Origin: Bryobacteraceae bacterium
Lineage (GTDB): Bacteria > Acidobacteriota > Terriglobia > Bryobacterales > Bryobacteraceae
Assembly (NCBI GenBank): GCA_026002875.1
Contig: BPGE01000001.1
Span: 1,736,001-1,800,000 of the forward strand
Direction: 5' to 3'
Length of the DNA: 64,000 nt
Shown: piece by piece, positions 1 through 64,000 of the stretch
How positions within the stretch are numbered: the stretch's first letter is position 1
Layout: every line of letters begins with the position of its first letter
Program-made: the position numbers and the translations under genes
The notes under the pieces: model-generated
Seen by the model: the letters and a program-made list of their open reading frames with translations, nothing else
What the model was told of the DNA's origin: nothing
Databases searched by the model: none

Positions 1-916
1 CGCCGCAGAAGTAGAAGCTCTCGCCGCCGTCGGCCACCGTGCGCACCAGCATCGTCTTGTGCGGGCGGAAGTAGTAGCCGGGATCGGTCTTCGGCAGCTC
101 CTTGCGGAAGTCTCCCTGAATCGGGACCAGATCAAACACGGCGGTCGTAAAATGTTTGATCTCCCGCCCCTCCTGATGCGCCACGTTGCGCGCCATCGCC
201 AGCGCCTTCAGATACACCTCCGGTCCCATGATCGCCGAGCCGAACGACAGCAGCAGGCCGCCCTCGAGGTTTTCGACGACGCGCGCGAAGATCAGGAAAT
301 CCCGGTAGCTGGTTTCCCCCAGCGCCGCGCCGTCGCAGTTGGGGTGCTCGTGCAGGATGTCGTAGCCGATGCCCGCATGGATGGTGACAGGGACGCCGCA
401 GCGCCAGGCAGCCGCCAGCACGCTCCAGTCCCGCCAGGGGAAGTCCGATTCGCAAATCCGCCTGCCGACGTGTTCGCCCAGCCCTTCGCCCGCGTCCGCC
501 GCGTCGCGGATCCAGCCGTTGAGTTCGCCGGTCTCGCGCCAGAGCCCGAACTGGCCTTCGCGGATGTAGCGGGCGACGCTCTCGGTGGTCGCTCCGATCC
601 GCGCCAGCTCGTAATCGTGGATCATCCCCGCCCCGTTCATGGCGATGACGGACAGCGCGCCGCGCTCGAGCAGATCGATGATGTGGCGGTTCGTCCCCGC
701 CCGCAGCAGATGCGCCCCCATCATGAGGATGCGCGCCGCCCCGCGCCGCTGCGCCGCCGCCCAGCGCTGCGCCACGGCCGGCAGGTCCGGGTGCCGGAAT
801 TCCGGCGCCGGATCTTCGAGCCGGAGCCAGCGGCTGATGTCGAGATCATGCGCCCGTTCCCCCAGCGGAAGGATCCGCAGCCGGGACCGGTCGAAGAGGG
901 GGTAGCGGGAGGACAT
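1..916 (-). CDS. Deoxyhypusine synthase-like protein, 3' end cut by window edge
   Basis: I translated 305 codons in the open minus-strand frame; it runs off the left edge with no stop. The start is the ATG at 916 (MSSRYPLFDRSRL). Segments resembling the deoxyhypusine synthase fold are GTNRHIIDLLERG, IAMNGAGMIHDYELARIGAT, VTIHAGIGYDILHEHPNCDG and FGSAIMGPEVYLKALAMARN. Bacterial members of this superfamily have no eIF5A partner, and their substrate is mostly unknown; some act on polyamines. The catalytic lysine region would lie near the C-terminus and is only partly visible, so activity cannot be judged. It is the last visible gene of a long minus-strand run, 52 bp after the CAAX protease. The family call is from recalled sequence patterns and is moderately confident; the function is open. 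Confidence 0.6.
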   Translation of the reverse strand, partial: MSSRYPLFDRSRLRILPLGERAHDLDISRWLRLEDPAPEFRHPDLPAVAQRWAAAQRRGAARILMMGAHLLRAGTNRHIIDLLERGALSVIAMNGAGMIHDYELARIGATTESVARYIREGQFGLWRETGELNGWIRDAADAGEGLGEHVGRRICESDFPWRDWSVLAAAWRCGVPVTIHAGIGYDILHEHPNCDGAALGETSYRDFLIFARVVENLEGGLLLSFGSAIMGPEVYLKALAMARNVAHQEGREIKHFTTAVFDLVPIQGDFRKELPKTDPGYYFRPHKTMLVRTVADGGESFYFCG

Positions 917-968
917 CACAAACGGTACAACATTTCAGTAAATCACATTCAGGACCAGAAACGCAGTT

Positions 969-1637
969 TCACATCCAATATTCGAAACGGCCAGTGGCCA
1001 GCACCCAGGCGCACAGGCAGGCGTTGGTGACCGCATGGGCCAGGATCAGATCGCCGAGACACTTTGTCCGGACCATCCAGGCATTGTAGGCGAGGCCCGC
1101 CAGCAGGCCGACTTCCCAGTACGGGCCGTGCTCCAGAGCGAAGAGGACGGCGGTGATCCAGAAGGCGCGCGCGTGCCAGGAGCCGAGCGGGACACGCTCG
1201 AAATCGGCGTTCTCGATCCAGCGCATCAGCCAGCCGCGCCAGAACAGCTCCTCGACGACGGGCACCAGAATCACGGCGCGGGCTGTGCGCAGCGCCACGG
1301 CGGCCGGGTCCTGCCAGACGCCGGCAGGCAAGCGGCCGCCCGCCTCGCCGAGCAGCGGGTTGGAAAACAGCCAGTGCGCGCGCCATCCCGGCCAGATCGT
1401 ATCGGGGGCGATCCACAGCAGGAAGACGCCTGCGCCGAGGGCGATGGACAACCACGGCGCGCGCGCCTCGAAACGCAGAAGCCTGCGGCTGAAAATCCAG
1501 ACGCACGCCAGTCCGGAAAACAGCCAGAAGGCCAGCTCGGCGCGCAGCGGCAGCGCCAGCTTCGGCAATACGGCCAGGCAGAGGATGAAATACAGGAACG
1601 GCGCCACCCAGGGCGCGGCAGGGTGCTTGAGGCTCAT
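969..1637 (-). CDS. CPBP-family (CAAX prenyl protease-related) intramembrane protease
   Basis: A 222-residue membrane protein with several hydrophobic segments. It carries the glutamic-type CPBP/Abi signature: EE at residues 129-130 in VVEELFWRGW, His170 in ALEHGPYW, and His201/Asn205 in HAVTNA. These residues form the active site of Rce1-like intramembrane proteases. A subgroup of this family accompanies exosortase systems in genomes with PEP-CTERM sorting, and an exosortase lies in this window at 18531-19409. It follows the TPR lipoprotein gene by 8 bp, so the two are probably co-transcribed. The protease fold is clear; the substrate is unknown and the exosortase link is an inference from family and context. 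Confidence 0.85.
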   Translation of the reverse strand: MSLKHPAAPWVAPFLYFILCLAVLPKLALPLRAELAFWLFSGLACVWIFSRRLLRFEARAPWLSIALGAGVFLLWIAPDTIWPGWRAHWLFSNPLLGEAGGRLPAGVWQDPAAVALRTARAVILVPVVEELFWRGWLMRWIENADFERVPLGSWHARAFWITAVLFALEHGPYWEVGLLAGLAYNAWMVRTKCLGDLILAHAVTNACLCAWVLATGRFEYWM

Positions 1638-1645
1638 AAACCAGC

Positions 1646-3979
1646 TCAGCCGGCGCGCGACAGGGCTTCCCGGATCTTCTGCTCGTCCTCTTTCGATGGA
1701 TTCAGGGAAAGCGCCGTCTGCAGGCTCTGGCGGGCGGCGGTGCGGTCGCCTTTCTGCAGCAGCGCGAGCCCGAGGTGGTAGTGGAACAGCGGATTGCGCG
1801 GCTGCTTCGCGATCAGGGGCTTGAGCAGGGAGATCGCCGTGTCGTTCAGGTTCTTGCGGATGTAGACCCAGGCGAGGGTGTCGACCACGTCGTCGCTGGT
1901 GGGCGCGCGCTGCTGCGCGCGCTGGGCGTAGGTGAGGGCGGTGTCGAGATCCTTGCCCATGTCGGCGTAGCGGTAGGCCAGATTGTTCAGCGCGATCAGA
2001 TTGTTGGGGTCCTGCTTCAGGATCGCTTCGTACAGGGGCACGGCGGAGCGCCAGTCGCCCAGCGCCTCGTGGGTCAGCGCAAGCTGCATCGCCAGACCGG
2101 GACTGGAGGGCGATTTCGCATAGGCCTGCTGCAGCAGATCCCGCGCCGGTCCGATCTGGCCCTTGCGGCGCAGCGTTTCGGCCAGCCGCATGACGATGTC
2201 CGTGTTGCCGGGATCGAGCGCGAGCAGGGCGCGGAACTCCTTTTCCGCGGTGTCGAGCTGGTTGACGCGCATCGCCGTGTTGGCCAGCGCCAGCTTCAGC
2301 CCGGGCAGCTCCGGATTCTTCTGGTAAGCGTCCTGCACCAGCCGCATGGCGTCGGCCTGCCGGTTGGTCCGCAGCATCACCTCGGCGATGGAAAACAGCA
2401 GCCGGAGGTCGTTGGGATACCGCTGCTGGAGGGCGCGGAACTGCTGCTCGGCCTCCTGGTAACGCCGCTCGACGAAATTGACGATGGCGAGCTGGTACCT
2501 CAGATCCGGGCTGTCCGGCGTGTCCTTCAGATAGGTGTTGATGTCGATGCGCGCCTGGTTCGTGTTGCCGCCGGCCAGCAGTCCGTTGACGCGCAGGATG
2601 CGGGCCGCGAGATTGGACGGATCGTAGGACAGAACCTCGTCGGCGGCCGCGACCGCCTTGCCCGAATCGCCCTTGGCGAGAGCGATCTGGCCGAGTCCCA
2701 GATGGGCGGCGGTGAGGAATTTCGAGGCCTTGACCGCCTCCGCATACTGCGTCCGCGCCGCGTCCAGTTCTCCCCTCGAGTGGTAGGCGCGGCCCAGGTT
2801 GTAGCGGATGACGGCGTTGTTGGGCTCTTTCGAGATCAGCTGCTGGAGGTCCTTGACCGCCGCGTCGAACTGCTCTTTCGAACCGAAGTTCAGCCAGAGC
2901 GAGGCGCGCATGGAGAGCGCGCCGTTGTTGGCTGGATCCTCCTGCACGGTCTTTTCGGCGAGCCTGATGGCGTCCTCCCGCTTCTGCATGGCGAGCAGGG
3001 CGGGAATGATCCGGAGGCGGAATTCGGTTTTCTGCGCGGGGAAGCGCTGAATGCCGGCCTCGTATGTCTCGATGGCTTTCTGCGGTTCGCGGAGCCGGGC
3101 GTAGGTGTCGCCCACCCGCTTCAGCAGCGCCGCGTCGGTCTGCGGCGAGGAGGCGAGAGCCTCCAGCGCGCGCAAAGCCTCCTCTTTCCGCTGCGTGGCG
3201 AACAGGTATTCGGCGCGGTCCACCTTCAGCCCCGGGACCTGCGGGTTGGCCTCGATCAGCCGGTCGACAATCGCGTCGGCGTCTTTCAGGCGGTTCTGCT
3301 GCAGGTACAGGCGGCTGAGGAACCAGTAGGCGCCGGCCACGGAGGGAGAGTCCTGGATCACCTCGCGGGCGTACTTTTCGGCCTCTTCGAGCTGGCCCAC
3401 CTGCGCCATGGTCTGAATCATGGCCAGACGCAGCTCGGGCTGTTTCGGCTTGATGGCGTCGGCCTTCCTGAAAAATTCGATGGCCCGGAACAGATGTTCC
3501 TGCGTCTTGTCCGTCGTGTCGGCAAGGTTCAGGAACGCCCGCAGACGGAACGCCTGGAACGAATTGGGGTTCTTGCTGGCAAGCGAGGAGGCCAGATCCT
3601 CGACCTCGCGCAGCAGCAGCGGATCCTTTTTCGGCGACAGAACGTAGGCGGCCAGGTAGATGTCGGCCAGTTTTCCGGCGGGCTCTTCAGGGTCGGAATA
3701 AAGCTCCACGGCGCGCCGGTAGGCGGCCACCGCCTGCGCCGGCATGCCGCGCTTCATTTCGGCGTCGCCGAGCTTCAGGTACGCTTCGCCGAAGCGCGGG
3801 TCGCGCTTCAGCGCGTTGCGGTACATGATGATGGCTTCCTTGAACTTGCCCTGCTGCGCGTAGCGGTTGCCGTTTTCCAGATAGCGGCGCTTGGCCTTTT
3901 CCGGATCGCGGCCGCAGGATGCAGAAAACAGCAAGACGGCGGACAACAGAATCGCCCACGTTCTGCTCCGAGTAATCAT
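1646..3979 (-). CDS. Large TPR-repeat lipoprotein, PEP-CTERM-system type
   Basis: A 777-residue protein read from the ATG at 3979, which has GGAGG 9 nt upstream; an in-frame ATG at 3988 touches the GGAGG and is less likely, and the frame's longer open extension looks non-coding. The N-terminus is MITRSRTWAILLSAVLLFSASC, a lipoprotein-like signal peptide with Cys22. The rest is a near-continuous set of tetratricopeptide repeats (for example GNRYAQQGKFKEAIIMYRNAL and LNNLAYRYADMGKDLDTALTYA). It resembles the TPR lipoproteins that go with exosortase/PEP-CTERM systems, where they are thought to act in envelope export complexes. It is followed within 8 bp by the CAAX protease gene, which supports that role. 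A general secretion or polysaccharide-assembly scaffold is the alternative. Confidence 0.8.
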   Translation of the reverse strand: MITRSRTWAILLSAVLLFSASCGRDPEKAKRRYLENGNRYAQQGKFKEAIIMYRNALKRDPRFGEAYLKLGDAEMKRGMPAQAVAAYRRAVELYSDPEEPAGKLADIYLAAYVLSPKKDPLLLREVEDLASSLASKNPNSFQAFRLRAFLNLADTTDKTQEHLFRAIEFFRKADAIKPKQPELRLAMIQTMAQVGQLEEAEKYAREVIQDSPSVAGAYWFLSRLYLQQNRLKDADAIVDRLIEANPQVPGLKVDRAEYLFATQRKEEALRALEALASSPQTDAALLKRVGDTYARLREPQKAIETYEAGIQRFPAQKTEFRLRIIPALLAMQKREDAIRLAEKTVQEDPANNGALSMRASLWLNFGSKEQFDAAVKDLQQLISKEPNNAVIRYNLGRAYHSRGELDAARTQYAEAVKASKFLTAAHLGLGQIALAKGDSGKAVAAADEVLSYDPSNLAARILRVNGLLAGGNTNQARIDINTYLKDTPDSPDLRYQLAIVNFVERRYQEAEQQFRALQQRYPNDLRLLFSIAEVMLRTNRQADAMRLVQDAYQKNPELPGLKLALANTAMRVNQLDTAEKEFRALLALDPGNTDIVMRLAETLRRKGQIGPARDLLQQAYAKSPSSPGLAMQLALTHEALGDWRSAVPLYEAILKQDPNNLIALNNLAYRYADMGKDLDTALTYAQRAQQRAPTSDDVVDTLAWVYIRKNLNDTAISLLKPLIAKQPRNPLFHYHLGLALLQKGDRTAARQSLQTALSLNPSKEDEQKIREALSRAG

Positions 3980-4091
3980 CTCTTCCATCCTCCAGTCAGG
4001 CGCCCGCAGATTGGCCTGCGCTCCCGTTTTCTTTATGAGCATAACCCGGAATCGGGGCCGGCCAAGACCTGGCGTGAAGCAGCCCGGGTCT

Positions 4092-4490
4092 TCAGAGCAG
4101 CGCCGCGTCCAGAGGCTGCGGTTCGTCCTCGGGCGCCGATCCTGCCAGCGGGGCGGGCGCGGGCTTGCGGGGAAGGGCGCCGAGAAAATCCAGCAGCGCT
4201 TCGGTGCTGCCGCCAAACAGGGAATCCGTCAGCTCGCGGATGGCGAGGCGGCGGATCTCGTCTTCCGTCACGCACGGCTTGTAAAGAAACGACCGCCCCA
4301 CTTTGCGCCGGGTCAGCACGCCCTTGCGCGTCAGCCGCTCGAGCATCGTCATGACCGTCGTGTAGGCCAGCGGCCTGCGGGGCTCCAGCCAGCTCCGCAC
4401 GGCCTGCACATTGCCCTCGCCAAGCCTCCACAACGCTGTCAGGCAGCTCAGCTCCAGCGGAGGAGGAATGGCGCGGGCGGTTCTCGGCAT
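4092..4490 (-). CDS. BlaI/MecI/CopY-family transcriptional repressor
   Basis: A 132-residue protein with the penicillinase-repressor winged helix at residues 10-85: LELSCLTALWRLGEGNVQAVRSWL then AYTTVMTMLERLTRKGVLTRRKVGRSFLYKP. The family binds DNA as a dimer and is usually inactivated by a BlaR1/M56 metalloprotease sensor. No M56 gene is visible beside it. The C-terminal 35 residues are Pro/Ala-rich and probably disordered. It lies 2 bp after the YhaM-type nuclease gene and 112 bp before the TPR lipoprotein gene, so it may regulate either. Its target is unknown. Confidence 0.88.
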   Translation of the reverse strand: MPRTARAIPPPLELSCLTALWRLGEGNVQAVRSWLEPRRPLAYTTVMTMLERLTRKGVLTRRKVGRSFLYKPCVTEDEIRRLAIRELTDSLFGGSTEALLDFLGALPRKPAPAPLAGSAPEDEPQPLDAALL

Positions 4491-4492
4491 GG

Positions 4493-5551
4493 CTACTTGC
4501 CCCTCCCGTCGTCGAGGGCCGACATCAGCGCCTGAGCGAACGGCGAGGACTTCTGCGGCCTGGCGGCGGCCGCGGCCGGGCGCGGCTGGGGCGCGGGCTG
4601 CTGCAGGTATTTCTCCCGGTCCAGAATGGATCGCTCCAATGCGGCATTGTATCCAGTCCAGACGCTGTCGGAGTTCTTCTCCTTCTCGAGCGAAGCCTGC
4701 ATCGCCGCCATCTTCGAATCCGTCAGGTCGATCAGGTGCAGCAGCATCGCCTCGGGGAAGCAGGGAAGCTTCGGGCTGCCGAATTCGAGCTGCCCGTGAT
4801 GGCTCAGGATCAGGTGCTCCAGCAGGTTGCGCAGCCTGGGCGGAAAGTCCGCGGGCAGGTGATCGGCGACGATGCGCAGTCCGATCTGAATGTGCCCGAT
4901 CAGCCCGCCTTCGGTCGAGTAGGAAAAGCTGCGCGAATAGTCGAGCTCGCGGATCTTGCCGATGTCGTGCAGCAGCACGCCCGCCAGCAGCAGGTCCTGG
5001 TCGATGCCCGGATAGTGCGACGCGAGAAAACGCGCCAGGGAGGACATGCTGAGAACGTGTTCGAGCAGTCCGCCGATCCAGGCATGGTGGATGCCTTTCG
5101 CCGCCGGAGCGCGCCGGTAGGCGTCCGCGATCTCGCGGTCGCTGAAGATCGCCTGCAGCAGCGCCTTCAGATGCGGGTTCGAGATCGAGCCGATGATTTC
5201 ATTCAGCTCCCTCCACATCTCTTCGGGATCGCGGCGCGACACGGGCAGAAAATCGGCGATGTCGACGTCCTCGTCGGAGATGCGCTGCAGCGAATGCACG
5301 GTGAGCTGCGTCTTGCCCTGGTAGGCGACCGTCTGTCCCCGCACGCGGACGAAGTCGTCGCGGTCGAACGTCTCCACGACGTCGGCGATGTTGTCCCACA
5401 TCTTGGCCTCGACGTCCCCCGAGCGGTCCATCAGGACCAGCGACAGGTAAGGCTCGCCGGTCTTCTTCTGCCGGACTTCCTTCGATTGCACGAGGAACAC
5501 GCCCTGGACGCTCTGCCCCGGGGCAAGGTCGCTGCACATGGGAGATTTCAT
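4493..5551 (-). CDS. yhaM: 3'-5' exoribonuclease YhaM family (OB-fold plus HD domain)
   Basis: A 352-residue protein. Residues 10-95 form an OB-fold nucleic-acid-binding domain (VQGVFLVQSKEVRQKKTGEPYLSLVLMDRSGDVEAKMW). Residues 155-290 form an HD phosphohydrolase domain with the metal-binding set His165 (GLLEH), HD195-196 (LLHDIGKI) and His220 (GLIGH). This order is that of YhaM/CBF1, which trims RNA and single-stranded DNA from the 3' end. The C-terminal tail is Pro/Ala-rich and looks disordered. It is 9 bp from the upstream PpiC gene and 2 bp from blaI, so it is part of a tight minus-strand transcription unit. Confidence 0.87.
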   Translation of the reverse strand: MKSPMCSDLAPGQSVQGVFLVQSKEVRQKKTGEPYLSLVLMDRSGDVEAKMWDNIADVVETFDRDDFVRVRGQTVAYQGKTQLTVHSLQRISDEDVDIADFLPVSRRDPEEMWRELNEIIGSISNPHLKALLQAIFSDREIADAYRRAPAAKGIHHAWIGGLLEHVLSMSSLARFLASHYPGIDQDLLLAGVLLHDIGKIRELDYSRSFSYSTEGGLIGHIQIGLRIVADHLPADFPPRLRNLLEHLILSHHGQLEFGSPKLPCFPEAMLLHLIDLTDSKMAAMQASLEKEKNSDSVWTGYNAALERSILDREKYLQQPAPQPRPAAAAARPQKSSPFAQALMSALDDGRGK

Positions 5552-5560
5552 GGAGAGATT

Positions 5561-6709
5561 TTACTTGCTGGATGACTTGCTGGTGTCAGTAATGGAAGTG
5601 CCCGGGATGGGCAGGAAATAGAGCAGCCGTTTCAGACGCGCCTGCGCGGCCACTTCTTCCTTCGTCACGGTCTCCGCCCGCAGCAGCGCGGGGTCGTTCC
5701 AGTCCGTCTTCTGGCCGGGCACGGCGCCCGTGTCCACCCAGGGCTCGCGGATTTCGATGAAGGAATTCCTGCGCAGCTCGCTGAGATATTCGCGCACTTT
5801 CGGCATCATGATCTCGGAGGCCAGCCGGTCGCGGATTTCCGCTTCCACCTCGCTCAGCTCGGCGAGGCCTTCTTTCTGGTGGTCCTCGACGCGCAGGATC
5901 AGCCAGCCGGCGGGCACCCGGATGGGGTCGGTGACGTAGCCTTTCTCCTTGTCCCAGACGAGCGATTCCAGCTCGGGGCTGAGGATGCCCTTCTCGAACG
6001 GATCCAGCAGCCCGCCCTGCCGCGCGCTGACGGCTTCGGAGTACTCGCGCACCAGTTCGGTGAAGCGCTCGCCCTTGCGCGCGCGGGCGACGATGTCGCG
6101 GGCTTTCTTCTCCGCCGCGGCGATGCCCGCTTCGTCCATGCCCTGCGTGCTGACCAGGATTTCGCGCAGAATCACCCGTTCTTTGCGGACGAAGCTCTCC
6201 TTGTTCTTCTCGTAATACTCTTCGATCTGGCGCCGCGGGATGTTCACCTTGCTGTAGACCTCCTGCCCGACGACGCGCTGGCTGAGGAACTGATTGCGCA
6301 GCTCGGAGCGGAAGTCCTCGTAGCTCATGCCCGTGTTCTCGCGGATCCAGGACTGGAACTTCTCCGGGTCGGCGATCTTGTTCTCCGACTGGATCTGCGC
6401 CAGGTATTTCGTCACTTCGTTGTCGACGTTGACGTTGAGCTCTTTGCCGCGCTGGATCAGCAGAAGATTGTCGATCTTGTCCCGCAGCAGGTCCTTTTCC
6501 GCCTGGGCGAGGATCTCGGCGATCTGCGCGGGCGGCAGCTGGCGCTGGCGCAGGTTGGCCTCCAGCTCTTTCCGCGCGCGCGCGAGGTCCGAGCGGGTGA
6601 TGATGTCGCCGTTCACCTTGGCGATGATCTGCTCGACAATCACCGGTTCTCCGGCGCACGCGGCGACGGCGCACATTGCAGCGCACAGGCCCAGCCGAAA
6701 GATGCTCAT
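5561..6709 (-). CDS. SurA/PpiC-type periplasmic peptidyl-prolyl isomerase
   Basis: A 382-residue exported protein read from the ATG at 6709 (MSIFRLGLCAAMCAVAACAG, a signal peptide); the in-frame TTG at 6724 is a less likely start. Residues 22-170 match the SurA N-terminal chaperone region (VIVEQIIAKVNGDIITRSDL), and residues 175-278 form one parvulin PPIase domain (RVILREILVST to WLILRVEDHQKEG). SurA proteins fold outer-membrane proteins in the periplasm, which fits a Gram-negative envelope. E. coli SurA has two parvulin domains; only one is visible here. It sits between mfd (43 bp) and the YhaM-type gene (9 bp). Confidence 0.85.
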   Translation of the reverse strand: MSIFRLGLCAAMCAVAACAGEPVIVEQIIAKVNGDIITRSDLARARKELEANLRQRQLPPAQIAEILAQAEKDLLRDKIDNLLLIQRGKELNVNVDNEVTKYLAQIQSENKIADPEKFQSWIRENTGMSYEDFRSELRNQFLSQRVVGQEVYSKVNIPRRQIEEYYEKNKESFVRKERVILREILVSTQGMDEAGIAAAEKKARDIVARARKGERFTELVREYSEAVSARQGGLLDPFEKGILSPELESLVWDKEKGYVTDPIRVPAGWLILRVEDHQKEGLAELSEVEAEIRDRLASEIMMPKVREYLSELRRNSFIEIREPWVDTGAVPGQKTDWNDPALLRAETVTKEEVAAQARLKRLLYFLPIPGTSITDTSKSSSK

Positions 6710-6752
6710 GATTCCATTATCCAAAACAGCGCGCCGCCCGCTCCGGCGGCTG

Positions 6753-9700
6753 TCAGTTCCGCAGGCTCTCCAGCAGCGTGCGCAGGAAGCCGAGCAGCGC
6801 CGCGGCGTCCCCCTGCGGCAGCGGGATGCGGAGCACGCCCGCGGGCGTGAACTGCGCTCCCGCCGTCGATGACACCAGCTCCATCAGCCGCCGCGGTTCG
6901 ATCGGAGCGCCGGGATGGAACTTCAGCAGCGCCGCGCCCGCCCGCCGGTCGATGGACTCGATGCCGCAGCGCGCCGCCAGCGATTTCAGCTGCGAGAACT
7001 CCACCAGCAGCCGCACCGGCTCGGGCGGCGGTCCGTAACGGTCAGCGAGCTCTTCCAGCAGCGCCGCTGCCTTCTCCGGCTCTCCCGCGTCGGCGATGCG
7101 CTTGTAGGCGCGCAGCCGCTGCTGTTCCTCGGCGATGTAGGACGGAGGGATGCGGATGTCGAGGCTGAGGTTCAGCGTGGAATGCAGCTCCGGCAGCACG
7201 GTCTCGCCGCGCAGCTCGCGCGCCGTCTCTTCCAGCAGCTTGACGTAGGTTTCGTAACCGACGCTGGCGATGTGGCCGTGCTGCTCCCCGCCCAGCAGAT
7301 TGCCCGCGCCTCGCAGCTCGAGGTCGAGCGCCGCGATCTTGAAGCCCGAGCCCAGGTCGCTGAACTCCTTCAGCGCTGCCAGCCGCTTGCGCGCGACCTC
7401 TGTCAGCTCGCCGTCGTCAGGCACCAGCAGGTAGGCGTAGGCGCGGCGGTTCGACCTTCCCACGCGCCCGCGCAGCTGGTACAGCTCGCTGAGGCCGTAG
7501 TTCTGCGCGTTCTCGATGATCATCGTGTTGGCCAGCGGAATATCCAGCCCGTTCTCGACGATGGTCGTGCAGACGAAGACGTCCGACTCGCGGCGCATGA
7601 AGCTTAGCAGCACGCGCTCGAGTTCCGCCTCGCCCATCTGCCCGTGGCCGACGGCGATGCGCGCCTGCGGCACCAGCTCCTGCAGCATCGCGGCGCGGGA
7701 CCAGATCGAGTCCACGCGGTTGTGGATGAAGTACACCTGGCCGCCGCGGCCGAGCTCCTGCTCGATGGCGGCGCGGATCAGGTCCGGATGGAAGCGCGCC
7801 ACCACCGTCTGCACGGCGAGGCGGTCCTTGGGCGGCGTTTCGATGACGCTCATGTCGCGCAGGCCCAGCAGCGCCATATGCAGCGTGCGGGGAATCGGCG
7901 TCGCCGACATGGTCAGCACGTCCACGCTCTGGCGGATCTGCTTCAGCCTCTCCTTGTGCCGCACGCCGAAGCGCTGCTCCTCGTCCACGATCAGCAGCCC
8001 GAGATCGGCGAAGGCCACGTCTTTCGACAGCAGCCGGTGCGTGCCGATGACGATGTCCACCTTGCCCGCGGCGAGGTCCGCCAGCACGGCTTTGATCTCG
8101 CGCGCCGTGCGGAACCGGCTCAGCATCTCCACGCGCACGGGAAACGGCGCGAACCGCTTCCTGAACGTCTCGAAGTGCTGCAGCGCCAGCACGGTCGTCG
8201 GCGCCAGCACCGCCACCTGCTTGCCGTCGCCCAGCGCCTTGAACGCGGCGCGCATGGCCACTTCCGTCTTGCCGAACCCCACGTCGCCGCACAGCAGCCG
8301 GTCCATCGGACTGGGCGACTCCATGTCGCGCTTGATCTCCGCGGCAGCCTGCAGCTGATCGCGCGTGGGCGCGAACTCGAACGCCTCTTCGAACTCGCGC
8401 TGCCACGCCGAGTCCGGCGAGAAGGCGAACCCCTCCGCCATTTTGCGCGCCGCATAGAGCTTGAGCAGCTCTTCGGCCATGTCGCGCATCTTCGCCTTGA
8501 CGCGCGATTTGGTCCGCGCCCAGGTGACGCCGCCCAGCTTGTCGAGCGAGGGCGCAGCCTCGCCCGCTCCGCGGTACTTCTGGATCAGATCGAGGCGCGT
8601 CAGCGGCACATACAGCCGGTCGCCGCCCGCGTACTCGACCACCATGAAGTCCTCGGCGGCGCCGGAGGTGACGATCTGCTTCAGCTCCGTGAAGCGGCCG
8701 ATTCCGTGCTGCGCGTGCACGACGTAGTCGCCGGGCTTGAGATCCAGCGTCTCCGGCGTGAACAGCGCCGCATGGGACCGCGCGCGCGCCGGCTGCGCAT
8801 CGTAGACCGCGTCGAACAGATCCCGGCTGCCCACCAGCGCCAGGCGCTGCTCCGGGAGGCGCACGCCGCGCTCGAGGCGCCCCCGCACCAGGCAGACGCC
8901 CGCGTTCTCCACCGCCATGAACGCGCGCCCCGCCAGATAGGGAGACACCCCGCCCGCGTCCTCCACGCCGAGCTGGAAGGGCAGGGAATACTCGCTGAAG
9001 ACATCGGCCAGGCGCTCGAGATCGCCCTGCGTGGGCGCGAAGAACGCCACCTGCCAGCCCTGCCGCGTCAGTTCGCGCGCCTCTTCGATGGCCGCCCGCA
9101 GGTTGTTGCGGAACGCCGTGCCGGGCTGCGTGCGGATCTCGACGCTGACGGCTTCCGGAGGGAGCTCGCTTTCCAGCAGCAGTTCGCGCAGCTCGACCTC
9201 GCGCCGGGACGGGCGGTGCGCGGCCAGCTCGTTCCAGTGAAAATAAAGCTGCTCCGGCGCCGCCGGCGCCTGCTCGCGCAGCGAGTCGAGCCGCTTCCAC
9301 AGCCGCTCGGACGCCGCCCGCAAGGATTCGGGCTCGTCGTAGATCACGATGGCGCGCTCGAGGAAATCTTCGATCGAGCAGGCGGGATTGTCCGCCGCCA
9401 GCGCGGCGAACTCCCATCCCTGCGCCGCTTCGCCGTCTTCCTCCGTCCAGGCGGCGCCGGCGTTCTGCGTCCGCCGCGGAATCTCTTCCATCGGCAGCAG
9501 TGTCACCTCGGACACCGCCAGCACGGAACGCTGCGTTTCGGGATCAAACCGCCGCAGGCTCTCGATCGTGTCTCCGAAAAACTCGATCCGCACAGGCCGC
9601 TGCGCCTCGGCAGGAAAGACGTCGAAGATGCCGCCGCGGATGGAGAACTCGCCTTCCATTTCCACCGGCTCCCGCCGCTGATAGCCGATGGAAGCCAGAT

Positions 9701-10205
9701 GCGCCGCCAGGTCCTCCATCGGGACTTCCTCGCCCTTGCGCAGAGTCAGCGCCATCTGCGAGTACGCCTCCGGCGGACGCAGCCGCAGCAGCGCGCTCTC
9801 CACCGGCGCCAGCACGATCGAGGCCCGGCCGCGCGCCAGCCGGCTCAGCGCGGCCGCCCGCTGCTCCTTGATCTCGCTGTGCGGCGACAGCCCCTGCCCG
9901 GGCAGCACGTCGTAGGCGGGAATCAGCACGGGCCGCGGCGCGGGCGCGCCGTGGCTCAGCAGATCATGAAACGTATCGAGCGCCTCCAGCCATGCTTCCG
10001 CGTCCCGCGGCGACTCCGTGATCACCAGCACCGGCTGCTCCAGCGCCTGCCACAGCAGCGCCGTGTAGAGAGCCTTCGCGGAAGGCGTCAGCCCGCTCAG
10101 GTACAGCCGCCCGGATTCCCGGGTGGAGAGAAAGCGCAGCAGTTTCTGGAAGGGATCCGTCCGCGTCAGCGAGTGGATCAGATCGCGCACCGCCGGGTGC
10201 GTCAT
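6753..10205 (-). CDS. mfd: Transcription-repair coupling factor
   Basis: A 1150-residue SF2 helicase. The start is the ATG at 10205 (MTHPAVRDLIHSLTRTD), which overlaps the rfaE2 stop as ATGA; the frame remains open further upstream but that sequence is low-complexity antisense of rfaE2. Visible parts are the UvrB-homology region (GEFSIRGGIFDVFPAEAQRPVRIEFFG), the RNA-polymerase-interacting segment (GDYVVHAQHGIGRF), Walker A GDVGFGKTE near residue 640, DEEQRFG near 740, TMSATPIPRTLHMAL, and a C-terminal TRCF domain. Mfd removes RNA polymerase stalled at lesions and recruits UvrA. Length and domain order are typical for the family. Confidence 0.97.
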   Translation of the reverse strand: MTHPAVRDLIHSLTRTDPFQKLLRFLSTRESGRLYLSGLTPSAKALYTALLWQALEQPVLVITESPRDAEAWLEALDTFHDLLSHGAPAPRPVLIPAYDVLPGQGLSPHSEIKEQRAAALSRLARGRASIVLAPVESALLRLRPPEAYSQMALTLRKGEEVPMEDLAAHLASIGYQRREPVEMEGEFSIRGGIFDVFPAEAQRPVRIEFFGDTIESLRRFDPETQRSVLAVSEVTLLPMEEIPRRTQNAGAAWTEEDGEAAQGWEFAALAADNPACSIEDFLERAIVIYDEPESLRAASERLWKRLDSLREQAPAAPEQLYFHWNELAAHRPSRREVELRELLLESELPPEAVSVEIRTQPGTAFRNNLRAAIEEARELTRQGWQVAFFAPTQGDLERLADVFSEYSLPFQLGVEDAGGVSPYLAGRAFMAVENAGVCLVRGRLERGVRLPEQRLALVGSRDLFDAVYDAQPARARSHAALFTPETLDLKPGDYVVHAQHGIGRFTELKQIVTSGAAEDFMVVEYAGGDRLYVPLTRLDLIQKYRGAGEAAPSLDKLGGVTWARTKSRVKAKMRDMAEELLKLYAARKMAEGFAFSPDSAWQREFEEAFEFAPTRDQLQAAAEIKRDMESPSPMDRLLCGDVGFGKTEVAMRAAFKALGDGKQVAVLAPTTVLALQHFETFRKRFAPFPVRVEMLSRFRTAREIKAVLADLAAGKVDIVIGTHRLLSKDVAFADLGLLIVDEEQRFGVRHKERLKQIRQSVDVLTMSATPIPRTLHMALLGLRDMSVIETPPKDRLAVQTVVARFHPDLIRAAIEQELGRGGQVYFIHNRVDSIWSRAAMLQELVPQARIAVGHGQMGEAELERVLLSFMRRESDVFVCTTIVENGLDIPLANTMIIENAQNYGLSELYQLRGRVGRSNRRAYAYLLVPDDGELTEVARKRLAALKEFSDLGSGFKIAALDLELRGAGNLLGGEQHGHIASVGYETYVKLLEETARELRGETVLPELHSTLNLSLDIRIPPSYIAEEQQRLRAYKRIADAGEPEKAAALLEELADRYGPPPEPVRLLVEFSQLKSLAARCGIESIDRRAGAALLKFHPGAPIEPRRLMELVSSTAGAQFTPAGVLRIPLPQGDAAALLGFLRTLLESLRN

Positions 10206-10681
10206 GGCGAACTCCGCCGGGCCAGCGCCTGCTCCACGGTGGCCGTCGTCGAATAGCCCGGTTCGAGCGGCAGCAGCACGACCCTGCCTCCTGCGGCCTC
10301 CACCTCCTCGCGCCCCGCGACAAAGTGGCTCCAGTCGCTGCCCTTCACGAGCACGTCGGGCAGGAGCTCCGCGATCAGCTCGCGCGGCGTGTCCTCGTCG
10401 AACAGCGTCACGGCGTCGACGGCTTCCAGCGCGCCGGCCAGCGCCGCCCGCTCCCGTTCCGGCACCACCGGCCGCGCGGGTCCTTTCATCCTCCGCACGC
10501 TCGCATCGCTGTTCAGCGCCAGCACAAGAACGTCCCCCAGCGCCCGCGCGCGCTCGAGCGTGCGGATATGGCCGGGGTGAAGGATGTCGTAGCAGCCGTT
10601 CGTGAAGACCACCGTCAGCCCCTCGCTGCGCCACCGGCGGCGCAGGGCGAGCAGCTCAGGCCGCGAGAGAAGGACTCCCAT
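10202..10681 (-). CDS. rfaE2: D-glycero-beta-D-manno-heptose 1-phosphate adenylyltransferase (RfaE domain II type)
   Basis: A 159-residue cytidylyltransferase-fold protein from the ATG at 10681 (MGVLLSRPELLALRR). It has the nucleotide-binding motif FTNGCYDILHPGH with HxGH at residues 35-38, then LNSDASVRRMKG and the KGSDW segment. It activates heptose 1-phosphate as ADP-heptose for lipopolysaccharide inner core. The kinase half found fused in E. coli HldE is absent, so it should be encoded elsewhere. It shares an ATGA overlap with mfd. The open frame continues upstream to 10735, but the conserved region starts at the chosen ATG. Confidence 0.88.
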   Translation of the reverse strand: MGVLLSRPELLALRRRWRSEGLTVVFTNGCYDILHPGHIRTLERARALGDVLVLALNSDASVRRMKGPARPVVPERERAALAGALEAVDAVTLFDEDTPRELIAELLPDVLVKGSDWSHFVAGREEVEAAGGRVVLLPLEPGYSTTATVEQALARRSSP

Positions 10682-10765
10682 CGAAAGTATCTGATCCCAG
10701 TGTAGCGGGCCGCGCAGACACGAAAGGCGCGGCATGCGCCGCGCCTTCCTTTCAACGCCGAAGGA

Positions 10766-12037
10766 TCACGCGAAGCGGTATTTGTCCGCCTTGTGGTCCC
10801 ACAGGACCTTTTTGTTCTCCCTGTAGCTGAGCACGCTCATGAAGCCCGGCACGGCGGCTTCATAGCCCGCCTGCGGCGGCGCCACGGGCTTTTCAATGCC
10901 GCGGATCGCGTTGAACCAGTTCCGGATGTGCGCCTCGACCGCAAGGTGGTCGTTGTTCGGAATCGTGATCGACAGCTCCTTGCGCGCCTTCACCTTGTCC
11001 GGCACGCCGGGGTAGGACTCGGGGTAGAAATTCAGCGTCTGGCGGCTGATCACTTCGATCATGCCCTCGTTGCCCAGGAACTGTTCGCCATAGCCGAACC
11101 GCGCGTTGCCCAGGTAGCACGAGTAGTTGATGTGGAACCGGTCGCGCGTGTAATCCATCAGCACGCTCCAGGTGTCCGGCACATCGCGGTCGTCGTTTTC
11201 CGTCCAGCGGTACACGCCCCCCGTGGCCACCACGCTGTCCGGGATGCCTTTGCCCATCACGAACGCCGTGATGTCGGTCTGATGCACCATGAGGTCCGTG
11301 GCGATGCCGCTCGAGTAGTCCCAGTACAGCCGCCACTGGAAGTAGCGCGGCTTGTTGAAGGGCCGCTCCGGCGCCGGACCGAGGAACCGCTTCCAGTCGG
11401 TGTTCTCCGGCGTCGCGTCTTCCGGAATCGAGTAGCGCCAGGCGGCGGCGCCATTGGGCAGCGCGTTGCGGTACCAGAAGGCGCGCACGTAATGGCAGTC
11501 GCCGATCAGCCCCTGCGAGATCATCGTCTTCGCCATCTGGTACAGGCTGTTGGAGCGGTTCTGCGTGCCCACCTGCACCACGCTCTTGCTCTTCGCCACG
11601 GCCTTCATGATGTCCTGGCACTCTTCGATCGTGTGGGCCAGAGGCTTTTCGACGTAGACGTGCTTGCCCGCCGCCAGCGCGTCCAGAAGCATGCGGTGGT
11701 GCAGATGCTCGGGCGTGGCGATGATGACGGCGTCGATTTCTTTCTCCGCCAGCAGCTCGCGGTAGTCGACGTAGCCGCGCGGCGTCCTGCCTCCGCGCGT
11801 GGCCACCACGTCCTTGCCCTTCGCCAGATTGCCCGCGTAGGTGTCGCAGACGGCTTCCACGGTGAAGCGGCCGCTGTTGCCCTCGAAGCTCCGCTCGATC
11901 AGGTAGCGTCCGCGTCCTCCCGTGCCGATCACGCCCATGCGGATCACTTCATTGGCGCCAAGGGCGGGCAGAACCGCGGGCGCGGCCAGCACGGCGGCCT
12001 TCCTGGCGAAGCTGCGTCGGGACAGTTCCTGGCTCAT
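10766..12037 (-). CDS. Tat-exported Gfo/Idh/MocA-family oxidoreductase
   Basis: A 423-residue NAD(P)-dependent oxidoreductase. The start at 12037 has AAGGAAGG just upstream and gives a Tat signal (SRRSFARKAAVLAAPAV). The Rossmann glycine motif GVIGTGGRG is near residue 36, and the substrate-side motif EKP is at residues 130-132 (HVYVEKPLAHT). The family oxidises or epimerises sugars and cyclitols; Tat-exported paralogues are abundant in Acidobacteria and Planctomycetes and are assumed to act on sugars in the periplasm. It is divergent from the GT4 gene and separated from rfaE2 by 84 bp. The substrate cannot be read from the sequence. Confidence 0.88.
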   Translation of the reverse strand: MSQELSRRSFARKAAVLAAPAVLPALGANEVIRMGVIGTGGRGRYLIERSFEGNSGRFTVEAVCDTYAGNLAKGKDVVATRGGRTPRGYVDYRELLAEKEIDAVIIATPEHLHHRMLLDALAAGKHVYVEKPLAHTIEECQDIMKAVAKSKSVVQVGTQNRSNSLYQMAKTMISQGLIGDCHYVRAFWYRNALPNGAAAWRYSIPEDATPENTDWKRFLGPAPERPFNKPRYFQWRLYWDYSSGIATDLMVHQTDITAFVMGKGIPDSVVATGGVYRWTENDDRDVPDTWSVLMDYTRDRFHINYSCYLGNARFGYGEQFLGNEGMIEVISRQTLNFYPESYPGVPDKVKARKELSITIPNNDHLAVEAHIRNWFNAIRGIEKPVAPPQAGYEAAVPGFMSVLSYRENKKVLWDHKADKYRFA

Positions 12038-12125
12038 GCGACGTTCCTTCCTTTCCGGAATTTCATTGCTGAAACACCAGCATACCCGAAGGCCCTCCGG
12101 CCGGGGAATTGTACGATGAGTAGCG

Positions 12126-13352
12126 ATGTCTCCGGACTCGGGCGCGGCCGTCCCCAGGGTGCTCAGCCTCTCCAGCGTGTTTCCGCGCCCGGACGAGCCG
12201 CGCTTCGGCATCTTCGTCGCGCGGCGGCTCGAGCACCTGGCGGAACTGGCCCCCGTGGAGGCGGCCGTTCCCGTGCCCTGGCTTGAATTCGCCGGGCGGC
12301 GGCCGAAACTGCCGCGCCTGCACGGAGTGAAAACCGTCCAGCGGGGCGCGCTGACGGTTCACTACCGGCGCTGGCTCTATCCGCCCGGGCTCGGGTTCTT
12401 CCATCCGGCGTGGATGGCCGCGCAGATGGCCCCGTGGCTGGGCCGCCTGCGCCGCCGATTTCCGTTCAACGTCATCGATGCGCACTTCGGATTTCCCGAA
12501 AGCGTGGCGGCGATGCGGCTCGCCCGCCGCTTCGGCGTTCCCTTCACGGCCACGCTGCGCGGCAACGAACTGATTCACGCGCGCTGCCCGCGCCGCCGCG
12601 CGCAGATGCAGGCGGCGTTCCGCGCTGCCGCAGCCGTGATGGCCAATTCCCCGCAGCTCCGCGATCTCGCCGTGGAGCTGGGCGCCGATCCGTCCCGCAC
12701 GCGCGTCATCGGCAATGGCGTCGACACGGGCGTCTTCCATCCGCGGCCCCGCGAAGAGGCCCGCCGGCGCACGGCCATGGATCCGTCCCGCCTTCACATC
12801 GTCTCGGCCGGCTGGCTCCTGCTCGAAAAGGGCCACCACCTCGTCGCCGGTTTGCTGCCGCGGCTGCACGCCGAGGGCCTGCCCGCGGATCTCTGGATCC
12901 TCGGCGGCGCGGGGCGCGGCGAAGACGCGCGCCCGGAGCTCGCCCGGATCATCGCGCGCCACGGCCTCGAGGCTCATGTCCACATGCCCGGCGCCGTGCC
13001 GCCGGAGACGCTGGCCGACTACTTCTCCGCCTGCGACGTCTTCTGCCTGGCCTCGCTGCGGGAGGGCTGGCCCAACGTCGTGCAGGAGGCCCTGGCCTGC
13101 GGCGCGCCCGTTGTGGCTGCGCGCGTCGGCGCGGTGGAGCAGATTCTGGAGGTCCCCGCGTGCGGCGAGATCGTCCCGCCCGGCGATGCCGGCGCCCTCT
13201 TCGAAGCCCTGGCGCGGGCTCTGCGCCGCGGCTTCGACCGCGGCGCCATCGCCCGGAGGGGCGCGGCCAGAAGCTGGCGGCAGGTTGCACAGGAAGTGCT
13301 CGATGTGTTTCAAACAATAGTTTTCTCTTCTGTTAATCGGGAACGCCCATGA
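12126..13352 (+). CDS. GT4-family glycosyltransferase
   Basis: A 408-residue GT-B enzyme. The N-terminal domain shows LSLSSVFPRPDEPRFGIFVARR and a DAHFGFPES acceptor loop. The C-terminal donor-binding domain shows SAGWLLLEKGHHLV and the GT4 EX7E-type region near residues 310-325 (LREGWPNVVQEALACGAPVV). It likely transfers a sugar to a lipid-linked polysaccharide intermediate on the cytoplasmic face. Its stop overlaps the epimerase start as ATGA, so the two are translationally coupled at the head of the exosortase-linked polysaccharide locus. Donor and acceptor are unknown. Confidence 0.88.
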   Translation: MSPDSGAAVPRVLSLSSVFPRPDEPRFGIFVARRLEHLAELAPVEAAVPVPWLEFAGRRPKLPRLHGVKTVQRGALTVHYRRWLYPPGLGFFHPAWMAAQMAPWLGRLRRRFPFNVIDAHFGFPESVAAMRLARRFGVPFTATLRGNELIHARCPRRRAQMQAAFRAAAAVMANSPQLRDLAVELGADPSRTRVIGNGVDTGVFHPRPREEARRRTAMDPSRLHIVSAGWLLLEKGHHLVAGLLPRLHAEGLPADLWILGGAGRGEDARPELARIIARHGLEAHVHMPGAVPPETLADYFSACDVFCLASLREGWPNVVQEALACGAPVVAARVGAVEQILEVPACGEIVPPGDAGALFEALARALRRGFDRGAIARRGAARSWRQVAQEVLDVFQTIVFSSVNRERP

Positions 13353-14323
13353 ACGCCTCTTCTCTTCCGGCTCCCCGCGTCCTGCTCACCGGCGGCGCCG
13401 GCTTCATCGGCTCGCATCTGGCCGAGGCGCTCCTGCGCCGCGGCGCCGCTCTGCTGATCCTCGATGATCTGAACGATTACTACGATCCTGCGCTGAAGCG
13501 GGCCAACCTCGACGAGGTGCGCTCGGCAGGGCCGTTCGAGTTCGTCCAGGGAGACATCTGCGATGCGCCGCTCGTGGAAGAACTCTTCGCCCGCTTCCGG
13601 CCCGGCGCGGTCCTGCATCTGGCCGCCCGCGCCGGCGTCCGGCCCTCGCTCGAGCAGCCCGCCCTCTACCAGCGCGTCAACGTCGAAGGCACGGCCGTGC
13701 TGCTCGAAGCGTCCCGCCGCCATGGCGTCCGCCGCTTCGTCTTCGCTTCGTCCAGCTCCGTCTACGGCGCCGCCAGCCGCGTGCCGTTTTCCGAAGACGA
13801 TCCCGTGCGCGCGCCCATTTCCCCGTACGCCGCCTCGAAGATCGCCGGCGAGGCGCTTTGCCACGTCTACTCGCACCTGTACGGGATGCAGATTGCGTGC
13901 CTGCGGTTCTTCACCGTCTACGGCCCCCGTCAGCGCCCGGACCTCGCCATCCGGAAGTTCGCCGAAGCGATCGCCGCCGGCAGGCCCATTCCCGTCTTCG
14001 GCGACGGCTCCACGGGCAGGGACTATACCTTCATCGGGGACATCGTGGCCGGCATCCTCGCGGCCATGGAGTTCGACGGGGCTTTCGAGGTGTTCAATCT
14101 CGGCAACTCCAGCCCCGTGCTTCTCCGCGACATGATCGCCGTGCTGGAACGCGTGCTCGGCCGCAAAGCCGTCATCGACCGCCAGCCCCTGCAGCCCGGG
14201 GACGTGCCCATCACTTACGCCGACATCTCCAAAGCCAGACGCCTCCTCGGCTGGGCGCCGGAGACGCCGCTCGAGGAAGGCGTCCGCCGCATGGCGGAGT
14301 GGCTCGGGCTGCTGCCTGCGTAA
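13349..14323 (+). CDS. Nucleotide-sugar epimerase (UDP-glucuronate 4-epimerase-like SDR)
   Basis: A 324-residue extended short-chain dehydrogenase. It has the NAD-binding GGAGFIGSH near the N-terminus, SSSSVYG, and the catalytic pair Tyr160/Lys164 in PYAASKIAG. The stretch LDDLNDYYDPALKRANLDEV resembles UDP-glucuronate 4-epimerases, and FTVYGPRQRPDLAIRKF fits that subgroup. It would supply an epimerised UDP-sugar to the adjacent glycosyltransferases. It overlaps the GT4 gene by 4 bp and converges with the amidotransferase gene (8 bp gap). The exact sugar is an inference from similarity. Confidence 0.87.
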   Translation: MNASSLPAPRVLLTGGAGFIGSHLAEALLRRGAALLILDDLNDYYDPALKRANLDEVRSAGPFEFVQGDICDAPLVEELFARFRPGAVLHLAARAGVRPSLEQPALYQRVNVEGTAVLLEASRRHGVRRFVFASSSSVYGAASRVPFSEDDPVRAPISPYAASKIAGEALCHVYSHLYGMQIACLRFFTVYGPRQRPDLAIRKFAEAIAAGRPIPVFGDGSTGRDYTFIGDIVAGILAAMEFDGAFEVFNLGNSSPVLLRDMIAVLERVLGRKAVIDRQPLQPGDVPITYADISKARRLLGWAPETPLEEGVRRMAEWLGLLPA

Positions 14324-14330
14324 TCGTCCG

Positions 14331-16208
14331 CTACAGTCCGCCCCAGCGCCGCGCCCACCTCTGCAGGACCAGCAGGTTCCACAGCCAGCGGTCGCGGTTG
14401 CGGACGCCGGAGACGTGCTCCTCCAGCAGCCGCGCCGCCTCGCGCCGGTCGATCAGTTCGCCGCCGCCTTCCAGCACCTCGCGCTCGAACACCGGACGCA
14501 ATTCGCCCCGGAACCATTCTTTCAGCGGCATCACGAACCCCATTTTCGGACGCCATAAAATCTCGCCGGGCACCAGCGGTTCCACGGTTTTCTTGAAGAT
14601 GAATTTCCCGTTCCGGCCGGAGATTTTCCACTCCGGGGGCAGCGACGCGGCCAGCTCGCCCAGGCGGTAATCCAGCCACGGCGAGCGGCTCTCCAGAGAA
14701 TACGCCATCGTGGCGCGGTCGGCTTTCACCAGGATGTCGCCGGGCAGATAGGTCTCCACGTCCACAGCCTGCAGCTGATGAAGCGGCGCCAGCTCCCGGT
14801 AGGGCTTGAAGCGCTCCTCGTACTGTTTGAGCGTGTCGTAGCCCGCCAGCGCAGCGCGGGCTTCGCCCGTCAGGATGCGCTCCAGCTCGGCGCCCCGGAA
14901 CACGGTCATCGAGTGATAATAGGCGTCCGCCAGGTCCCGGCTCAGATTGGAAAGCACCGTTTTCGCGCGGAAAATCTGCGGCAGATAATCGAATTTCGGA
15001 TAAATGCCGCCGGCGATGCGGAAAAACGTGCGCCGGAACCAGCCGGGAAACTTCCGGCGGATCTTCTCTTCAATCATTGCGTGACGGTAGCGGCGGTAGC
15101 CGGCGAAGATCTCGTCCGCCCCGTCTCCGCTGAGCGCCACCGTGACGGTCTGCCGCGTCATGCGCGCCAGGTACAGCGCCGGAATGGCGGACGCGTCGCC
15201 GAAGGGCTCGTCGAACTGCTCCCCCAGAACGTCCAGCATCTCGAGAATCTGCGGGCGGACCGTCTGCTCCTGGTGGTCCGTCGAGTAGCGCGCGGCTACC
15301 ATCCGCGCGTAGCGCGTCTCGTCGTACGCCTCGACGCTGAAACCGATGGAAAACGTCCGCACGCGCCCGGGCGCGTGCCGCGCCATGTAGGCCACCACCG
15401 CGCTGGAATCCACGCCGCCGCTGAGAAACGCCCCCAGGGGCACGTCGCTCACCAGCCTCAGACGCACGGCGTCGGAGGCCAAACGATCGATCTCTCCGGC
15501 GGCTTCCGTCCACGTCCTTCGGCTTTCGCCGAACTCCAGCCTCCAGTACCGGCGTTCCGTCAGGCGCTCCTCTCCCGCAAGCATCGAGCAGCCCGCCGGC
15601 AGCTTGCGGATGCAGCGGAAGATCGAGCGCGGCTCCGGGACATAGCTGAATGCGAGGAAATCCGCCACGCTCGACGGCTCCACGCTCCGGTCGACCCCGG
15701 GCAGCGCCAGCAGCGCCTTGGCTTCGCTGGCGAACGCGAAACGGAAAGGGCCATGATCCGCGAGGTAATACAGCGGCTTCTTGCCGAACCGGTCCCGCGC
15801 CAGGAACAGCTCGCGCTTCCGCCGGTCCCAGATGGCGAAGGCGAACATTCCGTTCAGGCGTTCCGTCATCGCCTCGCCGTGCTGTTCGTAGAGGTGCAGC
15901 AGCACTTCCGTGTCGCTGCGCGTGCGGAAGACGTGCCCCTGCCTCTCCAGTTCAGGACGCAGCTCGAGAAAGTTGTAGATCTCGCCGTTGAAGACGGCGA
16001 TCAGCGATCCGTCCTCGTTCGCCATCGGCTGCGCGCCGCTTTCCAGGTCGATGATGCTCAGGCGCCGGTGGGCGAGGGCCAGATTGTGCTCGACGAAATA
16101 CCCTTCGCCGTCCGGTCCGCGGTGCGCAAGGCTGTCCCCCATGCGGCGCGCCCAGCTTTCTTCGGCGCGCACGCCGCCCCGCGTCAGGAATCCCGCTATG
16201 CCGCACAT
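14331..16208 (-). CDS. asnB: Asparagine synthase (glutamine-hydrolysing) / exosortase-associated amidotransferase
   Basis: A 625-residue class II amidotransferase from the ATG at 16208, so that MCGIAGFL exposes Cys2 after Met removal. The glutaminase domain spans residues 1-190 (AHRGPDGEGYF, NGEIYNF); the synthetase domain has the PP-loop SGGVDSS near residues 262-268 and SGDGADEIFAGY. Such enzymes make asparagine or amidate surface sugars, and a subfamily occurs in exosortase/EPS loci. It is on the minus strand inside an otherwise plus-strand cluster and is divergent from the DegT gene. A role in sugar amidation is inferred from context; free asparagine synthesis is the alternative. Confidence 0.88.
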   Translation of the reverse strand: MCGIAGFLTRGGVRAEESWARRMGDSLAHRGPDGEGYFVEHNLALAHRRLSIIDLESGAQPMANEDGSLIAVFNGEIYNFLELRPELERQGHVFRTRSDTEVLLHLYEQHGEAMTERLNGMFAFAIWDRRKRELFLARDRFGKKPLYYLADHGPFRFAFASEAKALLALPGVDRSVEPSSVADFLAFSYVPEPRSIFRCIRKLPAGCSMLAGEERLTERRYWRLEFGESRRTWTEAAGEIDRLASDAVRLRLVSDVPLGAFLSGGVDSSAVVAYMARHAPGRVRTFSIGFSVEAYDETRYARMVAARYSTDHQEQTVRPQILEMLDVLGEQFDEPFGDASAIPALYLARMTRQTVTVALSGDGADEIFAGYRRYRHAMIEEKIRRKFPGWFRRTFFRIAGGIYPKFDYLPQIFRAKTVLSNLSRDLADAYYHSMTVFRGAELERILTGEARAALAGYDTLKQYEERFKPYRELAPLHQLQAVDVETYLPGDILVKADRATMAYSLESRSPWLDYRLGELAASLPPEWKISGRNGKFIFKKTVEPLVPGEILWRPKMGFVMPLKEWFRGELRPVFEREVLEGGGELIDRREAARLLEEHVSGVRNRDRWLWNLLVLQRWARRWGGL

Positions 16209-16280
16209 CGGCCGGTCGCGTTGGACTCCCCATTGTAACTGTCCGCCATCGGCTGCCGGGCTTCCCGCTATCATGAATGC

Positions 16281-17420
16281 GTGTCCGGTTCCACGGCAGT
16301 CCGCATTCCGCTGCTCGATCTGCGGGCGCAATATGAAACCATCCGCGCGGAGATCGAAGACGCCGTGCGCCGCGTCTTCGAGTCGCAGCAGTTCATTCTC
16401 GGTCCCGACGTCGCCGCACTGGAAGAGGAAGTCGCCGCCTACTGCGGCGTGCGCCATGCCGTGGGCTGCGGCTCCGGCACGGATGCTCTGCTGCTGGCTC
16501 TGCGCGCGCTCGACATCGGTCCCGGCGACGAGGTCCTGACGACCCCGTTCACGTTCTTCGCCACGGCAGGCGCCATCGCCAACGCCGGCGCGCGTCCGGT
16601 CTTCGCCGACATCGATCCGCAGACATTCAATCTCGATCCGGTGCGCGTGCGCGAGACGCTGGAACGTCATCCGCGGATCAAAGCCCTGATGCCCGTCCAT
16701 CTGTTCGGCCTGTGCGCCGACATGGATCCGCTGCTCGAACTCGCCTGCCAGCGGGGCATCGCGGTCATCGAAGACGCGGCCCAGGCCATCGGCGCCGAGT
16801 ACAAAGGCCGGCGCGCCGGCGGCATGGGCGCCATCGGCTGCTTCAGTTTCTTTCCGACCAAGAATCTCGGCGGCGCCGGCGAGGGCGGCATCCTCACGAC
16901 GAATGACAGCGCCCTTGCGGATCGCCTGCGCGCCCTCCGCGTGCACGGCTCCCGCGTGCGCTACTTCCACGACGAAGTCGGCACCAATTCCCGCCTGGAC
17001 ACCCTGCAGGCTGCCGTGCTCCGCGTCAAGCTCCGTCACCTGGATGAATGGACCGGACGGCGCGCGGAGCTTGCCTCGCTCTATCGCGAAACGCTCGAGT
17101 CTCTCGGCGCCCCCGTCGTTCCGCCGCCCCTGCCGCCGTATCCGGCCCGCCATGTGTACCACCAGTTCGTCATCCGCGCTCCGCGTCGCGACGGGCTGCG
17201 CCAGCGCCTGGCCGAAGACGGGATCGGCTCCGAGGTGTACTATCCGTTGCCGCTGCACCTGCAGCGGTGTTTCGCCCCGCTTGGCTACGCGGAAGGCGCC
17301 TTCCCGGTCAGCGAGGCTGCCGCCCGCGAAGTGCTGGCCCTGCCCGTCTATCCTGAAATGGGCCCTGCGGCCGTGCGCGCCGTCTGCGAGTCCATCGCCC
17401 GCTTTTATTCAGCACCATGA
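16281..17420 (+). CDS. DegT/DnrJ/EryC1/StrS-family PLP aminotransferase
   Basis: A 379-residue sugar aminotransferase from a GTG start at 16281 (MSGSTAVRIPLLDLRAQYETI). It shows CGSGTDALLLALRALDIGPGDEV, the aspartate motif VIEDAAQAIGAEYKGRRAGG, and the PLP lysine Lys194 in FFPTKNLGGAGEGG. The family aminates keto-sugars (for example 3- or 4-keto-UDP sugars) for surface polysaccharides. It is followed by the FemAB gene with an ATGA overlap. A 72-bp intergenic region separates it from the divergent asnB and should hold both promoters. Confidence 0.9.
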   Translation: MSGSTAVRIPLLDLRAQYETIRAEIEDAVRRVFESQQFILGPDVAALEEEVAAYCGVRHAVGCGSGTDALLLALRALDIGPGDEVLTTPFTFFATAGAIANAGARPVFADIDPQTFNLDPVRVRETLERHPRIKALMPVHLFGLCADMDPLLELACQRGIAVIEDAAQAIGAEYKGRRAGGMGAIGCFSFFPTKNLGGAGEGGILTTNDSALADRLRALRVHGSRVRYFHDEVGTNSRLDTLQAAVLRVKLRHLDEWTGRRAELASLYRETLESLGAPVVPPPLPPYPARHVYHQFVIRAPRRDGLRQRLAEDGIGSEVYYPLPLHLQRCFAPLGYAEGAFPVSEAAAREVLALPVYPEMGPAAVRAVCESIARFYSAP

Positions 17421-18454
17421 GCCTCCGCGTCCGGCCCGCGCTTCCCGACGACGATGCCGCCTGGAATTCTTTCGTCGACTCGCACCCTCAAGGCACCCCC
17501 TTCCACCTGACCGCCTGGCGCGACTGCATCCGCGAGACCTTTGGCTACCAGCCGCGCGGCCTTCTGGTGGAAGACGCCGGCCGCATTCAGGGCGTTCTGC
17601 CCCTGTTCCTCGTCTCCTCGCCTCTGTCCGGACGCATTCTTCTGTCGTCTCCTTTCGCCGTCTACGGCGGCGCGTTGTTCTCGCGCGAAGAAGCCCGGCT
17701 CGCACTCAGGGAAGGACTCGAGGATCTCGCCCGCGCAGAGAAGGTCCAGTATGTGGAGCTGCGCAACGCCTGGGACTCGCAGTGCCTCGGCTACGAGCGC
17801 GTGCGCCGCTACGTCACCTTCACGCACGAGCTCGCCGGCAGCGAGGAGGAACTCCTCTACACGATCCCCAAAAAGACCCGCAACCTGATCCGCAAGGCGG
17901 TCAAGTGCGGCCTCGCGTCGCGCCACGCATCCGATCTGGAGCCGTTTTTCCGCATCTACTTCACCAACCTGCGCAGGCTCGGCACGCCGGCTTTCCCGCG
18001 CGATCACTTCCGCCGCATCCTGAAAGCCTTCGCCGGATCGGTCTACGTGCTCGAGGTGCTCCATGAAAACCGCCCCGTGGCCGTCATGCTGACCTTCGAG
18101 TACAAGGGCGCCATCATGCCCTACTACGGAGCCTCAGACCGCGAGTTCAACCACCTCGCGCCCAACAATTTCCTCTATTGGGACCTCATGCGCTCCGGAC
18201 TTCAGCGGGGCTTGCGCGTGCTGGACTTCGGCCGCAGCAAGAACATCCCGGAAGACGGCGTCTTCTTTTTCAAGTCGCAGTGGGGCTCGCAGATGCGCGA
18301 GCTCCCCTACGAAATCCTCCTCGTCCGCCGCCGCACTCTGCCCCACATCAGTCCCGCCAATCCGCGCTTCAGCCCGTTTCTCGCCGTCTGGAAGAGGCTC
18401 CCCCTTTGGGTGACCAACCGGCTCGGCCCCCTGCTGGTAAAATGGGTTCCCTGA
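17417..18454 (+). CDS. FemAB-like protein of the exosortase/PEP-CTERM type
   Basis: A 345-residue GNAT-fold protein (FemAB/MprF-type). It begins MSLRVRPALPDDDAAWNSFV and carries PFHLTAWRDCIRETFGY, TIPKKTRNLIRKAVK and, near the C-terminus, LDFGRSKNIPEDGVFFFKSQWG. This combination matches the FemAB-related proteins encoded in exosortase-associated EPS loci, thought to attach an amino acid or acyl group to a sugar or peptide. It is coupled to the aminotransferase by a 4-bp overlap, and 76 bp containing two hairpins separate it from the exosortase gene. Confidence 0.85.
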   Translation: MSLRVRPALPDDDAAWNSFVDSHPQGTPFHLTAWRDCIRETFGYQPRGLLVEDAGRIQGVLPLFLVSSPLSGRILLSSPFAVYGGALFSREEARLALREGLEDLARAEKVQYVELRNAWDSQCLGYERVRRYVTFTHELAGSEEELLYTIPKKTRNLIRKAVKCGLASRHASDLEPFFRIYFTNLRRLGTPAFPRDHFRRILKAFAGSVYVLEVLHENRPVAVMLTFEYKGAIMPYYGASDREFNHLAPNNFLYWDLMRSGLQRGLRVLDFGRSKNIPEDGVFFFKSQWGSQMRELPYEILLVRRRTLPHISPANPRFSPFLAVWKRLPLWVTNRLGPLLVKWVP

Positions 18455-18461
18455 GAAATTC

Positions 18462-18497
18462 GACGCGCAGGAGGCGCGTCCGCGGGCTGCCGCGGAC
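18462..18497 (+). promoter_or_regulatory. Two tandem hairpins before the exosortase gene
   Basis: A perfect 7-bp stem GACGCGC/GCGCGTC encloses the loop AGGAG (18462-18480). It directly abuts a perfect 8-bp stem GTCCGCGG/CCGCGGAC with loop GCTG (18478-18497). They fall in the 76-bp gap between the FemAB-like and exosortase genes. There is no T-tract, so a standard intrinsic terminator is unlikely. A GGA in a hairpin loop is the known recognition form for CsrA, and csrA lies 2.5 kb downstream, but regulation by CsrA is only a guess. Confidence 0.4.
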
Positions 18498-18530
18498 GAC
18501 CCTCCGGAGAGGGGCCGGACCAGTATCCGC

Positions 18531-19409
18531 ATGACCTTGCACGCCGCTCCTGCAGTGACGGAGAGAATCGGCAACCGCCGGTTTCCCTGGCTGCTGATCG
18601 CCTGGTTCAGCCTGTTGCTCGCCGCTCTGTACTACCCCGTGCTCGCCAATATGGTGCGGGACTGGTACAGGGACGAGGACATGGGCCACGGCTTCTTCGT
18701 CCCCGCCGTTTCCGCCTGGATCATCTGGCAGCAGAGGGACAGGCTGCTGGCGGCGTCCTACAGGCCCAGCCTTTGGGGGCTGGCGGTGGCCGCGCTTGGC
18801 GGCCTCTTCCTCTTCATTGGCACGCTTGCCGTGGAACAGACCGTCATGCGGGGCTCGTTCCTCATCTCCCTCTGGGGCGTGGTCATCAGCCTCGGCGGAT
18901 TCCGCCTTCTCTACGATCTCGCCTTCCCCCTGTTCCTCCTGGTCTTCATGATTCCCCTGCCGGCGGTCATCTACAACCAGATCACGTTCCCCCTCCAGCT
19001 GTTCGCCAGCCAGGTGGCGGAGACCGCACTCAGCCTGATGGGAATTCCGGTTCTTCGCGAAGGCAACATCCTCGAGCTGCCCAGCCAGCGGCTGTCCGTT
19101 GTCGAAGCGTGCAGCGGCATCCGCTCGCTGATGTCCCTCACGTACCTGTCCCTGATTTACGGCTACTTCTTCGACGCACGCATCTGGGTCCGGGCCGTCC
19201 TTCTGGTGCTGACGCCCGCCATCGCCATCCTCGTCAACGCCGTCCGCGTCACGCTCACCGGACTCCTCAGCGAGTACGATCCCGAGCTGGCCCAGGGCGT
19301 CTTCCACAGCATGGAAGGCTGGCTCATGTTCCTCCTCGCTCTCATCCTGCTCGTGGCCGTCCACCGGCTGCTTGGAAGGCTGGCACCCCGCCATGCTCCT
19401 GCAAACTGA
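18531..19409 (+). CDS. Exosortase (EpsH-related transpeptidase-like membrane protein)
   Basis: A 292-residue polytopic membrane protein with about eight hydrophobic segments. It holds all three exosortase catalytic signatures: Cys194 in VVEACSGIRSL, Arg239 in NAVRVTLTG, and His259 in FHSMEGWLMF. Exosortases cut C-terminal PEP-CTERM-type sorting signals and are normally encoded beside exopolysaccharide genes, as here. The EpsI-like gene follows and overlaps by 17 bp; in some exosortase subclasses that domain is fused. No clear PEP-CTERM substrate was found in the window. Confidence 0.93.
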   Translation: MTLHAAPAVTERIGNRRFPWLLIAWFSLLLAALYYPVLANMVRDWYRDEDMGHGFFVPAVSAWIIWQQRDRLLAASYRPSLWGLAVAALGGLFLFIGTLAVEQTVMRGSFLISLWGVVISLGGFRLLYDLAFPLFLLVFMIPLPAVIYNQITFPLQLFASQVAETALSLMGIPVLREGNILELPSQRLSVVEACSGIRSLMSLTYLSLIYGYFFDARIWVRAVLLVLTPAIAILVNAVRVTLTGLLSEYDPELAQGVFHSMEGWLMFLLALILLVAVHRLLGRLAPRHAPAN

Positions 19410-20073
19410 CATCCTGAAGCCCGGCCGCCGCCGCACGGCCGTCCTCCTCAGCCTGCTCCTGGTCTGCCAGGCTGCGGCCTATCATCTCATGCCGAAAACC
19501 GAGCGCGACTTCGCCGCCAGGCCTCTCCGCGAGTTCCCCGCAGAAGTCGACGGCTGGCGCATGATCGCCGATTACGAAATCGATCCCGATGTCCAGCGTG
19601 TCCTGCGTGCCGACGACAGCCTGAACCGCGTCTACCTTCGCCCCGGTTCTCCGGCCACTGTCAACCTGTTTGTCGCGTTCTTCCGCTCCCAGACCACGGG
19701 CGTCGCGCCCCACTCCCCCAAGAACTGCCTGCCCGGCTCAGGCTACGCCCCGCTGGATTCCGGCACCGTCCGCGTCCAGCTGCCCTCGGGACGCTCCGTC
19801 GAGGTCAACCGCTACATCGTCGCCCGCGGCGCCTCCCGCAGCCTCGTCCTCTACTGGTACCAGACCCCCGCCAGAATTGTCGCCAGCGAATACGCCGCCA
19901 AGTTCTGGCTCGTCGCCGATTCCCTCCGATACCGCCGGTCCGACACAAGCCTCGTCCGACTCGTGGTTCCGATGGAGGAGGGAGCCCCTGCCGAGCAGGA
20001 GGCTCTGGCCTTCGCCCGCGCGGTTCTCCCTCAGCTCAGCCAGTTCCTGCCCCGTCTCGACGACGGCCAATGA
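19393..20073 (+). CDS. epsI: EpsI-family protein (DUF3485), exosortase partner
   Basis: A 226-residue protein from the ATG at 19393 (MLLQTDILKPGRRR). One N-terminal hydrophobic segment (residues 15-31) serves as signal or anchor, followed by a periplasmic domain. It carries the family motif His107-Ser-Pro-x-x-Cys112-x-Pro-Gly-Ser-Gly and the later VNRYIVARGASRSLVLYWYQ. EpsI-type proteins are obligate neighbours or fusion partners of several exosortases and are needed for exopolysaccharide production; the biochemical role is not settled. It overlaps the exosortase gene by 17 bp. Confidence 0.88.
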   Translation: MLLQTDILKPGRRRTAVLLSLLLVCQAAAYHLMPKTERDFAARPLREFPAEVDGWRMIADYEIDPDVQRVLRADDSLNRVYLRPGSPATVNLFVAFFRSQTTGVAPHSPKNCLPGSGYAPLDSGTVRVQLPSGRSVEVNRYIVARGASRSLVLYWYQTPARIVASEYAAKFWLVADSLRYRRSDTSLVRLVVPMEEGAPAEQEALAFARAVLPQLSQFLPRLDDGQ

Positions 20074-20154
20074 GCCGGATCAACGTCACCGCCCCCTGAA
20101 TCAGCAGATAGTGCACCCACACGATCAGCCTGTCCGCGCGCAGGCGCCAGCTCT

Positions 20155-20445
20155 TCATTCGGCGTCCGGAAATGCGAGGCGGTATTGCCGCTTCGGAAAG
20201 AAATCCCGCACCGTCCGCTCCGGCGAACTGCGCGCCACATACAGAACCCGCCCCCCGGCGCGATTCGCCATCTCCCGTGCCACCGCCAGCTCCTGATCCG
20301 CTTCTTCAAGCCCGGGCGCGTCCCCGGACTTCAGCCACTCTTCCGTCCACCGGTTCAGGCACCGCTCCCAGCCCAGATCGGCGCATCGCCACTCCCCGTG
20401 CCGCAGCACCGCCTTGTGCTTCCCCAGACTCAGAATCACGCCCAT
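20155..20445 (-). CDS. Small hypothetical protein
   Basis: A 96-residue frame from the ATG at 20445 (MGVILSLGKHKAVLRHGEWRC) to a stop at 20155, ending FFPKRQYRLAFPDAE. It has no signal peptide or membrane segment and a mixed charged composition. The segment HGEWRCADLGWERCLNRWTEEWL is not low-complexity, which favours a real gene over an antisense shadow. The frame is also open upstream to 20577, but that part is Gly/Ser-rich. I recognise no family. It is convergent with epsI (81-bp gap) and divergent from fliW (94-bp gap). Confidence 0.5.
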   Translation of the reverse strand: MGVILSLGKHKAVLRHGEWRCADLGWERCLNRWTEEWLKSGDAPGLEEADQELAVAREMANRAGGRVLYVARSSPERTVRDFFPKRQYRLAFPDAE

Positions 20446-20539
20446 CGACTGCCTGCCGGAAATTCCCGTTGTACCACAAAGCCCGCTTCCATCGGAGATT
20501 TCTCCGCCACCAAGCCCACTGTTTCCAAGAGTGGCAACC

Positions 20540-20962
20540 ATGGCCGAGCCGTCTTCCGCATCCCCCTGCGTCACCACCTACCGCTTCCCTTTCGGGATCC
20601 CCGCTTTCGAGCACCTCACCAGCTTCCGCCTCGTCACCGACCCCGCCTGGGCGCCCCTCGCCGTGCTCGAGAGCGAATCCGAACCCCCCGTGCGCTTCGC
20701 CTGCGCCCCGGTGGCGTTGCTGATGCCAGACTACCGCCTCGAACTGTCCAGCGACGAAAAAGCCGCCCTGAAGTGCCCTGAAGACCAGTCCGGACTGCTC
20801 CTCTATGCCATCCTCACCTTTCCCCAGTCCGGCCCCCCCACCGCCAATCTCCTCGCGCCCGTCGTCCTGAACCCCGAGACGCGCCTTGGCGTCCAGTCCG
20901 TGCAGGCGCACTTCCCCTACTCCCACCTGCATCCTCTCCGCCAGGAGTCCCCATGTTTGTGA
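20540..20962 (+). CDS. fliW: Flagellar assembly factor FliW-like, CsrA antagonist
   Basis: A 140-residue protein from the ATG at 20540 (MAEPSSASPCVTTYRFPFGIPAFEHL). It follows the FliW pattern: an RFPFGIPAFE-type start, then APLAVLESESEPPVRFACAPVALLMPDYRLEL, and a late NLLAPVVLNPETRLGVQSV corresponding to the family's NLxAPIVIN..R.G.Q. FliW binds CsrA and blocks its RNA binding. The stop lies 10 bp inside csrA, so the antagonist and its target are translationally coupled. No flagellar gene is in the window, so the pair may control other CsrA targets here. Confidence 0.85.
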   Translation: MAEPSSASPCVTTYRFPFGIPAFEHLTSFRLVTDPAWAPLAVLESESEPPVRFACAPVALLMPDYRLELSSDEKAALKCPEDQSGLLLYAILTFPQSGPPTANLLAPVVLNPETRLGVQSVQAHFPYSHLHPLRQESPCL

Positions 20963-21258
20963 TCCGCCGCAAAATCGGCCAGTCCATCCGCATCGGCGAC
21001 GACATCGTGGTCGAGATCCTCGATGCGACGCCGAACCGCGTCAAGCTCGGCGTTCACGCCCCGTCCGCCGTCCGCGTCATCCGGTCGGAGGTGCTCGTCG
21101 CCGCCGAGCAGAACCGGCAGGCTGCGCGCGGTCCTCGCCTCGAGTCCCTCTCCGCCCTCGCCGCCCATTTCCGGACCGCCGCCCCCTCCGCCGAGCTGCG
21201 CGAGAGCCGCCAGTCCGCCGGCCGGCAACCGGTTCCGGACACCTCGCAACGGCCCTGA
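20953..21258 (+). CDS. csrA: Carbon storage regulator CsrA with extended C-terminus
   Basis: A 101-residue protein whose first 55 residues are a typical CsrA: MFVIRRKIGQSIRIGDDIVVEIL, VKLGVHAPSAVRVIRSEV, then EQN. It dimerises and binds GGA motifs in mRNA leaders to repress or stabilise messages. A ribosome site (CAGGAG) lies just before the ATG, inside the end of fliW. CsrA is normally about 60 residues; the extra 40 or so are Arg/Ala/Ser/Pro-rich with no visible fold. The extension may be disordered or may affect the FliW interaction. Confidence 0.93.
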   Translation: MFVIRRKIGQSIRIGDDIVVEILDATPNRVKLGVHAPSAVRVIRSEVLVAAEQNRQAARGPRLESLSALAAHFRTAAPSAELRESRQSAGRQPVPDTSQRP

Positions 21259-21303
21259 CACCCCAGCCAGGATCCAAGACTCCCGTACTGGGAAAAACGC
21301 ACC

Positions 21304-21340
21304 CCCGGTTTTCATTTCAGGTCTTTACCTGAAATCCGGG
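21304..21340. promoter_or_regulatory. Long inverted repeat between csrA and the DUF5658 gene
   Basis: A perfect 9-bp inverted repeat ATTTCAGGT / ACCTGAAAT with loop CTTT (21314-21335) is enclosed by a second stem CCCGG / CCGGG (21304-21308 with 21336-21340), leaving a 5-nt bulge TTTTC. It ends 10 bp before the next start codon, just ahead of its AAGG ribosome site. It lacks a T-tract. It could be a factor-independent terminator variant, a translational control hairpin, or a dimer operator; the sequence does not decide. Confidence 0.5.
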
Positions 21341-21350
21341 ATAAGGTTGA

Positions 21351-21713
21351 ATGGAACTGATGGCGCAGCCTCAAGTATCCGCCGGAGTCCGCGGGCAAGT
21401 CATCGCACTGAGCCCGGGGAGGACTTTTCTGATTTACGCCTACCTCCAGGCCCTCGATGTCATGACCACGCTCGCCTTTCTGCTCGCGGGAGTCCAGGAA
21501 GCCAACCCTCTCGTGCGGCAGGCGATCCACTGGATGGGCAGTCCTCTCGGCGGGCTGCTGGTGGTGAAGCTGGCTGCGCTGCTGCTCGGACTGTTCTGCT
21601 GGGCAAGCGACCGGCTGCGCCTGCTTCAGCGGGCCAATGTGTTTTTCGCGCTCCTGGTGGCGTGGAACCTCTGCTGCCTCGTGCTCGGTCTGGGCGGCGT
21701 GGCGCGCCCCTGA
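21351..21713 (+). CDS. DUF5658-type small membrane protein
   Basis: A 120-residue protein with about three hydrophobic segments (residues 25-45, 60-83 and 95-116). It has the pattern ALDVMTTLAFLLAGVQEANPLVRQAI, matching the conserved LDxxTT...GxxExNPLxR of DUF5658. The function of that family is unknown. The start at 21351 has AAGG five bases upstream, right after the 21304-21340 hairpin; an ATG three codons in is an alternative. It is convergent with the Flp pilin gene. Confidence 0.75.
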   Translation: MELMAQPQVSAGVRGQVIALSPGRTFLIYAYLQALDVMTTLAFLLAGVQEANPLVRQAIHWMGSPLGGLLVVKLAALLLGLFCWASDRLRLLQRANVFFALLVAWNLCCLVLGLGGVARP

Positions 21714-21754
21714 ACCCGGCTGATTCGCTTTCCCGCTCCCCCCGCTGCCATCCG

Positions 21755-21988
21755 TTACGTCTGCGCGGTCGAGTTTGTCAGGATCTCGGCGATGCGGTTG
21801 TAAATCGCCCGCATGGTTGCTGTGGAAGTATAGGGAATCAGCGCCGCGCACGCCACCGCGATGAAGCCGATGATCAGCGCATATTCCACCAGGTCTTGCC
21901 CCTTCTGTTCCGCGCGCCCTGACCCCGGCCTCAGCTCCGCCAGACGCCGCCAGAGGAGCCACGCCCTTTCTTTCACCCGACGGTGCAT
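21755..21988 (-). CDS. Flp/Fap-type IVb prepilin (orphan)
   Basis: A 77-residue protein. The second of two adjacent ATGs (21988) is 6 bp from a GGAGG; the first (21991) is closer than usual. It has a basic leader, the prepilin cleavage region KGQDLVEYALIIGFIAVACAALIPY with Glu at +5, and a short tail. The motif is that of Flp pilins secreted by Tad machines for adhesion. No tad genes are nearby, so the assembly machinery must be elsewhere. The leader of about 30 residues is longer than most Flp leaders. Confidence 0.8.
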   Translation of the reverse strand: MHRRVKERAWLLWRRLAELRPGSGRAEQKGQDLVEYALIIGFIAVACAALIPYTSTATMRAIYNRIAEILTNSTAQT

Positions 21989-22131
21989 CATAGTCCTCCA
22001 ACGCCTTCAGTACTAGTTCCATCTTGGTTTTAGTTTGCTCCCCCATCAACCAAGCAAAGGCCGTAGAACGTTGTAAAAGTTAACCTAGTTCCTCCGCTCC
22101 GCCGCCGCCCCCCGCACCGGTCTTTTTCCTC

Positions 22132-23610
22132 GTGTCTCCCCTCGGCCGATTCGACTACACTGTTGATTTGCCCCTCAAGCTCAGCATCCTGATCCCGGTT
22201 TATAACGAGCGCACCGTGGTCCGCCGAAGTCTGGAGCAGGTCCTTCGCGCGCCTCTGCCAGAAGGCATGGAACGCGAGCTTGTCATCGTCGACGACTGCT
22301 CCCGCGACGGCACGTGGGACATCCTCCAGGAAATCGCCGCCAGCCACCCCTGCATCCGGCTGTTCCGCCACCAGGTCAACCAGGGCAAGGGCGCCGCCGT
22401 CCGCACCGCCATCGGCCACGCCGAAGGCGATTTCTGCCTCATTCAGGACGCCGACCTCGAATACGACCCCCAGGAATACCCCATTCTCCTCAAGCCCCTC
22501 CTCGAAGGCCGCGCCGACGCCGTCTTCGGCTCCCGCTACCTCGCCGGCGAAAGCCGCCGCGTGCTGCCCTTCTGGCACACGGTCATCAACCAGACCCTCA
22601 CTCTCATCTCCAACATCTTTTCCAACATCCACGTCACCGACATGGAGACCTGCTACAAGGTCTTCCGCACCGATCTGCTCAAGTCCATCCCCATCCGCTC
22701 CAACCGTTTCGGCTTCGAGCCGGAAATCACGATGAAATGCGCCAAGCGCCGGCTGCGCATTTACGAAGTCCCCATCAGCTATCACGGCCGCACCTACGAG
22801 GAAGGCAAGAAAATCGGCTGGAAGGACGGCCTGCAGGCCCTCGGCGTCATTCTCAAGTTCTGGCTCATCGACGACCTGTACGCCGACACCCGCGGCCGCG
22901 AGGCCATCATCAACCTCACCCGCACGCCCGCCTACATCGAATGGCTCTGCTCCCTCCTCCGCAGGGAGCTCGGCGACAGCGTCTTCGAGCTCTCCGCCGG
23001 TCTCGGCACCTTCACCGCCCGCCTCATGGGACGCCGCCTCCGCTACGTGGCCGTCGATCCTGACCCCCTTCACCTGCACGCCCTCCAGAACCGCTTCCTC
23101 CGCACGCCCAACGTCGAAATCGGCTGCTGCCGCCCGGATGCGCCCGAAGATTTCGAGCCCTGGGCCGGCCAGTTCGACAGCGCCCTTGCGGTCAACGTGC
23201 TCGAAGGCCTCGAAAAGCCCGAGGCCGCATTGCAGGGCATGGGCCGCGTCCTCCGACCCGGCGGCCGGCTCCTCCTCGTCGCCCCGCAGGGTCCCTGGCT
23301 CTACGGCAGCGTGGACCGGGCCATGGGCCAGCTGCGCCGCTTCCGCAAGAACGATATCGCCCGGATGCTCGAGCAATCCGGCTTCGAACTGCTCTGGATC
23401 CGCGACATCAACAAGGCCGGCGTCTTCGGCTGGTGGCTCGCCTCCCGTCTCTTCCACCGCCGGCGGCTGTCGAAGCTCACCCTCAAGCTCTTCGACAAAA
23501 CCGTCTGGCTGTGGCGCCTCGCAGACCGCCTCCTGCCCTGGCGCGGCCTCACCATGGTGGTTGCGGCGAAGTGGAAAGGCTCGGACAGCCGGCCCGATCG
23601 GTTAGACTAG
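22132..23610 (+). CDS. Fused GT2 glycosyltransferase and SAM methyltransferase
   Basis: A 492-residue two-domain protein. Residues 13-245 are a GT2 dolichol-phosphate-mannose-synthase-like domain (LSILIPVYNE, VIVDDCSRDGTWD, NQGKGAAVRTAI, DADLEYDP, VFGSRY, ETCYKVFR). Residues 265-480 are a class I methyltransferase (VFELSAGLGTFTARL near 283, VAVDPD, LAVNVLEGLEKPEAALQGMGRVLRPGGRLLLVAP). It may make a polyprenyl-phosphate-linked sugar and methylate it or an associated glycan. The start is weakly supported: GTG at 22132 or TTG at 22168, neither with a good ribosome site. It heads a run with the sugar isomerase and epimerase genes. Confidence 0.85.
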   Translation: MSPLGRFDYTVDLPLKLSILIPVYNERTVVRRSLEQVLRAPLPEGMERELVIVDDCSRDGTWDILQEIAASHPCIRLFRHQVNQGKGAAVRTAIGHAEGDFCLIQDADLEYDPQEYPILLKPLLEGRADAVFGSRYLAGESRRVLPFWHTVINQTLTLISNIFSNIHVTDMETCYKVFRTDLLKSIPIRSNRFGFEPEITMKCAKRRLRIYEVPISYHGRTYEEGKKIGWKDGLQALGVILKFWLIDDLYADTRGREAIINLTRTPAYIEWLCSLLRRELGDSVFELSAGLGTFTARLMGRRLRYVAVDPDPLHLHALQNRFLRTPNVEIGCCRPDAPEDFEPWAGQFDSALAVNVLEGLEKPEAALQGMGRVLRPGGRLLLVAPQGPWLYGSVDRAMGQLRRFRKNDIARMLEQSGFELLWIRDINKAGVFGWWLASRLFHRRRLSKLTLKLFDKTVWLWRLADRLLPWRGLTMVVAAKWKGSDSRPDRLD

Positions 23611-23624
23611 ACAATTGCTTTCAT

Positions 23625-24458
23625 ATGGGACAACGTTTCCGCCACGCCATCTGCAATGAGATCTACCAGGGCTGGGATTTCGCCGATGCCTGCCGTCACA
23701 TGAAGGCGGCCGGCTATGAGGGCATCGAAATCGCTCCGTTCACTCTCTCCGAAGACCCTTGCAACATCCCGGAAGCCGACCGCCGCCAGTACCGCGAAAT
23801 TCTCGAGGGCGAAGGACTCCTCTTCGTCGGCCTGCACTGGCTGATGGTCGCCCCCAAAGGCCTCCACGTCACCACCCCCGATGACGGGCTCCGCGCCAGA
23901 AGCTGGGAGCACATCCGCGGCCTCATCGATCTCTGCGCCGATCTCGGCGACGCGGGCGTCATGGTCTTCGGCTCGCCTCTCCAGCGCGGCACCACCGGCG
24001 GCAGCACCCGCGAAGAGGCCACGCAGCGCTTCATCGAGGGGCTCGCTTCCGTCGCGCCCCATGCCGAACAGCGCGGCGTCACCATCCTCGTCGAAGCTCT
24101 CCCCAAAAACCAGACCGACGTCATCGGCACGCTCGCCGAAGCCGTCGACGTCGTGCGCCAGGTCAACAGCCCCGCCGTCGCCACCATGTTCGACACCCAC
24201 AACGCCGTCGACGAGACCGAGCCGCACGACGTCCTCATCGAGCGCTACTTCCCCCTCATCCGCCACGTCCACGTCAACGAGACCGACGGCGGACACTGCG
24301 GCACCGGCGACTACGACTTCCGCCCCGTCCTCGCCGCCCTCGCGCGCCTCGGCTACCGGGGCTGGATTTCCCTCGAAGCCTTCGATTTCACCCCCGGCGC
24401 CGAACGCATCGCCACCGAGAGCATCCGCTACCTGAACTCCATCATCGAGGAACTATGA
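23625..24458 (+). CDS. Sugar phosphate isomerase/epimerase (xylose-isomerase-like TIM barrel)
   Basis: A 277-residue TIM barrel from the ATG at 23625 (MGQRFRHAICNEIYQGWDF). It has typical AP_endonuc_2-type elements: AAGYEGIEIAPF, DLGDAGVMVFGSP, VTILVEALPKNQTDVIGT (metal-binding Glu), TMFDTHNAVDE and HVHVNETDGGHCGTGDYDF. The metal residues of hydroxypyruvate- and tagatose-type isomerases appear present. The reaction is an isomerisation or 3-epimerisation of a small sugar, but the substrate is unknown. The epimerase gene follows with an ATGA overlap. Confidence 0.85.
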   Translation: MGQRFRHAICNEIYQGWDFADACRHMKAAGYEGIEIAPFTLSEDPCNIPEADRRQYREILEGEGLLFVGLHWLMVAPKGLHVTTPDDGLRARSWEHIRGLIDLCADLGDAGVMVFGSPLQRGTTGGSTREEATQRFIEGLASVAPHAEQRGVTILVEALPKNQTDVIGTLAEAVDVVRQVNSPAVATMFDTHNAVDETEPHDVLIERYFPLIRHVHVNETDGGHCGTGDYDFRPVLAALARLGYRGWISLEAFDFTPGAERIATESIRYLNSIIEEL

Positions 24459-25399
24459 CGATCCCCGTCGTCACGGGCGGCGCCGGCTTCATCGGGTCCG
24501 CGCTCGTCCGCGCGCTGCTGGCCCAGGGCGCCCCGCGCGTCGCGGTCATCGACAATCTGTCCTCGGGCAGGGAAGAGAACCTGGCCGAAGTCCGCAGCAG
24601 CGTCGACCTGCACCAGGCCGACATCCGCGATTACGCCCGCATCGCTCCCCTGCTCGCGGGCGCGCCCGTCGTCTACCACCTCGCCGCCATTCCCTCCGTC
24701 CCCCGCTCCATCTCCGACCCCGTCCCCTCCCACGAGGCCAACATCGACGGCACCTTCAACGTCCTCCGCGCCGCCGTCGAAGGCCGCGCCGGACGCGTCG
24801 TCTACGCCGCCTCCTCCTCCGCCTACGGCGACACCGAAGTGCTGCCGAAAACCGAATCCATGGCCCCGCGCCCCAAGTCTCCCTACGCCCTGCAGAAGCT
24901 CGCCGGCGAATATTACTGCTCCGTCTTCACCGCCTGCTACGGCCTCGAAACCGTCTCCCTGCGCTTCTTCAACGTCTTCGGCCCGCGCCAGGACCCCTCC
25001 AGCCCCTACTCCGGCGTCCTCAGCATCTTCATGAAGCGCCTCCTCGAGCGCCGCCCGCCCGTCATCTACGGGGACGGCGAACAGAGCCGCGACTTCACCT
25101 ACGTCGAAGACGTCGCCGAACTCTGTCTCAAGGCCGCCCGCGCTCCCGCCTCCATCGTTTCCGGCAGGGTCTACAACGCCGGCAACGGCCGCCGCTACAC
25201 CCTCAACGAGACCTGGCGCCTCCTGTGCCGGATGGAAGGCGTCGACATCCAGCCAGAGTATGGCCCGCCCCGTCCCGGCGACGTCCGCCACTCCCAGGCG
25301 GACACCGCCGCCGCCGTCCGCGACCTCGGCCACGCGCCCCGCTTCTCTTTTGAAGAAGGCCTCCGCCGCACCCTCGAGTGGTACCGCTCCACTCTTTAA
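24455..25399 (+). CDS. NAD-dependent nucleotide-sugar 4-epimerase (WbpP/GalE-like)
   Basis: A 314-residue extended SDR: VVTGGAGFIGSALV, AAIPSVPRSISDP, ASSSAYGDTE, the YALQK catalytic Tyr/Lys pair, RFFNVFGPRQDPSSPYSGVLSIF, YGDGEQSRDFTYVEDV. The last two segments are typical of UDP-GlcNAc/UDP-Gal epimerases of the WbpP group. It is translationally coupled to the sugar isomerase gene and overlaps the convergent decarboxylase gene at the 3' ends by 4 bp. It is a second epimerase besides 13349-14323, which suggests a polysaccharide with several epimerised sugars. Confidence 0.87.
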   Translation: MTIPVVTGGAGFIGSALVRALLAQGAPRVAVIDNLSSGREENLAEVRSSVDLHQADIRDYARIAPLLAGAPVVYHLAAIPSVPRSISDPVPSHEANIDGTFNVLRAAVEGRAGRVVYAASSSAYGDTEVLPKTESMAPRPKSPYALQKLAGEYYCSVFTACYGLETVSLRFFNVFGPRQDPSSPYSGVLSIFMKRLLERRPPVIYGDGEQSRDFTYVEDVAELCLKAARAPASIVSGRVYNAGNGRRYTLNETWRLLCRMEGVDIQPEYGPPRPGDVRHSQADTAAAVRDLGHAPRFSFEEGLRRTLEWYRSTL

Positions 25400-26811
25400 G
25401 CCCCGCCGCCCTTCGCCGCTTCCTCCGCCGCCTGCCGCACCGCCGCCCACGTCCGCTGCACGTCTTCCCGCGTCGTCTTGATGTTGCCGATCGCGATCCG
25501 CGCCACGAACCGCCCGTCCAGAACATTTCCGGACAGAAATGCTTCGCCCGATCCGTTCACCCTGTCCATCACCGCCCGTGTCGCTGCATCCCCCGCCTTC
25601 AGCCGGAAACACACCAGCGACATCGTCACCGGCGCCGCCACCTCGAACAGCTCGTGCGCCCGGATCTCTTCCGCCAGCTCCCGCGCCCAACGGATGTGCT
25701 CCCGGATGATCCCGCACACCTTCCGGTAGCCGAAGTGCCGCATCACGAACCACAGCTTCAGCGCCCGGAACCGGCTCCCCAGCGCAATCCGGTAATCCAT
25801 CAGGTGCACCGCCTTCGGGTCTTCCTGCGACGCCAGATACGGCGGCGTCAGCGAATACGCCTGCCTCAGCGCGTCCGGCCGCCGGCAGAAAAACGCGCTG
25901 CAGTCGATCGGCGTGAACAGCCACTTGTGCGGGTTCATCACCAGCGAATCCGCCTCGCCCGCGCCTTCGAGCATCCACCGGTTTTCCTCGAGCATCGCCG
26001 CCGCGCCTCCATACGCCGCGTCGATGTGATGCCACAGCCCCTCGCGCGCCGCCACCGCCTGGATCTCTTTCACCGGATCCACGCTTGTCACCGACGTCGT
26101 TCCCACCGTGGAAACCACGCAGAACGGCCGCAGCCCGGCTTTGCGGTCCTCCGCCACCGCCCGCTCCAGCAGGTCCGGACGCATCCGGTATGCCCCGTCC
26201 ACCCCGATCTTCCGCACGTGCTTCCGCCCCAGCCCCAGCGCCATGCATGCCTTCTCCACCGACGAGTGCGCGTGCTCGCTCGTGTAGACCACCATCCCCG
26301 GCTTCGCTCCTTCCTCGCGCAGATCCGGGTCCGCAACGGCGCGCGCCGCGCCGATCGCGTGCAGCGTCGAAATCGACGCCGTGTCGTGGATCATGCCGAA
26401 AAACGTCTCCGGCAGCCCCAGCCACTGCCGCAGCCATCCCATCACCGCCAGCTCCAGCTCCACCGCCGCCGGACACGAAAGCCACAGCATCCCGTTCACG
26501 TTCAGCGCCGCGCTCAGCAGCTCGCCCACGATGCCCGGCCCTGACGCGCTCACGGAGAAATACCCGTGGAACCGCGGGTGGTTCCAGTGGTTCACCGCCG
26601 GCAGCACCGTCTTCTCGAAGTCCTCCAGAATCGCCTCCATCGGCTCTCCATCCAGCGGCGCCGCGGCCGGGATGGCCGCCGCAAGCTCTCCAGGCTTCAA
26701 CCGCGGCGCGACCGGATAGTCGCGGATTTTTTCCAGATACTGCGCCACCCACTCGATCGCCGCAGCGCCATGCCTGCGCATCTCGTCCGCTGTCCAGTCC
26801 GCCTGTTGCAT
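25396..26811 (-). CDS. Pyridoxal-dependent (aromatic-L-amino-acid type) decarboxylase
   Basis: A 471-residue group II decarboxylase. It carries HWNHPRFHGYFSVSASGPGIVGELLSAALN, TASISTLHAIGAAR, the PLP-contact VVSTVGTTSVTSVDPV, HIDAAYGGAAAML, and the Schiff-base lysine near residue 296 in MNPHKWLFTPIDC. The family decarboxylates aromatic amino acids such as tryptophan, phenylalanine or DOPA to amines, or in some clades forms aldehydes. It is not in an operon with related catabolic genes, so substrate and purpose are open. Length and motif order are complete. Confidence 0.9.
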   Translation of the reverse strand: MQQADWTADEMRRHGAAAIEWVAQYLEKIRDYPVAPRLKPGELAAAIPAAAPLDGEPMEAILEDFEKTVLPAVNHWNHPRFHGYFSVSASGPGIVGELLSAALNVNGMLWLSCPAAVELELAVMGWLRQWLGLPETFFGMIHDTASISTLHAIGAARAVADPDLREEGAKPGMVVYTSEHAHSSVEKACMALGLGRKHVRKIGVDGAYRMRPDLLERAVAEDRKAGLRPFCVVSTVGTTSVTSVDPVKEIQAVAAREGLWHHIDAAYGGAAAMLEENRWMLEGAGEADSLVMNPHKWLFTPIDCSAFFCRRPDALRQAYSLTPPYLASQEDPKAVHLMDYRIALGSRFRALKLWFVMRHFGYRKVCGIIREHIRWARELAEEIRAHELFEVAAPVTMSLVCFRLKAGDAATRAVMDRVNGSGEAFLSGNVLDGRFVARIAIGNIKTTREDVQRTWAAVRQAAEEAAKGGGA

Positions 26812-26906
26812 CTTCGAGAACTCCTCATGGAACCGCCCCGCGCGCCGCAGGATTAGCCGCGCAGGGCCAAGTTATATACTAATGGGCGGTCGAGGTGCCC
26901 TCTCAC

Positions 26907-28166
26907 ATGGACAATCAGAAGCAGAACACCAGCCGGCGCTCTTTTCTCGCCGGCCCCGCTGCCGGCGCGGCTTTCACCATCGTCCGGCCTGAACTCGTGC
27001 GCGGCTGGGCCGCGGAAAAATTGAGAATCGGCCTTGTCGGCTGCGGCGGCCGCGGCACGCAGGCTGTCGAAAACGCCATGGCCGCCGATCCGGCTGTCGA
27101 ACTCGTCGCCATGGCCGACGCCTTCGAAGACCGCCTCGAAGGCAGCCTCAAGCGCCTGCGCAGCCTGCCCATCCAGGACCGCATCAAGGTCGATCCCGAA
27201 CACCGCTTCGTCGGCTTCGACGGCTACGCCAAGCTCATTAAATCCGGCGTCGACGTCGTCTTCCTCTGCACGCCCCCGGGCTGGCGCCCCCTCCACTTCG
27301 AAGCCTGCATCGACGCCGGCAAGCACGTCTTCATCGAGAAGCCCTTCGGCGTCGATCCCGTCGGCGTCCGCCGCGTCATGGAAGCCGGCCGCAAGAGCGT
27401 CGAAAAGAAACTCTCCGTCGTCAGCGGCGCGCAGCGCCGCAGCGATCCCTTCTATCTCGAAAACGTCGACGCTATCAAGAACGGCAAGCTCGGCGAGGTC
27501 GTCGCCCTCTACGCCTACTGGATCGGCACGCCGGTCATCCAGCAGCGCAACGGCCGCAACCCCAAATGGGGCGAGTTCGAGTGGCAGCACCGCAACTGGT
27601 ACTCCAACCTCTGGCTCTGCGGCGACCAGATCGTCGAGCAGCACCTCCACAACATCGACGTCTGCTGCTGGATCATGGGCGGACCCCCGTCGAGCGTCGT
27701 CGCCAGCGGCGGCGCCGCCTGGCGCCCCGTCGGAGACGAAATCTACGGCAACATCTACGACCACATCTCCGCCGACTTCGAGTTCCCCAACGGCGTCCGC
27801 ATGTCCAGCTACTGCCGCCAGTATCCGCAGGGCTGCTACCAGCAGGTCAACGAAATCGTCGCCGGCAGCAAGGGGCGCATGACCCTCAACCAGACCCGCG
27901 GCGGCCCCGGCTATGTCCAGGAGCACGTCAAGCTCTACAAGTCCATCCGCGGCGACGGGCCCTACATCAACGAAACCCAGGCCGTCGCCGAATCCACCAT
28001 GGCCTGCATCATGGGCCGCGAGTCCGCTTACTCCGGCCTCAAGATCACCTGGGACATGATCATGAACTCCAAACAGGACCTCATGCCCAAGGCCGATCAG
28101 TACACCTACGACTTCAAGGCCGAGCCCACCCCGTTCCCCGTGCCCGGCAAGTACAAATTCATCTGA
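26907..28166 (+). CDS. Tat-exported Gfo/Idh/MocA-family oxidoreductase
   Basis: A 419-residue protein from the ATG at 26907 (an in-frame GTG at 26895 is possible). The Tat signal is SRRSFLAGPAAGAAF, followed by IGLVGCGGRGTQAV, VVFLCTPPGWRP and the EKPFG motif near residue 145. A later stretch, EHLHNIDVCCWIMGGPPSSVVASGG, is common in the exported Acidobacteria/Planctomycete subfamily. It likely oxidises or epimerises a sugar or inositol in the periplasm with tightly bound NAD(P). It is only distantly similar to the one at 10766-12037. It is flanked by divergent and convergent genes and seems monocistronic. Confidence 0.88.
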   Translation: MDNQKQNTSRRSFLAGPAAGAAFTIVRPELVRGWAAEKLRIGLVGCGGRGTQAVENAMAADPAVELVAMADAFEDRLEGSLKRLRSLPIQDRIKVDPEHRFVGFDGYAKLIKSGVDVVFLCTPPGWRPLHFEACIDAGKHVFIEKPFGVDPVGVRRVMEAGRKSVEKKLSVVSGAQRRSDPFYLENVDAIKNGKLGEVVALYAYWIGTPVIQQRNGRNPKWGEFEWQHRNWYSNLWLCGDQIVEQHLHNIDVCCWIMGGPPSSVVASGGAAWRPVGDEIYGNIYDHISADFEFPNGVRMSSYCRQYPQGCYQQVNEIVAGSKGRMTLNQTRGGPGYVQEHVKLYKSIRGDGPYINETQAVAESTMACIMGRESAYSGLKITWDMIMNSKQDLMPKADQYTYDFKAEPTPFPVPGKYKFI

Positions 28167-28230
28167 TTCTGTTTCAAACACAACGGGCCGGTTCTGGCAC
28201 CCCGCCGGACCGGCCCGTTCCTCTTCCCCC

Positions 28231-29682
28231 TCACTTCCTCCAGAACGCCGGCGTCAGCACCACCACCAGCGTGTAAAACTCCAGCCGCCCCGCGATCATG
28301 CACAGGCTCAGCGTCCACTTCACCGCCGCCGGCAGGTGCGCGTAGTTCTCCGCCGGCCCTACCGTCCCGAACCCCGGACCGATGCTGAACATCGCCGCCG
28401 CCACGCTGCTGAGCGCCGTCAGCAGGTCCAGTCCTGCAGCGGAAACAATCAGCAGCGCCGTCAGAAACACGAACAGCGACAGGTAGATCAGGTTCAGCAG
28501 CCCCTGAATCGCCGTCTCCGGAACCGTCTCCCCGCCCGCCCGCACCGCAAAGACTCCGCGCCGGAACGACGTCCGCTTCAGCTCCCGGTCCACCGTCTTG
28601 CCCAGCAGCAGCACCCGCGCCACCTTCCATCCGCCCGCCGTCGAACCCGTGCATCCGCCCACGAACATCAGCGCCAGCAGCAGGGCGTGCGTCAGCGGCG
28701 GCCACTGCTCGTAGTCCGCCGTGGCGAACCCCGTCGTCGTCCCGATCGACACCACCTGGAACAGCGCCGCCCTGAGCGCCTCCTCCCCGCGCAGAGTTCC
28801 GCTCCAGTGCAGCGCCAGGAATACGGCCAGCGCCGCGCCGCCCAGGATCATCAGGTACCCCCGGACCTCGAAATCCGAGAAAAACCGCCTCCCCTCCCGC
28901 CGCACCCACAGCCGGTAGTGCATCGTGAAATTCAGCCCGGCAAGCAGCATGAACGCGATGATGATGTACTGCACCGCCGGGCTCGGAAACCCGCCCACGC
29001 TCTCTGTCCGCGTCGAAAACCCTCCCGTGCCCAGCGTCGAAAACGTGTGGCATGCCGCGTCGAACGCGCTCATTCCCGCCAGCCTGAGCAGCAGGTACTC
29101 GAGCAGCGAAAGCCCCGCATACACCTTCCACAGCGACAGCGCCGTCTCCGCGATGCGCGGCGCCAGCTTTTCCGACCGCGCCCCGCTGAACTCCGCCCGG
29201 TACAGCGCCATGCCCCCAGCCCCGATCAGCGGCAGCACCGCGATCGTCAGCAGCACCACGCCCATTCCGCCCAGCCAGTGCGTGAAGTGCCGCCAGAACT
29301 GGATCACCGGCGGCAGCACCTCCACACGCGGCAGGATCGTCGCCCCCGTCGTCGTGAATCCCGAAACCGACTCGAAAACCGCGTCCGTCACCGATCCGAA
29401 GGCGGGCGTCAGAAAATACGGAACCGCCCCGAACGTGCATCCCATCACCCACAGCAGCACCGTCAGCAGGATCCCCTCCCGCCGCGTGATCTCGTGCTGC
29501 GGCGGTTTCAGCAGATACGCCAGCGCCGCGCCCGTGCACGCCGTGATCAGCGCCGCCTGCCCCATCGTCCCCGCGCCCCCCGCGCCGGCCACCCATCCCC
29601 ACGCCGCCGGCAGCGCCATCGCCCCTGCCAGCATCAGCAGAAAAATCCCCGCAATGTGAAAGAGCCCGGCGGCGTGGATCAT
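28231..29682 (-). CDS. trkH: TrkH-family potassium uptake membrane subunit
   Basis: A 483-residue polytopic membrane protein. Selectivity-filter-like loops are visible: ESVSGFTTTGATIL in the first pore region, HTFSTLGTGGFSTRT, SIGTTTGFATADY and FSIGPGFGTVGPAENY. There is also HWLGGMGVVLL and GGCTGSTAGGWKVAR. It pairs with the TrkA gene, which overlaps its start by 4 bp upstream. Together they would form a Trk potassium importer gated by nucleotide binding to TrkA. Confidence 0.93.
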   Translation of the reverse strand: MIHAAGLFHIAGIFLLMLAGAMALPAAWGWVAGAGGAGTMGQAALITACTGAALAYLLKPPQHEITRREGILLTVLLWVMGCTFGAVPYFLTPAFGSVTDAVFESVSGFTTTGATILPRVEVLPPVIQFWRHFTHWLGGMGVVLLTIAVLPLIGAGGMALYRAEFSGARSEKLAPRIAETALSLWKVYAGLSLLEYLLLRLAGMSAFDAACHTFSTLGTGGFSTRTESVGGFPSPAVQYIIIAFMLLAGLNFTMHYRLWVRREGRRFFSDFEVRGYLMILGGAALAVFLALHWSGTLRGEEALRAALFQVVSIGTTTGFATADYEQWPPLTHALLLALMFVGGCTGSTAGGWKVARVLLLGKTVDRELKRTSFRRGVFAVRAGGETVPETAIQGLLNLIYLSLFVFLTALLIVSAAGLDLLTALSSVAAAMFSIGPGFGTVGPAENYAHLPAAVKWTLSLCMIAGRLEFYTLVVVLTPAFWRK

Positions 29683-31073
29683 CGCCTCCAGAGCCCTCCC
29701 AGCCCGGAATGCGCCGTACCCGAAGACATCATCTCTTCCAGTTTCGGCAGCGCCTTCTCCGACGTGAAAAACAGGATCCGGTCGCCCTCTTCGATGACAT
29801 CATTGCCGCGCGGCACCACCACCTCGCCGTCCTTCCTCAACAGCGCCCCGGCGACCACCTCCCGCGGAAACTCGATCTCCCGCAGCCTCCTCCCCGCGTA
29901 TTTCCACCTCGGCGGCGCCGTCAGTTCGATCGCTTCCGCCGCCTCGTCGCCGAACGTCGTCACCGACTGCACGTCCCCCCGCCGCGCAAACTGCAGGATC
30001 CGGTCCACCGTCGTCAGCCGCAGGCTCACCGTCGAGTGAATCCCCAGCCGGTGCGCCAGCGGCAGATAATTCAGCCGGTTGATCAGCGCCACCAGCTTCT
30101 TCGCCCCCAGCCGCCGCGCCAGCATCGCCGCAATCAGGTTCTGCTCGTCTTCGTTCGTCAGCGCCAGATAGGCGTCCACTCCTTCCACGCCTTCTTCCAC
30201 CAGCGTCGCCGCGTCCGTCCCGTCGCCGTGCACCACCATCGTGTCCTTCAGGATCGTCGCCACCTTCTCGCACCGCGCCGCGTCCCTCTCGAACAGCTTC
30301 ACCCGCACGCCCTGCTTTTCCAGATGCTCCGCCACCAGAATCCCCAGCTGCTTGCCCCCCAGAATGAACACCCGCTCCACCTGCTTCGATTCTTCCAGCC
30401 CGAGGAATTTCAGCATCTCGGGAAATTCGTCCGTCCGCGTCAGCGCATAGACCTGGTCGTGCACCTGCAGCACGTCCGAGCCCCGCGGAATGATCACCTG
30501 CGTGCCGCGCAAAATCATCACGAGCAGCGAATGTTTCGGCGGGCCCATCCGCGCCAGCTCGATCAGGCTCTTCCCGGCGAGCCAGTGCCCGCTCTGCAGG
30601 AACATCCCGAACAGCCGGATCTTGCCGTCGGCGAAGTCGATGATGTCCGTGATTCCCGGCAGCCCCAGCACCGGCAGGATCCGCCGCGCCTGCTCCGATT
30701 CGGGGTGGATCAGAAGGTCGATCTTCAGCCCGATCCGCTGGCACGCCTTCCTCCACTCCTCCACCTCGTGGCTCCGCACGCGCGCCACCTTCACCGGCAC
30801 CTCGAACTCCGCCTGCGCCGCCAGGCACGCCAGCAGGTTCGCCCGGTCGTCGTTCGTGATCGCGATGAACATATCGGCGTCGCCCAGCCCCGCCGACCGC
30901 AGCGTGTGAATGCTCACTGCGTCGCCCTGCACCACCCGCGCGTCCAGCGTGTCGTCCAGGTGCTGGCAGCGGTCCGCGTTCGGCTCCACGATCGTCACCT
31001 CGTTGCCTTCGCGCACCAGACGGCGCGAAACCAGCTCGCCGACTCCTCCGCCGCCTGCCACCACGATCCTCAT
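29679..31073 (-). CDS. trkA: TrkA potassium channel regulatory subunit (two RCK units)
   Basis: A 464-residue cytoplasmic protein with duplicated RCK_N/RCK_C units. The first begins MRIVVAGGGGVGELVSRRL and has the acidic end of strand 2 (EVTIVEPNADRC); the second begins VFILGGKQLGILVAEHL near residue 240. Each is followed by a TrkA_C region (IIPRGSDVLQVHDQVYALTR and VVPRGNDVIEEGDRILFFTS). It binds NAD(H)/ATP and gates TrkH. Its stop overlaps the trkH start as ATGA. It is divergent from the amidase gene, and the 137-bp gap probably holds both promoters. Confidence 0.93.
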   Translation of the reverse strand: MRIVVAGGGGVGELVSRRLVREGNEVTIVEPNADRCQHLDDTLDARVVQGDAVSIHTLRSAGLGDADMFIAITNDDRANLLACLAAQAEFEVPVKVARVRSHEVEEWRKACQRIGLKIDLLIHPESEQARRILPVLGLPGITDIIDFADGKIRLFGMFLQSGHWLAGKSLIELARMGPPKHSLLVMILRGTQVIIPRGSDVLQVHDQVYALTRTDEFPEMLKFLGLEESKQVERVFILGGKQLGILVAEHLEKQGVRVKLFERDAARCEKVATILKDTMVVHGDGTDAATLVEEGVEGVDAYLALTNEDEQNLIAAMLARRLGAKKLVALINRLNYLPLAHRLGIHSTVSLRLTTVDRILQFARRGDVQSVTTFGDEAAEAIELTAPPRWKYAGRRLREIEFPREVVAGALLRKDGEVVVPRGNDVIEEGDRILFFTSEKALPKLEEMMSSGTAHSGLGGLWRR

Positions 31074-31210
31074 GCTGACTTCTCCTGCATCTGGCTCCTT
31101 TCAGCCCTCCGCGCGGACGCCTTCGCTCCCGTACGTCTTCGCAGTATACGGAACCGCGGACCTGCGCGAGCGCCGCCGCTCCCCGCGCCCGCCGCAGTAC
31201 AATCCTTCTC

Positions 31211-32770
31211 ATGACTCGCCGAGACCTGGTCCTTGCCGCGGGCGCCGCCGCTCTGGCCTCGTGTGCGCGCTCCCGTGGTCCGCAGCCGGAGACCGCCACG
31301 CTCTCCATCTCCGAACTCGCCGCCGGCCTTCACGCCGGACGGTGGACCGCGGAGCAGCTCGCGCGCCTGTATCTCCAGCGCATCGACTCCATCGACCGCC
31401 GCGGTCCCTCCCTCCGCTCCGTGCTCGCCGTCAACCCCGACGCTCTCAAACAGGCTGCCGAACTCGACCGCGAGCTCAAGGCCAAAGGCCCCCGCAGCGT
31501 CCTCCACGGAATTCCGATTCTCATCAAGGACAACCTCGACACTTCCTTCATGCCCACCACCGCCGGCTCGCTCGCCCTCGCCGATTGGCGGCCTCCGAAA
31601 AACGCGCCTGTCGTCCAGCGCCTCATCGATGCCGGCGCCGTCATCCTCGGCAAGACCAATCTCAGCGAGTGGGCCAATTTCCGCTCCAGCCGCTCCGTCA
31701 GCGGATGGAGCGCCGTCGGCGGCCAGACCCGCAACCCCCACGCCCTCGACCGCAACCCCTCCGGCTCCAGCTCCGGCTCCGGCGCCGCCGTCGCCGCTTC
31801 TCTCTGCGCCGCCGCCATCGGCACGGAAACCGACGGCAGCATCGTCAGCCCCTCTTCCGTCTGCGGCATCGCCGGACTGAAACCCACCGTCGGCGCCCTT
31901 CCGGGCGAAGGCATCGTTCCCATTGCTCCCTCGCAGGATACGGCCGGCCCGATGGCCCGCACGGTCCGCGATCTCGCCCTGCTGTTTGAAATTCTCGCCG
32001 CCGGAAATTCTGCGGCATTTCCTGAGAAATTCGAGATCCATTCCCGGCTCAATGCGGGAGCGCTCAAAGGCGCGCGCATCGGCATCCCCCGCCGCTTCCA
32101 CCAGCGCCGCCAGCTGCTCAACCGCTTCCTCGACGCCCAGGTGGAGATCCTCAAAAAAGCCGGGGCCGAAGTCATTGACGAAGCCGAACTCCCCTCCCAC
32201 GGCCAGATCGGCGACGCCGAATACACCGTCCTTCTCTATGAATTCAGGGACTCTCTCAATCGCTATCTCAGCCGCCTGCCCGAGAATTTCCCCGCCCGCA
32301 CGCTGGAACAGCTGATCGAATTCAACGACAGGCACAGGGACAGGGAAATGCCGTGGTTCGGCCAGGAGATCTTCATCGAGGCACAGAAAAAAGGCCCGCT
32401 CACCGAGCCCGCCTACAGAGAAGCCCGCGAGAAGTGCCTCCGCCTCGCCCGCACGGAAGGCATCGACGCCGTGATGGACCAGCACAAGCTCGACGCCCTC
32501 GTCACGCTCACCACCGGACCCGCCTGGTTCATCGACTGGGTCAACGGCGACGCGGGCGGAGGCGGCTGCTCCCAGCCTGCCGCCGTCGCCGGATACCCCC
32601 ACGTCACCGTCCCCGCCGGCTTCATCCGCGGCCTTCCCGTCGGGCTGTCCTTCTTCGGACGCGCCTGGAGCGAGCCCCGCCTGCTCGAGCTCGCCTACGC
32701 CTACGAACAGGCCACCCGCGCCCGCCGCGATCCAGCCCTCCGCCCCGGCGGCCCCGCCCCGTCCGCCTGA
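31211..32770 (+). CDS. Exported amidase-signature-family hydrolase
   Basis: A 519-residue amidase. The Ser-cisSer-Lys triad is visible: Lys106 in IPILIKDN, the cis-serine within GSSSGSG at 185-191, and Ser210 in GTETDGSIVSPSS. The N-terminus MTRRDLVLAAGAAALASCAR is a Tat or lipoprotein-type signal (Cys19). It likely acts on small amides or amino-acid amides in the periplasm. It is divergent from trkA. The hairpin repeat array at 32785-33310 starts 14 bp after its stop and so would lie in its 3' untranslated region. Confidence 0.9.
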   Translation: MTRRDLVLAAGAAALASCARSRGPQPETATLSISELAAGLHAGRWTAEQLARLYLQRIDSIDRRGPSLRSVLAVNPDALKQAAELDRELKAKGPRSVLHGIPILIKDNLDTSFMPTTAGSLALADWRPPKNAPVVQRLIDAGAVILGKTNLSEWANFRSSRSVSGWSAVGGQTRNPHALDRNPSGSSSGSGAAVAASLCAAAIGTETDGSIVSPSSVCGIAGLKPTVGALPGEGIVPIAPSQDTAGPMARTVRDLALLFEILAAGNSAAFPEKFEIHSRLNAGALKGARIGIPRRFHQRRQLLNRFLDAQVEILKKAGAEVIDEAELPSHGQIGDAEYTVLLYEFRDSLNRYLSRLPENFPARTLEQLIEFNDRHRDREMPWFGQEIFIEAQKKGPLTEPAYREAREKCLRLARTEGIDAVMDQHKLDALVTLTTGPAWFIDWVNGDAGGGGCSQPAAVAGYPHVTVPAGFIRGLPVGLSFFGRAWSEPRLLELAYAYEQATRARRDPALRPGGPAPSA

Positions 32771-32784
32771 AACCAGCAACAGGC

Positions 32785-33310
32785 TTCCCCTCGCGCTCGC
32801 GCGAAGGCTGCATCCCAACCGTGTTTCCCCTCGCGCTTGCGCGAGGGCTGCATCCCAACCGTGTTTCCCCTCGCGCTTGCGCGAGGGCTGCATCCCACCC
32901 ATGCCTCCCGCGCGCTCTCCTGCGGGTTTCCCCTCGTCCTTGGCCGAGGGCTGCATCCCAACGGGCTTCCCCTCGCGCTTGCGCGAGGGCTGCATCCCAC
33001 CCATGCCTCCCGCGCGCTCTCCTGCGGGTTTCCCCTCGTCCTTGGCCGAGGGCTGCATCCCATCCGTGTTTCCCCTCGCGCTCGCGCGAGGGCTGCATCC
33101 CACCCGTGCCTCACGTCGCCTTCTCTCACGGGTTTACCCTCGCGCTTGCGCGAGGGCTGCATCCCAACCGTGTTTCCCCTCGCGCTTGCGCGAGGGCTGC
33201 ATCCCACCCATGCCTCCCGCGCGCTCTCCTGCGGGTTTCCCCTCGGCCTTGGCCGAGGGCTGCATCCCAACGGGCTTCCCCTCGCGCAAGCGCGAGGGCT
33301 GCATCCCAAC
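32785..33310 (+). repeat. Hairpin repeat array 1 (11 units)
   Basis: Eleven copies of a core of about 33 bp. The consensus is TTCCCCTCGCGCTTGC followed by GCGAGGGCTGCATCCCA. The TTCCCC starts are at 32785, 32825, 32865, 32928, 32967, 33030, 33070, 33134, 33174, 33237 and 33276, so spacing is always about 40 or 63 bp. Each core holds a 9-bp hairpin with a 2-nt loop; units 4, 6 and 10 have another stem (GGCC-type, perfect in unit 10 as CCCTCGGCC/GGCCGAGGG). The long intervals contain the linker CCTCCCGCGCGCTCTCCTGCGGG or a variant. The array fills the space between two plus-strand genes. Its open frames are by-products of the repeat. Confidence 0.95.
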
Positions 33311-33367
33311 CGTGACTCCACGGCACTGCGCCAGCGCCGCCACCACCCCTGTTAGTCTGATATCAGC

Positions 33368-34066
33368 ATGGTTCGCGAAAACGTCCGCCCCACCGCGAAG
33401 CAGCGGCGGCCGTGGCTGCTCGCCGCCGCCGGAATGGCTCTCCTGGCGGCAGTCTCATGCTCCCCAAGAAAGCCCGCCCCGGCGAAATCCGTCCCGCAAC
33501 AGAATTTCGAGATTCTGTTCCGCGCCATGCAGGCCGCCTGGAACCACATCTTCACCACGGATGGCGCCGGCGAGTACCGCATGGCGCGCCTCGAATTCTT
33601 CGATGGCGAAAAAGAGACCCCCTGCGGCAAAATTTCGCGCGGCCTTCACTACTGTGCGGAAAACAGAACGATCTCGGTCCATAACGGCTGGCTCGATGGC
33701 CCCGGCGCCCCGCTGCCGGACGTGCGCGCGTACATTCTGGCCCGCACTCTCGCCCGCCATGTCCAGCACCAGCTCACCATCGACGAGCGCGTCGAAAAGG
33801 CCATCGGCGCCAACCCGCGCGAAAAGGACTCCCTGCTCCGCAAGCGCGAACTCCAGACCGACTGTTTCGTCGGCCTCTGGCGGCGCTATCACGAGCAGCC
33901 GGAACCCTCCGCCGACGCCCTGAAAAACGCCATGCGCGAGGCAGCCCGGCAGGGCGGGGAAGAACTCCCCAACGCGATCCTCGAAGACCGCCTCCTCTGG
34001 TTCAGCCGCGGCCTCGCGGCGGAAGAAATCGCCGCCTGCAACATCTTCGCCGAACCCGGACGCTAG
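33368..34066 (+). CDS. Lipoprotein related to YpfJ-type zinc metallopeptidases, HExxH lost
   Basis: A 232-residue protein with a lipoprotein signal (AAGMALLAAVSC, Cys31). The rest follows the neutral zinc metallopeptidase family (YpfJ/PF04228): a YC segment at 95-96, AYILARTLARHVQHQL at 121-136 where the family has AHEVGHHVQ, and ELQTDCFVGLW at 161-171 matching the family's ELQADCxAGxW. The zinc ligands and catalytic Glu are replaced: Arg126 for His, Thr127 for Glu, Arg130 for His. Glu161, the third-ligand region, remains. It is probably an inactive binding or regulatory homologue. It follows repeat array 1 and precedes the large metallopeptidase gene. Confidence 0.7.
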   Translation: MVRENVRPTAKQRRPWLLAAAGMALLAAVSCSPRKPAPAKSVPQQNFEILFRAMQAAWNHIFTTDGAGEYRMARLEFFDGEKETPCGKISRGLHYCAENRTISVHNGWLDGPGAPLPDVRAYILARTLARHVQHQLTIDERVEKAIGANPREKDSLLRKRELQTDCFVGLWRRYHEQPEPSADALKNAMREAARQGGEELPNAILEDRLLWFSRGLAAEEIAACNIFAEPGR

Positions 34067-34243
34067 CCGAAATTCCGCTCGAATCCTCGTCCCGGAACCT
34101 GGCCGCGCCGCCGCAGCGGCCGTCCGCCGAACAGCCGCTGCGGCTGCGCTGAGCCGAGCGCTCTGAGGAAGTACCAGTTTCGATGGGCCAAAATAGTTTG
34201 TGTTTCAGGTCTGGTTGTCTTAATATGGGGCCTCGGAGGATTC

Positions 34244-37200
34244 ATGGAGATCAGTCAGTGGTTCCGGAGGAGCTTCGTGTTGGCCGCCGCCGTTGCGGCG
34301 CTGGCGGCCTATTCTTACCATGAGGCTGGCAACAGGCGCCTGACTGCGGATGCGACCGGGCCGCAAGCCTCGGAACGGTCCGTTCCGCCCGCTGTCGAGC
34401 CGCCCGCCGCCAAAGCTCTGCCGCCCGGTTTGGCGGCCCTGGCCGCTCGGACGGGACTAGCCGAGGAGCCGGAAGAAGAGATCTCCGCTGATGATGGCTC
34501 CAGCGACGGCACTGGCGTGCTGGAAGACGGGCTGATGCTCGTCGCCCGGTTGACGCCCTCCCGTTATCCGGTCCGGCTGAAGCGGATCCGGCTGTACTTC
34601 ACGAAATTCCGGGACTGGCCGGATCCTCAGGGGCAGAAGGTGCGCCTCGTCGCTTTTGTGGATCCCGAGGGCAAAGGCCGGCCGCCAGCCAATCCACGCC
34701 TGGCGGTGGATCAGTGGGAGACGATCCCCTCGATCGGAGGATTCGTGGATTTTTCTGTCGACGGTCCGCTGCTGGAGAGCGGAGACCTGTACGTCGGCTA
34801 TCAGGCGCCGCGCCCGCACGGCGGCGTCGGCTTCCCTCTCGACACAAACGGCGCTCCGCAGGAGCGCGGATTCTGGTCTGACAACGACGGCGCCGAGTTC
34901 TTCGGCCCGCTGGAACTCACCAACGGCCTGCGTCCCAATCCTCTGATGCGGGCCGTCGTGCAGCGGGAAGCGAGTGGCGGCGAGGAAGAGGAATTGTCGG
35001 CCGACGACGGCACTGTGGAAACAGGGCTGCTCCGCGATGGCGGCATGTACGTCAACCGGCTCACCCCGTCCCGCTATCCCGCGCGGATCACAAAATTGCG
35101 GTTCTACATGGTGAGTTTCTCCGGATATCCTTCGCCCGTGGACCGGAGAATTCGCGTCGTGGTTTTCGCCGATCCGGAGGCCGCAGGCCGTCCTCCGGAC
35201 AACCCGGCGATGCTGGTGGATCGCGAGGTGACGATTCCAAAGACCGGCGAATTTCTGGAAATCCCCGTCGAGGGGGTCGAAATCGCGGGAGGGGATGTGT
35301 ATGTCGGCTATCAGGCGCCTTCGCCTCACGAAGGCGTGGGCTTCGCTCTGGACTTCGACGGTCCCGCGCACCTGCGCAGCTTCCGCTCGACGAATGGAGG
35401 CAGCACCTTCACCGGCCCCCTGGAAGTGACCTTCAACGGCCAGACCCGCCATGCCAACCTCATGCTGCGCGCCGTGGCCGATTACCGGACCGCTCCTCCG
35501 CCTCCGGCGGGCTTCTCCATCATAGCCGACCGCGACGAGATCGATCTGGCAGAGACGGACGGGGTGGAGGAGATCCGCGTCGGGGTGCTGTGGCCGGAGG
35601 GCGGCGGGGAAAAAGTGCCTCTGTCCGCCCGGACGGATCCTCCCGGCATTCCCGTCACGATGACGTGGAGTTCGGAAGAAACAGAGCCGGACGGGTACTC
35701 GACCCTGCGGATTGAAGGATTGCAGCAGACCGATCAGCGCCAGTTCTTTGTCGAAGTGATTGGCGAACGCAGCGGCAGCGTAGCCACGGCGCGCATCGCC
35801 GTCAACTGCTGGCGCCTTCTCGCCGCCCAGACCCTGGACCCGTCAGGAGGCGTGCTGGAAACCTCCGGCTTCCGGATTCAGGCGCCGCCGGGCGCGCTCG
35901 AGCAGGCCGCGGCCATCAAGGTGCGCACGGGAAGGCCGCCAACTGGCTTCGAAGAGTATGAGGCCAGCGAAATCTTCGAGGTCGAGGGGCTTCCCGAAAC
36001 GCTCCTCAAGCCGATCGAAGTCACCGTGCCGCTCCGCGGCGGCCCGTCGAGCCGGACGGCGCGCCAATCCTCCTCCGGTACGGTCGCGGTCATCCGGTAT
36101 GCACGGACCGATCCCGCCACTGGAACAGTCGCCCCATTTTCTCTCCCGGCGCCTGCCCGAAGCTCCGGGCAGTCCGCGCAGGTGACTCTCCTGCCTGCCA
36201 AATCGTCTCTTCTGAAGCGCTGGAGCATCTGGCTGCTGGCTGGCTATCACTCCGCGGAGAGCCCTTCCAGGCGTTTCGTTTTCTTTTACCCCCAGAACTA
36301 CACCGAGGCGGTTCAGCACCTCGCCGCCGTCCTGGAGAAATCCTGGGACATGGCCGTCAACGAGCAGGGCCTGTCGAACCTGCCATCCCATCTCGACAAA
36401 ACCTCGATCCAGGACACCGGGATGGTTCTGGAGCATTTTAAGCAGATTCCCGTCACCCTCAAACAGCTCAAAGCCTGTACGAACGGCGAATCAGACGGAT
36501 CCGCCATCTGGCTCAACATCGACCTCATGAAAAGCTCCGAGGACGTCGCACCTCTGCTGCCGGTGGCCGCCCACGAGTTTTTCCACGTCGTCCAGGCAGC
36601 CTATGGCGGCAACTCGCCCGGCAAATTCGGCGAACGCCGGTATGGCTATCCCTGGCTCTGGCTCGATGAAGCCATCAGTACCTGGGCCGAGGGCGCCGCC
36701 CTTGGGCGGCCCGATTATGTGCCCAGCACCGTGGCCCCCGGCGGAGCCGGAGGCAGCTCGGCTTGCGGCGGATCGGACAATTATATGTACTTCCCCAGGC
36801 TGGGTCTCGGCAACTATCCTGAAACTCGAACCAACCAGCAGGAATATGGATATGGCGGTTCCATGTGGCTGACCCATCTGGCGCGGGAGTGCCCGGACAT
36901 CCGGATTGCGGGAGATCTGCTGAAGCAGAGGGAACCGGCCGATGACCCGCGCGGCCTTTTTTCCCGGATCGCCGGCGGCGACGACCCTCTCATCGGCCTC
37001 TGGCGCAGTTTCGCCGAACGGTTCATCAAAGGACAGGTCTATGAAGGGCGGGACTTCCCGACGCCTGAACTGCTGGTCCCGGGGTCTAGCGCGGACGACT
37101 TCTTCGCCTTCAGCGCATCTTCCGTGGACAGCCTGAAGTACTTCCGATGGAAGGACGCCCCTGACCTCTCCTTCAGGATCTTCCGGGTCGGCTTCGACAA

Positions 37201-38041
37201 GGTGAAAGAATTGCCGGATTTGACCGACGACGTCATCCTCTCCGTCCGCGTCCAGCCGCCGGACAGGCAGATCGAGATCCACGGCATCCTTTACGGCCCG
37301 GAGGGCAAAGAGTACCTCGGCAACACTACCGGCGATCGCGAATTCGAGCTTCCTCCCGCGGCCTCGCTCCAGCAGAAAAGGGCCAGGATCCTGTTGCTCG
37401 CCTCCAACAACCGCTATGCCGCGTCCAGAGGCCCCGGCGCCTCTGTCACTCTGCGCCTGGATCTGGCTGAACCCTCCGTGCGCATCAAGGGCTACACCGA
37501 CTTTACGGGCGTCATCGGCCACGAGTACGAATTCACTACCGTCAATCGCAACATTCCCTCCGACGCCCAGTACCTCTGGATCTTCGATAACGGAACCAAA
37601 ACCGGAAGGACTGTCAAGAATTCTTGGACCACCTCTGGCGTCCACCCGGTGCGTCTCCAGGTGGATTTAGGCAACAAAACCCTGGAAGACAGGCTCGATT
37701 TCAGAATCGCAGACCCGCTCCCGCCCACGCAGAAAGAAGATGTCGTGTTCGAGGTCTATCGAACCGTAAAAGTCGGCAATCTGCCGGCGGAAAAGCAGAA
37801 ATGCAATCAATATCAGATCCGGATTTCCGACCAGCAGGGCAAGGTCGTGGAAACGGGAGAGTCCCTCGGACGGAACGGCTCCTACGAGACGCGGCTTCCA
37901 GTGGCCTTTGGGTATCGCTACAACGTGAAGTACGTCTATACTAACGTGTGCGCAGATTCTGGCGAAGTGAGCGGAAGCTTCGACGTCAAGGGCGGCAGGA
38001 TCAACTACGTGCCCATCGAGACGCCCCGCTGCGAGAAATAG
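34244..38041 (+). CDS. Large secreted metallopeptidase-like protein with duplicated N-terminal domain
   Basis: A 1265-residue exported protein (hydrophobic signal at residues 8-23). Two homologous domains of about 150 residues follow: one begins EEEISADDGS near residue 80, the other EEELSADDGT near 247; both share LTPSRYP, VDPEGKGRPP/ADPEAAGRPP and DVYVGYQAPxPHxGVGF. After an Ig-like and a ZU5-like stretch (GGVLETSGFRIQAPPGALEQA) comes a gluzincin-like site, His777-Glu778-x-x-His781 in AAHEFFHVVQAAYGG, with LDEAISTWAEGAA supplying a likely third ligand. A PKD-like domain lies near the C-terminus (YLWIFDNGTKTGRTVKNSW). I recognise no named family; a secreted protease is the best reading. Confidence 0.7.
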   Translation: MEISQWFRRSFVLAAAVAALAAYSYHEAGNRRLTADATGPQASERSVPPAVEPPAAKALPPGLAALAARTGLAEEPEEEISADDGSSDGTGVLEDGLMLVARLTPSRYPVRLKRIRLYFTKFRDWPDPQGQKVRLVAFVDPEGKGRPPANPRLAVDQWETIPSIGGFVDFSVDGPLLESGDLYVGYQAPRPHGGVGFPLDTNGAPQERGFWSDNDGAEFFGPLELTNGLRPNPLMRAVVQREASGGEEEELSADDGTVETGLLRDGGMYVNRLTPSRYPARITKLRFYMVSFSGYPSPVDRRIRVVVFADPEAAGRPPDNPAMLVDREVTIPKTGEFLEIPVEGVEIAGGDVYVGYQAPSPHEGVGFALDFDGPAHLRSFRSTNGGSTFTGPLEVTFNGQTRHANLMLRAVADYRTAPPPPAGFSIIADRDEIDLAETDGVEEIRVGVLWPEGGGEKVPLSARTDPPGIPVTMTWSSEETEPDGYSTLRIEGLQQTDQRQFFVEVIGERSGSVATARIAVNCWRLLAAQTLDPSGGVLETSGFRIQAPPGALEQAAAIKVRTGRPPTGFEEYEASEIFEVEGLPETLLKPIEVTVPLRGGPSSRTARQSSSGTVAVIRYARTDPATGTVAPFSLPAPARSSGQSAQVTLLPAKSSLLKRWSIWLLAGYHSAESPSRRFVFFYPQNYTEAVQHLAAVLEKSWDMAVNEQGLSNLPSHLDKTSIQDTGMVLEHFKQIPVTLKQLKACTNGESDGSAIWLNIDLMKSSEDVAPLLPVAAHEFFHVVQAAYGGNSPGKFGERRYGYPWLWLDEAISTWAEGAALGRPDYVPSTVAPGGAGGSSACGGSDNYMYFPRLGLGNYPETRTNQQEYGYGGSMWLTHLARECPDIRIAGDLLKQREPADDPRGLFSRIAGGDDPLIGLWRSFAERFIKGQVYEGRDFPTPELLVPGSSADDFFAFSASSVDSLKYFRWKDAPDLSFRIFRVGFDKVKELPDLTDDVILSVRVQPPDRQIEIHGILYGPEGKEYLGNTTGDREFELPPAASLQQKRARILLLASNNRYAASRGPGASVTLRLDLAEPSVRIKGYTDFTGVIGHEYEFTTVNRNIPSDAQYLWIFDNGTKTGRTVKNSWTTSGVHPVRLQVDLGNKTLEDRLDFRIADPLPPTQKEDVVFEVYRTVKVGNLPAEKQKCNQYQIRISDQQGKVVETGESLGRNGSYETRLPVAFGYRYNVKYVYTNVCADSGEVSGSFDVKGGRINYVPIETPRCEK

Positions 38042-38584
38042 TGCCGGCCCGTCCGCACGCTGGTGCCAGGAGCATTGGCCGCGGCTGGAGTTGACCGAAT
38101 CCGTTCGTGCCGCATCTGGCCGCCCCAAGGGATCCTCTCCATCTCTGGCAGTGGCCAGCTCCCCAATCATGGGCAGCTTGGTGGGACCAGCGCGGCTCGC
38201 AAGCTGGAAGTCATGCGTAGGGGGCGTTTCGCCCACGCCCCCGCTCGATGCCAGAAAATCCGCTGATCAACCGCGCAGTGAGCGCCCCACGGTCAATTCT
38301 GCGTACCCTTTTATCCTTCTCGCTCCTGGAGACCGGGTCAGCTGATTGGCCATCCTCCTGCGACTCCAGAAACTCTGGTCCCGTTCCTGTTCGGCATTTC
38401 CGGCGCCGATCCAATGTTGCCATCGCCGGGCACCGGACAACCATGTCCCCAAAGCCTGTCTCTGCACTGGTTCACGTCGGCTCGCATCATGCGCCCCGTG
38501 TGATGTGCAACACCCGCAAAATCGCGCATCGCAGCCGATGATGGTACACTGAAGAAGGCGTTTCGACGCCTCCCGCCTCCGGTT
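38042..38584. other. Intergenic region, no gene seen
   Basis: No frame here looks coding on either strand. A perfect 8-bp inverted repeat GGGGGCGT/ACGCCCCC with loop TTCGCCC lies at 38220-38242; it has no T-tract but could end transcription from the metallopeptidase gene. A TACACT at 38545-38550 is a possible -10 element for the tRNA. Otherwise I see nothing. Confidence 0.4.
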
Positions 38585-38662
38585 CGGGCCGTGGCGCAGC
38601 CTGGCTAGCGCGCTTGCTTGGGGTGCAAGAGGTCCCGGGTTCAAATCCCGGCGGCCCGACCA
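38585..38662 (+). tRNA. tRNA-Pro (anticodon GGG)
   Basis: All arms fold without mismatch. The acceptor stem is CGGGCCG/CGGCCCG, the D stem is GCGC/GCGC, the anticodon stem is CTTGC/GCAAG with loop TTGGGGT (anticodon GGG at 38620-38622), the variable loop is AGGTC, and the T stem is CCGGG/CCCGG with loop TTCAAAT. Discriminator A and an encoded CCA end the gene, for a total of 78 nt. It reads proline codon CCC and, by wobble, CCU. Confidence 0.96.
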
Positions 38663-39124
38663 TCGGATTCTCCGCACTCTGTTCCCCTTCTTCCTTTTTC
38701 CCGCAGCTGCGGTGCGGATTCGCCTGAGAGCGCGGCGCAAACACTCGTCCAGGCGGCTGTGATTGGCTCCCCAACCCTCCGTGGACCCCGCCGTCCCAGT
38801 GACGCCCATCCCGGCAATCTTTCACCCCAGCCCGCAGTCACTTGCGGCATCACCGTCCGGTTCTGGTCCCCAGCCCGTGCCTACCCTCTCTGCCGGAGAG
38901 TCTCTGATGTCCCAGCCACCCACCTGCGGGAAACCCGGGCGATCCCTTGACCCCAGCCTGCGGCTGCACGCCGGCGGCGCCCCTTTCCGATCCGGAAACC
39001 ACTGCCTCGGAACAGCCCGGAAATCTCAAAACCGCAATTTTGCGAAACGAACCGAAGACGATCCTATCTTGTTCAAAAAGAAAGACTTTGTGCCGCCAGC
39101 CCGCGCCCCGCAGCCGACGCCCGA
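38663..39124. other. Intergenic region, no gene seen
   Basis: The space between tRNA-Pro and the convergent arsC-like gene. No convincing frame or RNA fold. A small palindrome, CGCAATTTTGCG, lies within an AT-richer stretch near 39050 and may be part of a terminator for one of the converging units. Confidence 0.35.
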
Positions 39125-39532
39125 TCAGCCCTCCCGCCCGCGCCGCAGACGGATCAGAAGGCCGGTCACCAGCTGTTCGATCTCGTCCCGCACTTCGCGC
39201 ACAGCCTTCTCGCCCGCGCCCACGGGATCGGCGACGCGCCAGTGCAGCACCTCCACGCCGGCGGGTCCGTTCAAAGGCATGCCGCTCATGTTGACGATCA
39301 CGTCGTACGATTTCAGGTTCATGTGCACCAGCGCCTTCGGAAAGTGCCCGCTGATGTCGATGCCCTTCTCGTGCATCACGGTCTTCGTGATCTCCGGCAC
39401 CGCCAGCACGGGCGCGATGCCCGCGCTCTCCGCCTCGACGGCATCGCCGCCGTAAGCCCGCGCGAACCCCTCCGCGATCTGGCTGCGGAACGCGTTGCCG
39501 ATGCAGACGAACAGAACGCGCTTCCTGCTCAT
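39125..39532 (-). CDS. Low-molecular-weight phosphatase / arsenate reductase-family protein
   Basis: A 135-residue protein from the ATG at 39532. The P-loop is Cys10-IGNAFRS-Arg16-type (FVCIGNAFRSQIAEGFA) and a general-acid aspartate is near 102 (VADPVGAGEKA). This fold includes thioredoxin-coupled arsenate reductases and tyrosine phosphatases. The CxGNxxRS loop and the ESAGI segment are found in both. The further cysteines of the ArsC relay are not seen, so arsenate reduction is uncertain. It is coupled to pdxT by an ATGA overlap, with no other arsenic gene nearby. Confidence 0.8.
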   Translation of the reverse strand: MSRKRVLFVCIGNAFRSQIAEGFARAYGGDAVEAESAGIAPVLAVPEITKTVMHEKGIDISGHFPKALVHMNLKSYDVIVNMSGMPLNGPAGVEVLHWRVADPVGAGEKAVREVRDEIEQLVTGLLIRLRRGREG

Positions 39533-40119
39533 CGCCCTGCCGCCTGTGCGCACGCGGCGGTCTTTTCGAGAAAGCGCCGGTGAATGCGGCCGTCCGCCGT
39601 CAGTTCCGGGTGGAACGTCGCGGCCAGATGCAGCCCGGATTCCACCAGAACAGGATCGCCCAGATAGGTTCCCAGCACCGTGCACCCTGCGCCCGCCCGG
39701 CGGATGATCGGCGCGCGGATGAACACCGCCTCCAGCTCGCCGCCGCCCAGGCTGTGTTCCCGAATGCGCGCGACGCGGCTGTCGAGCTGCCGCCCGTAGG
39801 CGTTGCGCTCCACCGTCATGTCCATCAGCGCAAGCGAAGGCTGCGGCGGGTTCAGCACTTCGCTCGCCAGCAGGATGGCGCCCGCGCAGGTGCCGAAGAC
39901 CGGCTTCTGTTCTCCGAAGGCGCGCAGCGGCGGCATCAGGCCGTAGTATTCCATCAGCCTGAGCATCGACGTGCTCTCGCCGCCGGGGATCACCAGCCCG
40001 TCCAGCCCGTCGAGATCGGCGGCGCGCCGCACCTCGCGCGGCTCGCCGCCCGCGCGGCGCAGCGCCGCCGCATGCGCTTCGTAGTCGCCCTGCAGGGCCA
40101 GAACTCCGATGACGGGCAT
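39529..40119 (-). CDS. pdxT: Pyridoxal 5'-phosphate synthase glutaminase subunit
   Basis: A 196-residue class I glutaminase: MPVIGVLALQGDYEAHAAAL, the oxyanion motif IPGGEST, nucleophile Cys78 in FGTCAGAILLAS, and the His/Glu pair in ATFHPELT. It produces ammonia channelled to PdxS for de novo vitamin B6 synthesis from ribose 5-phosphate, glyceraldehyde 3-phosphate and glutamine. It lies 6 bp after pdxS and overlaps the arsC-like gene by 4 bp. Confidence 0.96.
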   Translation of the reverse strand: MPVIGVLALQGDYEAHAAALRRAGGEPREVRRAADLDGLDGLVIPGGESTSMLRLMEYYGLMPPLRAFGEQKPVFGTCAGAILLASEVLNPPQPSLALMDMTVERNAYGRQLDSRVARIREHSLGGGELEAVFIRAPIIRRAGAGCTVLGTYLGDPVLVESGLHLAATFHPELTADGRIHRRFLEKTAACAQAAGR

Positions 40120-40125
40120 CGTCCG

Positions 40126-41013
40126 TTACCAGCCCCGCGTCGACAGCATCTCGGACTCGCTCATCGTCCGCACGTCGAGCCCCGGCATCGCCTCGCCCAG
40201 CTCTTCGCTGGCTTCGAGCACCGCCTTCGGGTCGTTGTAGTTCGTCGTCGCCTTGACGATCGCCCGCGCGCGGCGCTCGGGGTCGGAGCTCTTGAACACG
40301 CCGCTGCCCACGAACACGGCTTCCGCGCCGAGCTGCCGCATGAGCGCCGCGTCGGCGGGCGTGGCCACGCCGCCCGCGCTGAAGTTCGGCACCGGCAGCC
40401 GCCCGTTGTCGTGCACGAACTGCACGAGTTCCAGCGGCGCCTGCAGGCGCTTGGCCTCCGCCAGCAGTTCGTCCTGCCGCAGCACGGTCAGCATGCGGAT
40501 CTCTTTCATCACCGTCCGCATGTGGCGCACGGCTTCCACCACGTTGCCCGTGCCCGCCTCGCCCTTGGTGCGGATCATCGCCGCGCCCTCGGCGATGCGG
40601 CGCAGCGCCTCGCCCAGGTTGCGGCAGCCGCATACGAACGGCACCTTGAAATCCCGCTTCCAGATATGGTGCTCTTCGTCGGCGGGCGTCAGCACTTCGC
40701 TTTCGTCGATGTAGTCGACTTCCAGCGCTTCAAGCACCTGCGCCTCGGCGATGTGGCCGATGCGCACCTTCGCCATCACCGGAATCGACACCGCCTGCAT
40801 GATCTCGCGGATCTTGCGGATCGCCGCCATGCGCGCCACGCCGCCCTCCTTGCGGATGTCGGCCGGCACGCGCTCGAGCGCCATCACCGCGCAGGCGCCC
40901 GCCTTTTCGGCGATCTCCGCCTGGCGCGCATCAGTGACGTCCATGATGACGCCGCCCTTCAGCATCTCCGCCAGGCCCACTTTCACGCGGAACGCATCGT
41001 CGAGATAAATCAT
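40126..41013 (-). CDS. pdxS: Pyridoxal 5'-phosphate synthase lyase subunit
   Basis: A 295-residue TIM barrel, among the most conserved proteins in the window: [46 protein letters not shown] with a Schiff-base lysine, [28 protein letters not shown] and [12 protein letters not shown]. It condenses the pentose and triose phosphates with ammonia to give PLP. A GGGAGAGGG ribosome site precedes the start. It lies between pdxR (53 bp) and pdxT (6 bp). Confidence 0.97.
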
Positions 41014-41066
41014 CGTTGCCCTCTCCCTTCTTCAGATGAACCCGAAACTCCTGCGGCGGATTCTCC

Positions 41067-42524
41067 TCACACGATCGCCGGCGCCAGCCCGGCCGAGGCC
41101 GAGGCGCGCGCCTTCTGCCACTCGCGCCGGAAAATCCGGCCCAGAATCTGCAATCCTTCCTCGATCAGCGCCGGCTCGAGTCCGGCGAAACTCAGCCGCA
41201 GCGCGCCGGTCTCGGCGCGCTGCACGGCGAACAGCCTGCCCGGCAGGTAACTGACGCCCGCAGCCTCGGCTTTCGCCAGCAGGCGCTCGGCGTCGAGCCC
41301 TTCCGGCAGCCGCACCCACACGTTGGCGCCGCCTTCGGGCCGCGTGAACCGGCTCCCCGGCGGCAGATGTTTCGCGCAACCGTCGAGCGCCGCGCGCAGA
41401 CGCGCGCGGCCCGCATCGAGCAGCCGCCGCCGGTGCGATTCCAGACGCCCGCTTTCAAACAGCCGCAGCAGCACGGCCTGCGACAGATGATCCGAGTGCA
41501 GGTCGGCGGTCTGTTTCCATTCGGCCAGCCGCCGCACCACTTCGCGCGGTCCGGTCACCCAGCCGACGCGCAGCCCCGGCAGAGCGAGCTTGGAAACGCT
41601 GCGCACCTGAATCACCAGCCGGCTTTCGTCCAGCTGCTTCAGCGAAGGCAGATCCTGCCCCTCGTAGCGCAGGCCGCCATAGATATCGTTCTCGATCACC
41701 GCCACGCCCGCGCCCCGCGCCAGCCGCAGCAGATGGCGGCGCGCTTCGAGGCCCATCGTCGCGCCGGTCGGATTCTGGAAGTTCGGCGTCACGGCCACGG
41801 CGGCGGGAGTTTCCCGTTCGAGCAGCCTGGCCAGCGCGTCCAGGTCGATGCCTTCGCCAGCGACGGGAACGCCTGCCACGCGCGCCCCCGCCCGCGTGAA
41901 CACGTCGCGCAGGCCAGGATAGACGGGGTCTTCCACGGCCACGGACTCGCCCGCGCCGGCCAGCGTCCGCTCGAGCAGATCGAGCGCCTGCTGGCAGCCG
42001 CTCGTGATGATCAGGTCGTCGTCTTCGCGGACCGTGCCTTCCGCGCGCCCCTGTTCGATCAGCCATTCGCGCAGCGGCGCGTAGCCATAGGGAGAGCCCG
42101 GCCGCAGAATGCGCTCGATGTCCCCGCGCAGCACGTCGCGGGCGCAGGCGCGGAATTCCTCCACCGGCATCAGATCCTCGCCCGGCCGCGCCGAGGCGAA
42201 GTTGATCCGGGCTTCGCCGCCCCAGCCGCGGGCCTCGAGACCCGTTCCCCGCAGCCGCGCCTCCCAGTCGAGCGCCGCCCCGCCGCCGGCCACGAAACTG
42301 CCCCGGCCGACATGGCCGCGGATCAGGCCTTCCTGTTCGAGCAGTTCATAGGCCGCCGCGACGGTGGCGCGGTTCACGCCAAGCAGCCCGGCCAATTCGC
42401 GGGTTGGCGGGATCTTCTCGCCGCGGGCCAGCGCGCCGGACAGGATGCGCTCGCGCAACTGCGCGTAGAGCTGCCGGTAGAGCGGCTCTTCCGATCGGGG
42501 ATCGAGGCGCACCGGCGGGAGCAT
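41067..42524 (-). CDS. pdxR: MocR/PdxR-type GntR regulator with aminotransferase domain
   Basis: A 485-residue protein from the ATG at 42524 (MLPPVRLDPRSEEPLYRQLYAQ). Residues 10-80 form a GntR winged helix (GALARGEKIPPTRELAGLLGVNRATVAAAYELLEQEGL). The rest is a fold-type I aminotransferase domain with NFQNPTGATM and a PLP lysine near 312 in SVSKLALPGLRVGW. PdxR proteins sense PLP and activate pdxST. Here the gene directly precedes pdxS on the same strand, whereas it is usually divergent, which suggests co-transcription or read-through. The PdxR name rests on this context. Confidence 0.87.
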   Translation of the reverse strand: MLPPVRLDPRSEEPLYRQLYAQLRERILSGALARGEKIPPTRELAGLLGVNRATVAAAYELLEQEGLIRGHVGRGSFVAGGGAALDWEARLRGTGLEARGWGGEARINFASARPGEDLMPVEEFRACARDVLRGDIERILRPGSPYGYAPLREWLIEQGRAEGTVREDDDLIITSGCQQALDLLERTLAGAGESVAVEDPVYPGLRDVFTRAGARVAGVPVAGEGIDLDALARLLERETPAAVAVTPNFQNPTGATMGLEARRHLLRLARGAGVAVIENDIYGGLRYEGQDLPSLKQLDESRLVIQVRSVSKLALPGLRVGWVTGPREVVRRLAEWKQTADLHSDHLSQAVLLRLFESGRLESHRRRLLDAGRARLRAALDGCAKHLPPGSRFTRPEGGANVWVRLPEGLDAERLLAKAEAAGVSYLPGRLFAVQRAETGALRLSFAGLEPALIEEGLQILGRIFRREWQKARASASAGLAPAIV

Positions 42525-42606
42525 GACATTCCCACGGTAGCGCAACCCGCCCGCGGCGGGCAAGCCAAGCCAGCCAATTTGGCTCAGGCCCCGCGGGTGC
42601 GCCGGT

Positions 42607-43077
42607 TCACTCGCCGCGGTCGAAGGGGATCGTGCGCACGCGCACGCCGGCCTCTTCGAACAGGCGCATCACGCGCGGAAAGTGCTCGTTGTACTGGTCG
42701 CTCTTGTACTGCTGGAAACGGCTCTCGTCGGTCACCACCTCGACGATGCCCGCCTGCACGATGGCCCGCGCGCAGTCCATGCAGGGCATCAGGTCGGTGT
42801 AGATGGTGCAGCCTTCCAGCGGCGTGCCGGCGCGCGCGGCGTTGTAAATCGCGTTGCGCTCGGCGTGCTCGAACCAGAGGTATTTTTCGGGGCGCTCGAA
42901 GCGCTCGGGCGCGTTGTCGTTCACGCGCCGCGGCAGGCTGTTGTAGCCGGTCGAGCGGATTTCGTGCGCGGGGCCGACGATCACGCAGCCCACTTTCGTG
43001 GACGGATCCTTGCTGCGCCTGGCCACCACGCGGCAGATCTCGAGATAGTAACGGTCCCAGTCCGGCACCTGCGCCAT
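42607..43077 (-). CDS. Deoxycytidylate (dCMP) deaminase-family protein
   Basis: A 156-residue zinc deaminase: MAQVPDWDRYYLEICRVVARRSKDPSTKVGCVIV, then HAE at residues 71-73 and PCMDC at 98-102 as the zinc/catalytic set. The PSTKVG and NSLPRRVND segments are those of dCMP deaminases, which make dUMP for thymidylate synthesis. Length fits. It lies 82 bp before pdxR on the same strand and may be transcribed independently. Confidence 0.92.
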   Translation of the reverse strand: MAQVPDWDRYYLEICRVVARRSKDPSTKVGCVIVGPAHEIRSTGYNSLPRRVNDNAPERFERPEKYLWFEHAERNAIYNAARAGTPLEGCTIYTDLMPCMDCARAIVQAGIVEVVTDESRFQQYKSDQYNEHFPRVMRLFEEAGVRVRTIPFDRGE

Positions 43078-43207
43078 GTCCGATCACTCTAGCCAAAAAG
43101 AAGCCGGAAACACAATCCGCCCCGGGGCGCGCCCGAGCCCCGCGGCCCGCTGTCACGCAGACGCGGCGGAGATTGGAGAAAGGCGAGCCGCGCTCGCGCC
43201 GCCTTCC

Positions 43208-45268
43208 TCAGTGACGCCACCAGGCGGCGGGTTTCCAGAACGGACCTTCTTCGTCATAGAGCGCCTCCAGGCGTTCGAGCAGCTTCGCCTTGCCGGCGGT
43301 CTCGGCCCAGTGCATCGGGCCGCCGCGCCAGGCGGGGAAGCCGAAGCCGTGGACGAAGACGACGTCGATGTCGGCGGCGCGCAGCGCCATGCCCTCGTCG
43401 AGAATGCGGCCGCCTTCGTTGACCAGCGCCAGCAGCGCGCGCTCGCGGATCTCGCCGGCCGTCCACTCGCGCTGCTCGATGCCGCGCGCCGCGGCGTACT
43501 CGCGCAGCAGGCGGATCAGCTCTTCGTCGGGATGGCCTTTGCGGTTCTCGTCGTAGCGGTACCAGCCGAAGCCGTTCTTCTGGCCGAGACGGCCGAGGCG
43601 CGGCAGTTCGTCCTCGAAGGCGGAGACCGGAATGTGGCCGGCGCCGCGGCGCAGCGCTTCGCGGCGGATCATCAGCCAGACGTCGTGGCCGATCAGGTCG
43701 CCGACGGCCAGCGGCCCCATGGCCCAGCCCCACGAGGTCAGCGCCGCGTCGATCTGCGCGGGATCGCCGCCCTGCTCGGCGATGGAGACGGCCTGCGTGC
43801 GGTAGGGCAGAAACATGCGGTTGCCGATGAAGCCGAAACAGTTGCCGGCGGCGACGGGGATCTTTCTGAGCCGCTTGGCCAGGTCCAGGGCCGCCGCCAT
43901 CGCTTCGTCGGAGGTGGCGCGGCCGCGGACGACTTCGACGAGGCGCATGACGGGGGCGGGGCTGAAGAAATGGAGGCCCAGAACAGATTCGGGCCGTTTT
44001 GTTGCGGCGGCGATGTCGTCGATGTCGAGCGTCGAGGTGTTGGTGGCGAGCAGCGCGCCGGCGGGCGCGGCGGCGCCGATCGAGGCGAACACCGCGCGCT
44101 TGACCTCCGGGTCTTCAAAGACGGCCTCGACGATCACGTCGGCCTGCGCCGCGCCGTCCATGCCTTCGGCGGCGCGGACGAGAGCGGTCCGCTGCCGCGC
44201 CTCCTCTTCGCTCATGCGCCCTTTGCGGACGGCCGCCTCGTACTGTTTGCGGATCGAGGCGAGCCCGCGCTCGAGGCCCGCGGAATCCGCGTCCGACAGC
44301 AACACCTCGATGCCCGCGTTGGCGAAGCACATGGCGATGCCGCTGCCCATCGTGCCCGCGCCGATGACGGCGGCGCGCCGCGCTTCGCGGGGCGCTGCCG
44401 CAGCCTTCAGCCCGGGGATCTTCGCCGTGGCGCGCTCGGCGAAGAACAGATGGATCAGCGCGCGGGACTGTTCTCCGCGGAGGCAGGCGTCGAACAGGCG
44501 CGCTTCGGCGGCGAGCCCTTCTTCGAACGAGCCGCGGGCGGCGGCGAGCACGGCCTCGACGGCCGCCTCCGGCGCCTTCTGATGCGGCATGCGGCGCCGG
44601 ACGGCCTGTCGGAACACTTCGGCGAGCGACTCGGCCTGGGCCGCGTCGCAGAGTTTGTTCGTCAGATCGCAGGTGCGGCGCACCGGCGGCGCCGTGCGGG
44701 CGAACTCAAGGGCCGCTTCGACGGCATCGCCTTCCGTCACGCGGTCGACGAGGCCGAGCGCGGCGGCGTCCCGCGCGGAGACGAGCTCGCCGAAGGCGCA
44801 CATCTCCATGGCCTTCTCGACGCCCACGAGCCGCGGCAGCCGCTGCGTGCCGCCGGCGCCGGGAATCAGGCCGAGCCTGATTTCCGGCTGGCCGAGCTGG
44901 GCGCCGGCCGCGGCGATGCGGTAGTGGCAGGCCATGGCCGTCTCGAGTCCGCCGCCGAGCGCCGCGCCGCCAATGGCCGCGATGACGGGCCTGGGGCACT
45001 GCTCGATGCGGTTCATGAATTCCTGGAACGGGACCGGCGGCATCGCGCCCGAGGCGAGCTTGGGAAACATCGAGATGTCGGCGCCGGCGATGAAGTTCTT
45101 TCCCGCGCCCGCGACCACGACGGCCGAGACGCCGCCGTCCCGGCCTGCTTCCTCGACGGCGGCGGCGAGCTCTTCGAGAACTTCGCGGCTGAGGGCGTTG
45201 ACGGGGGGATTGTCGACCACGACGACGGCTGCGCCCTCGCGGCGCTCCTGACGGATGAACGTTGCCAT
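43208..45268 (-). CDS. fadJ: Bifunctional enoyl-CoA hydratase / 3-hydroxyacyl-CoA dehydrogenase (FadJ-like)
   Basis: A 686-residue fusion. Residues 1-185 are a crotonase domain (IAGADISMF, IGGAALGGGLETAMACHYRIA, PEIRLGLIPGAGGTQRL). From about residue 295 comes the NAD-binding dehydrogenase domain (AAVIGAGTMGSGIAMCFA, NTSTLDIDDIAA, GLHFFSPAPVMRLVEVV), then two C-terminal 3HCDH domains. It carries out two steps of fatty-acid beta-oxidation. No thiolase or acyl-CoA dehydrogenase is adjacent. It is divergent from the thioesterase gene with a 26-bp gap. Confidence 0.92.
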   Translation of the reverse strand: MATFIRQERREGAAVVVVDNPPVNALSREVLEELAAAVEEAGRDGGVSAVVVAGAGKNFIAGADISMFPKLASGAMPPVPFQEFMNRIEQCPRPVIAAIGGAALGGGLETAMACHYRIAAAGAQLGQPEIRLGLIPGAGGTQRLPRLVGVEKAMEMCAFGELVSARDAAALGLVDRVTEGDAVEAALEFARTAPPVRRTCDLTNKLCDAAQAESLAEVFRQAVRRRMPHQKAPEAAVEAVLAAARGSFEEGLAAEARLFDACLRGEQSRALIHLFFAERATAKIPGLKAAAAPREARRAAVIGAGTMGSGIAMCFANAGIEVLLSDADSAGLERGLASIRKQYEAAVRKGRMSEEEARQRTALVRAAEGMDGAAQADVIVEAVFEDPEVKRAVFASIGAAAPAGALLATNTSTLDIDDIAAATKRPESVLGLHFFSPAPVMRLVEVVRGRATSDEAMAAALDLAKRLRKIPVAAGNCFGFIGNRMFLPYRTQAVSIAEQGGDPAQIDAALTSWGWAMGPLAVGDLIGHDVWLMIRREALRRGAGHIPVSAFEDELPRLGRLGQKNGFGWYRYDENRKGHPDEELIRLLREYAAARGIEQREWTAGEIRERALLALVNEGGRILDEGMALRAADIDVVFVHGFGFPAWRGGPMHWAETAGKAKLLERLEALYDEEGPFWKPAAWWRH

Positions 45269-45294
45269 GCTACGGCCTATCCTACACTGGTGGT

Positions 45295-45708
45295 TTGAAG
45301 ACGCAAACGCCCTCGAAAGCCGAGATCGGCCGCGCGATGGCGCGCATCTCGTTCAACCAGCACCTGGGGCTGCGCGTGACGCGCGTCTACCGGGACGGGA
45401 TCGGCATGGAGTGCGTGATCGAGCCGCACAAGCTGAACCTGCTGGGCACGCTGCACGGCGGCGTGACGGCGACGCTGGTGGACGCGGCTGCCGGGGTGGC
45501 CATCATCGCCTTTCTCGGCGGCAAACCGGCGACGACGGTGGAGCTGAAGGTGAACTACCTGCGCCCGGCGACGCACGGCAAGGTGCACGCGCGGTCGCGC
45601 ATCGTGAAGATGGGCAGGACGCTGGCGTTCGCCACCGTCGATGTGAAGGACGATCACGGGCGGCTGATCGCCACCGGTTCGGCGACGTACATGATCCTGG
45701 AATCCTGA
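45295..45708 (+). CDS. PaaI-family hotdog thioesterase
   Basis: A hotdog-fold protein of about 137 residues: HLGLRVTRVYRDGIGMECVIEPHKLNLLGTLHGGVTATLVDAAAGVAI. The HGG and the following acidic residue match the 4HBT/PaaI active site, and VELKVNYLRPA and GSATYMIL complete the fold. The start is uncertain: TTG at 45295 gives a family-typical length, while ATG at 45337 is the next option. It probably hydrolyses acyl- or aryl-CoA thioesters and may share regulation with the divergent fadJ-like gene. Confidence 0.82.
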   Translation: MKTQTPSKAEIGRAMARISFNQHLGLRVTRVYRDGIGMECVIEPHKLNLLGTLHGGVTATLVDAAAGVAIIAFLGGKPATTVELKVNYLRPATHGKVHARSRIVKMGRTLAFATVDVKDDHGRLIATGSATYMILES

Positions 45709-45871
45709 CGGGGATTCGCAGTTTGCCCCACTTCCTGAGGTGGGGCATGTCACCCACCGCGAAGCTTCTGAATCTGCAAACCCATAAAACGGCCATGTCA
45801 ACGTTGAAGATTTCCACACCTGAAACACTGGCAATGGAATTGCATAGAGCGATGATGTCAAGGAGGGGCTG
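45709..45871. other. Low-GC leader before the korDABC operon, with hairpin
   Basis: By eye this stretch is clearly AT-richer than its surroundings. Just after the thioesterase stop, GCCCCACTTC/GAGGTGGGGC (45735-45756) forms a 10-bp stem with one G-U pair and no T-tract. The remaining 110 bp have no coding signal and end with an AAGGAGG ribosome site before korD. It may hold the operon promoter and an upstream terminator, or be a remnant of a mobile element end; I cannot identify one. Confidence 0.45.
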
Positions 45872-46117
45872 ATGCCCAAAGGTACGGTTGCGATCACGGC
45901 CGAGCGTTGCAAAGGGTGCGGCTTCTGCGTCGAGTTCTGTCCGACGCATGTGCTGGAGCTGTCGAGCGCCTTCAACGCGAAAGGCTATCACCCGCCGCAC
46001 ATGGTGGCGCCCGAGAAGTGCTCGGGCTGCAACCTGTGCGGGATGTATTGTCCGGACTTCGCCATCTTCGGGTTCAGGCTGGCGGCCAACGGCGAGTCCA
46101 AGGGAGCGAACACGTGA
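45872..46117 (+). CDS. korD: 2-oxoacid:ferredoxin oxidoreductase, ferredoxin-like delta subunit
   Basis: An 81-residue protein with two [4Fe-4S] cluster motifs: Cys13/16/19/23 (CKGCGFCVEFCP) and Cys50/53/56/60 (CSGCNLCGMYCP). It passes electrons from the TPP-containing core to ferredoxin. It has a strong AAGGAGG ribosome site and its TGA overlaps the next ATG (TGATG). It is the first gene of the four-gene operon. Confidence 0.92.
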   Translation: MPKGTVAITAERCKGCGFCVEFCPTHVLELSSAFNAKGYHPPHMVAPEKCSGCNLCGMYCPDFAIFGFRLAANGESKGANT

Positions 46118-47274
46118 TGCACGCTGATCCCCGCTGCGTTCTGACCGGGACGCATTTCATCAACGGCGACGCCGCCTGCTGCGAGGGCGCGCTGGCGGCG
46201 GGCGCGCGGTATGCGGCCGGCTATCCGATCACGCCGAGCACGGAAATCGTGGAGCGTTTCGCCGCCCGGGCGCCGGAAGTGGGCGGGCTGTTCATCCAGA
46301 TGGAAGACGAGATCGCCTCGTCGATCGCCATCCAGGGCATGGTGTGGGGCGGGCAGAAGGCGTTCACGGTGACATCGGGCCCCGGCTTCTCGCTGATGAT
46401 GGAGCACATCGGGCTGGCGGCCATGACGGAGACGCCGGTGGTGTTCGTCGACGTGCAGCGCGGCGGCCCGTCGACGGGGCTGCCGACGCTGCCGTCGCAG
46501 GGCGACATGATGCAGGCGCGCTTCGGCTCGCACGGCGACTACGCGATCATCGCGCTGAGCCCGAACTCGCCGCAGGAGTGTTTCGACCTGACGGTGAAGG
46601 CGTTCAACCTGGCCGAGGAATTCCGCGTGCCGGTGATGTTCATGATGGACGAGTGCGTCGGCCACATGACCGAGAAAGTGGTCATTCCGCCGGCCGAACA
46701 GATCGAGATCTATCCGCGGCGGCACACGAAGAAGCCGCCGGAAGAGTTCGGGCTGTACGAGCCGGGTCCGGACCTGGTGCCCGAGATGGCCCATGCCGGC
46801 GAAGGATACAAGGTGTACGTGACGGGCCTGACGCACGACCGGCGCGGCTATCCGTCGCTGAACCCGGCGGCGCAGAAGGAGCTGGTGTTCCGGCTGTTTG
46901 AGAAAATCCGGCGCGCCGCCGACCGTCTGGTGATGGTGGAGGCCGACGAGCTGGACGGCGCAGACGTCGTGGTGGTGAGCTACGGGATCACGTCGCGCGT
47001 GGCGCTGCGCGCCGTGCAGATGGCGCGGGCGAAGGGCATCAAGGTGGGCACGCTGCGGCTGATCTGCGTGTGGCCGTTCCCGGAGAAGCTGATCCGCGAA
47101 CTGGCCGGCAAGGTGAAGGCTCTGGTGATGCCGGAGCTGAACATGGGCCAGGTGGTGATCGAACTGGAGCGCTGCGCCGCGGGCCAGTGCAAGGTGATCA
47201 GCGTGCCGCACGCCGGCGGCACGGTGCACGATCCGGCCGAAATTCTGGCCGCCATTGAAAGAGGGGCGCGATGA
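46117..47274 (+). CDS. korA: 2-oxoacid:ferredoxin oxidoreductase alpha subunit
   Basis: A 385-residue subunit from the ATG at 46117; a GTG three bases earlier is equally in frame. It has AAGYPITPSTEIVE, ETPVVFVDVQRGGPSTGLPT, the domain II region, and a C-terminal ALVMPELNMGQV. YPITPST is the diagnostic motif of the KorA/PorA pyrimidine-and-substrate-binding subunit. With beta and gamma it decarboxylates a 2-oxoacid, probably 2-oxoglutarate, to acyl-CoA using ferredoxin. Substrate choice between 2-oxoglutarate and others is by similarity. Confidence 0.92.
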   Translation: MHADPRCVLTGTHFINGDAACCEGALAAGARYAAGYPITPSTEIVERFAARAPEVGGLFIQMEDEIASSIAIQGMVWGGQKAFTVTSGPGFSLMMEHIGLAAMTETPVVFVDVQRGGPSTGLPTLPSQGDMMQARFGSHGDYAIIALSPNSPQECFDLTVKAFNLAEEFRVPVMFMMDECVGHMTEKVVIPPAEQIEIYPRRHTKKPPEEFGLYEPGPDLVPEMAHAGEGYKVYVTGLTHDRRGYPSLNPAAQKELVFRLFEKIRRAADRLVMVEADELDGADVVVVSYGITSRVALRAVQMARAKGIKVGTLRLICVWPFPEKLIRELAGKVKALVMPELNMGQVVIELERCAAGQCKVISVPHAGGTVHDPAEILAAIERGAR

Positions 47275-48161
47275 GCACGACCGATCTTCATGTCCACAAT
47301 CCCGTCGAGGACCTGCTGCGGCAGGACCGCATTCCGACGATCTGGTGCCCGGGCTGCGGCATCGGCACGAGCGTCAACAGCTTCGCCCACGCGCTGCTGA
47401 AGCAGAACATCGACCTGAACAAGACGGCCATCGTCAGCGGCATCGGCTGTTCGGGGCGCGTGAGCGGCTACATGAACCTGGACAGCTTCCACACGACGCA
47501 CGGACGCGCCATTCCGTTCGCCACGGGGCTGAAGCTGGCCAATCCGGAGCTGAACGTGATCGTCTACTCCGGCGACGGCGACCTGGCGGCCATCGGCGGC
47601 AACCACCTGATCCACGCCGCGCGGCGCAACATGGACATCCTGGTGGTCTGCATCAACAACATGATCTACGCGATGACCGGCGGGCAGGCGGCGGCGACGA
47701 CGCCGTCGAGCAGCGTGTCGACGACGACGCCCTACGGCTCCTACGAGCCCGAGCTGAACCTGGTGCAGCTGGTCGACGCCGCGGGCGCCTGCTTTGTGGC
47801 GCGCTGGACGGCCTACCATGTCATGCAGCTGGAGAGGACGCTTGAGAAGGCGCTGAAGAAGAAGGGCTTCCGCTTCATCGAGGTGCTGAGCCCGTGCCCG
47901 ACGTACTATCAGCGCAAGAACAACATGGGCGACGCGTTGCAGGCGATGCTCGACTACAAGAAGCGGTCGAAGATCCAGCACGGATGTCCCACGTGGGAAA
48001 CGGCGTTGACGCCGGGCGGGCCGATCATCGTGGGCGAGTTCGTCGACCGCGAGCGCGAGGATTACCTGACGCGGATGCGCAGGCAGCTGGGGCCGCACTA
48101 CAGCGAGTTCCCGCCGCAGCTGGAAGAGCACGTTTCAGAAGGATGCAGCAAGGAGTGCTGA
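47271..48161 (+). CDS. korB: 2-oxoacid:ferredoxin oxidoreductase beta subunit
   Basis: A 296-residue TPP-binding subunit. The N-terminal cluster ligands start at Cys26-Pro-Gly-Cys29 (WCPGCGIGTSV). The TPP/Mg motif is YSGDGDLAAIGGNHLIHAARRN...CINNMIYAMTGGQ. TTPYGSYEPELNL fits KorB rather than pyruvate-specific PorB. It overlaps korA by 4 bp (ATGA), and korC follows after 35 bp. Confidence 0.93.
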   Translation: MSTTDLHVHNPVEDLLRQDRIPTIWCPGCGIGTSVNSFAHALLKQNIDLNKTAIVSGIGCSGRVSGYMNLDSFHTTHGRAIPFATGLKLANPELNVIVYSGDGDLAAIGGNHLIHAARRNMDILVVCINNMIYAMTGGQAAATTPSSSVSTTTPYGSYEPELNLVQLVDAAGACFVARWTAYHVMQLERTLEKALKKKGFRFIEVLSPCPTYYQRKNNMGDALQAMLDYKKRSKIQHGCPTWETALTPGGPIIVGEFVDREREDYLTRMRRQLGPHYSEFPPQLEEHVSEGCSKEC

Positions 48162-48196
48162 GCGCGGAGCGCCGCGCCGCACTGTCGAGGTGAATC

Positions 48197-48793
48197 ATGC
48201 TGACTGAGATCCGCATTGCGGGCTTCGGAGGCCAGGGGGTGATCCTGGCGACGCACATTCTGGGCCGCGCCGCGGCGGTGCACGAGAACCGCTACGCGAC
48301 CATGACGCAGAGCTACGGACCGGAGGCGCGCGGGGGCGCGGCGAGCGCGGCGCTGATCGTCAGCGACGAGCCGGTGCTGTTCCCCTATGTGGCGCACCCC
48401 GACATTCTGGTGGTGATGTCGCAGGAGGCGTATACGCGCTTCACGCCGGAGGTCAAGCCGGGCGGATACCTGCTGGTGGAAGAAGATCTCGTGCGGCTGG
48501 ATCACACGGCGCAGGGGCTCAGGATCTACGGCATCCCGGCGACGCGGTTCGCCGAGGAGCTGGGCAAGAAGATGGTGCTGAACGTGATCATGACGGGCTT
48601 CCTGTGCGCGATCACGGGGGCGGTGAGCGCCGAGGCGGCGCGGAAATCGGTGGAGGAGAGCGTGCCGGCGCGGTTCCGGGAGCTGAACCTGCAGGCGTTC
48701 GACAAGGGCTTCGAGTACGGCAGGCTGCTGCTGGAGCGGGGGCCGCAGAAGCTGGACAATTCGGTGGAAATCCCTCTGGAGACGGAGGTCTGA
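48197..48793 (+). CDS. korC: 2-oxoacid:ferredoxin oxidoreductase gamma subunit
   Basis: A 198-residue subunit: MLTEIRIAGFGGQGVILATHILGRAA, then TQSYGPEARGGAASAALIVS and NVIMTGFLCAITGAVS. GFGGQG and YGPEARGG are the standard KorC/PorC motifs; this domain III binds CoA. It completes the delta-alpha-beta-gamma order. It is convergent with cheB across a 47-bp gap. Confidence 0.93.
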   Translation: MLTEIRIAGFGGQGVILATHILGRAAAVHENRYATMTQSYGPEARGGAASAALIVSDEPVLFPYVAHPDILVVMSQEAYTRFTPEVKPGGYLLVEEDLVRLDHTAQGLRIYGIPATRFAEELGKKMVLNVIMTGFLCAITGAVSAEAARKSVEESVPARFRELNLQAFDKGFEYGRLLLERGPQKLDNSVEIPLETEV

Positions 48794-48840
48794 CCGCCGG
48801 GCCCAGACGGATCTGAGCCCGGGCGGCGGGGCGGAAGGGA

Positions 48841-49920
48841 TCAGGCGGGCACAGGGGCGGCGGCGCGCCGGGCCAGCGCGCCGGCGATGTCGTCGAGGGG
48901 AAGAACCTCGGCGGCGGCGCCGAGGCGGATGGCTTCGCGGGGCATGCCGAAGACGACGCAGGTTTCCTCGTTCTGGGCGATGGTGGCGGCGCCGGCGCGG
49001 CGCATTTCGAGCAGTCCCTCGGCGCCGTCGGCGCCCATGCCGGTCAGCAGGACGCCGGTGGCGTGGGCGCGGGCTTCGCGGGCGACGCTGCGGAACAGGA
49101 CGTCGACCGAGGGGCGCTGGTAGCAGACCTTGGGGCCGTCGTGGAGCCGTGCGCGCCAGCCGCCGCCGGGGATGCGTTCGATTTCGAGGTGGCGGTTGCC
49201 CGGGGCGACGAGGGCCAGGCCGTTGGAGAGGGTTTCGCCGCCCTCGGCTTCCCGGACTTCGAGGGCGCAGACTTTGTTGAGGCGCTGGGCGAAGGTGGTG
49301 GAGAAGCCGGGCGGAATGTGCTGGGCGATGACGATGGGGGGCATGGACGGGGGCAGTGCGGCGAGGACGCGCTCGATGGCGACGGTGCCGCCGGTGGAAG
49401 CGCCGATGGCGATGAGGTGGGTGGCGGCGTGGCCGTTGCGGGGCGCCGGGGCGGGGTGGGCCGCAGCCGGGACGGGGCGGGGCGGGGGCGGGGGCGGAGC
49501 GGCGGCGGTGCGCAGTTTGGCGGCGGCGGCGGCGCGGACGCGCTGGGGCAGATCGTCCTTGAGGTCGGCGACGGAGTAGGGGCCGCCGGGCTTGGCCAGC
49601 ACGTCGACGGCGCCGCGGTTGAGGGCTTCGAGGGCGGCGCGGGTGGAGTTCTGGGTGAGGGAGCTGACGACGATGACGGGCAGGGGGTAGTGCTTCATCA
49701 GCTTCTCGAGGAAGGTGAGCCCGTCCATGCGCGGCATTTCGACGTCGAGGGTGATGACGTCGGGCCGGAGGGCGATGATCTTGTCGCGGGCGACGAAGGC
49801 GTCCGGGGCGGTGCCGGCGACCTCGATGTCGGGCTGCTGGTTGAGGACGTCGGCGAGCACTTTGCGGACGATGGCGGAGTCGTCGACGACGAGGACGCGG
49901 ATTTTGCGCTGGATGGTCAT
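48841..49920 (-). CDS. cheB: Chemotaxis response regulator protein-glutamate methylesterase
   Basis: A 359-residue protein from the ATG at 49920 (MTIQRKIRVLVVDDS). The receiver domain has acidic Asp13/14, phosphoacceptor Asp59 (VITLDVEMPRMDG) and PVIVVSSLTQ. A Pro/Ala-rich linker (about residues 135-165) leads to the esterase with IAIGASTGGTVAIERVL, AQHIPPGFSTTFA and LTGMGADGAEGL. It demethylates or deamidates receptors for adaptation. It is the last gene of the operon, overlapping cheX by 4 bp. Confidence 0.95.
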   Translation of the reverse strand: MTIQRKIRVLVVDDSAIVRKVLADVLNQQPDIEVAGTAPDAFVARDKIIALRPDVITLDVEMPRMDGLTFLEKLMKHYPLPVIVVSSLTQNSTRAALEALNRGAVDVLAKPGGPYSVADLKDDLPQRVRAAAAAKLRTAAAPPPPPPRPVPAAAHPAPAPRNGHAATHLIAIGASTGGTVAIERVLAALPPSMPPIVIAQHIPPGFSTTFAQRLNKVCALEVREAEGGETLSNGLALVAPGNRHLEIERIPGGGWRARLHDGPKVCYQRPSVDVLFRSVAREARAHATGVLLTGMGADGAEGLLEMRRAGAATIAQNEETCVVFGMPREAIRLGAAAEVLPLDDIAGALARRAAAPVPA

Positions 49921-50378
49921 GCTTCTTCCTCCCATTCGAGGGTGGCGGCGACGGCGCCCTGTTCGAGGGGGAAATGCAGCCAGCATTGACCGCTGCAGGG
50001 CGCGCCGCCGCGGGCGGCCACGGGCGGGGCGATGCGGAGGCGGCCGCGGGGTTCGAGGCGGCTGAGGGTGGCGCCGCAGAGCATATTGGCGAGCTCCGAG
50101 GCCATCGAGAGGATTTCGGGGCCGCCGATCTGGTCTTCGTCGAGGCCGAGGAAGGCGGCGGCGAGGCGGGGCGCGGCCTGGCCCGCGAGGGCGACGTGGA
50201 GGCGGCCGCGGGCGCTGCCGTCGAAGCGGGCGACGGCGAGCACGGCGCCGTCTTCCGGCGGGCCTCCCTGGAACGGCTCGTCGACGGGGAACTCGAAACA
50301 CATGGTCTCGAGCACTTCGAGCACGGCCTCTTCGAGGGCCTGGCGGACGGCGCGGGTATCGGGGGCGGCTCCTTTCAT
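49917..50378 (-). CDS. cheX: CheX/CheC-type chemotaxis phosphatase
   Basis: A 153-residue protein with the CheX-like fold: LEEAVLEVLETMCFEFPV, VARFDGSARGRLHVALAG, and the alpha-helix ILSMASELANMLCGATLSRL. The family active helix carries E-x-x-N, seen as Glu-Leu-Ala-Asn. CheX/CheC proteins dephosphorylate CheY-P in systems that lack CheZ. It lies between cheY (2 bp) and cheB (4-bp overlap). CheX rather than CheC is chosen because only one E-x-x-N helix is visible. Confidence 0.8.
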   Translation of the reverse strand: MKGAAPDTRAVRQALEEAVLEVLETMCFEFPVDEPFQGGPPEDGAVLAVARFDGSARGRLHVALAGQAAPRLAAAFLGLDEDQIGGPEILSMASELANMLCGATLSRLEPRGRLRIAPPVAARGGAPCSGQCWLHFPLEQGAVAATLEWEEEA

Positions 50379-50380
50379 GG

Positions 50381-50794
50381 TCAGAACTCCTCGGCTGCCG
50401 GGCTGCGCGGGCCGAGCAGGCCGGACAGCACTTCGCTGAGCCGCTCCGGGGGGAACGGCTTGCGGACGTAGTCGCTGGCGCCGAGCCGGAGCAGGGCGCC
50501 GACGCGGTTTTCGGTGGAATCGGTCGACACGACGACGACGGGGATTGCGTGGAGCGAGGGGTCGGCCTTCAGCTCGCTGATGAACTGTTCGCCGTCCATG
50601 ACGGGCATGTTGATGTCGGTGAGGATGAGGTCGACGGGCGGCGCGGCCGTGCTGGCGCGGAGCCGGTCGAGGGCCTCGCGGCCGTTGGAGGCCTCGAGGA
50701 TTTCCGACGTTTCGAAGCCCGACAGGGCGACGGTGCGTTTGACAAAGGCCCGCATGACGGGCGAATCATCGACGATCATCAGGCGACTCGGCAT
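50381..50794 (-). CDS. cheY: Chemotaxis response regulator CheY
   Basis: A 137-residue single receiver domain from the ATG at 50794, preceded by GGAGG. Asp9/Asp10, phosphoacceptor Asp60 (LILTDINMPVMDG), VVVSTDS and the YVRKPF lysine are all present. There is no output domain. It would carry the CheA signal to a motor or other target. The start lies 16 bp inside the cheD 3' end. Confidence 0.93.
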   Translation of the reverse strand: MPSRLMIVDDSPVMRAFVKRTVALSGFETSEILEASNGREALDRLRASTAAPPVDLILTDINMPVMDGEQFISELKADPSLHAIPVVVVSTDSTENRVGALLRLGASDYVRKPFPPERLSEVLSGLLGPRSPAAEEF

Positions 50795-51315
50795 TCGGCA
50801 CCTCCTGCCGGGGCGGCGGCGGGCGCCCCGGCGCGCAGTTCGCGGATGAGGCCGTTCGGCTCGCTGACGGTGCAGCGGCCGGTGGCCACGTCGAGGCGGA
50901 CGGTGCGCGACACCGACCCGCCCACATCTTCGCCATGGACGAGCACGCCGGCCTTCCACAGGATCTTGCGGACGGCGGCGTGGTTGCGCCGGCCGATGTT
51001 GAACACGCCGCCGGAGTCGACGACGTTGGCCCCGCCGGCGAGGCGGACCTGGAGGCGGCGTTTCTCGGCGCCCTTCTCGTAGGCCTGGCGGAACAGCAGG
51101 GGCGTGCCGGTGTCGGCGTAGCGGCAGGGGTTGGCGCGGCCCTGGGTTTCGCGGTCGACCGAGCTGTCGGGCAGCATGAAGTGGAGCAGTCCGCCAACTT
51201 TGGCGACCGGATCCCAGATGACGACGGCGATGCAGGAGCCGAGGGCGAAGGTGACGATTTCGACCGGCTCGCTGGACACTTTGCAGTCTCCGACTCCGAC
51301 GACCAGGGTTTTCAA
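50779..51315 (-). CDS. cheD: Chemoreceptor glutamine deamidase CheD
   Basis: A 178-residue protein from a TTG start at 51315, with AGGAGGGG just upstream (no ATG fits). The catalytic pair is visible: Cys28 in FALGSCIAVVIWD and His45 in GGLLHFMLPDS, with GGANVVDSGGVFNIGRRN further on. CheD deamidates receptor glutamines and is often tuned by CheC or CheX, both consistent with the cluster. The TTGA overlap couples it to cheR, and it overlaps cheY by 16 bp. Confidence 0.9.
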   Translation of the reverse strand: MKTLVVGVGDCKVSSEPVEIVTFALGSCIAVVIWDPVAKVGGLLHFMLPDSSVDRETQGRANPCRYADTGTPLLFRQAYEKGAEKRRLQVRLAGGANVVDSGGVFNIGRRNHAAVRKILWKAGVLVHGEDVGGSVSRTVRLDVATGRCTVSEPNGLIRELRAGAPAAAPAGGAECRVA

Positions 51316-52160
51316 GCTCCCCTCCTGCCGCCGGAGGCGGCTCCGGCGGGCTTGCGGTAAACGGCCGGCCGGACGTAGTCCAGCCCGTGGCGCACGCCCA
51401 TGAGCCCTTCGCTGTGGCCGATGAGGAACCAGCCGCCCGGCTCGAGCCGGTCCTCGAAGCGGCGGACGAGGCGCTCCTGGGTGGGCTTGTCGAAATAGAT
51501 CATGACGTTGCGGCAGAAGATGACGTGGAACGGGGGCAGGCGGCTGAAGTCTTCCATCAGGTTCAGGCGGCGGAACTCGACGCGGGCGCGCCACTCGGGC
51601 TTGACGCGCACGCTGCCCTCCCAGCGGCCTTCGCCGCGCTGGAAGTAGCGCTGCGCCCAGCCGGGGGGCAGGCCCTCGAGCCGTTCTCTGGGATAAATGC
51701 CGGACTGCGCCTTTTCGAGCACGCGGGTGGAGATGTCGGTGGCGAGCAGCTGGAGCTGGCCGATGCGGGCCGGGCCGAGGGCCTCGGCCGCGGTGAACAG
51801 GATCGTGTAGGGCTCCTCGCCGGTGGAGCAGCCGGCGCTCCAGATGCGGATGGGGCTGCAACCGGCGAGGGCGGGCAGGATGGCCTCGCGCAGCAGGGCG
51901 AAGTGCTGCGGCTCGCGCAGGAAGCTCGTGTGGTTGGTGGTGAGGGCGTTGATGAGCCGCTCGAGCTCTTCGCCGGTGCGGTCGGCCTTGACGGCCTCGA
52001 CGTACTCCGAGAGGCTGCCGAGGCCGAGCTCTTCGACGCGGCGGGCCAGGCGGGCGTTGACGAGCGCCTCCTTGCCGGGGCGCAGGTCGAGGCCGAAGAT
52101 GCGGTAGGCGAGCTCGCGGATCTCGCGGAATTCGCTTTCGGTGAGTCCCTGCATCGGCAT
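51312..52160 (-). CDS. cheR: Chemotaxis protein methyltransferase CheR
   Basis: A 282-residue SAM-dependent methyltransferase: an N-terminal helical domain (GLTESEFREIRELAYRIFGLDL), NHTSFLREPQHFALLREAILPAL, the SAM motif IWSAGCSTGEEPYT, DIS, and FHVIFCRNVMIYFDKPTQERLV. It methylates receptor glutamates. The ATG at 52160 has GGAGA 9 bp upstream; a GTG at 52169 is an alternative. It lies 19 bp after cheA. Confidence 0.95.
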   Translation of the reverse strand: MPMQGLTESEFREIRELAYRIFGLDLRPGKEALVNARLARRVEELGLGSLSEYVEAVKADRTGEELERLINALTTNHTSFLREPQHFALLREAILPALAGCSPIRIWSAGCSTGEEPYTILFTAAEALGPARIGQLQLLATDISTRVLEKAQSGIYPRERLEGLPPGWAQRYFQRGEGRWEGSVRVKPEWRARVEFRRLNLMEDFSRLPPFHVIFCRNVMIYFDKPTQERLVRRFEDRLEPGGWFLIGHSEGLMGVRHGLDYVRPAVYRKPAGAASGGRRGA

Positions 52161-52179
52161 CGTCGCCACTCTCCGGTCG

Positions 52180-54012
52180 TCAGTTGCGCAGGGCCGCGCC
52201 GGCCTCGCCGGCGATGGCGGCGAGGTCGAGGATCAGCCCGACGCGGCCGTCGCCGAGGATCGCGCCGCCGGCGAAGCCCTTGGCCTCGCGGAAGGCGGGG
52301 CCGAGGGTTTTGATGACGACCTCCTGCTTGCCGGCCAGCTCGTCGACCAGCAGGCAGAAGACGCGGCTGCCGCTTTCGCCGACGATCATGAGACCTTCGC
52401 AGGGATCCTCGCTGCGCGGGGCGACGCCGAGGCGGGAGGCGAGCCGCACAAGAGGCAGCAGGCGGCCGCGCACCATGACCATTTCGCCCTTGCCCTCGAC
52501 GGTGAAGACCTGCTCGGGGCTGGCCTTGAACATCTCGCGGACGGCGAAGATGGGGACGATGAAGCGTTCGCCGCCGACGGCGACGATGAGGCCGTCGATG
52601 ATGGCCAGCGTGAGCGGCACCTTGAGCAGGAAGGTCGTGCCGGCGCCGCTCGAGCTGACGATCTCGATGCGGCCGCGGAGCTTGTTGATGTGCTTGCGGA
52701 CGACGTCCATGCCGACGCCGCGGCCGCTGACGTCGGTGACCTGCTCGGCGGTGGAGAAGCCGGGCTCGAAGATCAGATGGAAAACCTCGGTGTCGCTCAG
52801 CTTGGCGTCGGCCGAGACGAGGCCGCGCTCGACGGCCTTGCGGAAGATCCTGTCCCGGTTGAGGCCGCGGCCGTCGTCGCTGATTTCGATGACGATCATG
52901 CCGGCCTGGTGGGAGGCCGACAGGCGGATGCGCCCGGCCGGAGGCTTGCCCTTGGCCTCGCGCTCGGCGGGCGGCTCGAGGCCGTGGTCCATGCTGTTGC
53001 GGAGCATATGCACGAGCGGGTCGTGCAGCTCTTCGACGATGGTGCGGTCCAGCTCGACGTCCTCGCCGTGGAGCTCGAGCTCGGCCAGCTTGCCGGACTT
53101 GCGGGCCAGGTCGCGCACGAGCCGCGTCATGCGCCGGAACAGCTGTCCGATGGGGACCATGCGCATGGCCATCGCAGTTTTCTGGACCTCGCCGGTGACG
53201 CGCGACAGGTGGGCGATGTCGCGCTGCAGCCGCGGGGACTTGACCTGGGCGAAGTCGGGGTTGTGGCGGAGCATGGTCTGGGCGATGACGAGTTCGCCGA
53301 CCATGTCGACGAGGTACTCGAGCTTGGCGGTGTCGATCTTGACGAGCGCGGCGTCGCTCTGCGGCCGGGGCTTGCCGGGCTCGGCGGCGTCGGCCGCGGC
53401 CGGCTCGCGGGGCGGGGCTTCCGCGGGCTGCGCGGGGGAGCCGGACTCTTCGGCCTCGCCGGCTTCTCCGGCCGCGGCGGCCTGGATGCGGGCGATCAGG
53501 GCGCCGGGATCGGGCGGCGCCGCGGCGGGCCGGCCGGCGGCGGCGGCTTCGATGGCGTCGAGCCACGAGCGGAGGTAATCGCCCGAGGCGAGCACGACGT
53601 CGACCGCAGCGGGGCGCATGACGAGCTGGCCGTTGCGGGCCAGATCGAGCAGCGTCTCGGTTTCATGGGCGACGCGCTGCATGACCGAGTAGTCGAGGAA
53701 CCCGGCCAGGCCCTTGATCGTGTGGAAGCTGCGGAAGGCCGCGTGCAGCGTCTCCTGCGTATGCACGCCCTGCTCGATCTCGAGCAGGCAGGCCTCGATG
53801 CGGGCCAGATGCTCGCGGGCCTCGACGAGGAAGTCCTGGACGAGCTCGGGATCCTGGGCCAGCGGATTCGAGGCCGGGGCGGCGGCCTCTTCCATGCTTT
53901 CAGCCAGCGCGCGCAGCCCCTCGGCCGGGTCCTGCCCCGTCGCGCCCGCCGTCTCCGGGCGGTCCGGCGCAGCGGCCGGACCGCCCTCGATTCTCTCCCT
54001 GTCCTGCGCCAT
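52180..54012 (-). CDS. cheA: Chemotaxis histidine kinase CheA (no clear P2 domain)
   Basis: A 610-residue kinase. The P1 domain has the phosphorylated His97 in FRSFHTIKGLAGF. A Pro/Ala/Glu-rich linker (about 165-225) replaces a recognisable P2 CheY-docking domain. P3 (LEYLVDMVGELVIAQTML), P4 (ELHDPLVHMLRNSMDHGLEPP, ISDDGRGLN, DVSGRGVGMDVV, SGAGTTFLLKVPLTLAI) and P5, a CheW-like domain, follow. It phosphorylates CheY and CheB. The first 45 residues before P1 are an unusual low-complexity extension. Confidence 0.95.
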   Translation of the reverse strand: MAQDRERIEGGPAAAPDRPETAGATGQDPAEGLRALAESMEEAAAPASNPLAQDPELVQDFLVEAREHLARIEACLLEIEQGVHTQETLHAAFRSFHTIKGLAGFLDYSVMQRVAHETETLLDLARNGQLVMRPAAVDVVLASGDYLRSWLDAIEAAAAGRPAAAPPDPGALIARIQAAAAGEAGEAEESGSPAQPAEAPPREPAAADAAEPGKPRPQSDAALVKIDTAKLEYLVDMVGELVIAQTMLRHNPDFAQVKSPRLQRDIAHLSRVTGEVQKTAMAMRMVPIGQLFRRMTRLVRDLARKSGKLAELELHGEDVELDRTIVEELHDPLVHMLRNSMDHGLEPPAEREAKGKPPAGRIRLSASHQAGMIVIEISDDGRGLNRDRIFRKAVERGLVSADAKLSDTEVFHLIFEPGFSTAEQVTDVSGRGVGMDVVRKHINKLRGRIEIVSSSGAGTTFLLKVPLTLAIIDGLIVAVGGERFIVPIFAVREMFKASPEQVFTVEGKGEMVMVRGRLLPLVRLASRLGVAPRSEDPCEGLMIVGESGSRVFCLLVDELAGKQEVVIKTLGPAFREAKGFAGGAILGDGRVGLILDLAAIAGEAGAALRN

Positions 54013-54056
54013 GGCGGTGACTCACAATTCCGGTTTCGCCTGTTGTGCGGGGCCGC

Positions 54057-55631
54057 TCAGAAGTCGCGGAAGCCGTCCTCGAGCGGGATTTCCATGCGCG
54101 CGGCCGTCTTGACGCCGACGGGACGGGCCGGGAGGCTGCGCGCGGCGGCGGCAACGGCCGGCCGCGGAGCGGGCGCAAGCCGGTCGTCCTCCTCGCCGGC
54201 GCCGACGAGCTCGCGCAGCCGCTCGACGGCGGCCTGCAGGTGCTGGGCCTGGGCCGACATCTCCTCGCCGGCCGAGGCGCTCTCTTCGGCGCTGGCGGCG
54301 GTGGACTGGGTGACCTGCTGCATCTGGGCCACGGCGCGGGCGATCTGCTCGATGCCGCGGGCCTGCTCCTGGCTGCCCATGTGAACCTCGCTGGCCAGGA
54401 CGCGGATGCGGGAGGCGTTTTCGAAGACGCGCGTGATGCAGGCGGCCACTTCGTCGAGCCGCAGCTTGCCTTCGTTGGAGCGCACGATCGACTCCTCGAT
54501 CAGGTCCGAGGTGTCCTTGGCGGCCTGGGCGCAGCGCTGGGCGAGGTTGCGGACCTCGTCGGCGACGACGGCGAAGCCCATGCCGGCCTCGCCGGCGCGG
54601 GCCGCCTCGACGGCGGCGTTGAGGGCGAGGATGTTGGTCTGGAAGGCGATCTCGTCGATGACGCGGATGATGCGGCTGATCTTTTCGCTCGAGGCGTTGA
54701 TCTCCTTCATCGACTCGATCATCTGGCCGAGCTTCTCGTTGGTCTCCTTGAGCAGCTGGTCGGCCTTTTCGGTCTCGCCGGCGGCCATGGAGGCGTTCTC
54801 GGCGTTCTTCTGCGTCATCGAGTTCAGCTCTTCGGTGGAGGCGGAGGTCTCCTCGAGCGACGCCGCCTGTTCGCTCGAGCCCTGGGCGAGCGCCTGCGAG
54901 CTGCTGGAGACCTGGGCCGCCGCGCTGGCCACCTGGCGGGCGCCGTCGGCGATTTCGGCGGCGATGCGCTTGAGCGTGCGGTCGGCGCGGCGCATGATCC
55001 ACATGGCGGCGGCGGTGACGGCGGCGGCGGCCAGCAGGACGAGGACGGTCAGCCAGACCGACATCCGGGCGTGCGAGGCCGCTTCATCGGAGCGTTCGCC
55101 GAGCCGCTTCCTCTGCATCGAGACGAGATCGGCCGAGGCGTTCTGCATCTCCTGGATCAGCGGGCGGAAGACGGCGGCTTCCATTTTGGTCGCCTCGTCG
55201 AAGCGCTGCGCCTGCAGGTGGCCGTCGAAGACCTTCGCCTGCCGCATCCACTCCTGGGTGGCCGTCTTCATGCGCTGCGCGGCCTGGCGGCCCTCGCTGG
55301 TTTCCAGAAGCGGCTCGATGGCGGCCAGCGCCGATTCGATGTCGCGGCCGGCCTGTTCCATGCGGTCCTGACCGGCCTGCGCGGCGGCGGCGTCGCCGGT
55401 CATGCTCGACAGCAGCACGCCGCGCAGGGCGGCCTGACCGGCGGCGACCTGCTCGCTGACGCGGGTGGCGAGCTCGATTTTCTTCGACTCCCTGCCGACG
55501 GCCGACTCGAGCAGCGCGCGCAGGTTGGAGACGCTGTAGATGGACACGCCGCCCACCAGCAGCAGGAACGCGCCGGTCAGCCCCAGGCTGAGATACATCT
55601 TGCTGCCCAAATTCCGTTTCGAAAACGACAT
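54057..55631 (-). CDS. Methyl-accepting chemotaxis protein
   Basis: A 524-residue receptor from the ATG at 55631, preceded by AAGGAAGG. TM1 is about residues 13-33, a helical periplasmic domain (four-helix-bundle type) spans 35-185, and TM2 about 190-213. The cytoplasmic coiled coil has the conserved tip [40 protein letters not shown]. The C-terminus ends EDGFRDF and lacks the NWETF pentapeptide that tethers CheR/CheB. The ligand is unknown. Confidence 0.93.
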
Positions 55632-55692
55632 CGCTTGCTTCCTTCCTTGCATTGGTGAAACTGGTTCCATTGCCCCTTGCGCCGGAGCGGAC

Positions 55693-56241
55693 TCAGGCCT
55701 CCGCCGGCGCGGCCTCCTCGCCCAACGGCAGCAGCTCGAGCCCGCCGAGCTCCTGCGCCGTCATCACTTCGTCAATGTCGAGCAGGATCTTGACCCGCCC
55801 CTTGACCTTGGCCATGCCGAGGACGTAGGGCAGGCGGACATCGTCGCCGAAGGACGGCGTGTCCTCGATCTCCTGCTCCTGGATGGTGAGCACCTCGCTG
55901 ACGCCGTCGACGACGACGCCCATGAGGAGGGGCTCGCCCTGGCCGCCGCGGCGCTGCACCTGGAGCACGACGATGCAGGTGCGGGAGGTGGATTCGCCGT
56001 CGGGCATGCCGAACTTGCGGCGGAGGTCGACGACGGGGATGACTTTGCCGCGGAGATTGATGACGCCGCGGACGTAGTGCGGGGTCTGCGGCACTTCGGT
56101 GATTTCCTGCAGCCCCATGATCTCGCGCACCTTGAGGACGGCCACGGCGAACTCTTCGCGGCCGAGGTGGAAGACGAGGTATTTGCCCTGGCGGCCGCTG
56201 CCGCCGCGGGTCTGCCTGCTCAAAACGCTCTGCGCGTCCAT
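55693..56241 (-). CDS. cheW: Chemotaxis coupling protein CheW
   Basis: A 182-residue CheW-domain protein: [56 protein letters not shown] and [13 protein letters not shown]. It links receptor and CheA. It is first in the operon, and its upstream gap (176 bp to the divergent peroxiredoxin gene) should contain the operon promoter. Short charged extensions flank the domain. Confidence 0.95.
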
Positions 56242-56417
56242 GCGTCCGACGATCCTTCCGGATGGCGGCCGCGCCCCGTTTCCCGCGGAGGTCCGCCGGG
56301 GGCGCGGCTCTCACCGCACATATCGGACGGGCGGGGAAGAATCGCAGAGAAAGTTGGCGGTTGTGGTATGCTCGGCGCAAGTCCGCGCTCTGGCGCGGAA
56401 CTCGACAAGGAGGCGCA

Positions 56418-56945
56418 ATGCGCACTGGGATTGCATTCCTGCTGTTGGCGGGGCTGGCGCTGGGCCAGCCGGCGGCGCCGCCGAAGACGCATCTGAAGCC
56501 GGGCGACGAGGCGCCGGATTTCCGGCTGCGGACGACGGACGGCAAGGAATTCCATCTGGGCTCGCACCGCGGGAAGACGGTGGTGGTGGCGTTCTTTCCG
56601 GCGGCGTTCACCGGCGGTTGAACGAAGGAGATGACGGCGTACCAGGCTGGTATCGCGGAATTCGAAAAGACGGGCGCCGTGGTGATTGGCGTCAGCACGG
56701 ACAATCTGCCCTCGCTGCGGCACTGGGCGCAGGAGGTGCTGAAGCTGAGCTTTCCGCTGGCGAGCGATTTTGTGCGGCGCGAGGTGGCGCGCGCCTACGG
56801 GGTGCTGAACGAGGCGAGCGGGATCGCCAACCGGGCGACGTTCGTCGTGGGACCGGACGGGCGGATCGTGCACATCGACGAGGGCTCGGCGGCGCTCGAC
56901 CCCGAGGGCGCGCTCACGGCGTGCCGGCGGACGAAGAAGCCGTAG
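56418..56945 (+). CDS. Secreted peroxiredoxin with in-frame TGA (probable selenocysteine) at the catalytic position
   Basis: Read through one TGA (56619-56621), the frame encodes 175 residues. The start at 56418 has AAGGAGG four bases upstream, and MRTGIAFLLLAGLALGQ is a signal peptide. Then come LKPGDEAPDFRLRTTDGKEF and VVAFFPAAFTGG, the TGA as residue 68, and TKEMTAYQAGIAEFEKTGAVVIGVSTDN. In AhpC/TSA peroxiredoxins this position is the peroxidatic Cys (AFTxxCTKE). Reading frame and homology continue without break to the end (ATFVVGPDGRIVHID). A SECIS-like hairpin follows the TGA. Selenocysteine is the best reading; a nonsense mutation at exactly this codon is less likely. It would reduce peroxides in the periplasm. 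Confidence 0.88.
56637..56656 (+). promoter_or_regulatory. Bacterial SECIS-like hairpin after the peroxiredoxin TGA
   Basis: The transcript can fold GCG-TACCA / TGGTA-T-CGC with apical loop GGC (56645-56647) and one bulged U. The stem starts 15 nt after the TGA and the loop lies about 23-25 nt after it. Bacterial SECIS elements lie inside the reading frame directly after the UGA, with a short apical loop that has G in its first two positions, as here. SelB binding is inferred. Confidence 0.7.
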
Positions 56946-56957
56946 GCGCGCGGGCGG

Positions 56958-57596
56958 TCAGGGCAGTTCGCGGATCCAGATGTCGCGGAACTGCATGTGG
57001 CCGTCGCCGCCGGAGTGCAGCTGCAGGGCGATCGTGCCGGTGAGGAACGGCGCGCGGGGGTCGGTGAAATCGACCATCTGCACGCCGTTCAGGCGCGAGA
57101 TGTAGCGGTTGCCGTTGACGGTGACGAGCATTTCGTTCCACTCGTTCTGGCGGACCACCGTTTCGTTTTCCGGCGCGGGCCAGACGATCCACTGGCGGCC
57201 GAAGCCGTAGACGCCGCCCGTGTGGCGGCCGATGGCGCAGTCGATTTCGAACTGCGCGCCCTGGCTGACGTCGGCGGTGCCGGGCTTGAAGCGCGTGTGG
57301 AAATAGACGCCGGAATTTCCCGTGCCAATGCACTTGAATTTGAGGGAAAGCTGGAAATTGCGGTAGTCTTTTGCGGTTTCCAGGTACCCGTATTCTTTTG
57401 TGACGGCGCGGCCGATGAGGACGCCGTCGGAGACGGTCCATTCCTCCTTGCCGACGACGTTCCAGCCGGAGAGATCCTTGCCGTTGAACAGTTGCACCCA
57501 GTCCTCGCCGGGCGGGCGCACGCCTTTGGGCAACTGGGCCGGCAGCAGGGCGGCTGCGGCCGCGCAGAGAAGGGCGGTGCAGAGGGAACGCTTCAT
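56958..57596 (-). CDS. Secreted DUF1080 (3-keto-disaccharide hydrolase-like) protein
   Basis: A 212-residue protein from the ATG at 57596 (MKRSLCTALLCAAAAALLPAQ, signal peptide). The beta-sandwich DUF1080 signature is WVQLFNGKDLSGWNVVGKEEWTVSDGVLIG, then GNSGVYFHTRF, WNEMLVTVNGNRYISRLNGVQMVDF and IALQLHSGGDGHMQFRDIWIREL. The family is abundant in Acidobacteria and Planctomycetes; some members hydrolyse 3-keto-glycosides. The open frame continues upstream through repeat array 2, which is not coding. It is convergent with the peroxiredoxin gene (12-bp gap). Confidence 0.88.
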   Translation of the reverse strand: MKRSLCTALLCAAAAALLPAQLPKGVRPPGEDWVQLFNGKDLSGWNVVGKEEWTVSDGVLIGRAVTKEYGYLETAKDYRNFQLSLKFKCIGTGNSGVYFHTRFKPGTADVSQGAQFEIDCAIGRHTGGVYGFGRQWIVWPAPENETVVRQNEWNEMLVTVNGNRYISRLNGVQMVDFTDPRAPFLTGTIALQLHSGGDGHMQFRDIWIRELP

Positions 57597-57695
57597 GGGT
57601 TTCAGCTTATCGCCGGGGGAGGCGGGTGCGCCAGCGGAGGGAGGCGGGCGGCCTGAAGACCGGGCGGGAGGGGGGCTTTGCGCGGACGAGGCAAG

Positions 57696-58137
57696 CACGG
57701 TTGGGATGCAGCCCTCGCGCAAGCGCGAGGGGAGATCCGTGGGGGAGGGTGCGAGGGGCACGGTTGGGATGCAGCCGCCGCCCAAGGGCGGCGGGAAACC
57801 CGTTGGGGGGGTGCGAGGGGAAGCCCGGGGGGATGCAGCCGCCGCCCAAGGGCGGCGGGAAACCCGTTGGGGGGGTGCGAGGGGCACGGTTGGGATGCAG
57901 CCCTCGCGCAAGCGCGAGGGGAAGCCCGGGGGGATACAGCCCTCGCGCAAGCGCGAGGGGAGGTCCGTGGGGGAGGGTGAGAGGAGCACGGTTGGGATGC
58001 AGCCGCCGCCCAAGGGCGGCGGGAAACCCGTTGGGGGGGTGCGAGGGGCACGGTTGGGATGCAGCCCTCGCGCAAGCGCGAGGGGAAGCCCGGGGGGATG
58101 CAGCCCTCGCGCAAGCGCGAGGGGAGATCCGTTGGGG
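57696..58137 (-). repeat. Hairpin repeat array 2 (8 units)
   Basis: The same repeat as at 32785-33310, on the opposite strand. The box GGATGCAG (GGATACAG once) starts at 57704, 57767, 57831, 57893, 57932, 57995, 58057 and 58096, so spacings are again 39 or 62-64 bp. Units 1, 4, 5, 7 and 8 carry the stem CCCTCGCGC/GCGCGAGGG; units 2, 3 and 6 carry CCGCCGCCC/GGGCGGCGG. Both arms change together. Long linkers contain AAACCCGTTGGGGGGGTGCGAGG. It lies between two minus-strand genes, after the DegT gene and before the DUF1080 gene. I see no coding signal. Confidence 0.95.
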
Positions 58138-58263
58138 AGGGCGCGGGGGAGGACTGGTCGCGCGCTGCGCGCGCGATGGGACGGTGTTGGCCGGTTGGAG
58201 AGGTTTGGTCGCCGCTTCGTCGCAGCCCTCCGGGCTGTTCGTGCGCGGCTGTGATCAGCGCTG

Positions 58264-59376
58264 TCAGATGCCTGGCCAGGAGTTGCAGGCGCGGATGACG
58301 GCATCGACCTCTTCGTCGTGCAGATAGGGATGGATGGGGAGGCTGACTTCGCGGCGGCAGAAGAGGCGTGCGGGCGAGGGATCGCCGACGATCTCGTAAC
58401 GGGCTTCGCGCAGTGCGGGCTGATCAAACATGGGCAGCGGATAATGTTCCGCCGTCTGGACGCCGCATCCGGTCATGTGCCGGCGGAAGGACTCTCTGGC
58501 GCCGTCGGGGACGAGGACGGGGAACAGGTGCCAGACGGATTCGGAGCCGGGCGGGGGCGGAGGGATTTCGATCTGCGGGTGGCGGATGCCCTCGATGTAG
58601 GAGCGGGCGATCGAGCGGCGGCGGGAGGTCCATGCGGGAAGGCGGGGCAGGCCTGCATCGGAGAGAAAAGCAGCCTGGAGTTCGTCGAGGCGGCTGTTGA
58701 GTCCGGCGACCGCGTGATTGTACTTGCCCTGCTGGCCGTAGTCGCGCCAGCAGCGGGCCAGGGCGTCGAGGTCCGCATCCCGAGTGAGGAGCGCGCCGCC
58801 GTCGCCCATGGCGCCGAGGTTCTTGGTGGGGTAGAAGCTGGTGGCGGCGACGCGTCCGGCGGATCCGCAGGGGCGGCCAAGGAAGCGGGCGAGGATCGAC
58901 TGGGCGCAATCCTCGACGATGTGCACGCCGCGTGCGGCGATCGAGTCGAGTTTTTGAAGGTCGAGGCAGTGGCCGTAGAGGTGGACGGGGAGGAAGAAGC
59001 GGATGGAGGAGTCCTGGCCGAGGATGTGGGCACAGGCATCGAGGTCGGCGAGGCCGTTGGGGGCGCAGGGAGCGAAGACGGGCACGGCTCCGGCGCGGAG
59101 CACGGCGAGGGTTGTCGCGAAGGCGGAGACGGGGGCGACGAGGACGCGGTCGCCGGGGCGGCAGCCGAGGATGCGGAGGCCGATTTCGAGGGCGTCGAGG
59201 CCGCTGGCGACGCCGGCGGCATGGGGCAGGCCCCACGCGGCGGCGAGGTTCTGTTCGAAGCGCTCGACTTCGCGGCCGAGGATGTACCATCCGGAGGCGC
59301 CGGTGCGGTCGAGGGCGCGGCGGAAATCCGGGGCGGTTTCCTCCCATTGCCGGCGGAAATCGTTCATCAAAATCAT
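58264..59376 (-). CDS. DegT/DnrJ/EryC1/StrS-family PLP aminotransferase
   Basis: A 370-residue protein (start ATG 59376; ATG 59367 is possible). It shows GVASGLDALEIGLRILGCRPGDRVLV, VHIVEDCAQSILARFLGRPCG, and the PLP lysine near 183 in TSFYPTKNLGAMGDGG. It ends EVSLPIHPYLHDEEVDAVIRACNSW, typical of sugar aminotransferases. There are no glycan genes next to it, unlike the DegT gene at 16281. It is followed on its strand by repeat array 2. Its substrate is probably a keto-sugar nucleotide, but unknown. Confidence 0.9.
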   Translation of the reverse strand: MILMNDFRRQWEETAPDFRRALDRTGASGWYILGREVERFEQNLAAAWGLPHAAGVASGLDALEIGLRILGCRPGDRVLVAPVSAFATTLAVLRAGAVPVFAPCAPNGLADLDACAHILGQDSSIRFFLPVHLYGHCLDLQKLDSIAARGVHIVEDCAQSILARFLGRPCGSAGRVAATSFYPTKNLGAMGDGGALLTRDADLDALARCWRDYGQQGKYNHAVAGLNSRLDELQAAFLSDAGLPRLPAWTSRRRSIARSYIEGIRHPQIEIPPPPPGSESVWHLFPVLVPDGARESFRRHMTGCGVQTAEHYPLPMFDQPALREARYEIVGDPSPARLFCRREVSLPIHPYLHDEEVDAVIRACNSWPGI

Positions 59377-59554
59377 CGAGTTTTTCCTGAATTCCGGACA
59401 TTGTTCCAGAAATTCATCCGGAGATTGCCGGGAACATCCGTCCGGGAGCGGCGGCGCCGCCGGGGCGGCCCCCGGCTGTCAGTATAGCCGCAGGGGGCTG
59501 GAATCGGGGGCGCGCCGGTGCTAGGTTGTGGCCAAGAAAGAATGGAGGTGAGAC

Positions 59555-60787
59555 ATGGCGCAAGGCCGATGGCTGGGAGCGGCGGCGCGCCTGGCCGGCG
59601 CGCACATTCTGCGGGAAGCGGGCGACCCTCCGGTGCGGATCGTCCTGCCTGACGGCACGGCGGTGCAGACGGCGGACGGAGAGGCGCGGTTCACGCTGCG
59701 GATCCTGACATGGCGGGCACTGGCGGCGATGGCGGCGGATCCGGAGACGGGGTTCGCCGAGAAATACGCGGCGGGCGCTGTCGAGGTGGAAGGCGCGCTC
59801 GAGGAGTTCTGCGACACGATTTACAGCCACTGGCCGCGGAGCGGGAGCAGCGGCCTGGCGGCGCGCCTGCTGGCGTGGTATCTGGACTGGACGCAGCGGA
59901 GGTCGCAGCGGGCGGCGAAGAAAAACATCCGCAGGCACTACGATCTGGGCAACGAGTTTTACCGGATGTGGCTGGACGAGGAGATGCTGTACACGTGCGC
60001 CTTTTTCCCGAGCGAGGAGGCGACGCTGGAAGAGGCGCAGGCGGCGAAGATGGAGCGGGTGGCGCGGAAGCTGGGGCTGGAGGCGGGCGAACGGGTGGTG
60101 GACGCGGGCTGCGGATGGGGGGCGTTTGCGCTGTACGTGGCGCGGGCGCATGGCTGCCGGGTGCGGGCGTTCAACATCAGCGAGGAGCAGATTGCGTGGG
60201 CGCGGCGGCGCTGCCGCGAGCTGGGGCTGGAAGGGCGGGTGGAGTTCGTGCTCGACGATTACCGCAACATCACGGGCACGTATGATGCGTTTGCGTCGAT
60301 CGGGATGCTGGAGCACGTGGGGAAGGAGCATTACCGGGATCTGGGGGAGGTGATCCGGCGGACGATTGGCGAGAAGGGGCGCGGACTGCTGCACTTCATC
60401 GGGCGGTCGCGTCCGGCGCCGCTGAGCGCGTGGATCCGGAAGAGGATTTTTCCGGGCGCGTACGCACCGGCGCTGAGCGAGATGCTGCCGCTGCTCGAGG
60501 CGGGCGGCTATCATGTGGCCGATATCGAGAACCTGCGCTCGCACTATGCAAGGACGCTGCGGTGCTGGCGGGAGAGGTTCGAAGCGGCCGAGCTGCAGGC
60601 GCGGGCGATGTACGGGGAAGAGTTCGCGCGGGCGTGGAAGCTGTACCTGGCGGGTTCGGAGGCGTCGTTCCGGAGCGGATCGCTGGAGCTGTATCAGGTG
60701 CTGTTTGCGGGACCGCGGTGCGGGAAGAAGCTGTGGACGCGCGAAAACTGGCAGAATGTGGCGATACGGGCCGGTGAGCACGCATGA
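59555..60787 (+). CDS. cfa: Cyclopropane-fatty-acyl-phospholipid synthase-family methyltransferase
   Basis: A 410-residue protein with a strong GGAGGTGA site before the ATG. The N-terminal lipid-binding region (residues 1-125) precedes KNIRRHYDLGNEFYRMWLDEEMLYTCAFF, the SAM motif VVDAGCGWGAFALYVA, FNISEEQIAWARRR and FASIGMLEHVGKEHY. These segments match CFA synthases, which add a methylene from SAM to unsaturated phospholipid chains. Related enzymes make mid-chain methyl branches. It overlaps the flavoprotein gene by 4 bp, suggesting a paired lipid modification. Confidence 0.9.
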   Translation: MAQGRWLGAAARLAGAHILREAGDPPVRIVLPDGTAVQTADGEARFTLRILTWRALAAMAADPETGFAEKYAAGAVEVEGALEEFCDTIYSHWPRSGSSGLAARLLAWYLDWTQRRSQRAAKKNIRRHYDLGNEFYRMWLDEEMLYTCAFFPSEEATLEEAQAAKMERVARKLGLEAGERVVDAGCGWGAFALYVARAHGCRVRAFNISEEQIAWARRRCRELGLEGRVEFVLDDYRNITGTYDAFASIGMLEHVGKEHYRDLGEVIRRTIGEKGRGLLHFIGRSRPAPLSAWIRKRIFPGAYAPALSEMLPLLEAGGYHVADIENLRSHYARTLRCWRERFEAAELQARAMYGEEFARAWKLYLAGSEASFRSGSLELYQVLFAGPRCGKKLWTRENWQNVAIRAGEHA

Positions 60788-61887
60788 GAACCTATGACGC
60801 GATCATTATCGGAGGCGGGCCGGCGGGGTCGGCCTGCGCAGGACGGCTGAAGCGAGGCGGGCTGGATGCGCTGGTGATCGACCGGGCGCATTTTCCGCGC
60901 GACAAGCCCTGCGCGGGGTGGATCACGCCGGAGGCGCTCGAGCGGCTGGGGCTGAAGACGGAGGAGTATGCGCGGCACGGCCGGATGACGGCGATCACGG
61001 GATTCCGGGTATCGCTCGCGGGAGGCGCGCCGGTGGCGGTGGATTACGGGGCGCCGGTGAGCCATGCGGTGCGGCGCTGCGAGTTCGACACGTTCCTGCT
61101 GCAGAGGAGCGGGGCGGCGGTGCGGACGGGGACGGAGGTGCAGACGCTGGAGCGGCGGGACGGGCGGTGGGTGGTGAACGGGGAGTGGGAGGCGCCGGTG
61201 CTGGTGGGGGCGGGCGGGCACTTCTGTCCGGTGGCGCGGCATCTGGGTGCGAAGCCGGCAGAGGAGACAGCGGTGGCGGCGCAGGAGGCGGAGTTCGAGA
61301 TGACGGAAGCCGAAGCGGCGCAGTGCGCGCTGCCCGAAGGGTGCGCGGACCTGAGCTTTGCGCGGGACCTGGACGGCTACGGGTGGTGCGTGCGGAAGGG
61401 GCGGTGGCTGAACGCGGGGTTCGGCACGCTGCGGCACGGGGATCTGAAGCGGCTGCTGGAGGGCTACCAGGAAGGTTTGCGGCGGCGCGGGATTCTTCCC
61501 GCAGGGCGGCAGATGACGATGCACGGGCATGCATATCTGCTGCGGAGCCTGGCGAGGCGTCCGCTGTTTGGGGAGGGCGTGCTTCTGGCGGGGGACGCGG
61601 CGGGGCTGGCGGAGGACTCGAGCGGGGAGGGGATTCTGCCGGCGATTGTCTCGGGGCTGCTGGCGGCGGAGGCGATTCTGGCGGCGGGGCTGCGTCCGGA
61701 GCGGCTGGACGGGGCGGGGTATGCGGCGGCGGTGGAGAAGGAGCTGGGACCGCGGGGGAAGGGAAGGAAGGGCGCGTCGTGGCTGGAGCGGCTGGCGGCG
61801 CCGTTCGCGTTCCGCTCGGCGGAATTTGTCAGAAAAGAGATTCTTGAAAAGCGGTTTTTGCGGCGGAAGGGGGCGGGAATCCGGTAA
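60784..61887 (+). CDS. Geranylgeranyl reductase-like FAD-dependent oxidoreductase
   Basis: A 367-residue flavoprotein: dinucleotide motif YDAIIIGGGPAGSACAGRL, DRAHFPRDKPCAGWITPEALERL, and the second FAD motif GVLLAGDAAGLAEDSSGEGILPAIVSG. This set is that of the geranylgeranyl reductase/halogenase-like group that reduces double bonds in isoprenoids or acyl chains. It is translationally coupled to the CFA-type gene (ATGA), so a lipid substrate is likely. It abuts the convergent HAD gene with no gap. Confidence 0.85.
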   Translation: MRTYDAIIIGGGPAGSACAGRLKRGGLDALVIDRAHFPRDKPCAGWITPEALERLGLKTEEYARHGRMTAITGFRVSLAGGAPVAVDYGAPVSHAVRRCEFDTFLLQRSGAAVRTGTEVQTLERRDGRWVVNGEWEAPVLVGAGGHFCPVARHLGAKPAEETAVAAQEAEFEMTEAEAAQCALPEGCADLSFARDLDGYGWCVRKGRWLNAGFGTLRHGDLKRLLEGYQEGLRRRGILPAGRQMTMHGHAYLLRSLARRPLFGEGVLLAGDAAGLAEDSSGEGILPAIVSGLLAAEAILAAGLRPERLDGAGYAAAVEKELGPRGKGRKGASWLERLAAPFAFRSAEFVRKEILEKRFLRRKGAGIR

Positions 61888-62694
61888 TCATTCCGGGAAA
61901 AGGCAGCGCTCGAGTTCGTCGAGGCAGAGGTAATTGGGAATGATATAGTCCGCGCCGACGGAGACGAGGCGGTTGCGTTTCCACTCGTCGACGCGGAGGC
62001 ATTCGGGCTCGTCGGTGGCGACGCCGACGGCGACGCCGCCGGCGGTCTTGACGTTTTCGATTTCGACGTAGCCGTCGCCGAAGCCGAGCAGTTCGTTGCC
62101 GGCGCACTCGGCGCGTCCGATGATGCGCTCGATGAGGATGCGCTTGGAGAAGCTTTTGTAGTCGTCGAGGGCGCCGAAGACGCCGCCGTCGAAGTATTCC
62201 GTCAGGCGCAGCAGCCCGGCTTCGCGGCGCATGAAATCCTGGTCGGTGCCGGAGGCGAGATAGAGTTTCAGACCGCGGGCGCGCAGCCTTTCGAGGAGGG
62301 CGCGCGAACCGGGGACGAGGTATTTTTCAGGCGGGGCGGCGCCGGTTTCGAGCTCCTCGATGCGGTGGCGGATGCGGGCGTGGAGGCGGTCGAGGTAACG
62401 GTATTTGTAGACGAGCGGGTCCTCCGGCTTGCCGCCGCGGAGCTCGACCTGGCGGGCGAGTTCGATCATCTGGTAGATGGTCTGCTTGCCGGTGAGGCGG
62501 TAGACGAATTCGCGGACGGTGCGTTCGAGTTCCTCTTCGGATTCGCCGGTGCGGAGAGAGGCGAGCACCTCGACCATCATGGGGACCATGACGTCGAACC
62601 ATCCGGCGCGGATGAGAGAGAGCGTGCCGTCGAAATCGAAGAGAGCCACTCTGGCATGCGAGGCCGTGGCGCCGGTGAGGATCTCGACCGCCAT
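61888..62694 (-). CDS. HAD-superfamily phosphatase
   Basis: A 268-residue protein from the ATG at 62694, which overlaps the iclR stop (TGATG). HAD motif I is Asp20/Asp22 in ALFDFDGTLSLI; motif II is YLASGTD; a lysine in DDYKSFSKRILIERII precedes motif III/IV GFGDGYVEIENVKTAGGVAVGVA. It has an unusually long cap region (residues 30-135). It probably removes phosphate from a small metabolite such as a sugar phosphate. It is co-transcribed with the IclR regulator. Confidence 0.82.
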   Translation of the reverse strand: MAVEILTGATASHARVALFDFDGTLSLIRAGWFDVMVPMMVEVLASLRTGESEEELERTVREFVYRLTGKQTIYQMIELARQVELRGGKPEDPLVYKYRYLDRLHARIRHRIEELETGAAPPEKYLVPGSRALLERLRARGLKLYLASGTDQDFMRREAGLLRLTEYFDGGVFGALDDYKSFSKRILIERIIGRAECAGNELLGFGDGYVEIENVKTAGGVAVGVATDEPECLRVDEWKRNRLVSVGADYIIPNYLCLDELERCLFPE

Positions 62695-63518
62695 CAGGAG
62701 AGAGCCTTCCTCAAGCCTTTGGCGATCTCGGCTGCGTAGTCGATCATCATGGAGGGCAGGACTTCCTCGATCTGTTTGGTGAAACGGGCTTTCGGCATGG
62801 ACATGCTGATGGCGGCGAAGACTTCGCCGCCGGGCAGCTGGACGGGGGCGCCGCAGCAGATGCCGCCGAGGACGGTTTCCTCGCGGTCCCACGCGTAGCC
62901 GCGCTCGCGGACGGCGGCGAGGTCGTCCTGGATGGCGCGGAAATCGGTGAGGGTGTTCGGGGTGAGGGCGAAGATGCCGTAGGTGTACAGGAGGCGCTGG
63001 GCGACCTCGGGCGTCTGGAAGGCGGTGATGGATTTTCCGAGGGAAGAAGCGTAGGGCTGGAGGATGCCGCCGCGGTAGTTGGACATGCGGATGTGGTGGG
63101 TGCTCTCGATGACTTCGACGACGCGGATGACGTCGTCGAAGAGGAAGGCGAGGGCGACGGTTTCGCCGAGCTCGGCGTTGAGCCTGGCGAGGACGGGCAT
63201 GGCGCAATGGCGGAGCGCGTTGAGCCGCATCTGCTGCTTCATGGTGGGCCACACGCGCTCGCAGTAGTAGTTTTCGTGATCGTCGCGGTGGATGTAGCCG
63301 AGTCCCTGGAGCGTGCGGAGGAGGCGGAGGGTGGAAGCTTTGCCGAGACCGATGAGGGAGGCGATGTCTTTGAGGGGCAAGGCCTCATCGCGGGAGGCGA
63401 GGGCTTCGACGATCATCAGTCCCTTGGCGAGGGAGCGGGACTCGACGGAGGCGGCGGGCTGTTTGGGGGCGGCCTTCGTGGAACGGCGTTTCAATTTCTG
63501 GTTTGACTGGCTCAACAT
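62694..63518 (-). CDS. IclR-family transcriptional regulator
   Basis: A 274-residue protein from the ATG at 63518 (MLSQSNQKLKRRSTKAAPK). The winged helix is about residues 28-90 (SRSLAKGLMIVEALASRDEALPLKDIASLIGLGKASTLRLLRTLQGLGY). The effector domain shows GILQPYASSLGKSITAF, LAAVRERGYAWDREETVLGGICCGAPV and AAISMSMPKARF. It likely controls the divergent DapA-like gene and its own HAD partner. The palindrome at 63520-63536 sits directly before the start, so no ribosome site is visible; the message may be leaderless or the start may lie further in. Confidence 0.9.
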   Translation of the reverse strand: MLSQSNQKLKRRSTKAAPKQPAASVESRSLAKGLMIVEALASRDEALPLKDIASLIGLGKASTLRLLRTLQGLGYIHRDDHENYYCERVWPTMKQQMRLNALRHCAMPVLARLNAELGETVALAFLFDDVIRVVEVIESTHHIRMSNYRGGILQPYASSLGKSITAFQTPEVAQRLLYTYGIFALTPNTLTDFRAIQDDLAAVRERGYAWDREETVLGGICCGAPVQLPGGEVFAAISMSMPKARFTKQIEEVLPSMMIDYAAEIAKGLRKALS

Positions 63519-63519
63519 C

Positions 63520-63536
63520 TTTGTATACCATACAAA
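63520..63536. promoter_or_regulatory. Palindromic operator candidate between iclR and the dapA-like gene
   Basis: TTTGTATACCATACAAA is a perfect 7-bp inverted repeat with a 3-bp centre. It lies 2 bp upstream of the iclR start and 60 bp before the divergent DapA-like start, in an AT-rich patch of a GC-rich region. It looks like a dimer binding site for the adjacent IclR protein or for a GntR-type regulator. It also contains TATAC elements that could be a -10 box. Confidence 0.65.
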
Positions 63537-63596
63537 ACAGCGTTCATCCGGAGAGACAGGCTGGTACGGGCCTGCCGGATTCAGGAGAACACCATT

Positions 63597-64000
63597 ATGT
63601 CGCGAAATTCGCCGCCCGGTGGCGTCATTGCGGCGGTGCTGCTGCCGCGCGATGAGGAGGGACGCCCCGAGTGGGAAGAGTTCGAGCGGCTGGTGGCGTT
63701 TCTCTGCCGGTGCGGGGCGACGGGCGTGTGCGTCAACGGCGCGACGGGCGAATACGCCCGCGCGACCGCAGAGGAGAGGCGCACCGCCGTCGCCGCCGCA
63801 CGCAGGGCTGCGGGGGGCGGAGCGATGGTGATCGCGGGCGCCGGGTCGGCGTGCACGCGGACGACCATCGAGCGGATGCGCGAGGCTGAAGAGGCGGGCG
63901 CGGACGCGCACCTGGTGCCTCCGCCGTTCTTTTTCCGCTACCGCGACGATGATCTGGAGCAGCATTATCACGCCGTGGCGGCGGCGGCGGAGCGGCCGAT
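63597..64000 (+). CDS. Dihydrodipicolinate synthase/N-acetylneuraminate lyase-family protein, 5' part
   Basis: I translated 134 codons from the ATG at 63597 (AGGAG 10 bp upstream) to the window edge, with no stop. The start MSRNSPPGGVIAAVLLPRDEEG, the motif GATGVCVNGATGEYARATAEERRT (family GTTGE region) and AGADAHLVPPPFFFRYRDDDL are typical of the DapA/NAL aldolase superfamily. Many members regulated by an adjacent IclR gene act in sugar-acid or hydroxyproline degradation, so this is likely a catabolic aldolase or dehydratase. The Schiff-base lysine lies beyond the edge. Confidence 0.85.
   Translation, partial: MSRNSPPGGVIAAVLLPRDEEGRPEWEEFERLVAFLCRCGATGVCVNGATGEYARATAEERRTAVAAARRAAGGGAMVIAGAGSACTRTTIERMREAEEAGADAHLVPPPFFFRYRDDDLEQHYHAVAAAAERP

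Follow-up and report, generated by a model that had tools for sequence, protein, structure and literature searches.

Does the reading frame at positions 56418–56945 (+ strand), which contains an in-frame TGA, encode a working selenoprotein, or is it a broken gene? The frame lies in the window, i.e., the whole 64,000-nt stretch of DNA that was analyzed, which is part of a Bryobacteraceae genome consisting of one contig of 4.86 Mb and given as 100% complete. It begins with an ATG at 56418 and, with the exception of a single TGA, is open to a TAG at 56943–56945. The product has 175 residues and carries the motif FFPAAFTGG-U-TKEM. The original prediction, made from the sequence alone, described a frame running through one TGA, a strong ribosome-binding site at its start, and a single other cysteine near residue 169. 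All three descriptions are accurate: the TGA is codon 68, the sequence AAGGAGG stands just upstream of the ATG, and C169 is the sole Cys codon in the frame. The features discussed here are as follows.

56407..56413, + strand: ribosome-binding site AAGGAGG, 4 nt upstream of the ATG at 56418
56418..56945, + strand: predicted gene for a secreted selenocysteine (Sec) peroxiredoxin, 175 codons plus TAG, with TGA read as Sec
56418..56465, + strand: predicted signal peptide (MRTGIAFLLLAGLALG, with cleavage ahead of QPA at a site placed by eye), from a crude hydrophobicity rule
56619..56621, + strand: TGA codon 68, assigned to Sec at the peroxidatic position (PAAFTGG-U) from the frame reading, alignments, and homologues
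56637..56656, + strand: bacterial SECIS hairpin with 8 pairs, a bulged U, and a GGC loop that an A-U pair closes; the loop lies 23 nt from the UGA
56922..56924, + strand: C169, a near-invariant C-terminal cysteine and proposed resolving residue, from homologue counts and alignment

Reading the frame with table 11 divides it into two ORFs, 56262..56621 and 56631..56945, which is the split that had been expected of automatic annotation. Genes of this kind are broken in two by table 11 and are therefore easily overlooked. In four congeners (L018–L021), the start lies 67–68 codons upstream of the TGA, and AGGAGG is matched in full in all four.

The protein is a peroxiredoxin on both sides of the TGA. 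The Pfam AhpC-TSA model (PF00578) matches residues 28–152, straight across the TGA, with an E value of 6.8e-36 and 123.4 bits against a cut-off of 26, so the homology is unbroken, as had been claimed. Alignment to known peroxiredoxins places the TGA at their Cys position: in four alignments, it falls on the Cys of Mycobacterium tuberculosis AhpE and of the solved peroxiredoxin 2ywn.

The same codon can be followed through a large family, so the gene is not a one-off. In a class-wide search, 269 of 399 genomes gave a match with an E value of 1e-20 or below, and the weaker of these matches may be other peroxiredoxins. We read 90 loci, 30 from this search and 60 that were fetched, mostly top matches and hence biased toward close relatives; family copies in these loci were counted at a tblastn E value of 1e-15 or better. 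Among the 98 copies, the codon is TGA in 83, TGC in 14, and TGT in one, and the homologues are open outside this site. Thus, both of the forms that the original prediction proposed to look for, Cys and TGA, exist. In a second, named set, drawn from the best 80 loci of a longer list and including some other peroxiredoxin types, 83 copies were read, with 57 TGA and 26 Cys codons; the nearest of these best 80 named loci is from a Candidatus Solibacter usitatus metagenome-assembled genome (71%). Lastly, in a phylum sample of 199 genomes, 20 places selected for a single listed TGA all read TGA at this codon; 12 of them have the C-terminal Cys, 7 have a Cys at Sec+4, and one has neither.

Several variants were seen among these loci. 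Seven of them (L088, L089, L091, L095, L099, L100, and L101) carry tandem pairs of TGA-bearing peroxiredoxin genes, of which the second copies group on a separate branch (SH-aLRT 91). A sister branch (L072, L078, and many of L086–L106) has an FYVLAFTGGU-type motif, in which the active-site Pro of PxxxTxxC, a residue that is usually conserved, is replaced by Val. Other loci (L223–L228 and L230; L155, L173, and L184) carry a second type of Sec-peroxiredoxin that also seems to be exported; it reads WFPKAFTGGU-T-x-E-C, has its Cys at Sec+4, and occurs in Acidobacteriota and, judging by record titles, in Pirellulaceae, Planctomycetota, and Verrucomicrobia. UAG was considered as a second Sec codon and rejected for the four loci examined: in L096–L098, the TAG is an ordinary terminal stop, and the stop in L099's second copy ends the frame ahead of the Cys.

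If the TGA were instead a nonsense mutation or a sequencing error, the downstream half of the gene would be dying; the division of the frame into two ORFs by standard annotation would suit this reading. The homologues speak against this, since 83 of 98 have TGA at the same codon; the identical TGA in congeners specifically argues against a sequencing error. Moreover, both halves are under purifying selection. Relative to the four congeners, dN/dS is 0.02–0.22 upstream of the TGA (signal peptide left out) and 0.04–0.13 downstream; relative to two more distant relatives, it is 0.12–0.25 upstream and 0.23–0.47 downstream. The degraded pattern of a pseudogene, which was to have counted against the prediction, is not seen in these otherwise open frames, and the SECIS hairpin covaries (see below). 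On the conserved TGA and the dN/dS values, we reject a pseudogene, frameshift, or sequencing error, to which we attach a negligible probability.

The hairpin 3′ of the TGA is the second line of evidence. Counting the T of TGA as nucleotide 1, its upper pairs are 22-34, 23-33, 24-32, 25-31, and 26-30, enclosing a three-base loop. In the 83 TGA copies, all five upper pairs form in 68, four form in 14, and none in one; in 82 of the 83, the base after G27 is G or U. In the 15 Cys copies, by contrast, five pairs form in one and 0–3 in the other 14. Of 82 distinct TGA sequences, 55 have TAC/GGT and 23 have TAT/GAT as the codons at nt 22–24 and 31–33. The TAC/TAT swap is silent in a Tyr codon, while the GGT/GAT swap turns Gly into Asp; because one side is silent and the other changes the protein, it is the RNA pair that is being kept. 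For 76 distinct TGA sequences, 90.1% of cells are paired, compared with 83.1% after shuffling and at most 58.6% after sliding, and the covariation score is 0.208, compared with 0.084 for shuffles. The sole measure among the controls that did not exceed the shuffles was the number of further pair types (96 of 500 shuffles reached the observed value). A tree of 98 rows has seven changes at nt 24 and six at nt 32; on this tree, the 24/32 covariation involves few independent changes, too few for significance (sign test p 0.125, five starred pairs). Predicted stability relative to synonymous resampling also differs between the two forms: the mean z is −2.19 for TGA copies, 78 of 82 of which lie below −1, whereas Cys copies average −0.39, with 5 of 15 under −1. 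Together, these data support a covarying SECIS hairpin tied to the TGA.

The window's own hairpin is a less extreme example, with a stability z of only −1.35 against synonymous resampling. It fits the bSECIS rules given in the available portions of PMC13188914, with its GGC loop, spacing of 23, and −10.6 kcal/mol in the best sub-window. By these same rules, 80 of 82 TGA and 6 of 15 Cys sequences of the class pass, as do 43 of 47 TGA and 12 of 25 Cys sequences of the named set, meaning that the rules separate TGA from Cys forms poorly. When 60 nt of the window are folded alone, the minimum-energy structure (−12.0) differs from the SECIS (−8.8), whose stem pairs have probabilities of 0.38–0.58. 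RNAalifold finds a weak consensus (−1.62) for 79 class sequences, which we think is due to the lower stem pairing in shifted registers. A hairpin model (R1) run on the genome recovers the window site with an E value of 2.4e-15; the second and third matches have E values of 0.04 and 0.5. The second match was rejected as another SECIS gene, as it lies in no open frame and is a chance site.

Two homologues depart from the general pattern. The TGA form at L105 (genome G224) lacks the hairpin, with none of the five upper pairs; its TGA may be served by a different SECIS or may be in decay. At L059, all five upper pairs persist in a TGC form, whose genome (G222) has retained selA. This fossil hairpin points to a change from Sec to Cys in that case.

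Insertion of Sec at UGA 68 would also need decoding machinery, and the original prediction proposed a genome-wide search for the sel genes. All of them were found: selA (500 bits, cut-off 268), selB (354 bits, cut-off 242), selD (354 bits, cut-off 125), and tRNA-Sec, i.e., selC (75.5 bits against a gathering score of 47, with another site in the genome at 49.6). ARAGORN types the 75.5-bit site as tRNA-SeC with anticodon tca (UCA). The selD gene (L011, genome positions 3321497–3322402, − strand) carries an in-frame TGA of its own (KAAG-TGA-ASKLSP), which we take to be at its catalytic position. Because the TGA is conserved, a SECIS follows it, selection is purifying on both sides, and the Sec machinery is present, we read the locus as a real selenoprotein gene rather than a pseudogene. 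On this sequence evidence, the probability that it is a working selenocysteine peroxiredoxin gene is about 0.93.

The association with Sec machinery extends across the class. We tallied selA in 126 genomes of the class that had a TGA-containing row among the matches listed (to ~E 1e-32), in part of which the TGA position was read; selA is found at E 1e-60 or better in 123 of them, with G317 (1e-64) and G188 (1e-67) close to this limit. The other three (G373, G391, and G336) are all drafts. Full-length selB is above its cut-off in G373, G391, and G317, and G336, which is 59% complete, has only a contig-edge piece that is possibly selB. Class-wide, selA is above its cut-off in 286 of 399 genomes. 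The association between a TGA row and selA has a Fisher p of 9e-18, a value that ignores kinship and comes from a hand-typed list in which 288 genomes were counted as selA-bearing.

A quick tree of the 98 rows implies several switches between Sec and Cys: it needs nine such changes, at least four of which are forced by starred branches. Only Cys copies were read in ten genomes, four of which (G063, G036, G169, and G024) each have one further match. Three of the ten (G063, G387, and G258) have neither selA nor selB above cut-off; the other seven (G036, G169, G021, G323, G222, G082, and G024) have selA, so loss of selA cannot explain every Cys form. With several switches on one tree, a fossil SECIS, and Cys forms in three genomes that have neither selA nor selB above cut-off, the family lends itself to studying how Sec and Cys replace each other.

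Selenocysteine peroxiredoxins are a known class, as the original prediction said. Sec-Prx (PF00578, TxxU) stands above the heading “Predicted with high confidence,” with a citation to Sohling 2001, in the available portions of PMC13188914, and likewise appears in the selenoprotein list in the accessible part of PMC9312934. The window gene has the corresponding sequence features, i.e., an AhpC-TSA domain, a UGA within PxxxTxxU (PAAFTGGU), a bSECIS just 3′ of the UGA, and Sec machinery in the genome. Like PrxU of E. acidaminophilum, it belongs to PF00578 and has Sec as the peroxidatic residue of PxxxTxxU; it differs in its score against the PrxU model NF040737 (66 bits, below the curated cut-off of 270), and it carries a signal segment and a Cys at Sec+101. 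Two other selenoprotein models of related fold match weakly: NF041054, WAxxUGC_long (27.9, cut-off 300), and NF045827, Prx-SUH (50.4, cut-off 298). No WAxxUGC_long selenoprotein scores above its cut-off anywhere in the genome.

The closest solved relative of the window protein is M. tuberculosis AhpE, Rv2238c (E 2.6e-21; 5.6e-41 with a profile). According to the accessible part of PMC5302317, the AhpE subgroup is marked by an Ala-Phe dyad, PxAF(T/S)xxC, and by Val or Ile directly before the peroxidatic residue. The window protein shares the dyad ahead of the Thr (PAAFTGGU), but has Gly67 rather than Val or Ile before Sec. It also differs from AhpE in having Sec for Cys, an export signal, and a C-terminal Cys past the AhpE-aligned part. 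Because Gly67 replaces Val/Ile, we describe the protein as AhpE-like by sequence without assigning it to AhpE.

Earlier surveys include selenoproteins from this phylum. A 2006 survey gave four selenoproteins in three families for Acidobacteria, and three Sec-Prx in Anaeromyxobacter dehalogenans (PMC1794560). One Acidobacteriota genome with three known selenoprotein genes was reported with deep-Sep (PMC12013277). The words “periplasm” and “signal peptide” are absent from PMC13188914. In the titles and abstract openings of the open-licence literature searched, we found no description of a Sec-peroxiredoxin that is exported or from Acidobacteriota; the words “periplasmic peroxiredoxin” occur in one paper (PMC5340862). 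Thus, the class is known, and the exported variant with a C-terminal Cys is one for which this literature yielded no description.

How would the enzyme be recycled? Of the 83 TGA copies, 81 have a C-terminal Cys, located at Sec+98 to +105, as do all 15 Cys copies (96 of 98 in total), and C169 is invariant in a 64-row alignment (A1); the two copies without it are tandem second copies, in L088 and L099. Because it is nearly invariant, C169 is probably the resolving residue. AhpE enzymes are 1-Cys peroxiredoxins, and the window protein could work in the same way, with an external thiol reducing Sec and C169 being structural or part of another disulfide. AhpE being the closest solved relative, and C169 lying outside the part that aligns to it, would suit such an enzyme, which we consider possible but rather unlikely: C169 is the only other Cys, its counterpart is kept in almost all homologues, Cys forms included, and an unpaired exported thiol would seldom be retained without a use. 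The genome offers candidate reductants. AhpC-TSA matches occur at 19 places; three resemble BCP, AhpC, and Tpx by sequence and have no signal segment, and several others resemble exported thioredoxin-like proteins, which, together with the genome’s one DsbD-like protein, are the candidates.

The original prediction of a signal peptide is supported, by a crude rule, through the conservation of an N-terminal hydrophobic segment. The rule is satisfied by 68 of 82 TGA and 12 of 15 Cys homologues; one more TGA copy without a start is outside the 82. The remaining 14 TGA forms might suggest that the segment is a membrane anchor, making this a genuine selenoprotein that is cytoplasmic or membrane-anchored. 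However, some of the failures (e.g., L054 and L061) arose where the script picked an internal start. Judged by eye, many rows have a short n-region, a hydrophobic core, and a small-x-small site before Q, and the BCP-, AhpC-, and Tpx-like Cys peroxiredoxins of the genome have no such segment. An anchor is therefore improbable, and the enzyme is very likely exported, probably to the periplasm.

In the genomic neighborhood, upstream and on the other strand, are CheW, MCP, CheA-type, and CheR genes; downstream, also on the other strand, are genes for a 3-keto-disaccharide hydrolase domain protein and a DegT-type aminotransferase, separated by imperfect G+C-rich tandem repeats with periods of 39–164 (57695–58141). 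Since its neighbors are on the other strand, the peroxiredoxin gene seems to be transcribed alone; no consensus promoter or terminator was found at 56200–57050. Crude ORF clustering of the loci revealed no conserved co-directional partner. The clusters present in at least five loci are an other-strand CheW-type gene (eight), pieces of the family’s own tandem copies (eight), and four clusters of five loci. The lack of a partner, the chemotaxis genes in the window, and the divergent CheW-type gene adjoining in eight loci would be compatible with a redox signal or oxidant relay in place of a peroxide scavenger. Nevertheless, the CheW gene is on the opposite strand and nothing else points to signaling, so we regard such a role as doubtful.

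For the preferred reading, a peroxide-removing enzyme, we propose the following sequence of events. UGA 68 would be decoded as Sec by SelB and tRNA-Sec, directed by the SECIS inside the coding sequence. Its N-terminal signal peptide would bring the chain to the periplasm, where the selenolate would reduce peroxide and be oxidized to a selenenic acid. Attack by C169, of the same or another subunit, would give a selenenylsulfide, which an exported thioredoxin-like protein fed by DsbD may then reduce again.

Acidobacteriota are common in soils. We give even odds to a broader proposal, that the phylum has an extracytoplasmic, selenium-dependent peroxide defence, in which exported Sec-peroxiredoxins of two or more architectures, one with a C-terminal resolving Cys and one with U-x3-C, would occur phylum-wide and be recharged by DsbD-driven exported thioredoxins. 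The C-terminal-Cys family in this proposal includes one branch in which the active-site Pro is replaced by Val (FYVLAFTGGU). The window enzyme itself would give these bacteria a peroxide-removing selenoenzyme outside the cytoplasm, linking selenium supply to the redox defence of the envelope.
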